Virus record (IMG/VR): IMGVR_UViG_3300017728_000136
Location: 1 to 21,380 of that record
Direction: 5' to 3' (one strand)
Source of the DNA: a virus
DNA length: 21,380 bases
Shown: piece after piece, positions 1 to 21,380 of the stretch
Numbering within the stretch: position 1 is the stretch's first letter
Layout: each line of letters begins with the position of its first letter
Notes under the pieces: generated by a model
Database searches by the model: none
What the model saw: only the letters and a program-made list of their open reading frames with translations
Told to the model about the DNA's origin: nothing
Program-made: the position numbers and the translations under genes

Positions 1-239
1 TCGACTACATCGCCGATCTCAACGAGAAGGCGAAGGGCGGGTTTGAACTGACCTCATGCCTCAAGCACTGGGCTGGGTACGGGATCACGACCAAGGAAGA
101 ACTCGGCGAATACCTCGACGCCTGCGTGGACTACGCCGACGCGAGACCTGAGCAGGATTCCGTTACGGAGTATCACTACGATGCTCCAGAACCGACTTGG
201 GACGCTGTGTCCCGCCACGACTCCAACGAAGGATGGTGA
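1..239 (+). CDS. hypothetical protein, 5'-truncated by window edge
   Basis: A reading frame is open from the first complete codon (base 3) to TGA at 237-239, giving 78 visible residues; the start lies outside the window. The visible protein is soluble, acidic and rich in Asp, Glu and Tyr (it begins DYIADLNEKAKGG and ends SRHDSNEGW). I see no catalytic motif and do not recognise a family. Codons are rich in C/G at third positions, as in the next few genes. The stop lies 5 bases before the next start, so it is probably the upstream member of the same operon. Function unknown. Confidence 0.6.
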   Translation, partial: DYIADLNEKAKGGFELTSCLKHWAGYGITTKEELGEYLDACVDYADARPEQDSVTEYHYDAPEPTWDAVSRHDSNEGW

Positions 240-243
240 ACTG

Positions 244-486
244 ATGCAATTCTACAACCCCGATGACTACAACGCAGACATTCTCGACGCCGATTCGCGG
301 GCTGATCAGGATATCGCATACTGGATCGAAGACGACAATGGCGTCGGTCGATGGAGCGATGATTGGGACGGTGAACTCTCCGACGAGGAATACCGTAATC
401 TCCCGATCGAGGAACAGTCTATGGATGCGTTCGCTCCTGGCGTGGTAGATGGTTATGAACTGGAACTCGATGACTGCCCTTTTTGA
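244..486 (+). CDS. small acidic hypothetical protein (80 aa)
   Basis: The start is placed at ATG 244 because GAAGGA lies about 10 bases upstream and the preceding gene ends at 239; an in-frame ATG at 181 would overlap that gene. The product (begins MQFYNPDDYNAD) is extremely acidic, with many Asp/Glu across its length and aromatic residues (Trp, Tyr) between them. Such small acidic proteins are common in T4-like phage early regions, some acting as DNA mimics or host-factor binders, but nothing here proves that. No cysteine pairs, membrane segment or known motif. Family not recognised. Confidence 0.65.
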   Translation: MQFYNPDDYNADILDADSRADQDIAYWIEDDNGVGRWSDDWDGELSDEEYRNLPIEEQSMDAFAPGVVDGYELELDDCPF

Positions 487-496
487 GGAAATGAAA

Positions 497-790
497 ATGG
501 TCGATACCAGCAAGATGATGATGAAATTCGCCGGCGTTGTTCACGATGACAAGGCGCCTGAAGGACCGCTCCGCGGCGCTCGGTTCGCTAGTAACTGGCG
601 CGTTGGAGATCACCACTTCCGCGTGTCGAGTGTGGAGAACGAACAGACGACCGAAACGATGGTGTTTCGACTCATCGGGGGCAAGGTGGACTACTTCGAT
701 CTCTGGGCGGATCACGAATTCCGATCGAACGCCAGCCAGCACGGGAAGTTCCTTCAGGAATTTCTTGAGAATCCCGATCCCAAGGATTGA
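497..790 (+). CDS. hypothetical protein (97 aa)
   Basis: ATG 497 is preferred over ATG 491 and the more upstream 449 because GAGGAA (485-490) sits six bases before it. The ribosome-binding site overlaps the stop of the previous gene (TGA 484-486), which suggests translational coupling. The product (begins MVDTSKMMMKFAG) looks globular, with alternating beta-like stretches such as HHFRVSSVENEQTTETMVF and a C-terminal helix. No catalytic motif or membrane segment is visible and the family is not recognised. It belongs to the chain of tightly packed genes that ends with the lysozyme at 1099. Confidence 0.65.
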   Translation: MVDTSKMMMKFAGVVHDDKAPEGPLRGARFASNWRVGDHHFRVSSVENEQTTETMVFRLIGGKVDYFDLWADHEFRSNASQHGKFLQEFLENPDPKD

Positions 791-794
791 TCCA

Positions 795-947
795 ATGATA
801 GATTCACTTCTCGCCGATATGGCAAAGGATGCTCTCATGGCCGAAATCGTTCCGTTTCTTATTGTTGGTGCCATGTTTGGTACAATATATTTCACGAACC
901 ACTGGTTCAACCAGATCAACAAGGTGTTGGATAGAAAGAAGAAGTGA
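795..947 (+). CDS. small single-pass membrane protein (50 aa)
   Basis: ATG 795 follows AAGGA (782-786) and begins four bases after the preceding stop. The protein has a short N-terminal helix, one clear hydrophobic segment at about residues 17-32 (IVPFLIVGAMFGTIYF) and a basic tail ending in KVLDRKKK. This is a membrane-anchored miniprotein with a positively charged side. It lies two genes before an exported lysozyme, so a holin-like or lysis-accessory role is possible. That is an inference from position only; one membrane segment with a Lys/Arg tail is not diagnostic. Its stop overlaps the next start (TGATG at 945-949). Confidence 0.6.
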   Translation: MIDSLLADMAKDALMAEIVPFLIVGAMFGTIYFTNHWFNQINKVLDRKKK

Positions 948-1102
948 TGCAGAGAAAGCAGAAGACTGGATGGCGTGGTGATAAGGCTCGACCGAACAAC
1001 AGAGCCAAGACTTGGTCGTCGAAAGATCGTGATCCCAAGAGGGATCGTCGAAACTGGAGGAAGGACGCTCCTTCCTCCTCCGAAATCGTCTGGATTGGAT
1101 GA
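947..1102 (+). CDS. small basic protein (51 aa)
   Basis: The start ATG at 947 overlaps the previous stop (TGATG), and its stop TGA (1100-1102) overlaps the lysozyme start (ATGA at 1099), so the three genes are translationally linked. The product begins MQRKQKTGWRGDKARPNN and is full of Lys, Arg, Asn and Asp with several Trp. It is probably disordered and could bind nucleic acid. No family recognised. The overlaps on both sides are the main evidence that it is a real gene. Confidence 0.5.
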   Translation: MQRKQKTGWRGDKARPNNRAKTWSSKDRDPKRDRRNWRKDAPSSSEIVWIG

Positions 1103-1521
1103 ACATGAAGACTTCTCTCTCGCTTCTCGCCGTTGGTATTCTTTGTTCGACTCTCGCTAATGCGGAGGTTCCTCGCCGACTCATGGATGCAATTCGCATC
1201 GTCGAGTCGGGTAATAATGACTCTGCGGTGGGTGACAATGGAAACGCCATCGGTCCGTATCAGATTTGGCGTTCCTATTGGAAGGATGCAGTACAATTCG
1301 ATAAGAGCATTGGTGGGAAGTACGAAGACTGTTTCAACCGTGAGTATTCCGAGAAGATCGTGAATGCCTATATGGATCGGTATGCGATTGAGCGACGACT
1401 GGGGCGGACGCCTACGATGGAGGATATCGCTCGTATTCACAACGGTGGACCGAACGGTTATCGCAAGAAGGCCACCCAGTCCTATTGGGAAAAGGTTCTC
1501 GGTAATCTGAAAATCGATTGA
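1099..1521 (+). CDS. exported invertebrate-type (destabilase-like) lysozyme, probable endolysin
   Basis: The 140-residue product starts with a classic signal peptide (MNMKTSLSLLAVGILCSTLANA, likely cut after Ala22). The mature domain has IVESGNNDSAVGDNGNAIGP followed by YQI at about residues 34-56, and ARIHNGGPNGY near 120-130. The GPYQI plus HNGGPNG pair is the hallmark I know from i-type lysozymes (destabilase family). The Glu of VESGN and the Asp of VGDNG are the probable catalytic acids. It should hydrolyse peptidoglycan in the periplasm after Sec export. Unlike animal homologues it has almost no cysteines (one in the signal peptide, one in the mature part). Start 1099 is chosen for its ATGA overlap with the preceding stop; ATG 1105 is an alternative. 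A terminator follows 26 bases after the stop. Confidence 0.8.
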   Translation: MNMKTSLSLLAVGILCSTLANAEVPRRLMDAIRIVESGNNDSAVGDNGNAIGPYQIWRSYWKDAVQFDKSIGGKYEDCFNREYSEKIVNAYMDRYAIERRLGRTPTMEDIARIHNGGPNGYRKKATQSYWEKVLGNLKID

Positions 1522-1547
1522 ACTAAAACAAAATGATCCCCGTAGAG

Positions 1548-1571
1548 AGAGACGCGAAAGCGTCTCTTTTT
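1548..1571 (+). terminator. rho-independent terminator after the lysozyme gene
   Basis: An 8-bp perfect stem AGAGACGC / GCGTCTCT closed by a GAAA tetraloop is followed directly by a run of T (1567-1571). It ends the 1-1521 gene cluster and lies just before the consensus promoter at 1574. Confidence 0.88.
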
Positions 1572-1573
1572 AC

Positions 1574-1601
1574 TTGACAGATTTTAAAATGGTGTTATAA
1601 T
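1574..1601 (+). promoter_or_regulatory. sigma70-type promoter (TTGACA-16-TATAAT)
   Basis: A perfect TTGACA at 1574-1579 and TATAAT at 1596-1601 are separated by 16 bp. It starts right behind the terminator of the lysozyme operon and drives the small genes from 1650 onward. Confidence 0.85.
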
Positions 1602-1649
1602 TTCTGTGTCAACAGTATCCATAACCCTAAATAAAAAGGAGTAGTGATT

Positions 1650-1907
1650 ATGAATCGAGAATCGATGGTAGATCAACTTCACCGCGGCATCTGTACGGTC
1701 GTGTTTGAAAAAAAGGATGGTTCAATGCGAGAGATGCATTGTACGCTTCATCCCGATCGGCTTCCTGAACGTCAACAACTGACGGAGGTTTCTCCTACCC
1801 CACCCAACCCAGATACTGTCCGTGTCTTCGATACTGATCTCCAAGAGTGGCGATCGTTCCGTGTAGACTCGGTCAATAAGTTTTCCACACCACAACTTCT
1901 AATCTAA
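1650..1907 (+). CDS. hypothetical protein (85 aa)
   Basis: ATG 1650 is chosen over GTG 1644 because AAGGAG (1636-1641) lies eight bases upstream. It is the first gene after the strong promoter at 1574, so it is probably expressed early. The product begins MNRESMVDQLHRGICTVVFE and contains a beta-rich region followed by a Pro-rich stretch (SPTPPNPDTVRVFD). No catalytic or membrane signature is visible and the family is not recognised. Its stop TAA overlaps the ribosome-binding site of the next gene (AAGGAGG 1906-1912). Confidence 0.7.
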   Translation: MNRESMVDQLHRGICTVVFEKKDGSMREMHCTLHPDRLPERQQLTEVSPTPPNPDTVRVFDTDLQEWRSFRVDSVNKFSTPQLLI

Positions 1908-1918
1908 GGAGGCCCATT

Positions 1919-2143
1919 ATGGCTGGTAAATTTGTAGGTGTAGACTGGTACGATGGTGACTATGGCGTATTTGAAAAGCATGGGGATAAGTATATCCCTG
2001 TCAAATTCTCGAAAGAGATTTATGACTGCATTCAATATGTTTGTTGTAGATACGATCACTTAGATACGATTGAAATACCAGAAACAATATCAGAGATTGC
2101 CGCCATGGTAGCCCGTGAATCTATCTTAGAGAATGTTGCGTAA
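1919..2143 (+). CDS. hypothetical protein (74 aa)
   Basis: ATG 1919 is preceded by a perfect AAGGAGG (1906-1912), six bases upstream. The product begins MAGKFVGVDWYDGDYGVFEK, a beta-hairpin-like acidic and aromatic segment, and continues with a helical half containing CIQYVCCRYDHLD, i.e. three cysteines within six residues (C-x4-CC). That spacing is not a standard zinc motif. The family is not recognised. It is cotranscribed with its neighbours from the promoter at 1574. Confidence 0.7.
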   Translation: MAGKFVGVDWYDGDYGVFEKHGDKYIPVKFSKEIYDCIQYVCCRYDHLDTIEIPETISEIAAMVARESILENVA

Positions 2144-2153
2144 ACATATCCAT

Positions 2154-2186
2154 ACAGTCTTTATAGTATGATAAAGTGACGACTGT
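2154..2186 (+). promoter_or_regulatory. inverted repeat before the 2205 gene
   Basis: ACAGTC (about 2154-2159) and GACTGT (about 2181-2186) can pair, with TTTAT/ATAAA inside. The inner part contains TATGAT (2167-2172), which resembles a -10 box, but no good -35 is found 15-18 bases upstream. It may be an mRNA hairpin or a weak, regulated promoter. Confidence 0.3.
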
Positions 2187-2204
2187 GATTCAAGGAGATC
2201 ACAG

Positions 2205-2447
2205 ATGGCTAAGAAAAAAGATTCGTTTAGTTATCCCGAAGACAGAGATCGTTGGCTAGAAGATCTTATTGAGATCGGTGAATCCGCGGTCATTGCTTAC
2301 GAGAAGTATCTTCTGGATGAAATAGGATACAAAGATCTTGCGAAGGTTATGTTACTCATGAGAGAGAATCTTCCCATGACGAAGGAAACACCAAGATCAT
2401 ACAAAGCAAGGCCGAAAGCACGGCGAAAGGAAAAGCGTGATGAGTGA
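2205..2447 (+). CDS. small charged hypothetical protein (80 aa)
   Basis: ATG 2205 follows AAGGAG with suitable spacing. The product begins MAKKKDSFSYPEDRDRWLED, has a predicted helical middle (ESAVIAYEKYLLDEIGYKDLAKVMLLM) and a strongly basic tail (SYKARPKARRKEKRDE) that suggests contact with nucleic acid. The family is not recognised. The stop overlaps the next start by eight bases (ATG 2440, TGA 2445-2447). Confidence 0.7.
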   Translation: MAKKKDSFSYPEDRDRWLEDLIEIGESAVIAYEKYLLDEIGYKDLAKVMLLMRENLPMTKETPRSYKARPKARRKEKRDE

Positions 2448-2745
2448 TTTTAATGGTTACCGACTTCATATTGATATTCCAGTTGGACATGACAAGGACC
2501 GAGCGGTAGAACATGCGGAAGAAATTATGTCTTCCTTCACTTCCGAGGGAGGGTGGCCTATCATTGACAAAGCCGGTCTCTTGCAGGTGAACTACCGTCT
2601 CGGCAATGATCTTGATCGGCAGAAGTCAAACTATCTTCGTGTGAATGAGAATGGTCATGTCATGAATAAGAAGTGTAGTATTGTCTTGAGTAAAGAAGAT
2701 CCGAATCAAACTGAGTTCGATTTTGTGTCTTCTGATGAGTGTTGA
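2440..2745 (+). CDS. hypothetical protein (101 aa)
   Basis: ATG 2440 is preferred over GTG 2437 and is preceded by AAAGGA about eight bases upstream, inside the previous gene. The product begins MSDFNGYRLHIDIPVGHDKD. It looks like a small alpha/beta fold: a first strand, a helix with RAVEHAEEIMSSF, then strands such as LLQVNYRLG. The C-terminal end (FDFVSSDEC) is acidic. No active-site motif is recognised. It ends eight bases before tRNA-Gln. Confidence 0.65.
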   Translation: MSDFNGYRLHIDIPVGHDKDRAVEHAEEIMSSFTSEGGWPIIDKAGLLQVNYRLGNDLDRQKSNYLRVNENGHVMNKKCSIVLSKEDPNQTEFDFVSSDEC

Positions 2746-2753
2746 ATGAGATT

Positions 2754-2824
2754 TGTCCCGTAGTGTAATGGTAGCACTTTTGTTTTTGGTACAAACAGTC
2801 CTAGTTCGAGTCTAGGCGGGACAG
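2754..2824 (+). tRNA. tRNA-Gln (anticodon TTG)
   Basis: A full cloverleaf can be drawn: acceptor TGTCCCG/CGGGACA (7 bp), D-stem GTGT/GCAC, anticodon stem TTTGT/ACAAA with loop TTTTGGT, and T-arm CCTAG-TTCGAGT-CTAGG. The discriminator base is G, as expected for Gln. CCA is not encoded. It reads CAA codons. Confidence 0.92.
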
Positions 2825-2857
2825 TTATATACATAATGATGATCACTGGAGATTGTT

Positions 2858-5800
2858 ATGCGTAAGAATCTAAAGCCATCATTAAGACAAGACTCCCTTC
2901 GTCGAGTCCGAAGGACAATTGACCCCGTTGAAGAAATCATTTTTGATGTGGGTCAAGATACCACTATCAACTTTGAGGGTAGTCCCCTCATGCAGTCAGG
3001 TTTAGTGAACGATCCGAATGGGAAGGTCGTTGTTAATACTGATACGGACAATGATTCTGTTCCAAACACTTCATACAAAGACGAGGATTGGATTGCAATT
3101 GGCTTGGCGGTGGACAATGTTACTGGCGCCACTGATGACATCGTAGACAATCCTGGCCCAAATCAGGGCGATCCAGAAGAGGGTTCGGGGGGCGACTTTC
3201 AACCACCAACCGATGTTGCTGGTACTCCTACCTTCATGGAATACACACAAATCGGACCAAAGAGATCTATTCTTCTTTTCGATTTGACAAGTATCCCACC
3301 CAATGCTGAGATCACGGAAGCAACATTAAGCATCACGAATACCAATATGGTATCCTCCTCTGATGATGTATTTAATGATGGTAGTTTGACAATTGAGTGG
3401 CCTGGCAATGTTACTTGTGAAGTTTTGAGTCTACCAGAGGACACCACTGCTGATTGCACTTGGAACACGAAAGACAGAAGTGTCGTAACGGAAGAGGGCT
3501 TTGATGTTCCAGATCCAACAAAGCGTTGGTGGAGAACTTCGGAGCCTGGTGTTGTTCCACCAAACGCGATTGGAATTGCACAGAACACAAGAAGAGAGGA
3601 TCGCCCCGAGCCTCAAGAAACTTTTGATTCCCGTGCAACCATTTCAACCCCATCGAATGTCAGTGGAGTCGGTGGCGAATATTACGGTCACATTGGATAT
3701 GGTATTTCTGGTGGTGGTTATGCGGTAAATATTGACCCAGCAAATCCATCGGCAGGACATCCTACTTTTGACATCACGGTAGAGTCTCTAGGGAGTCCTA
3801 ACACTGTTTTTTCGGTTGATGTTAGTGACAATGTTCAGTATTCAATCACCAATCAAAATAGAAGATGTAATCTTTTGCTTCGTGCCCAGCACTGGGATAC
3901 CAATGACGCCGCTGACGTTGCAAATGTAAACGAACAAAGAAGATATCCTGAAAACTTAAATCCGGATCCACCTCTGGAGTTTGAGCGTGCGTATATTACC
4001 AGTCCGTTGGCAACCAGTGGTGAACTTCCTGACACAGATTCGGACGGTGTTTCCGATGAGCCAATTGAAAATGACCAAACTTTACACGCCGTTACAGTCA
4101 ATCTTGCGAATGCAGACAGTGTAACCTACGAATGGCAAATTCAAATTCCAGTGGTTTATGAAAACATATCAAATGTGAACGCAACCATAAACAATTCTGC
4201 TCCACGGGAGCAGGATGTTCTAGAGATTGCATCGGTACTTTACGACGGTGGTGATAGATCCATCGGTGGTGATGGGTCCACGGATGTAATATCGTATCAG
4301 TGGTTCCGTGATGGCGTTGCAGAGGCGGGCGAAACCAATGTAACCTACATTGTGCCCGAACCTTCTGCTGGAAATGATATCAGTTGTGTGATAACGGTAT
4401 CAAACCTCACAGAGGGAGATGTCGGTGCCGACACCACGGTGGGACCATTCAATGTCTTGCCCGATGGCGACTTTACTCTGACTTTATCGAAAAATCCAAA
4501 TTCGGGTAGTGCGGACGAGGAAACGGGTGTCACAGTTAGTTGTTCGACAACTGGCGTCAACAGACCCTTCTTCAAATATACATGGTACATTCTAAACACC
4601 TCATCATACCCCGATTTTGATAGAGAAGTGACAACAGATGCAACAAGCGATACGAATACGCTACCCGATGTCGATGGACCCGACCCCGTGAATCGGGCTG
4701 TCTGTGATATCACTCTCTATGAAGGAGATCCTGCCGCTGGTGGTGTGGAGTTGATAACTGGAGGAGCACCATCTGATGCAGTAATCGGTGGGTACAACGA
4801 TGGAACAGATACCCGAAGTCAGGTTCGATGGAATGTTATCTTCGTTGGAGATCCTGAACCACCAGATCCCGATCCGTTCACGAATGGAATTTACGATGTG
4901 TTTCATGCTTCGGTTTCTACCAACGTCGATAGTAGCAATGGAACTGTGTTCACTCGTGAAGAGGATGGATGCGATATTCTTGGTAGGTGGGATGATCCTG
5001 TTCTCTCTGGTTGTAATTTCAATGTGTTGGAGGAGCCAGTTTCGTTCTTGAATGACAGCGGGAATCCTCTAGACACGGGGCCCGCCGCCTCTTACATCGG
5101 TGGACAACCATTTGGAAAAAGGCGGAACGTAAATGAGGACTGGGTAAGTATATATCTTGACACTGATCGATTAAATCGATTCCATGAGACAAACGGGGAG
5201 GGTTGTTACGATGATGGGTGTGGAAACAACGATGTTGGCGGATTGATCACCTTCTTGTCGCGGGGTGATGACACTCTGGCACCGAGAACCCCAAGCGCCT
5301 CCGATGTTTGTGATGAATGTACTACTCTGTTTGCCGGCACTGAAACTCACATGGTCACTCTTAACGGAGTAAATGGTAAAGGTGGGAATAAACCGGGGGA
5401 TGTTGCAGTTTGGATTGATGATTTTTCAGACACTGGTGGGTGGATAATCATGGAACCAACCGAAGGATCAATCTGGCGATCTAAAACTGGACAGTTGCAA
5501 AGAATATCGAACCGCGTTCCTGATTTTTGGTCTGACAGTCAGGACAGATGTAGCAACAAGATGATTGGTTGGAGTGTGAAAAACGGAACACCTAACCGTG
5601 ATGAGGCAAGAAGTTTCCTTCGAGGGTTGACACCGTTTGATACTATGGATCGAAGTGCATTTTGGGCCGCAGATTCATCTACCATGTGTATCTCAGACAG
5701 TTCTGGTTTGGTAATCAATTCAGAAAATACCAGACCAAGTGGCTCAAGTGACGCAAACGCAGGTCGAGCCATAACTGCAAGACTTGTATTTTACAACGAG

Positions 5801-6619
5801 GAAATCGAATCCGAACATTATGCCGCTGTTATAAATGCTACCAAGAGCAATCCCGCCTTCATGTCTTCGACCTCGTTACCTTCAGTCCCTGCTTATTCGG
5901 CGGGACCAAATTCTTCATCTGGTGGAGGAGGTGGGCCTCAACCTAAACCTGGCGCTGAAACTATACCTACCATTGGTGACTTCGGCGAGAACGCTGACGG
6001 TGTAATCTCCTTTACCAGTACCTCAACAGTCACAGATATACCAGTTAGTAATTACAACGAGGGATACCCCGAAAGTGATTTGGATATACTCACTGTTGGT
6101 AATGTAACTCTAGCAGATAAAAACACCACGACGGATTTTGCTTTTGCTCGGTTCTATAATCAATATGTTTGTCCCAGAGTAGAACCGGTGAATAATGTAC
6201 TCGATCCCGCCGATCCATCAACGGTTCTTGTCACCGCAGGAAACACAAAAGAGTATTATGATTACTATTATGGTGGGAATAGTACCACCTATGATCCAAC
6301 TGGCCCCGATGCCTTCGGGGGACCAAATTTTGCCTTAGTGACATACCAGTGGGATGAAGTTAATGGTGTTTGGAATTTGGTCGGATATAGAACAGGAAAT
6401 AAAATACAAATCCCTGAGTTTACCGGTAATTTACCAGATCACATGTATTTTCGCCCGGGTGAAGCCGATGCAACTGATTACTTGGATGAAAGCATGGGGC
6501 ATGTTCTTTATGTCTTCGATACGAGAACAGACTACGAAACAAATGTGCCTGCTCAGTGGCGAGACATAACCAGTTGGAATACGACAACGGGAGTTAGTTT
6601 CCCGATAATCCCCATATAA
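2858..6619 (+). CDS. giant multidomain virion/adhesin-like protein (1253 aa)
   Basis: ATG 2858 follows GGAG (2848-2851). It begins with a basic N-terminus (MRKNLKPSLRQDSLRRVRR). At about residues 137-160 it has SILLFDLTSIPPNAEITEA, typical of DNRLRE/carbohydrate-binding beta-sandwich domains. DTDSDGVSDE at about 392-401 is a calcium-binding thrombospondin-type-3-like motif. Around residues 440-600 lie immunoglobulin-like strands (VISYQWFRDG near 480, FFKYTWYI near 571). A Cys-containing region follows at about 700-830 (GCYDDGCGNN, DVCDECTT), then a Gly/Ser/Pro linker (SSGGGGGPQPKPG) near 1025-1040. There is no signal peptide. The domain types fit a tail fibre, tail-tip adhesin or other extended surface protein that touches host glycans. 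It stands alone on the plus strand between tRNA-Gln and tRNA-Ile, away from the minus-strand structural block. The exact virion role is inferred. Confidence 0.75.
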   Translation: MRKNLKPSLRQDSLRRVRRTIDPVEEIIFDVGQDTTINFEGSPLMQSGLVNDPNGKVVVNTDTDNDSVPNTSYKDEDWIAIGLAVDNVTGATDDIVDNPGPNQGDPEEGSGGDFQPPTDVAGTPTFMEYTQIGPKRSILLFDLTSIPPNAEITEATLSITNTNMVSSSDDVFNDGSLTIEWPGNVTCEVLSLPEDTTADCTWNTKDRSVVTEEGFDVPDPTKRWWRTSEPGVVPPNAIGIAQNTRREDRPEPQETFDSRATISTPSNVSGVGGEYYGHIGYGISGGGYAVNIDPANPSAGHPTFDITVESLGSPNTVFSVDVSDNVQYSITNQNRRCNLLLRAQHWDTNDAADVANVNEQRRYPENLNPDPPLEFERAYITSPLATSGELPDTDSDGVSDEPIENDQTLHAVTVNLANADSVTYEWQIQIPVVYENISNVNATINNSAPREQDVLEIASVLYDGGDRSIGGDGSTDVISYQWFRDGVAEAGETNVTYIVPEPSAGNDISCVITVSNLTEGDVGADTTVGPFNVLPDGDFTLTLSKNPNSGSADEETGVTVSCSTTGVNRPFFKYTWYILNTSSYPDFDREVTTDATSDTNTLPDVDGPDPVNRAVCDITLYEGDPAAGGVELITGGAPSDAVIGGYNDGTDTRSQVRWNVIFVGDPEPPDPDPFTNGIYDVFHASVSTNVDSSNGTVFTREEDGCDILGRWDDPVLSGCNFNVLEEPVSFLNDSGNPLDTGPAASYIGGQPFGKRRNVNEDWVSIYLDTDRLNRFHETNGEGCYDDGCGNNDVGGLITFLSRGDDTLAPRTPSASDVCDECTTLFAGTETHMVTLNGVNGKGGNKPGDVAVWIDDFSDTGGWIIMEPTEGSIWRSKTGQLQRISNRVPDFWSDSQDRCSNKMIGWSVKNGTPNRDEARSFLRGLTPFDTMDRSAFWAADSSTMCISDSSGLVINSENTRPSGSSDANAGRAITARLVFYNEEIESEHYAAVINATKSNPAFMSSTSLPSVPAYSAGPNSSSGGGGGPQPKPGAETIPTIGDFGENADGVISFTSTSTVTDIPVSNYNEGYPESDLDILTVGNVTLADKNTTTDFAFARFYNQYVCPRVEPVNNVLDPADPSTVLVTAGNTKEYYDYYYGGNSTTYDPTGPDAFGGPNFALVTYQWDEVNGVWNLVGYRTGNKIQIPEFTGNLPDHMYFRPGEADATDYLDESMGHVLYVFDTRTDYETNVPAQWRDITSWNTTTGVSFPIIPI

Positions 6620-6624
6620 ACCAC

Positions 6625-6652
6625 TTGACAAACCCGATCTGTATACTATAAT
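6625..6652 (+). promoter_or_regulatory. sigma70-type promoter with TTGACAAACC element
   Basis: TTGACA at 6625-6630 and TATAAT at 6647-6652 have a 16-bp spacer. The sequence continues AACC after the -35 box, shared with the promoters at 7732, 8228 and 9527. Transcription would begin about four bases before tRNA-Ile. Confidence 0.88.
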
Positions 6653-6662
6653 TCATGCATAC

Positions 6663-6735
6663 GGGTTGGAAGCGGATGGCATCAGCAGTAACGCTTATAA
6701 CGTTATTTTCGGGAGTTCGAGTCTCCCCCAACCCA
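6663..6735 (+). tRNA. tRNA-Ile (anticodon TAT), atypical D-arm
   Basis: Acceptor GGGTTGG/CCAACCC, anticodon stem TAACG/CGTTA with loop CTTATAA, variable TTTTC and T-arm GGGAG-TTCGAGT-CTCCC are all intact, with discriminator A. The anticodon TAT reads AUA. The D region (6670-6688) is odd: position 8 is A rather than T, and I can form only a two-base-pair GC/GC D-stem. It may be a real but divergent tRNA or a decaying one. Confidence 0.75.
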
Positions 6736-6752
6736 TTGGAAATTTTTTTATT

Positions 6753-7121
6753 ATGGAACGAGAACCAACAATTTATGTTGCTGGACCCATGCGTGGGTTC
6801 GAGAACTACAACTACCCTGCCTTTGATCGATGCGCCCGTGTGCTTCGAGAACAAGGCTGGTGTGTAATCAATCCAGCCGAACTTGACCGTGATCAAGGCA
6901 AACCCACATCACCATCATACGAGTTTGATCCCGACAACTGCTACGAAGATCATGAATTCATGCGTGCTGCTCTCAAGCGAGACATGGTTGCGATCTGTGA
7001 TGATTGTACAGCGATCTATATGATGTCTGGTTGGGAAAAGAGCAAGGGTGCCAATGCGGAGTTGGCACTTGCAAAGGCACTGAACATTAAAGTCTTCTAT
7101 GAGGCACCACTCCCGAAATGA
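6753..7121 (+). CDS. DUF4406-type protein, nucleoside 2-deoxyribosyltransferase-like fold
   Basis: The 122-residue product begins MEREPTIYVAGPMRGFENYN, the N-terminal signature of the DUF4406 family. Members are small Rossmann-like proteins related to nucleoside 2-deoxyribosyltransferases and are frequent in phages. Further family-like features are NPAELDRDQG after the first helix, RDMVAICDDCTAIYMMSGWE (residues about 73-92), and SKGANAELALAKALNIKVF, in which the Glu of AxAEL is in the position of the catalytic acid in that superfamily. The true substrate is unknown; a role in nucleotide salvage or modified-base metabolism is inference. ATG 6753 has no clear Shine-Dalgarno, only a T-rich 17-base spacer after tRNA-Ile. 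Its stop overlaps the next start (ATGA at 7118). Confidence 0.78.
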   Translation: MEREPTIYVAGPMRGFENYNYPAFDRCARVLREQGWCVINPAELDRDQGKPTSPSYEFDPDNCYEDHEFMRAALKRDMVAICDDCTAIYMMSGWEKSKGANAELALAKALNIKVFYEAPLPK

Positions 7122-7735
7122 ATATCTTTGCATTACATACGTCACCGTACCAAGCAGCCAGAGAGATGTGCGACAAGCATGTTGTCAAGATGCCTGTTGA
7201 GACGGCACAAATGCTTTCCACTATTCACCGTATGCTCGATGGAGATCCTTATGTTGGTTACGCAAAGAATGGTCGCCGCCTTCAGCGATGGCGACACCAC
7301 ACTGATGCGCCTAGTGGTGATGTGCTATATCGTGCTACTATGATGAATCATCCCTGCACCATTTGGGCAAGGGAGACACTAGGTAACTATCGCTGGCTAG
7401 CGACTCATGGTATCGCTCTCTGTGACGAGTACACACGACGCTACGGACGCACACATGGATCCAGAGAGGTTCTAGAGTACTGCAAGGAAACGGAACCAGA
7501 GAACCTTCCTGTGGATCACAGACAGACTCCGTTCCCGCAAGCGATGCCCGATTATTGCAAGGTAATGGGCAATTCAGTTTCTGCCTACAAGAAGTATTAT
7601 GTGGCAGAGAAGAGACGATTTGCCACATGGAAGCAACCAGCAGAAATGCCTAAGTGGTTCGATCAGGCTTGCTTGACAGAAGATTGCCTAAAAAGAGTTG
7701 ACGAGATTATCGAGAAAACCTCTCACGACAGTTGA
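7118..7735 (+). CDS. conserved phage protein of unknown function (205 aa)
   Basis: ATG 7118 overlaps the stop of the DUF4406 gene by four bases (ATGA). The N-terminus MNIFALHTSPYQAAREMCDK followed by HVVKMPVETAQMLSTIHRML matches a small protein I remember as widespread in marine T4-like phages and often left as hypothetical. Several His, Cys and Arg residues cluster there (CDKHVVKM), and MMNHPCTIWARE and GNSVSAYKKYYVAEKRRFATW follow. These conserved polar blocks suggest an enzyme acting on a nucleotide or nucleic acid, but I cannot name the reaction. Its coupling with the nucleotide-metabolism-like gene upstream hints at a joint role. The promoter at 7732 begins within its stop codon. Confidence 0.7.
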   Translation: MNIFALHTSPYQAAREMCDKHVVKMPVETAQMLSTIHRMLDGDPYVGYAKNGRRLQRWRHHTDAPSGDVLYRATMMNHPCTIWARETLGNYRWLATHGIALCDEYTRRYGRTHGSREVLEYCKETEPENLPVDHRQTPFPQAMPDYCKVMGNSVSAYKKYYVAEKRRFATWKQPAEMPKWFDQACLTEDCLKRVDEIIEKTSHDS

Positions 7736-7759
7736 CAAACCATCCGATGATGATATAAT
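7732..7759 (+). promoter_or_regulatory. sigma70-type promoter with TTGACAAACC element
   Basis: TTGACA at 7732-7737 and TATAAT at 7754-7759 have a 16-bp spacer and share the ten-base TTGACAAACC with the promoters at 6625, 8228 and 9527. It drives a short leader ORF, the structured segment 7857-7977 and tRNA-Lys. Confidence 0.87.
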
Positions 7760-7783
7760 AAAGACTCACCAACGGAGACAGTG

Positions 7784-7813
7784 ATGACTTGGACCGACCT
7801 AAAACACATTTAA
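7784..7813 (+). CDS. possible nine-codon leader peptide (MTWTDLKHI)
   Basis: GGAG (7774-7777) lies six bases before ATG 7784, and the frame closes at TAA 7811-7813. It is the first possible ORF after the promoter at 7732 and precedes a second promoter and a structured RNA. The good ribosome-binding site argues for translation, but the length gives no statistical support. Confidence 0.3.
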   Translation: MTWTDLKHI

Positions 7814-7842
7814 ACTTTTGTCCGTTATTTATGATTAACCTA

Positions 7843-7851
7843 TGATATACT
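7843..7851 (+). promoter_or_regulatory. probable extended -10 promoter upstream of the structured leader
   Basis: TGATATACT (TG 7843-7844, -10 TATACT 7846-7851) fits an extended -10 promoter; no good -35 lies at 15-18 bp. The predicted start is about 7858, the 5' edge of the hairpin-rich segment. Confidence 0.5.
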
Positions 7852-7856
7852 ATAGG

Positions 7857-7977
7857 CACCGTTGGGGGTTCTCCCCAGCCCGAGTTTGATCGACTTACTC
7901 GGAACAAACAACAGGCATCCAAGTTTAGGGTTCTTAGGTCAAACCCTGGCGTTACGCGGACTCGCCAACCGCACACT
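7857..7977 (+). ncRNA. candidate structured RNA / tRNA-Lys 5' leader
   Basis: This 120-base stretch has no ORF with a ribosome-binding site but several hairpins in a row: TTGGGG-GTTCT-CCCCAG (7862-7878), CCGAGT/ACTCGG (7880-7902), AGGGTT/AACCCT (7927-7947) and TGGCG/CGCCA (7947-7967; the last two share one base). There is no T-rich terminator before tRNA-Lys at 7978, so the RNA is either a processed leader or a separate small RNA cut off by RNase P. I do not recognise an RNA family. Confidence 0.5.
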
Positions 7978-8050
7978 GGCTCTGTAACTCAATTGGTAGA
8001 GTAGCGGCCTTTTAAGCCGAACGTTCTGGGTTCGAGTCCCAGCGGAGCCA
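7978..8050 (+). tRNA. tRNA-Lys (anticodon TTT)
   Basis: Acceptor GGCTCTG/CGGAGCC, D-stem ACTC/GAGT, anticodon stem GCGGC/GCCGA (outer pair mismatched) with loop CTTTTAA, T-arm CTGGG-TTCGAGT-CCCAG, discriminator A. It reads AAA/AAG. CCA is not encoded. Confidence 0.93.
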
Positions 8051-8068
8051 TTCTTGGAGAACACTAAT

Positions 8069-8254
8069 ATGAACAACGAAGAACTCATCAACTTCCCGTG
8101 CAACATGCAACTGCCTCAAGCCTATATTGATACTCTCATTGATATGGCAGAAGAATACAACATGACGACAGAGCAGTTGGCTCGAAACTGCGTTGCAGAT
8201 TTTATCAAGAAAGTTAACCCAAGAGGGTTGACAAACCGTTCAACCACTGTATAA
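8069..8254 (+). CDS. small protein with possible ribbon-helix-helix fold (61 aa)
   Basis: ATG 8069 is chosen because GGAG (8056-8059) is nine bases upstream; the TTG at 8054 overlaps that site. After MNNEELINFP there is a short strand (CNMQLP) followed by two helices, AYIDTLIDMAEEYN and TTEQLARNCVADFIKK. This strand-helix-helix pattern resembles CopG/Arc-type DNA-binding dimers, including the MTxEQLARNxVxxFI run. A transcription-regulator role is therefore plausible but unproven. The leader GGAGAACACTA is shared with the genes at 11551 and 14069. The 3' end of the gene contains the next promoter (8228-8255). Confidence 0.65.
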   Translation: MNNEELINFPCNMQLPQAYIDTLIDMAEEYNMTTEQLARNCVADFIKKVNPRGLTNRSTTV

Positions 8255-8255
8255 T
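8228..8255 (+). promoter_or_regulatory. sigma70-type promoter with TTGACAAACC element
   Basis: TTGACA at 8228-8233 and TATAAT at 8250-8255 have a 16-bp spacer. It lies inside the end of the preceding gene and drives the HTH gene at 8338 through an 80-base leader. Confidence 0.88.
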
Positions 8256-8279
8256 ATACGAAGTCGAGTCAAGGAACAC

Positions 8280-8318
8280 GGATGCGATTCCACGACTCTT
8301 AAACTTAAACAAGCATCC
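8280..8318 (+). promoter_or_regulatory. leader hairpin with six-codon mini-ORF before the HTH gene
   Basis: GGATGC (8280-8285) pairs with GCATCC (8313-8318). Within the loop, ATG 8282 opens the mini-ORF MRFHDS (stop 8300-8302), with AAGGA at 8271-8275 as a possible ribosome-binding site. A competing pairing GAGTC/GACTC also exists. This could be an attenuation-like leader or only an mRNA-stabilising fold. Confidence 0.35.
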
Positions 8319-8337
8319 ACAACTGGAGCATTGTGTT

Positions 8338-8607
8338 ATGAACAACACTCTCACCAAGAAGCGCCGTGTCATCAACTACCTCGCCAGCGGCAAGGGTCTC
8401 ACCCCGAACGAAGCCAAGAGCCGATTCGGCGTTGGTAATCTCCGAGCCACCATCAGCGACATTCGTTCGCAGGTCGAGGCGTTCGGTAACTGGGAAATCA
8501 CTAGCGAGTCCACCGCTACTGGTATGACCCGTTACTTCATGGAGGATACCCACCCTGGCAATCGAACCTACGGTTACGACGCCGAAGGTAACCGCTACTC
8601 TCTCTGA
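8338..8607 (+). CDS. helix-turn-helix DNA-binding protein (89 aa)
   Basis: ATG 8338 has GGAG (8325-8328) nine bases upstream. The N-terminal half (TLTKKRRVINYLASGKGLTP then NEAKSRFGVGNLRATISDIR) is a winged-helix/HTH domain: helix, turn, recognition helix with NLRATISDIR. The wing region contains EAFGNWEI and TGMTRYFMED, and the protein ends with GYDAEGNRY. I know closely similar small HTH proteins in marine T4-like phages; their targets are unknown. It has its own promoter (8228) and terminator (8627), so it is a single-gene unit. Its codons are strikingly C-ending (AAC, CTC, ACC, ATC) compared with the neighbours, which suggests selection for high expression. Confidence 0.82.
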   Translation: MNNTLTKKRRVINYLASGKGLTPNEAKSRFGVGNLRATISDIRSQVEAFGNWEITSESTATGMTRYFMEDTHPGNRTYGYDAEGNRYSL

Positions 8608-8626
8608 TATTCAGAACGAGTAGTAC

Positions 8627-8664
8627 GGGAGCCAGGTGTCGGAGGGGCACCTGGCTCCCTCTTT
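8627..8664 (+). terminator. strong rho-independent terminator after the HTH gene
   Basis: A 12-bp perfect stem GGGAGCCAGGTG / CACCTGGCTCCC (8627-8638, 8648-8659) with a nine-base loop is followed by TCTTT. The tract is short, so some read-through is possible. tRNA-Gly begins only three bases later and no promoter is visible between them. Confidence 0.87.
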
Positions 8665-8666
8665 AT

Positions 8667-8739
8667 GCGGGTGTAACTCAATTGGTAGAGTGTTAGATTT
8701 CCAATCTAAATGTTGACGGTTCGAGTCCGTTCACCCGCT
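8667..8739 (+). tRNA. tRNA-Gly (anticodon TCC)
   Basis: Acceptor GCGGGTG/CACCCGC, D-stem ACTC/GAGT, anticodon stem TTAGA/TCTAA with loop TTTCCAA, T-arm GACGG-TTCGAGT-CCGTT, discriminator T as usual for Gly. It reads GGA/GGG. CCA is not encoded. Confidence 0.93.
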
Positions 8740-8741
8740 TT

Positions 8742-9341
8742 ATGAAAAGTGATTTCATTATTGATCCGATCGGTAAGAAAGATGCGGAGGGCTTGCTCCT
8801 TCAGTATCACTATCTCAAGGATCACTCCAAAGGTTTCAAGTCTGGATACAATTATGGACTCTTCAAAGACGAACCAATCTCATCAGAAGGAAGTCTTGGG
8901 GTATGTATTTTCACGGGACTACCAGTTCCCGAATTGGCCCAGTCAGCCTTCGGATTACAACGTGATCAACAGGACGGGCTTTTTGAACTTAGCAGGTTGT
9001 GTCTGCACCCCTCCATCCAACGAAGTGAAAAAAATATGGCGACATGGTTCGTTTCGAGATGTCTGCGAAGGTTGCGACAGACAACTATGGTTAGAGCGGT
9101 CCTGAGTTACGCAGACGCCGACTATCACGAAGGAACCATTTATAGAGCAGCAAATTTTGATTACTATGGAATGACGGCCCCGAAGAAAGACTTCTGGATC
9201 AAACAGGAAGACGGATCATTCGTCAAGCATAGTAGAGGTAAGATGAGCGGACTCGACGGAGAGTGGCGCGATAGAAGTAGGAAGCATCGCTTCCTTATGG
9301 TTTATGATAAGACATTAAATGTTCTTTGGAACAAGGAGTAG
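8742..9341 (+). CDS. mom-like: Mom-like DNA adenine-modification protein (GNAT fold)
   Basis: The 199-residue product resembles phage Mu Mom, which converts adenine in DNA to N6-(methyl)carbamoyl-adenine and so protects against restriction. Supporting features: LLLQYHYLKDHSKG near residues 18-31 with a His-Tyr pair; a GNAT-like core strand GVCIFTG; FELSRLCLHPSIQ near 81-93; and SYADADYHEGTIYRAANFDY near 122-141, matching the family pattern SYAD-x(n)-G-T-I-Y-x-A-x-N. The His/Tyr and Asp match residues I recall as implicated in catalysis or iron binding in Mu Mom, unverified here. The start ATG lies two bases after tRNA-Gly and has no Shine-Dalgarno, and the gene sits behind a terminator, so its expression may depend on read-through and tRNA processing. 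No methylase or com-like gene is seen nearby. Confidence 0.75.
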   Translation: MKSDFIIDPIGKKDAEGLLLQYHYLKDHSKGFKSGYNYGLFKDEPISSEGSLGVCIFTGLPVPELAQSAFGLQRDQQDGLFELSRLCLHPSIQRSEKNMATWFVSRCLRRLRQTTMVRAVLSYADADYHEGTIYRAANFDYYGMTAPKKDFWIKQEDGSFVKHSRGKMSGLDGEWRDRSRKHRFLMVYDKTLNVLWNKE

Positions 9342-9344
9342 AAC

Positions 9345-9506
9345 ATGCTTAAGGTATTCGGAAAGATTCTTTACATTCTGGCGTTCGTTTCAATTCTTCT
9401 TTCTATCTGGGTTTACCAAACGGATGAAACTCTCGGAACCTTCATCGGTCTTTGGGTTCCTACTCTTCTGCTGATCGGACCTTCTTGTCCGTGGCGGAAG
9501 GAGTGA
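9345..9506 (+). CDS. small membrane protein with two hydrophobic segments (53 aa)
   Basis: ATG 9345 follows AAGGAG (9333-9338), which lies at the end of the Mom-like gene. The protein begins MLKVFGKILYILAFVSILLS and has two membrane segments (about residues 7-24 and 32-46) joined by an acidic loop (YQTDETLG), ending in CPWRKE. Both ends carry positive charges, so they probably face the cytoplasm. Function unknown; a superinfection-exclusion or holin-like role is only speculation. It is cotranscribed with the Mom-like gene. Confidence 0.65.
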   Translation: MLKVFGKILYILAFVSILLSIWVYQTDETLGTFIGLWVPTLLLIGPSCPWRKE

Positions 9507-9526
9507 AAAAAAGTTTGAGAACAGGG

Positions 9527-9554
9527 TTGACAAACCCACCACTACGAGTATAAT
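9527..9554 (+). promoter_or_regulatory. sigma70-type promoter with TTGACAAACC element, driving the ncRNA candidate
   Basis: TTGACA at 9527-9532 and TATAAT at 9549-9554 have a 16-bp spacer and share the ten-base TTGACAAACC. The -10 box is embedded in a perfect palindrome (9544-9560). The predicted transcription start is near 9561. Confidence 0.9.
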
Positions 9555-9560
9555 ACTCGT
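9544..9560. promoter_or_regulatory. perfect palindrome covering the -10 box, probable operator
   Basis: ACGAGTAT-A-ATACTCGT has two eight-base arms around one central base and completely covers the TATAAT of the 9527 promoter. A dimeric repressor bound here would block transcription of the ncRNA candidate. None of the sibling promoters carries such a palindrome. Confidence 0.5.
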
Positions 9561-9869
9561 ATGACAAGTGAATAAGAAATAATGTGCGGGAGACTAATTA
9601 CCTCCCACACGGGACTCGCATAATAATCTCCCACGAATGGGGATAGTGCAACCTCCAAATGGTTTAGCGACCTGTCCGTATGATGCAGAAATGCTTGTAT
9701 GAGATGATCCTTAGCGGGATGGGTGGAGGAGTTGAAGCAGGTTACTACCGACATTGTACGTTCGTGCTGCTTCTTTCAGGTATACAATAACCCTGAGTCC
9801 CATTGAATCAACACCGCCGGCGGGCGACCACGGTTTCGACTGCTTGGAACTCGCCGGCGGTTTTCTTTT
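9561..9869 (+). ncRNA. candidate ~310-nt structured noncoding RNA
   Basis: This is the largest gene-free stretch (9507-9882). It has its own promoter and ends in a terminator. A long-range helix GGGACTCG/TGAGTCCC (9611-9618 with 9794-9801) encloses a multibranched domain. Inside it lie GGATAG/CTGTCC (9641-9646 with 9672-9677), a GCA-GAAA-TGC hairpin (9685-9694), TTGTAT/ATACAA (9695-9700 with 9782-9787), ATCC/GGAT (9707-9720) and GAAGCAG/CTGCTTC (9734-9740 with 9767-9773). A 5' hairpin GTGCGGGAG/CTCCCACAC (one mismatch) lies at 9584-9610. These pairs are mutually compatible. I see no ORF with a ribosome-binding site and none of the hallmarks of tmRNA, RNase P RNA or a self-splicing intron. Confidence 0.6.
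9814..9869 (+). terminator. rho-independent terminator ending the ncRNA candidate
   Basis: A nine-base perfect GC stem CCGCCGGCG / CGCCGGCGG (9814-9822 with 9852-9860) and a 29-base loop are followed by TTTTCTTTT. The T-tract runs into the AAGGAG of the next gene, so that gene would be translated only from read-through transcripts or another start. Confidence 0.75.
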
Positions 9870-9882
9870 AAGGAGACTGAAT

Positions 9883-10050
9883 ATGGGTGGACAACACGGC
9901 GCGGGTAAAGGTGATAAATATAGGAAAGTAGATCGGGAAGCGTATTCCAAGAACTACGAAGCAATTTTCGGAAAGAAAAAAGGAAAGAAAACCAATGGTA
10001 AAGATTCTACGACTGACAAGCGGCGAAGAGATTCTCGCAACGGTGACTGA
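9883..10050 (+). CDS. small basic protein (55 aa)
   Basis: ATG 9883 lies seven bases after AAGGAG (9870-9875). The product begins MGGQHGAGKGDKYRKVDREA, contains SKNYEAIFGKKKGKK and ends with many Arg and Asp (STTDKRRRDSRNGD). It is very basic, probably largely disordered, and may bind nucleic acid. I recall similar GxGKGDKYRxVDxxxY proteins in marine T4-like phages, function unknown. Its last 56 bases overlap the next gene in another frame, an unusually long overlap. Confidence 0.68.
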   Translation: MGGQHGAGKGDKYRKVDREAYSKNYEAIFGKKKGKKTNGKDSTTDKRRRDSRNGD

Positions 10051-10300
10051 AGAGGAAACCGAATTCAAGATTGAAAAGCCCTGTCTGATTCTTCCTACGG
10101 GAAATCAGAGTATTGGACTTGCTCCGTGGCTCCCTTATGCGGATCATGATGGGCCTATTACGATCTCGAAGAACTTCATTCTCTTCAGTATCAAGCCCCA
10201 CGATGAACTCATGAATGAGTATAACACGGCGTTCGGTAGCGGTCTCGTTGTTCCTCCCAAGGGAACCGTGAGCGGACCAGCACTTACTCTGACCGAGTAG
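9995..10300 (+). CDS. conserved phage protein, possible Sm/LSm-like fold (101 aa)
   Basis: ATG 9995 is preceded by GGAAAG inside the previous gene. The product begins MVKILRLTSGEEILATVTEE, a first-strand pattern like Sm/LSm proteins (strand, SGEE turn, strand), then IEKPCLIL, APWLPYADHDGPITISKNFI and IKPHDELMNEYNTAFGSGLV. I know homologues as conserved small proteins of marine T4-like phages. An Sm-like fold would suggest RNA binding comparable to Hfq, but the assignment rests on pattern memory and could be wrong. It is encoded immediately after the ncRNA candidate, which fits an RNA-binding role only circumstantially. tRNA-Arg follows six bases after the stop. Confidence 0.7.
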   Translation: MVKILRLTSGEEILATVTEEETEFKIEKPCLILPTGNQSIGLAPWLPYADHDGPITISKNFILFSIKPHDELMNEYNTAFGSGLVVPPKGTVSGPALTLTE

Positions 10301-10306
10301 ACATAA

Positions 10307-10380
10307 GCGGGCGTGGCTCAGTTGGATAGAGCAGCGGACTTCTAATCCGCAGGTCGCAGGTTCGAGTCCTGCCGCCCGTG
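10307..10380 (+). tRNA. tRNA-Arg (anticodon TCT)
   Basis: Acceptor GCGGGCG/CGCCCGT (first pair G-U), D-stem GCTC/GAGC, anticodon stem GCGGA/TCCGC with loop CTTCTAA, T-arm GCAGG-TTCGAGT-CCTGC, discriminator G. It reads AGA/AGG. Confidence 0.93.
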
Positions 10381-10400
10381 TTCCTTCGGAGGGCAGTGTT

Positions 10401-10473
10401 TCCACGGTAGCACAATTGGTAGTGCGACACGCTGTTAACGTGTAGGTTGCTGGTTCGAGTCCAGCCCGTGGAG
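10401..10473 (+). tRNA. tRNA-Asn (anticodon GTT)
   Basis: Acceptor TCCACGG/CCGTGGA, D-arm starting GCAC, anticodon stem ACACG/CGTGT with loop CTGTTAA, T-arm GCTGG-TTCGAGT-CCAGC, discriminator G. It lies 20 bases after tRNA-Arg and reads AAC/AAT. Confidence 0.93.
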
Positions 10474-10503
10474 TTGTTAGTGTATATCTTTGAAAGGATA
10501 GTT

Positions 10504-10914
10504 ATGATGAATCGGTTTTTTTGTGGAAGTCTTCTCGGGTTTGCTGTTGGTGTTGGAGTCGCTGCAACGCCGGCGCCGCCTCAGGATGATCCGTGTGTGG
10601 GTTGGAAGTTTGATTGTGTGGTTCTGGAATCCGCGTGTCTTCTTCTTAACAATGGAGATATGAATAAGCACGCAAACGTAATGGAAAACATTCGCGTTGC
10701 TGTCGGTCGTGTGATTGCCCGTAAGCAGGGGAAGGATGTAACGAAAGTTAGACCTGACATGTACCAGTGGGAAATTACCAACATGAATGCTTCACAGCGT
10801 CTGAATCATAATAATCTTCGTGATCAGATTTTTGGCGAATTCTTCACTATGATGAAAGAAGCCAACGAGAAGAATCAGAAGGAACGACTCGACAAGAACA
10901 ACAACTCTGCTTGA
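10504..10914 (+). CDS. exported hypothetical protein (136 aa)
   Basis: AAAGGA at 10493-10498 serves ATG 10504 or ATG 10507; the first is given. The N-terminus MMNRFFCGSLLGFAVGVGVA is a signal peptide or membrane anchor, followed by a Pro-rich ATPAPPQDDPC that may be the cleavage region. The mature part has three cysteines (DDPCVGW, FDCVVL, ESACLLL), then an amphipathic helical region and a Lys/Asn/Glu-rich tail. It should sit in the periplasm or on the inner membrane. No enzymatic motif is seen and the family is not recognised. It follows tRNA-Asn without an obvious promoter. Confidence 0.7.
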   Translation: MMNRFFCGSLLGFAVGVGVAATPAPPQDDPCVGWKFDCVVLESACLLLNNGDMNKHANVMENIRVAVGRVIARKQGKDVTKVRPDMYQWEITNMNASQRLNHNNLRDQIFGEFFTMMKEANEKNQKERLDKNNNSA

Positions 10915-10916
10915 TC

Positions 10917-11282
10917 ATGAATACAAAGACGATGAACAAAGTGTTGGATATTTCTCTTCCTGTCTCTCTGGAGATACCGAGACCTAAAAAGCATGTTTCT
11001 GTTATCGTCAGAAAAAATGAAATCGTTTCTATTGGAACAAATCATTTTCGTACGCACCCCATGGCTAAAAAGTATGGGTATCGGTTTGACGAAGTACATT
11101 CCGAATTGGATGCACTGCTTCGCTACAAAGGACCGAAAGATAATTTAGTACTTCTCAATTTCAGGTACAATAGATTCGGTGATATGAGAATGAGTAAGCC
11201 TTGTAGATTTTGTTTACCTTGGTCTATTGCACTCTTCGACCGAATCTACTATACTACCAACTCAGGTATTGAACTTCTATGA
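10917..11282 (+). CDS. zinc-dependent nucleoside/nucleic-acid deaminase-like protein (121 aa)
   Basis: The product has the two zinc motifs of the cytidine-deaminase fold in order: EVHSELDALLRY (His-x-Glu, about residues 59-70) and SKPCRFCLPW (PCxxC, about 93-102), with intervening NLVLLNFRYN as the central strand and IYYTT as the next strand. The N-terminal part VSVIVRKNEIVSIGTNHFRT matches the first sheet hairpin seen in these enzymes. It would deaminate cytosine or a related base, free or in nucleic acid; substrate unknown. At 121 residues it has little beyond the core. The start ATG 10917 lies three bases after the preceding stop and lacks a Shine-Dalgarno, suggesting coupling; ATG 10932 is an alternative. 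Confidence 0.72.
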   Translation: MNTKTMNKVLDISLPVSLEIPRPKKHVSVIVRKNEIVSIGTNHFRTHPMAKKYGYRFDEVHSELDALLRYKGPKDNLVLLNFRYNRFGDMRMSKPCRFCLPWSIALFDRIYYTTNSGIELL

Positions 11283-11292
11283 AAGGAACACG

Positions 11293-11427
11293 ATGGCAAA
11301 GATGAATTCTCAGCAGTCGAAGCACGTTAACAACATGATGAAGGGCTCCAAGAAGGCGAAGCCCTCCCGAAAGGGAAATGCAGCATCACGAACTTCTCGT
11401 TCTGGAAACGGTAAGAAGATTCGTTGA
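11293..11427 (+). CDS. tiny highly basic protein (44 aa)
   Basis: ATG 11293 has AAAGGA (11282-11287) five bases upstream, overlapping the end of the deaminase-like gene. The sequence begins MAKMNSQQSKHVNNMMKGSK and continues with Lys, Arg, Ser and Gly to the end (SRSGNGKKIR). Over a quarter of residues are basic and there are almost no acidic ones, so it is likely to coat or bind nucleic acid. Family not recognised. Confidence 0.6.
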   Translation: MAKMNSQQSKHVNNMMKGSKKAKPSRKGNAASRTSRSGNGKKIR

Positions 11428-11434
11428 ATAAGTT

Positions 11435-11520
11435 GCGGTCGTGGCGGAATTGGCATACGCATCGGACTTAAAATCCGACGAGGGTAAAACCTCTTGTGGG
11501 TTCGAGTCCCACCGACCGTA
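11435..11520 (+). tRNA. tRNA-Leu (anticodon TAA)
   Basis: Acceptor GCGGTCG/CGACCGT, D-arm GCG...CGC, anticodon stem TCGGA/TCCGA with loop CTTAAAA, a long class II variable arm (CGAGGG...CCTCTT), T-arm GTGGG-TTCGAGT-CCCAC, discriminator A. At 86 bases it has the expected Leu length. It reads UUA/UUG. Confidence 0.94.
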
Positions 11521-11530
11521 TTTTCCTAAA

Positions 11531-11551
11531 TAGTAGTGGAGAACACTACTA
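11531..11551 (+). promoter_or_regulatory. hairpin presenting the Shine-Dalgarno in its loop, abutting the start codon
   Basis: TAGTAGTG-GAGAA-CACTACTA forms an 8-bp perfect stem. The GGAG sequence straddles the stem top and loop, and the last paired base is the A of ATG 11551. It should control translation of the 11551 gene. Confidence 0.55.
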
Positions 11552-11754
11552 TGAATAGCAGAAGCACAAACAAAGACAAAAAGTATTCCACGGAAGCAAA
11601 CCATTACTGGCCAACTCGTATTAGAGTGGACGGGGTTGCAAAGTGGATTCTTTTAACTGATGCTGAAGTAAGCAGGGCTGCTAAGAGGGCAGAAAAAAAT
11701 CCAGAAGATATGCCAGGTCTTTGGTCAAGAATTAGAATTGTCTTAGGACTTTAG
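11551..11754 (+). CDS. hypothetical protein (67 aa)
   Basis: ATG 11551 directly follows the hairpin that carries GGAG. The product begins MNSRSTNKDKKYSTEANHYW, has a strand-rich centre (TRIRVDGVAKWILLTDAEVS) that reads like a small beta-barrel edge plus helix, then AAKRAEKNPEDMPG and a basic/hydrophobic tail (LWSRIRIVLGL). No known motif. It is followed after 12 bases by the virion-like gene at 11767. Confidence 0.65.
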   Translation: MNSRSTNKDKKYSTEANHYWPTRIRVDGVAKWILLTDAEVSRAAKRAEKNPEDMPGLWSRIRIVLGL

Positions 11755-11766
11755 GAGAATCATAAC

Positions 11767-12219
11767 ATGCCAGCAGCACGACATGATTTAGATATAGATC
11801 GTGGAGCAACGTTCAAGTTGTTTCTTGAATATCAAACAGCAGGAACCACGGGTATCAACCTGAGTGGTTATACTGCTGACATGCAGGTTCGTAGATCCAC
11901 CAAGACCTCCAAGATCATTCTACATCTCCAAGGTAATACTGGAGAACGCGGAGTGACAGGTGGAGGCTCGACTGGTGAGTATGTGGCAGGTGCCGCTTTC
12001 GCAGGTACGGCAGGAATAGGAGGCATCTTTTTGAATGCCTCTTCGGTCGGAGTCACGGAAGGTGCTACAGGAGGCATTTTTATTCAGGCAGATTCTGCTA
12101 CCATGAAGAACGTCCCAGAAGGGCAGCACCACTACGATCTCGAACTCACAGACTCCTCTGGAACCGTTACGAGGATCATCGAGGGACGCTTCCGTGTGTC
12201 TCCTGATGTCACGCGATGA
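11767..12219 (+). CDS. probable virion/baseplate-associated protein (150 aa)
   Basis: GGAG lies about eight bases before ATG 11767. The N-terminal half (DLDIDRGATFKLFLEY then GINLSGYTADMQVRRS) follows the pattern RGxTFxxxL...LxGYTAxxQxR that I know from beta-sandwich N-terminal domains of phage baseplate upper proteins and related virion components. A glycine-rich, flexible middle follows (GNTGERGVTGGGSTGEYVAG). The C-terminal strands HHYDLELTDSSGTVTRIIEG complete the sandwich. The Gly-rich insertion of about 65 residues between strands is unusual. It overlaps the next gene by four bases (ATGA at 12216), so the two are probably partners. Confidence 0.65.
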   Translation: MPAARHDLDIDRGATFKLFLEYQTAGTTGINLSGYTADMQVRRSTKTSKIILHLQGNTGERGVTGGGSTGEYVAGAAFAGTAGIGGIFLNASSVGVTEGATGGIFIQADSATMKNVPEGQHHYDLELTDSSGTVTRIIEGRFRVSPDVTR

Positions 12220-12455
12220 GTAACCGTATCGTCGTCCATACGACTCCTCAGATCCCTCTCAGAACGCTCCTAGAGGACACGGAGGAGCGAAGGGTGGTTG
12301 TTCACTACGAGGACGACACAGACGCTCTACGGGACACTCAGGGACTCAATATACGTCAAGGAGAGAGCCTCACAAAGAGCCTAATCACAAAAGGCACTTT
12401 GATCGTGAAGATTAGGCAAAACGAAGAAACGACAATCTCTCTCCTTACCATTTGA
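12216..12455 (+). CDS. probable partner of the 11767 virion-like protein (79 aa)
   Basis: ATG 12216 overlaps the previous stop. The product begins MSNRIVVHTTPQIPLRTLLE and is rich in charged residues and beta-strand pattern (ERRVVVHYEDD, GTLIVKIRQNEETTISLLTI). The end looks like a short Ig-type strand pair. The family is not recognised; translational coupling to the 11767 gene suggests an associated structural or assembly function. The next promoter begins within its last codons. Confidence 0.6.
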   Translation: MSNRIVVHTTPQIPLRTLLEDTEERRVVVHYEDDTDALRDTQGLNIRQGESLTKSLITKGTLIVKIRQNEETTISLLTI

Positions 12456-12479
12456 CAAGTCTAGAATCTATGATAGACT
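12452..12479 (+). promoter_or_regulatory. sigma70-type promoter, probably giving a leaderless message
   Basis: TTGACA at 12452-12457 and TAGACT at 12474-12479 have a 16-bp spacer. The next start codon (ATG 12486) lies six bases after the -10, where transcription itself should start. Confidence 0.7.
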
Positions 12480-12485
12480 GTAGTC

Positions 12486-12674
12486 ATGAACAAGAAGCGA
12501 CATATTGATAAGTTTGATTTGGAGGCAGAACGCGAAGGTTCTGCCATTCGTGAACATCGTGGTATACCTGAAACCGCTTACGGAAAAGGCATCACCAAGC
12601 AACGAAACATGCACAAGCGTGGACAGGAAATTCTGGAAACCAGAGTTATCAAGAGAGGAAAGTGGCTCGTATGA
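12486..12674 (+). CDS. small basic protein (62 aa), likely leaderless mRNA
   Basis: ATG 12486 sits at the predicted transcription start of the 12452 promoter and has no Shine-Dalgarno. The product begins MNKKRHIDKFDLEAEREGSA, is helical and Lys/Arg/His-rich, and contains GKGITKQRNMHKRGQEILET and a basic end (RVIKRGKWLV). It may bind nucleic acid. The family is not recognised. It is the first gene of a tight operon of small genes (12486-14206). Confidence 0.65.
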   Translation: MNKKRHIDKFDLEAEREGSAIREHRGIPETAYGKGITKQRNMHKRGQEILETRVIKRGKWLV

Positions 12675-12955
12675 ATGACAAGACTATGAAGAAGGTTCTG
12701 CCTAAGATTGTTGAAGACTGGATCAATGCGGAGGACATCTGCTTCATCACTGGTAAGATCATCGGTAGAGACGATCAGTGTCGCTGGACGGACGAGTTCG
12801 ATGCATGGGTGTCTGAGGACGGACAGAACGTCGTAGAGCGTGAGGCAACGTCTGACTACCCCCATAGCGAAGAAGCAGTGATCATCTATAGCGAATGGTA
12901 TGCGAAAGATGAGGCTTCTGCCGCAAACGAGGAATATCGAAGGTGGCACAAATGA
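12671..12955 (+). CDS. acidic hypothetical protein (94 aa)
   Basis: ATG 12671 overlaps the preceding stop (ATGA) and follows AGAGGAAAG about ten bases upstream. The product begins MNDKTMKKVLPKIVEDWINA and is helical and acidic, with DDQCRWTDEFDAWVSEDGQN and a C-terminal helix (YAKDEASAANEEYRRWHK). It has two cysteines far apart and no known motif. Its stop overlaps the start of the prepilin-like gene. Confidence 0.65.
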   Translation: MNDKTMKKVLPKIVEDWINAEDICFITGKIIGRDDQCRWTDEFDAWVSEDGQNVVEREATSDYPHSEEAVIIYSEWYAKDEASAANEEYRRWHK

Positions 12956-13212
12956 GAGGATTCAGCACACTAGAACTTCTAGTGGTCGTCTCACTGATGT
13001 CTCTTTTGGTTTCAATAACCTTTTTCTTTCGTTGGGATGATACCAAGAAGGAACTCGAAGAGAATCAAGAGATCCAGCAAGCAACCACTCAACTGTGGCT
13101 AGTCCGTATCGAAGATCCGACGCAACCCGTTTACTGGGTATGGGAAGATGAAAACGGCGTGATGTGGATGCTTTCTCGTAGCGACAACAAGGTAAGGAAG
13201 GTAGGATCATGA
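12952..13212 (+). CDS. type IV prepilin-like (pseudopilin) small protein (86 aa)
   Basis: ATG 12952 overlaps the preceding stop (ATGA). The N-terminus MRGFSTLELLVVVSLMSLLV is a canonical class III prepilin signal: a short basic leader MRG, the cut site Gly|Phe, Glu at mature position +5 and a hydrophobic helix. Host prepilin peptidase (PilD/GspO type) should cut and methylate it. Only about 60 residues follow the helix, with a charged amphipathic segment (DDTKKELEENQEIQQATT), and then WLVRIEDPTQPVYWVWEDEN with a repeated Trp/Tyr pattern, so the globular domain is much smaller than in normal pilins. It is a phage gene inside an operon of small unknown genes. It could interfere with host pili or secretion, or simply use the helix as a membrane anchor. 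Confidence 0.72.
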   Translation: MRGFSTLELLVVVSLMSLLVSITFFFRWDDTKKELEENQEIQQATTQLWLVRIEDPTQPVYWVWEDENGVMWMLSRSDNKVRKVGS

Positions 13213-13424
13213 AAGACGAAATTCATGACTTTACTGGACCATATCAGATTCATACTCACCCCGATCGTGATATCGTTTTTATCAAGAACGAGGGTGGCTT
13301 AGGCGGTGCTTATTCATATGATAGTGTTCGTTTGCGTCAGATTGTGATTATGAAAATCGCCGAACACGAAACTGAACTGATGAAGTGGAACCTACTCTTG
13401 GACAGGATCAATGACAATGCGTGA
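13209..13424 (+). CDS. hypothetical protein (71 aa)
   Basis: ATG 13209 overlaps the stop of the prepilin-like gene (ATGA) and has AAGGTAGGA just upstream. The product begins MKDEIHDFTGPYQIHTHPDR, continues IVFIKNEGGLGGAYSYDSVR and ends in a helical stretch (LRQIVIMKIAEHETELMKWN). No motif is recognised. The overlap suggests that its translation is tied to that of the prepilin-like gene. Confidence 0.62.
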   Translation: MKDEIHDFTGPYQIHTHPDRDIVFIKNEGGLGGAYSYDSVRLRQIVIMKIAEHETELMKWNLLLDRINDNA

Positions 13425-13638
13425 ACAAGAATATGCCATGACTATGCTTTTGATGATGACTACTATGAATGCCTTTCTTGGTGTCCTAATGGTGGCAGAA
13501 ATTATTCCGATTGAATACGGAATGTCGCTTGCTTTATTCGCAATGTGTGGTATGATCTGGAAGTGCAAGAGAGATCTCATGGGTAATGTTCGCCTCTGGG
13601 AAAACCCAAAACAGTACCGTGATCGGATGAGCAAATGA
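13417..13638 (+). CDS. small membrane protein (73 aa)
   Basis: ATG 13417 is preferred over ATG 13411 because AGGA at 13404-13407 lies nine bases upstream. It overlaps the previous gene by eight bases. The product begins MREQEYAMTMLLMMTTMNAF, with hydrophobic segments at about 7-27 and 33-48 (IPIEYGMSLALFAMCGMIW) joined by a short loop, then a basic cytoplasmic tail (KCKRDLMGNVRLWENPKQYR). It is Met-rich. Function unknown; it may be a membrane partner of the prepilin-like protein encoded two genes upstream. Confidence 0.65.
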   Translation: MREQEYAMTMLLMMTTMNAFLGVLMVAEIIPIEYGMSLALFAMCGMIWKCKRDLMGNVRLWENPKQYRDRMSK

Positions 13639-13677
13639 TATATAAGGTGATCCCTTTAAACCAAAAGAGATACCCAA

Positions 13678-13806
13678 ATGTTCAAACGACTCCTGCTTTC
13701 TCGCCGTCGTAGACTATACCTAAAACGACTAAAACGTAATCCGCATTATTTAACGAACCTATCTGGAAGGTATCAGGATTGGGGCCGACCACGGCCCCTA
13801 CCCTAG
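13678..13806 (+). CDS. tiny Arg-rich protein (42 aa)
   Basis: ATG 13678 has only a weak AAGAGA upstream. The product is MFKRLLLSRRRRLYLKRLKR followed by NPHYLTNLSGRYQDWGRPRP and LP. The density of Arg/Lys with Leu suggests an amphipathic, RNA- or membrane-binding peptide. A GC-rich hairpin (GGGGCCG-ACCA-CGGCCCC, 13781-13798) overlaps its end. With a poor ribosome-binding site and short length, its reality is uncertain. Confidence 0.4.
   Translation: MFKRLLLSRRRRLYLKRLKRNPHYLTNLSGRYQDWGRPRPLP
13781..13798 (+). promoter_or_regulatory. GC-rich hairpin without T-tract
   Basis: GGGGCCG-ACCA-CGGCCCC has a 7-bp perfect stem just before the zinc-finger gene at 13815. No T-run follows, so it is more likely an mRNA-processing or stability element than a terminator. 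Confidence 0.4.
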
Positions 13807-13814
13807 AGAATATT

Positions 13815-14024
13815 ATGATTTGCCTGGAATGTGAAAATCCAATCGCTCCCGCCCGACTCGAAGCAATCCCCGATACCGAGTATTGTGTCAAGTGTGTAGA
13901 TAAGAATTCTACGCCTATTATTGCCCGAGTTATCTACAGTCACAAGTGCGACAGTGAACTCTTTATCGCAAAGGGTAAAGAGAACGTTCGGAGACTTGAT
14001 CGAGAGTGGGCAAGGGCACGATAG
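13815..14024 (+). CDS. minimal DksA/TraR-type zinc-finger protein (69 aa)
   Basis: ATG 13815 follows a weak GAGAAT. The first 30 residues are MICLECENPIAPARLEAIPD followed by TEYCVKCVDK. Two CxxC pairs spaced as C-x2-C-x17-C-x2-C, with PIxxARLEAIP between them, are the signature of the DksA/TraR C4 zinc finger. The long N-terminal coiled coil that DksA inserts into the RNA polymerase channel is missing, so the gene is essentially the finger plus a basic alpha-helical tail (KGKENVRRLDREWARAR). It may act on host RNA polymerase like short TraR proteins or be a simple zinc-ribbon. A hairpin follows at its stop. Confidence 0.7.
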   Translation: MICLECENPIAPARLEAIPDTEYCVKCVDKNSTPIIARVIYSHKCDSELFIAKGKENVRRLDREWARAR

Positions 14025-14048
14025 TCAGATACATAAGTATAGACTATC
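14020..14048 (+). promoter_or_regulatory. hairpin at the end of the zinc-finger gene
   Basis: GATAGTC (14020-14026) pairs with GACTATC (14042-14048) and ATAC/GTAT pairs inside, closed by ATAA. Only scattered T follow (TACTTTAAT), so it is a weak terminator or processing site; the stop codon lies in the stem. Confidence 0.45.
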
Positions 14049-14068
14049 TACTTTAATAGGAGAACACT

Positions 14069-14206
14069 ATGGAAAACCTTGATCTAACTGTATCCCAATG
14101 GCTCGGAACTGCTTTATGGACTCTGCTGGTTTTTGTTGCAGGTGCCTGGGTAGGTCCTAAGTTTTTTGGATGGCTAGGAAAGTTTCTTCCGTGGAACAAA
14201 GACTGA
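14069..14206 (+). CDS. small membrane protein (45 aa)
   Basis: ATG 14069 is preceded by TAGGAGAACACT, sharing GGAGAACACTA with the leaders at 8056 and 11538. The protein begins MENLDLTVSQWLGTALWTLL, with one hydrophobic helix at about 12-31 (LGTALWTLLVFVAGAWVG), then a basic end (PKFFGWLGKFLPWNKD). It would be anchored with the N-terminus outside. Its stop touches the stop of the convergent structural gene (TGA-TCA). Function unknown. Confidence 0.65.
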   Translation: MENLDLTVSQWLGTALWTLLVFVAGAWVGPKFFGWLGKFLPWNKD

Positions 14207-16537
14207 TCACGGAGATCCTTCTTCGTCCTCTTCGATGAACAATCTGAATTGTGTACCGTCTGGAACATCACCGTCGTAATTGATGGTGATGTTTCCGTCT
14301 ACTGTACCATCACTAGAGATTGTGAAGTTCCTTAACGATGATGGCACACGATCTGTTCTCTGATCGTCGATGTATTCTGTGTCTAAAGAACGATACGAGA
14401 TCGGGCTATAGTCGGTGGGATTCGTGGGAAGTGCAGAATTATTATATGCGATGGTTCTCTTGTTCTCGAAAACAATCTCCATTTCATCTTGGTGATTGAG
14501 ACCAGAAGAAAAGGTTTCATTTGTGTGCATCACGATGACATAATTTTCTTTTTCGTCTTTTAGAACTTCGTAGGATGTAAACCTTAAAGTTTCGTTTGTT
14601 GTTTTGTTCCTTACGATAAGGTCGTTAAAAGTTCTTCTCCACTCTTCGTGAGCCGTATAGTCGTTTCCATTCCAGCGAAGCACCTCGTCGGTTTCACTGA
14701 TATCAATAAAGATCGCTGTGTTTGCTATTGATCCGCTGGGAAGAGCATATCCCTCCTCCATGAATCCATGAATAACGGTTTGAAGAACATTGTCGGCTGG
14801 GATGGTCGAGATATCATCTTCGAAGGATAGTATTTCACCAGAGTAGGCAGGAATTACCGTGCCATCACATGAGAGGTGGCCAGTGTAATCATAGTTTACT
14901 ATATTATCGGTTACTGTGGCGATGCCTGGGTGCCCATTTGAACTGGGGAGCGATATGGTTTCATCTTCTCTATTGATGGTGAAAGTAATGGTATCAGGAT
15001 TACCTTCTTCAAAAATCCAACCATCTCCTAATTCTGACTCAATCGTGCTGTTGCCCGTCAGGTAAGAAACAATATTGCCTGGTGCTTGTTGATCTGGATC
15101 GGAGGACTCAAGTAAAGTTAATTTGTGTGCTATGCAAATATTCGTTCTATTCGTTTCATTTCCCTCCTCGAAAACACAAGGAGGACTGTGGGGAATTGCA
15201 GATGGATATGATTGATTTTCGACAAATTGAGATACAACATCTTTGGTTTCGACCCGAGCCAATATATCAGTTTGGCCACTAGAACTTCTTTGTCGAAAGA
15301 AGACAGTTTTGGGTCTAAATCTATTCAGAAGTCTATATGCTTTTCTCCAAGGAGTGAGTCGAGTGAACGGTTCTGTTCCGCTCTCTCGATTTTTTGTTGT
15401 ATTCACTCCTAACGGAAGGAAATTAATACCATTAGTAAGATTGTGAGAGGCCATACCAGATGGACTAACCCAATATCCTTCACCTGGCTCAGCACCCTCA
15501 AATATTTCGGGGTGATCTAGTGATGCAAGACTCATGGACTGAGAGTTCCAGTTAATACTATTGTATTCGCCTGTGTCTGTTCTGTTAGAGTAGAACTTGT
15601 AAATGGCTCTTGGAGTTTCTCCGCCTCCACCCGTGTCTCGAGGAACCTTGTAGCGAACGGTGAGTCGAGGTCTTAGAGTGATGTCGTTGATGAAAACATT
15701 CGAAAAGGTTCCAGTGGAAAATGATTGTCCATCACATCTTTTCACTCGAAGACAAGAAAGTCCACTTGAGTCTACGAGATTTTGAGTTACACGATATCTT
15801 CCGAGACTGCTGTCTTGGTCTGTATCGTTTTCTCCAACCATAATGTAGTTTCCTACAGGAATAGTCGCGGGTGTAATTAATCTGATGAAGAAACCAGATC
15901 TTCCTTCAGATGAATATTGTGAATTCCATTCAATTATGCCACCGAAAAAATTCCAGCCAGATCCAACTTGAGTATCAGTAGAAGGAAAAGGTGTATCCAA
16001 TACCATAACATAGATTACACGAGTATCCTCGTCAAATGACTGTATATTACTTACAGTCGTGTTGTGGGTATCTGTGTAAAACTCATCTGGTGACTCATCT
16101 ATCTGAATGTTTGTAAAATTGAATCCCGTAAAATTTGATTCTAGTATGTTGTCCAAATCATCGACATATTCTTGGAATATCGCAGTATCCGAATCGGGCC
16201 CCGAGACAGGTGGTTTGTTAATTATAATGGTAAAGTTTGGCGCATCAGCGGGTTGTTCTGGTCCGGGAATACCATAGTATATTTCATACACATCACTACC
16301 ACCAGAATATGTAACCTGACCACCACTTAGAGGCCAGTTGTTTAGAATGTTTGTTTCATCTACTTGAATGGAAGTTGTGAAAGTGACATTAGTGTTTAGA
16401 ATTGTCTCTTTAAAATCAAGAGAGTGGAAATATGCAACCGATTTGATTCTACTGGTATAGTTTCTCACGCCACTGATGGTGTTATGAGGATACCATTCTC
16501 CTTTGGATGTATCATATGGAATATTTTCTAGTGGCAT
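14207..16537 (-). CDS. large virion (tail fibre/spike-like) protein (776 aa)
   Basis: The start at 16537 has AGGA eight bases upstream on the minus strand. The protein (begins MPLENIPYDTSKGEWYPHNT) is long, soluble, Asn/Thr/Ser/Asp-rich and mostly beta-stranded, without signal or membrane segments. Notable pieces are a run near residues 200-230 (GSGWNFFGGIIEWNSQYSSE), a Gly-rich break near 305 (RDTGGGGETPR), GEGYWVSPSGMASHNLTNGI near 350-370, and an Asp/Glu-rich end (FRLFIEEDEEGSP). Its richness in N-x-T/S and small polar residues is typical of extended phage fibres. No enzymatic site is recognised. It is the downstream member of a two-gene minus-strand unit with the 16539 gene and is probably expressed late; the exact virion role is inferred. 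Confidence 0.72.
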   Translation of the reverse strand: MPLENIPYDTSKGEWYPHNTISGVRNYTSRIKSVAYFHSLDFKETILNTNVTFTTSIQVDETNILNNWPLSGGQVTYSGGSDVYEIYYGIPGPEQPADAPNFTIIINKPPVSGPDSDTAIFQEYVDDLDNILESNFTGFNFTNIQIDESPDEFYTDTHNTTVSNIQSFDEDTRVIYVMVLDTPFPSTDTQVGSGWNFFGGIIEWNSQYSSEGRSGFFIRLITPATIPVGNYIMVGENDTDQDSSLGRYRVTQNLVDSSGLSCLRVKRCDGQSFSTGTFSNVFINDITLRPRLTVRYKVPRDTGGGGETPRAIYKFYSNRTDTGEYNSINWNSQSMSLASLDHPEIFEGAEPGEGYWVSPSGMASHNLTNGINFLPLGVNTTKNRESGTEPFTRLTPWRKAYRLLNRFRPKTVFFRQRSSSGQTDILARVETKDVVSQFVENQSYPSAIPHSPPCVFEEGNETNRTNICIAHKLTLLESSDPDQQAPGNIVSYLTGNSTIESELGDGWIFEEGNPDTITFTINREDETISLPSSNGHPGIATVTDNIVNYDYTGHLSCDGTVIPAYSGEILSFEDDISTIPADNVLQTVIHGFMEEGYALPSGSIANTAIFIDISETDEVLRWNGNDYTAHEEWRRTFNDLIVRNKTTNETLRFTSYEVLKDEKENYVIVMHTNETFSSGLNHQDEMEIVFENKRTIAYNNSALPTNPTDYSPISYRSLDTEYIDDQRTDRVPSSLRNFTISSDGTVDGNITINYDGDVPDGTQFRLFIEEDEEGSP

Positions 16538-16538
16538 A

Positions 16539-18911
16539 TCAGAATCCTAATGCAAAGACCTCTACATTGACTGAAGTAGATGGGTTGTAACTGGGACAGA
16601 TGGCGGAAATTGAAGACACCGAATCAATCTCTATGAACACATCGTCGCCTGGCGAGAGAGGGAAGTATGATGATGTGATCAGACTGCTTCCAACAAAAAC
16701 GACATCGGTTGAGCCTGGGTGTAGTTTTATCCTCACACCACTCTTTAGTGCGGTGCCATTGGTGAATGGTGCTACACCAGCACTGGTAAGGGCGAGTTTT
16801 TCGGTCACGATCCCAGTTGGAGCGGAAACTGTGACTGGAATACTGAATGACGGTGCCGCAGAGTCGGGTATGACTTTTTCTATCGCATCTCTAACCTTCT
16901 TGAGATATCCATTAGCACCAAGAGAGGTGTCGAAGTTCTCGGTCGATCCGTCTCCGATCAAACCAAGAGCGGACACAATGGTATTTGTTGGAGTTCCGAT
17001 TCTATCGATCAACGTGTCTACCGCGGCACATAGTCCAGTGATTCCGTGATAGATGTTGTTAATAGATCCACTTGCACCTGAGATGATATCAGTAAAGGCA
17101 GATCCAGTAACTTCAATGGCACGACCACCAGAGAAACCCTCAATCATGACTGGATGTGGGGTGGTTGATCCTGCTGTACCAGATACGAAGAGTCCATACA
17201 TTGTGCTGTTGTCAGCGAGACATGCACCCTGAACTGGAACTGGATTTCCAAGAGTATTTCCTACTGCTAGGTTATCCTGCACGCTAACGCTGAAGGAGAT
17301 ACCATCGGCATTCACCATGTTTACATTTAATGCTGAACCATCTCCGCTACCAGTAAATCCGATTGGGAAGATGGAGGTTCCACTAATACCATGTATTAGC
17401 GTGGCAACACTTGCAAAACTGGATCCTTCAGGAGTGGTTGCACCACCTATTACGGGTAAACCAGTTCCGATATCAAAGGTGACACCTAACAATCCATCGA
17501 CAGGTGAAACATCACTAGTTGGTCCTCCGCCCATTACGGCTACGGGAAATAGTGTTGCACCATCATTTCTACCTTGAATTTGAAGTGCGGTGGCGTTTGT
17601 TGTTCCTCGACCATCAATAACCGTCTTTAGGGTTGGGGTGTTATCGAGGAAGTCTACTTCGAGTGCGATGGGATCACCGCCCGCTCCTGTTGTAAATCCA
17701 TATAAAACATTCGCAACGGGGAACGCACCCGAGACACCCTGAATTACCACTGAATCTGTATCGGCATCATGCGAAGCAGTGGCTCCTGCTGTTCCGAAAG
17801 TGAGTCCTCGAATGTCGAGGTTTGTAGCAGAAACTGTCTGAGATCCCGTCAATCCAACCGATCCCGAAACTGTAAAGGATGAGCCTGTCTTGGGTTGAAT
17901 AAAAAGCGCCTCGGCGTCGGTATTGGTTACACCTGCATTTCTAACAGTATCAATGGTTCCTCCACCGAGGTCTACGGTTCCTCCTGCGATGCTGATGTTA
18001 GTGTCGCTGATGGTGGCACTGATTGCAGCACCAACGACAGCGACTTTGAGGGCGTCTCCTGACGCAGCGATGGGGATAGAACCCAAAGGATTTCCGGGTG
18101 ATGATCCGTGGACGAGTGATGCAACTGGGAATCCCCCACTCACACCTTGTACCACAGCGGAGTCGGTTCCGTTTACGGGGTCAAGTGTTCGTCCTAGCAG
18201 ACCCATTGTCAGACCCAAACTAACATTATCGATGGTTCCGCCGAGTATTGTTACACTTCCTAAAGTTCCGCCAGCAATGGTTACATTGTCCAGAGTTCCT
18301 CCAACTACTGTGGCAGAGGAAACGACATCAATCGTTCCGCCACTAATCGTGGCCGAGGAAACGACATCGATTGTTCCACCGCTAACTGTCGCAGAGGAAA
18401 CGACATCAATCGTTCCTCCACTAACCGTTGCAGATGAAACCACATCAATGGTCCCACCGCTAACTGTCGCAGAGGAAATTTTGTCGATTGTTCCTCCACT
18501 GATAACCATCGTGCTGTCGATTGTTCCGCCTATAATTGTGACGTTTATGGCCCCACCGATTGCAGTGGTTCCTGATACCATAACGGGAATAGTTGCCGTC
18601 GTTACACCATCAACATGCATCGCGGTAATACCGAGTGCATTCAAGGAGGTGTTCAGAGTGATTCCTGAATTCTTCAGATGAACATCAAGAGCGGATGCTG
18701 TTTGGTCTACTCTTGTTCCGTTCGAGTAAATCTGAATAGGTAGAGGACCGCTGACTCCTGACGTATTTACGGGGTAAGCAGCACCATCTTCGCCCCATGC
18801 TACTTTCACATACTGATAGTGAGCCTGTGTTGAACCTGAAACTACAAAATCGGTGGCGATTTCGACACCACTTGAGCCTTCGGTGAGAGTTACACTGTTA
18901 TTGACGGTCAT
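16539..18911 (-). CDS. large virion protein with beta-solenoid repeats (790 aa)
   Basis: The minus-strand start at 18911 has AGGAGG (18917-18922) five bases upstream. The protein begins MTVNNSVTLTEGSSGVEIAT. At about residues 135-199 it carries five near-identical 13-residue repeats, GGTIDVVSSATVS, followed by diverged copies (GGTLDNVTIAGGTLGSVTIL), a pattern of stacked beta-solenoid turns. Longer modules recur later (VVQGVSGGFPVASLVHG and VIQGVSGAFPVANVLYG). The C-terminal domain (GVRIKLHPGSTDVVFVGSSL then PLSPGDDVFIEID) matches the end domain common in phage structural proteins. Only one base separates it from the next start downstream. Most likely a late-expressed tail/fibre component; a slender repetitive shaft is inferred. 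Confidence 0.75.
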   Translation of the reverse strand: MTVNNSVTLTEGSSGVEIATDFVVSGSTQAHYQYVKVAWGEDGAAYPVNTSGVSGPLPIQIYSNGTRVDQTASALDVHLKNSGITLNTSLNALGITAMHVDGVTTATIPVMVSGTTAIGGAINVTIIGGTIDSTMVISGGTIDKISSATVSGGTIDVVSSATVSGGTIDVVSSATVSGGTIDVVSSATISGGTIDVVSSATVVGGTLDNVTIAGGTLGSVTILGGTIDNVSLGLTMGLLGRTLDPVNGTDSAVVQGVSGGFPVASLVHGSSPGNPLGSIPIAASGDALKVAVVGAAISATISDTNISIAGGTVDLGGGTIDTVRNAGVTNTDAEALFIQPKTGSSFTVSGSVGLTGSQTVSATNLDIRGLTFGTAGATASHDADTDSVVIQGVSGAFPVANVLYGFTTGAGGDPIALEVDFLDNTPTLKTVIDGRGTTNATALQIQGRNDGATLFPVAVMGGGPTSDVSPVDGLLGVTFDIGTGLPVIGGATTPEGSSFASVATLIHGISGTSIFPIGFTGSGDGSALNVNMVNADGISFSVSVQDNLAVGNTLGNPVPVQGACLADNSTMYGLFVSGTAGSTTPHPVMIEGFSGGRAIEVTGSAFTDIISGASGSINNIYHGITGLCAAVDTLIDRIGTPTNTIVSALGLIGDGSTENFDTSLGANGYLKKVRDAIEKVIPDSAAPSFSIPVTVSAPTGIVTEKLALTSAGVAPFTNGTALKSGVRIKLHPGSTDVVFVGSSLITSSYFPLSPGDDVFIEIDSVSSISAICPSYNPSTSVNVEVFALGF
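18316..18510 (-). repeat. five tandem 39-bp repeats within the virion gene
   Basis: Units start at 18316, 18355, 18394, 18433 and 18472 (plus coordinates), each beginning GAGGAAAC or a near variant. They encode 13-residue solenoid turns in frame. Copies differ mainly at third codon positions and in the last unit. Copy number could change by slippage or recombination without breaking the frame. Confidence 0.85.
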
Positions 18912-18924
18912 CTATTGCCTCCTA

Positions 18925-18954
18925 GAATATTGCAATATTCCTAGTATATATACT
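18925..18954. promoter_or_regulatory. two adjacent palindromes in a divergent promoter region, possible late promoter
   Basis: GAATATTGCAATATTC (18925-18940) is a perfect 16-base palindrome and AGTATATATACT (18943-18954) a perfect 12-base palindrome. On the minus strand TATATATA lies about 34 bases before ATG 18911 and differs by one base from the T4 late -10 TATAAATA. This pair separates the divergent virion and gp33-like genes. Confidence 0.45.
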
Positions 18955-18982
18955 TGTGCAGGGATCGTATCTGTGGTAAGAT
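18954..18982 (+). promoter_or_regulatory. possible sigma70 promoter for the gp33-like gene
   Basis: TTGTGC (18954-18959) and TAAGAT (18977-18982) are 17 bp apart, and TGG precedes the -10 as an extended element. It is weaker than the other promoters of the window. Confidence 0.45.
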
Positions 18983-19006
18983 TCTTTGAGTGAAAGGAAA
19001 CATATC

Positions 19007-19225
19007 ATGTTTGAAAAAGTTGAAAGAATGTTCACCACAGATCTCCAAGAAACTGTAAATGCAAATGGTGGATCTTACATCGATGCGATTGTCGATCTTT
19101 GCGAGAAGAACGATGTTGAGCCTGCTATTGCTGCCAAATATTTATCAAAACCAGTAATCGAGAAGATTCAGGCAGAGGGTGAGAGTCTCAACATGCTGCC
19201 CTCTACACCAAAACTTCCGATTTAG
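19007..19225 (+). CDS. 33: late-transcription co-activator, gp33-like (72 aa)
   Basis: ATG 19007 has AAAGGAAA eight or more bases upstream; a TTG at 18986 is less likely. The product begins MFEKVERMFTTDLQETVNAN and contains GGSYIDAIVDLCEKNDVEPA then IAAKYLSKPVIEKIQAEGES. T4 gp33 has the comparable block FGMSYLEATTAFLEENSIPE and then IIEKIQSEAIDENLLRPS. The shared SYLxA...EEN...IIEKIQ spacing and the position next to gp32 support orthology. In T4, gp33 links RNA polymerase to the sliding clamp gp45 and enables transcription from late promoters with gp55. This one is shorter than T4 gp33 (112 residues), lacking most of the N-terminal extension. It supplies the late activation that the minus-strand virion genes should need. 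Confidence 0.82.
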   Translation: MFEKVERMFTTDLQETVNANGGSYIDAIVDLCEKNDVEPAIAAKYLSKPVIEKIQAEGESLNMLPSTPKLPI

Positions 19226-19227
19226 TC

Positions 19228-19255
19228 TTGACATCCCAACAAAACAGACTATACT
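19228..19255 (+). promoter_or_regulatory. sigma70-type promoter for gene 32
   Basis: TTGACA (19228-19233) and TATACT (19250-19255) have the same 16-bp spacer as the other phage promoters. It begins two bases after the gp33-like stop codon. Confidence 0.85.
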
Positions 19256-19265
19256 ACTATTCAGT

Positions 19266-19310
19266 GCTGGGGAGTTCCCAGCGTATTTCAAGTGCGAGGG
19301 AGAACCTCGC
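19266..19310 (+). promoter_or_regulatory. twin hairpins in the gene 32 leader
   Basis: GCTGGG-GAGTT-CCCAGC (19266-19282) and GCGAGG-GAGAA-CCTCGC (19294-19310) are matching hairpins with six-base stems and five-base loops starting GAG. The second ends right before the ribosome-binding site GGAAAGGA. In T4 the gene 32 leader is a structured operator for gp32 autoregulation, so a similar role is likely. Confidence 0.6.
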
Positions 19311-19325
19311 GGAAAGGATACTCAT

Positions 19326-20228
19326 ATGAGTTTCAGCGATTTTAAGAAGCGTTCAGAAGGCAGTCTCGACAATCTCCAGAAGGAGATGGAGGCTAGCGAA
19401 AAGAAGAAGTCATATAAGGATGATCGGCTTTGGCGTCCAGAACTTGACAAGTCTGGTAACGGCTTTGCTGTTATTCGTTTTCTCCCTGCTAGTGATGGAG
19501 AAGACATTCCGTGGGTGAAGGTTTACAACCACGGATTCAAGGGCCCTGGCGGGTGGTACATTGAGAACTCTCTTACCACTCTGGGTCAGAAGGATCCTGT
19601 TTCGGAGATGAACAGTCGTCTCTGGAACAGTGGAGTTGAGTCGGACAAGGACATCGCACGGGATCGCAAGCGACGACTCAGTTATATGTCCAACATTCTG
19701 GTGGTTAGTGATCCCGCAAATCCACAGAACGAGGGCAAGATTTTTCTCTTCAAGTTTGGAAAGAAGATTTTCGACAAGGTTCAGGAAGCAATGAATCCTG
19801 AATTCCAAGATGAAGAGAAGGTGAATCCTTTTGATTATTGGGGTGGCGCAAACTTCAAGTTGAAGGTGCGTAAGGTTTCTGGCTTCGTCAACTACGACAA
19901 GTCTGAGTTCGAGTCTCCCACTGCACTGTACGACGGGGACGATGAACGACTTGAGCGTCTCTGGAAGAGTCAGTACCCCCTTGCAGAGTTCTCGGATCCC
20001 AAGAACTTCAAGTCGTATGACGAACTCAAGGCTCGCCTTGATGAAGTTCTACTGGGTGATGAGCGTGGGGTCGCAAGTGCGGAGCGTGATAATGTGAGTC
20101 ATGATACTTCTGTGAATACTCCGCAGACTCCCACGGAAAACACATCCACCGACGAAGAGGATATCAACAAGTTTGATGAGAGTGCGGACGCCATGTCCTA
20201 CTTCAATTCACTCGCTAGTGACGATTGA
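19326..20228 (+). CDS. 32: single-stranded DNA-binding protein gp32
   Basis: ATG 19326 follows GGAAAGGA. The 300-residue protein has the T4 gp32 order: an N-terminal cooperativity segment (MSFSDFKKRSEGSLDNLQKE), an OB-fold core with GFAVIRFLPASDGEDIPWVK, YNHGFKGPGGWYIENSLTTL, RDRKRRLSYMSNILVVSDPA, GKIFLFKFGKKIFDKV and PFDYWGGANFKLKVRKVSGF, and an acidic C-terminal tail (NTSTDEEDINKFDESADAMS) for protein contacts. It coats single-stranded DNA in replication, recombination and repair, cooperating with UvsX, UvsY and the helicase loader. It lacks every cysteine: where T4 has CPVCQY the sequence is DPVSEMNS, so no zinc is bound, although the NHGF His remains. Promoter, leader hairpins and terminator make it a one-gene unit. 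Confidence 0.95.
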   Translation: MSFSDFKKRSEGSLDNLQKEMEASEKKKSYKDDRLWRPELDKSGNGFAVIRFLPASDGEDIPWVKVYNHGFKGPGGWYIENSLTTLGQKDPVSEMNSRLWNSGVESDKDIARDRKRRLSYMSNILVVSDPANPQNEGKIFLFKFGKKIFDKVQEAMNPEFQDEEKVNPFDYWGGANFKLKVRKVSGFVNYDKSEFESPTALYDGDDERLERLWKSQYPLAEFSDPKNFKSYDELKARLDEVLLGDERGVASAERDNVSHDTSVNTPQTPTENTSTDEEDINKFDESADAMSYFNSLASDD

Positions 20229-20250
20229 TATTTTCAGGATGTGTGAAACG

Positions 20251-20281
20251 AAGCGGGCGCCTTTCGGGGCGCCCGCTTTTT
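20251..20281 (+). terminator. rho-independent terminator after gene 32
   Basis: An 11-bp perfect stem AAGCGGGCGCC / GGCGCCCGCTT (20251-20261 with 20268-20278) with loop TTTCGG is followed by TTTT. Read from the minus strand it may also stop the convergent virion gene, whose stop codon (20281-20283) abuts it, but the T-tract on that side is weak. Confidence 0.92.
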
Positions 20282-21380
20282 CAATTAAATAATTTACCTG
20301 TTTCCATCCACGCAGGATTTTCTGCTGGTCTTAGCGACGATTGTGAGTTGGGCCTGGTTGACATCGGAGAATCCATCACTGTATAGTCATTTCGGACATT
20401 AATAACATTTGGAGGACCAACAAAAGATCCAAAGCCAGCACCCACCAGACTTCTTTCCGTTGGATTTAAGTTTGGCCCCGATGAAGAGAATGGATTGAGC
20501 ATGTTCATGAGTTCACCCAAGATGGTAGTTGGTTTTTTAATGGTTTCATAACCTTGGGCCTCGCGGGCCGCTCGCCTATTAATTTTGTCGCGTTGTAGTT
20601 GTTCGAGCGTGTCTGGTCCTTGTATTAGTTCACTGTTTGGTGCGAGGAAACTTTGTTCGGCATGATAACTCATCAATTTGTCAAAGTCCCCCTGAATGGG
20701 AGCAATTGCATTTGGATTTCTTAGTTTCAGTTGAGGACTTATAGATTCAAGAAAATCTTTTATCTCAAGGTTGTGTTGGTTTCTAAGAGTTCTTTTCTGT
20801 TCCCGTTCGTTCGAGCCAGGATAAATCTCTCCTCCTTCGGAGCGGGGTCTTAATTCTTGTTGTTGTCTTTGTAACAACTCACGATAAATTGGCTCAATCT
20901 CTTTAAGTGCGTTAAGTGCATTTAAATGATATTGCGATCGGGGAAGTCCCTGCATGGATTTTCTTACATTTAAGGCTGCGAGTTCCATTTCAGAGAGTGG
21001 TCTAGAAGCCTCATTTGCTATCCTATCTCTTTCGCGTGCCTCTCTTTCTACGCCTTCAGCAAACATTCCTGCTAATTCAAAAGCAATTTCACCACCAATA
21101 AATGTACCGACCCCGACTCCAATGCCAGGACGAAATGCTCGAAATCTTCTAGGAGTTCTCGATCTAAGTGGGGATGGTCTTGACTTGGGACCATCAACAT
21201 CAACCGCGACTCCCTTCTGTCTTACTACTGAATCCTCTGCGATTTCGATTGGTGTTGATCTTTTTGATGCTTCAATAACATTACCACCAGGCCGAGTCGG
21301 ACTAATTTGACCAGGCTTTCTTGGTGGTGTGACATCGGGGGGTGGAGTTTTGGGTTTTCCTAAAAGACGATCAGGAATAA
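20281..21380 (-). CDS. C-terminal part of a large virion protein, 5'-truncated
   Basis: The minus-strand frame stays open from the stop at 20281-20283 to the window edge, giving 365 residues; MFAEGV at 21066 is an internal Met, not the start. Reading N to C it shows a Pro/Lys/Arg-rich, probably disordered segment (KPKTPPPDVTPPRKPG), a Gly-rich hydrophobic stretch (GIGVGVGTFIGGEIAFELAG) that looks like a glycine-zipper helix, a long charged helical region (EREARERDRIANEASRPLSE ... ELLQRQQQELRPRSEGGEIY) and a Ser/Pro/Asn-rich end (MSTRPNSQSSLRPAENPAWM). The layout resembles the C-terminal part of tape-measure-like or injected internal virion proteins, but no motif decides this. Expected to be late-expressed. 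Confidence 0.7.
   Translation of the reverse strand, partial: IPDRLLGKPKTPPPDVTPPRKPGQISPTRPGGNVIEASKRSTPIEIAEDSVVRQKGVAVDVDGPKSRPSPLRSRTPRRFRAFRPGIGVGVGTFIGGEIAFELAGMFAEGVEREARERDRIANEASRPLSEMELAALNVRKSMQGLPRSQYHLNALNALKEIEPIYRELLQRQQQELRPRSEGGEIYPGSNEREQKRTLRNQHNLEIKDFLESISPQLKLRNPNAIAPIQGDFDKLMSYHAEQSFLAPNSELIQGPDTLEQLQRDKINRRAAREAQGYETIKKPTTILGELMNMLNPFSSSGPNLNPTERSLVGAGFGSFVGPPNVINVRNDYTVMDSPMSTRPNSQSSLRPAENPAWMETGKLFN

Follow-up and report, generated by a model that had tools for sequence, protein, structure and literature searches.

A divergent manA sister RNA between a promoter and a terminator of its own in a marine T4-like phage

manA RNA and a related locus in a phage fragment

The manA RNA has been known since 2010 as an orphan candidate riboswitch of very abundant marine phages. 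It is typed as Cis-reg in Rfam (RF01745), and the passage devoted to it in Weinberg 2010 presents it as a likely cis-regulator, possibly a riboswitch, found upstream of varied genes (PMC2864571). Two further kinds of structured phage RNA invite comparison. GOLLD and ROOL, of unknown function, are encoded near tRNA islands (PMC12286853), and the gene 32 protein of T4 acts as a repressor of the mRNA that encodes it, at a pseudoknotted 5’ leader; this cis operator consists of a pseudoknot of just ~28 nt and an unstructured stretch (PMC535899).

The locus described here lies in a window (the whole stretch of DNA that was analysed) of 21,380 bases from an IMG/VR virus record. The gp32, Mom-like and tRNA genes of the window indicate that this fragment comes from a marine T4-like phage, the kind of phage in which manA RNAs occur. 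Besides seven tRNAs, it encodes a pyrimidine-dimer glycosylase, a Mom-like protein and a single-strand binding protein of the gp32 type (57% identity to gp32 of Synechococcus phage S-T4). A tRNA-Ile (tat) at 6663-6735, called by ARAGORN and not listed by the Rfam tRNA model at cut-off, overlaps a possible ORF start.

The original prediction had placed at 9561-9869 an unrecognised structured RNA, matching no family, with a promoter and terminator of its own. A comparison of 32 loci supports well the structured non-coding RNA gene with its dedicated signals; its supposed isolation was an error, as the RNA is homologous to manA. At permissive settings, RF01745 matches 9585-9806 over model positions 1-192 without truncation (50.3 bits, E=4.2e-12). 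This score, like that of the best-scoring relative (L008, 52.4 bits), lies below the gathering cut-off of 55.2 bits; L138, L003 and L143 reach 49.4, 46.5 and 42.7 bits, the E-values of these four relatives ranging from 1e-7 to 1e-10. A model built from 29 ordinary manA RNAs (R2) finds 14 loci of the window’s kind (E=6e-8 to 2e-5) and, in the 291 kb searched, nothing beyond them up to E=1. It matches the window at full length (model 1-172, E=2.5e-6), with coordinates exactly those of the window RNA. In the reverse direction, the subfamily model R1 finds an ordinary manA once and weakly (that of P-SSM7, E=0.0019). At E<0.01 the manA model misses the most divergent members of the subfamily (L150, L152 and L156), which are linked to manA only via the window’s group. 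By blastn the region had no counterpart among phage and plasmid records, which is unsurprising in an RNA that evolves fast. Together, the RF01745 and R2 matches make the window RNA a divergent sister of manA that the curated family does not include; for the window’s own group, the homology is secure. The type of RNA is known, and the new element is its context, which includes a promoter and a terminator of its own. The Rfam models of GOLLD and ROOL, both of which are much larger RNAs, do not match the window RNA at E up to 10.

Fold and covariation of the RNA

Pattern scans of viral contigs yielded, among the matches listed, 32 loci of the window’s kind; several are near-identical, so that these loci are not independent counts, and the 23 non-redundant ones form alignment A1. 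The pseudoknotted core of the RNA spans ~220 nt, and the elements of the locus are collected in Table 1.

Table 1 Features of the RNA locus and its surroundings in the window
Feature	Position	Strand	Details
Mom-like DNA-modification protein	8742-9341		Just upstream of the RNA gene; Pfam PF25680, E=8e-21
Sigma70-type promoter	9527-9554	+	TTGACA-16-TATAAT; 12/12 hexamer matches
5’ leader	9562-9575	+	TGACAAGTGAATAA (TGACAAnTGAATAA); apparently unpaired; conserved; read directly from sequences
P1 hairpin	9584-9610	+	9584-9592 with 9602-9610; two-sided changes at each pair counted
Closing helix P0, 5’ strand	9611-9615	+	GGGAC; pairs with 9797-9801; invariant in 23 non-redundant relatives
P2 domain	9618-9649	+	9618-9621/9646-9649; hairpin 9626-9631/9639-9644; AUAAUAA internal loop; corresponds to manA P2
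P3 multibranch domain	9652-9729	+	9652-9657/9724-9729; two-sided changes at 5/6 pairs
P3a hairpin	9661-9672	+	Loop UUAGCG; invariant
P3b hairpin	9685-9694	+	GCA-GAAA-TGC; within P3
P3c hairpin	9707-9720	+	Loop UUAGCG; U-A to C-G change
P4 hairpin	9734-9773	+	9734-9740 with 9767-9773; of the window’s own subgroup; from sequence and fold
Pseudoknot strand in P4 loop	9753-9758	+	AUUGUA; pairs with 9783-9788
P5 hairpin	9776-9796	+	UCAGG-(UAUACAAUAAC)-CCUGA; loop carries pseudoknot strand UACAAU, 9783-9788
Closing helix P0, 3’ strand	9797-9801	+	GUCCC; pairs with 9611-9615
Intrinsic terminator	9813-9869	+	Hairpin 9813-9861, U-tract 9862-9869; -29.0 kcal/mol
Basic 55-aa ORF (context, outside the RNA)	9883-10050	+	MGGQHGAGKGDKYRK...; Shine-Dalgarno AAGGAG
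Sm-like protein gene (context)	9995-10300	+	PDB 3by7, E=7.6e-8; phrog_527, E=2e-19

The single-strand fold has an energy of -104.6 kcal/mol (z=-3.6), better than all 100 shuffles. Standard pairs make up 97.3% of the cells in A1. Two-sided changes affect 101 cells, against 29.5 in shuffled alignments and at most 19 with partners slid; compensatory changes are present in P1, P2, P3, P3b and P3c. Covariation among homologues, which had been proposed as a check, is therefore strong, and it bears directly on whether the region is an RNA gene at all or a protein-coding stretch or chance fold. A 35-codon frame (MQKCLYEMILSG...) is present in the window, but in half of the relatives it is broken by in-frame stops and by indels of a length not divisible by three, so that no protein frame is conserved. 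As the covariation far exceeds both controls, it refutes this reading, to which we attach almost no probability.

A long-range helix had been proposed at 9611-9618/9794-9801, with covariation there as the decisive check. The helix itself stands, but its length is best read as 5 bp rather than 8, the inner three pairs competing with P5. A closing helix of 7 bp, returned by RNAalifold on A1, was also discarded: it costs P5, and inspection of individual sequences favours 5 bp plus P5. Because P0 does not vary within the subfamily, its covariation shows only against ordinary manA, where GGGAG/CUCCC takes the place of GGGAC/GUCCC (last pair G-C instead of C-G). The stem of P5 has compensatory variants (UCAGG/CCUGA vs UCUGG/CCAGA, and GUUGG/CCAAC in ordinary manA). 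The loop-loop pseudoknot between P4 and P5, overlooked in the original prediction, covaries strongly: UUGUA/UACAA, UCGUA/UACGA, CAUGUA/UACAUG and CUUAC/GUAAG occur in the subfamily, AUGUA/UACAU and CUGUA/UACAG in ordinary manA. The predicted GCA-GAAA-TGC hairpin is present as P3b, and nothing points to a catalytic RNA.

The architecture is that of manA RNA throughout: P1, closing helix, P2 with an AAUAA-type internal loop, P3 body, P4 and P5 follow in the same order, the P4 and P5 loops pair, and P5 carries GGUAUACA-N-UAA-Y-CC. Apart from the last pair of the closing helix, the two differ in the branches of P3, which end in two UUAGCG loops in the window and in GUGGUG and UUACCA loops in ordinary manA. 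The UUAGCG hexaloop shared by P3a and P3c is invariant in all 23 relatives. A kissing pair between the two was considered and dropped, the loops not being complementary; their repetition suggests putative paired binding sites.

Promoter, terminator and genomic setting

The perfect sigma70-type promoter and strong terminator of the original prediction were both confirmed (Table 1). Transcription would start at ~9561. The same promoter stands ahead of the RNA in L008, L009, L012-L014, L018, L021, L138, L144, L150, L152, L155 and L156, and about half of the 32 loci have a promoter of their own. In ordinary manA, too, a sigma70 promoter lies immediately ahead of P1. The leader is largely retained in most relatives, including several without the promoter, and could serve as a target-pairing segment. 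In most of the 32 loci a terminator hairpin stands a few nt past the RNA, and it is specific to the locus.

Across the subfamily the core of the RNA is constant while the features upstream and downstream vary: it is found behind its own promoter, in tRNA arrays, behind tmRNA genes or behind a protein gene, and in a single copy per contig (14/14 contigs). A permuted tmRNA gene lies upstream in L010, L137, L143 and L158, its end 144-146 nt from P1, with an intervening short ORF that ends ...REALKRK. In L145 the RNA follows 19 nt behind a one-piece tmRNA. The tmRNA is a separate, adjoining gene, and a tmRNA or a fragment of one was rejected as an identity for the RNA, which has no Rfam tmRNA match. 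A tRNA is the next feature in eight loci (L003, L005, L006, L020, L007, L014, L138 and L150). In L133 (4796-5023) and L134 the RNA lies behind mom, and the mom-like frame terminates within P1, which makes the RNA the 3’ end of that transcript.

These settings bear on the reading in which the RNA is a cis-acting riboswitch or attenuator, sensing a ligand or protein and controlling passage into the small basic and Sm-like genes, or elsewhere into a tRNA. The published view of manA is of this kind, and riboswitches of this type are usually laid out as an aptamer, a terminator and then a gene with a Shine-Dalgarno sequence; moreover, homologues of the small ORF, which sits between the RNA and the Sm-like gene, recur downstream in 22/32 loci and the Sm-like gene in 19/32. 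However, the terminators are strong, those of different groups of loci bear no relation to one another, and nothing suggests an antiterminator: duplex energies between terminator and core are no better than with shuffled arms (mean z +0.31), and no terminator strand was found to pair alternatively with the core as in terminator-type riboswitches. With terminators that are unrelated and lack excess complementarity to the RNA, a terminator/antiterminator switch is not indicated. Furthermore, what lies downstream is variable and often a tRNA, the RNA stands behind a gene of the same unit in L133/L134 and L010/L137/L143, and it remains a single copy per genome as its neighbours change. The 5’-UTR position before a protein gene expected of a cis-regulator does not describe the subfamily, in most of which a terminator intervenes, and applies in part to ordinary manA. 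We therefore regard such a switch as unlikely.

The Sm-like gene raises another question. The protein suspected downstream does match PDB 3by7, and the RNA might be an sRNA partnering it, as bacterial sRNAs do with Hfq, which would be a special case of a free RNA. Besides its presence in 19/32 loci, the gene directly follows manA in L087 and follows manA and a tRNA in S-SSM7. Against this, it is rare near ordinary manA (3/85 contigs among the matches listed), and linkage within one lineage may reflect shared ancestry. The Sm-like protein is a candidate partner, though we consider a dedicated partnership of this kind quite improbable.

For ordinary manA, the pattern scans gave at least 120 matches and, among the matches listed, at least 85 loci in viral contigs (34 non-redundant, alignment A2). 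Each of 12 complete cyanophage genomes has exactly one manA, and the feature that follows is purL, talC, gp32, a tRNA or one of various hypothetical genes. In P-TIM68 the gene after manA is on the opposite strand, and in S-SSM7 a tRNA starts at the last base of manA. Whereas the window’s kind of RNA is followed by a strong terminator and lies in tRNA/tmRNA arrays, ordinary manA usually runs on into a gene. Terminator-like hairpins do follow it in P-HM1 and S-SSM5, CCCUC-UUUUA-GAGGG and a U-tract can be seen by eye in P-SSM7, and a run of six U directly past the closing helix occurs in 11/34 of the non-redundant loci listed, against a background of 0.7%.

The gene most often found closely downstream of ordinary manA, by a wide margin, is gp32 (~46/85 contig loci among the matches listed, e.g. 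L029, L060, L068 and L165), of which the manA passage of Weinberg 2010 makes no mention (PMC2864571). This makes a leader role possible in part of the family, and some manA RNAs may act in this way, judging from gene order. It also calls to mind a cis protein-binding operator like the pseudoknotted T4 leader, relocated in the lineage of this phage. For the window RNA, we hold this to be very unlikely. Although in those loci manA directly precedes gp32, and T4 offers a precedent, the gp32 gene of the window (~19326-20228) is 9.5 kb from the RNA, and the Rfam scan found no manA match ahead of it. In addition, talC, a tRNA or an unrelated gene comes after many of the ordinary manA RNAs, and the T4 pseudoknot is far smaller.

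A proposed free phage RNA and its consequences for manA

We propose, with reasonable confidence, that 9561-9869 encodes a free non-coding RNA of the phage, sister of manA and most likely acting in trans, as the genomic layout suggests. Transcription by the RNA polymerase of the host would begin at the sigma70 promoter, from which expression of the RNA is predicted. The transcript would fold into the P1 hairpin, a closed multibranch body (P0, P2 and P3) and the 3’ hairpins P4 and P5, locked together by their loop-loop pseudoknot, and a constitutive terminator would end it. The folded RNA would then bind a partner and act in trans. Given the tRNA and tmRNA genes in its neighbourhood, the likeliest class of partner would be one linked to the translation or the RNA metabolism of infected cells. 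Three observations weigh against a free RNA. Many ordinary manA RNAs closely precede a gene on the same strand, gp32 above all, which fits a leader; past the terminator of the window stands a gene with a good Shine-Dalgarno sequence, compatible with control by terminator read-through; and the manA model misses L150, L152 and L156.

Together, a subfamily that almost always ends in terminators and a single-copy manA with varied neighbours are better accounted for by an autonomous RNA gene than by the label Cis-reg. A broader proposition, on which we are evenly divided, is that to class all of manA as cis-regulatory is a mistake: in marine T4-like phages it would be a single-copy, trans-acting non-coding RNA gene whose product cooperates with the translation apparatus during infection, and its 3’ end would come from a terminator, from cleavage ahead of a following tRNA or from processing of a longer mRNA. 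The layout of the window RNA is good reason to re-examine the nature of manA RNA. Such a sister form, framed by a promoter and a terminator of its own, along with single-copy manA RNAs before unrelated neighbours, shifts the question from which metabolite manA senses to what a free RNA binds during infection, and this is directly testable in cultured phages, e.g. P-SSM2, P-HM2, P-SSM7 and S-SSM7.
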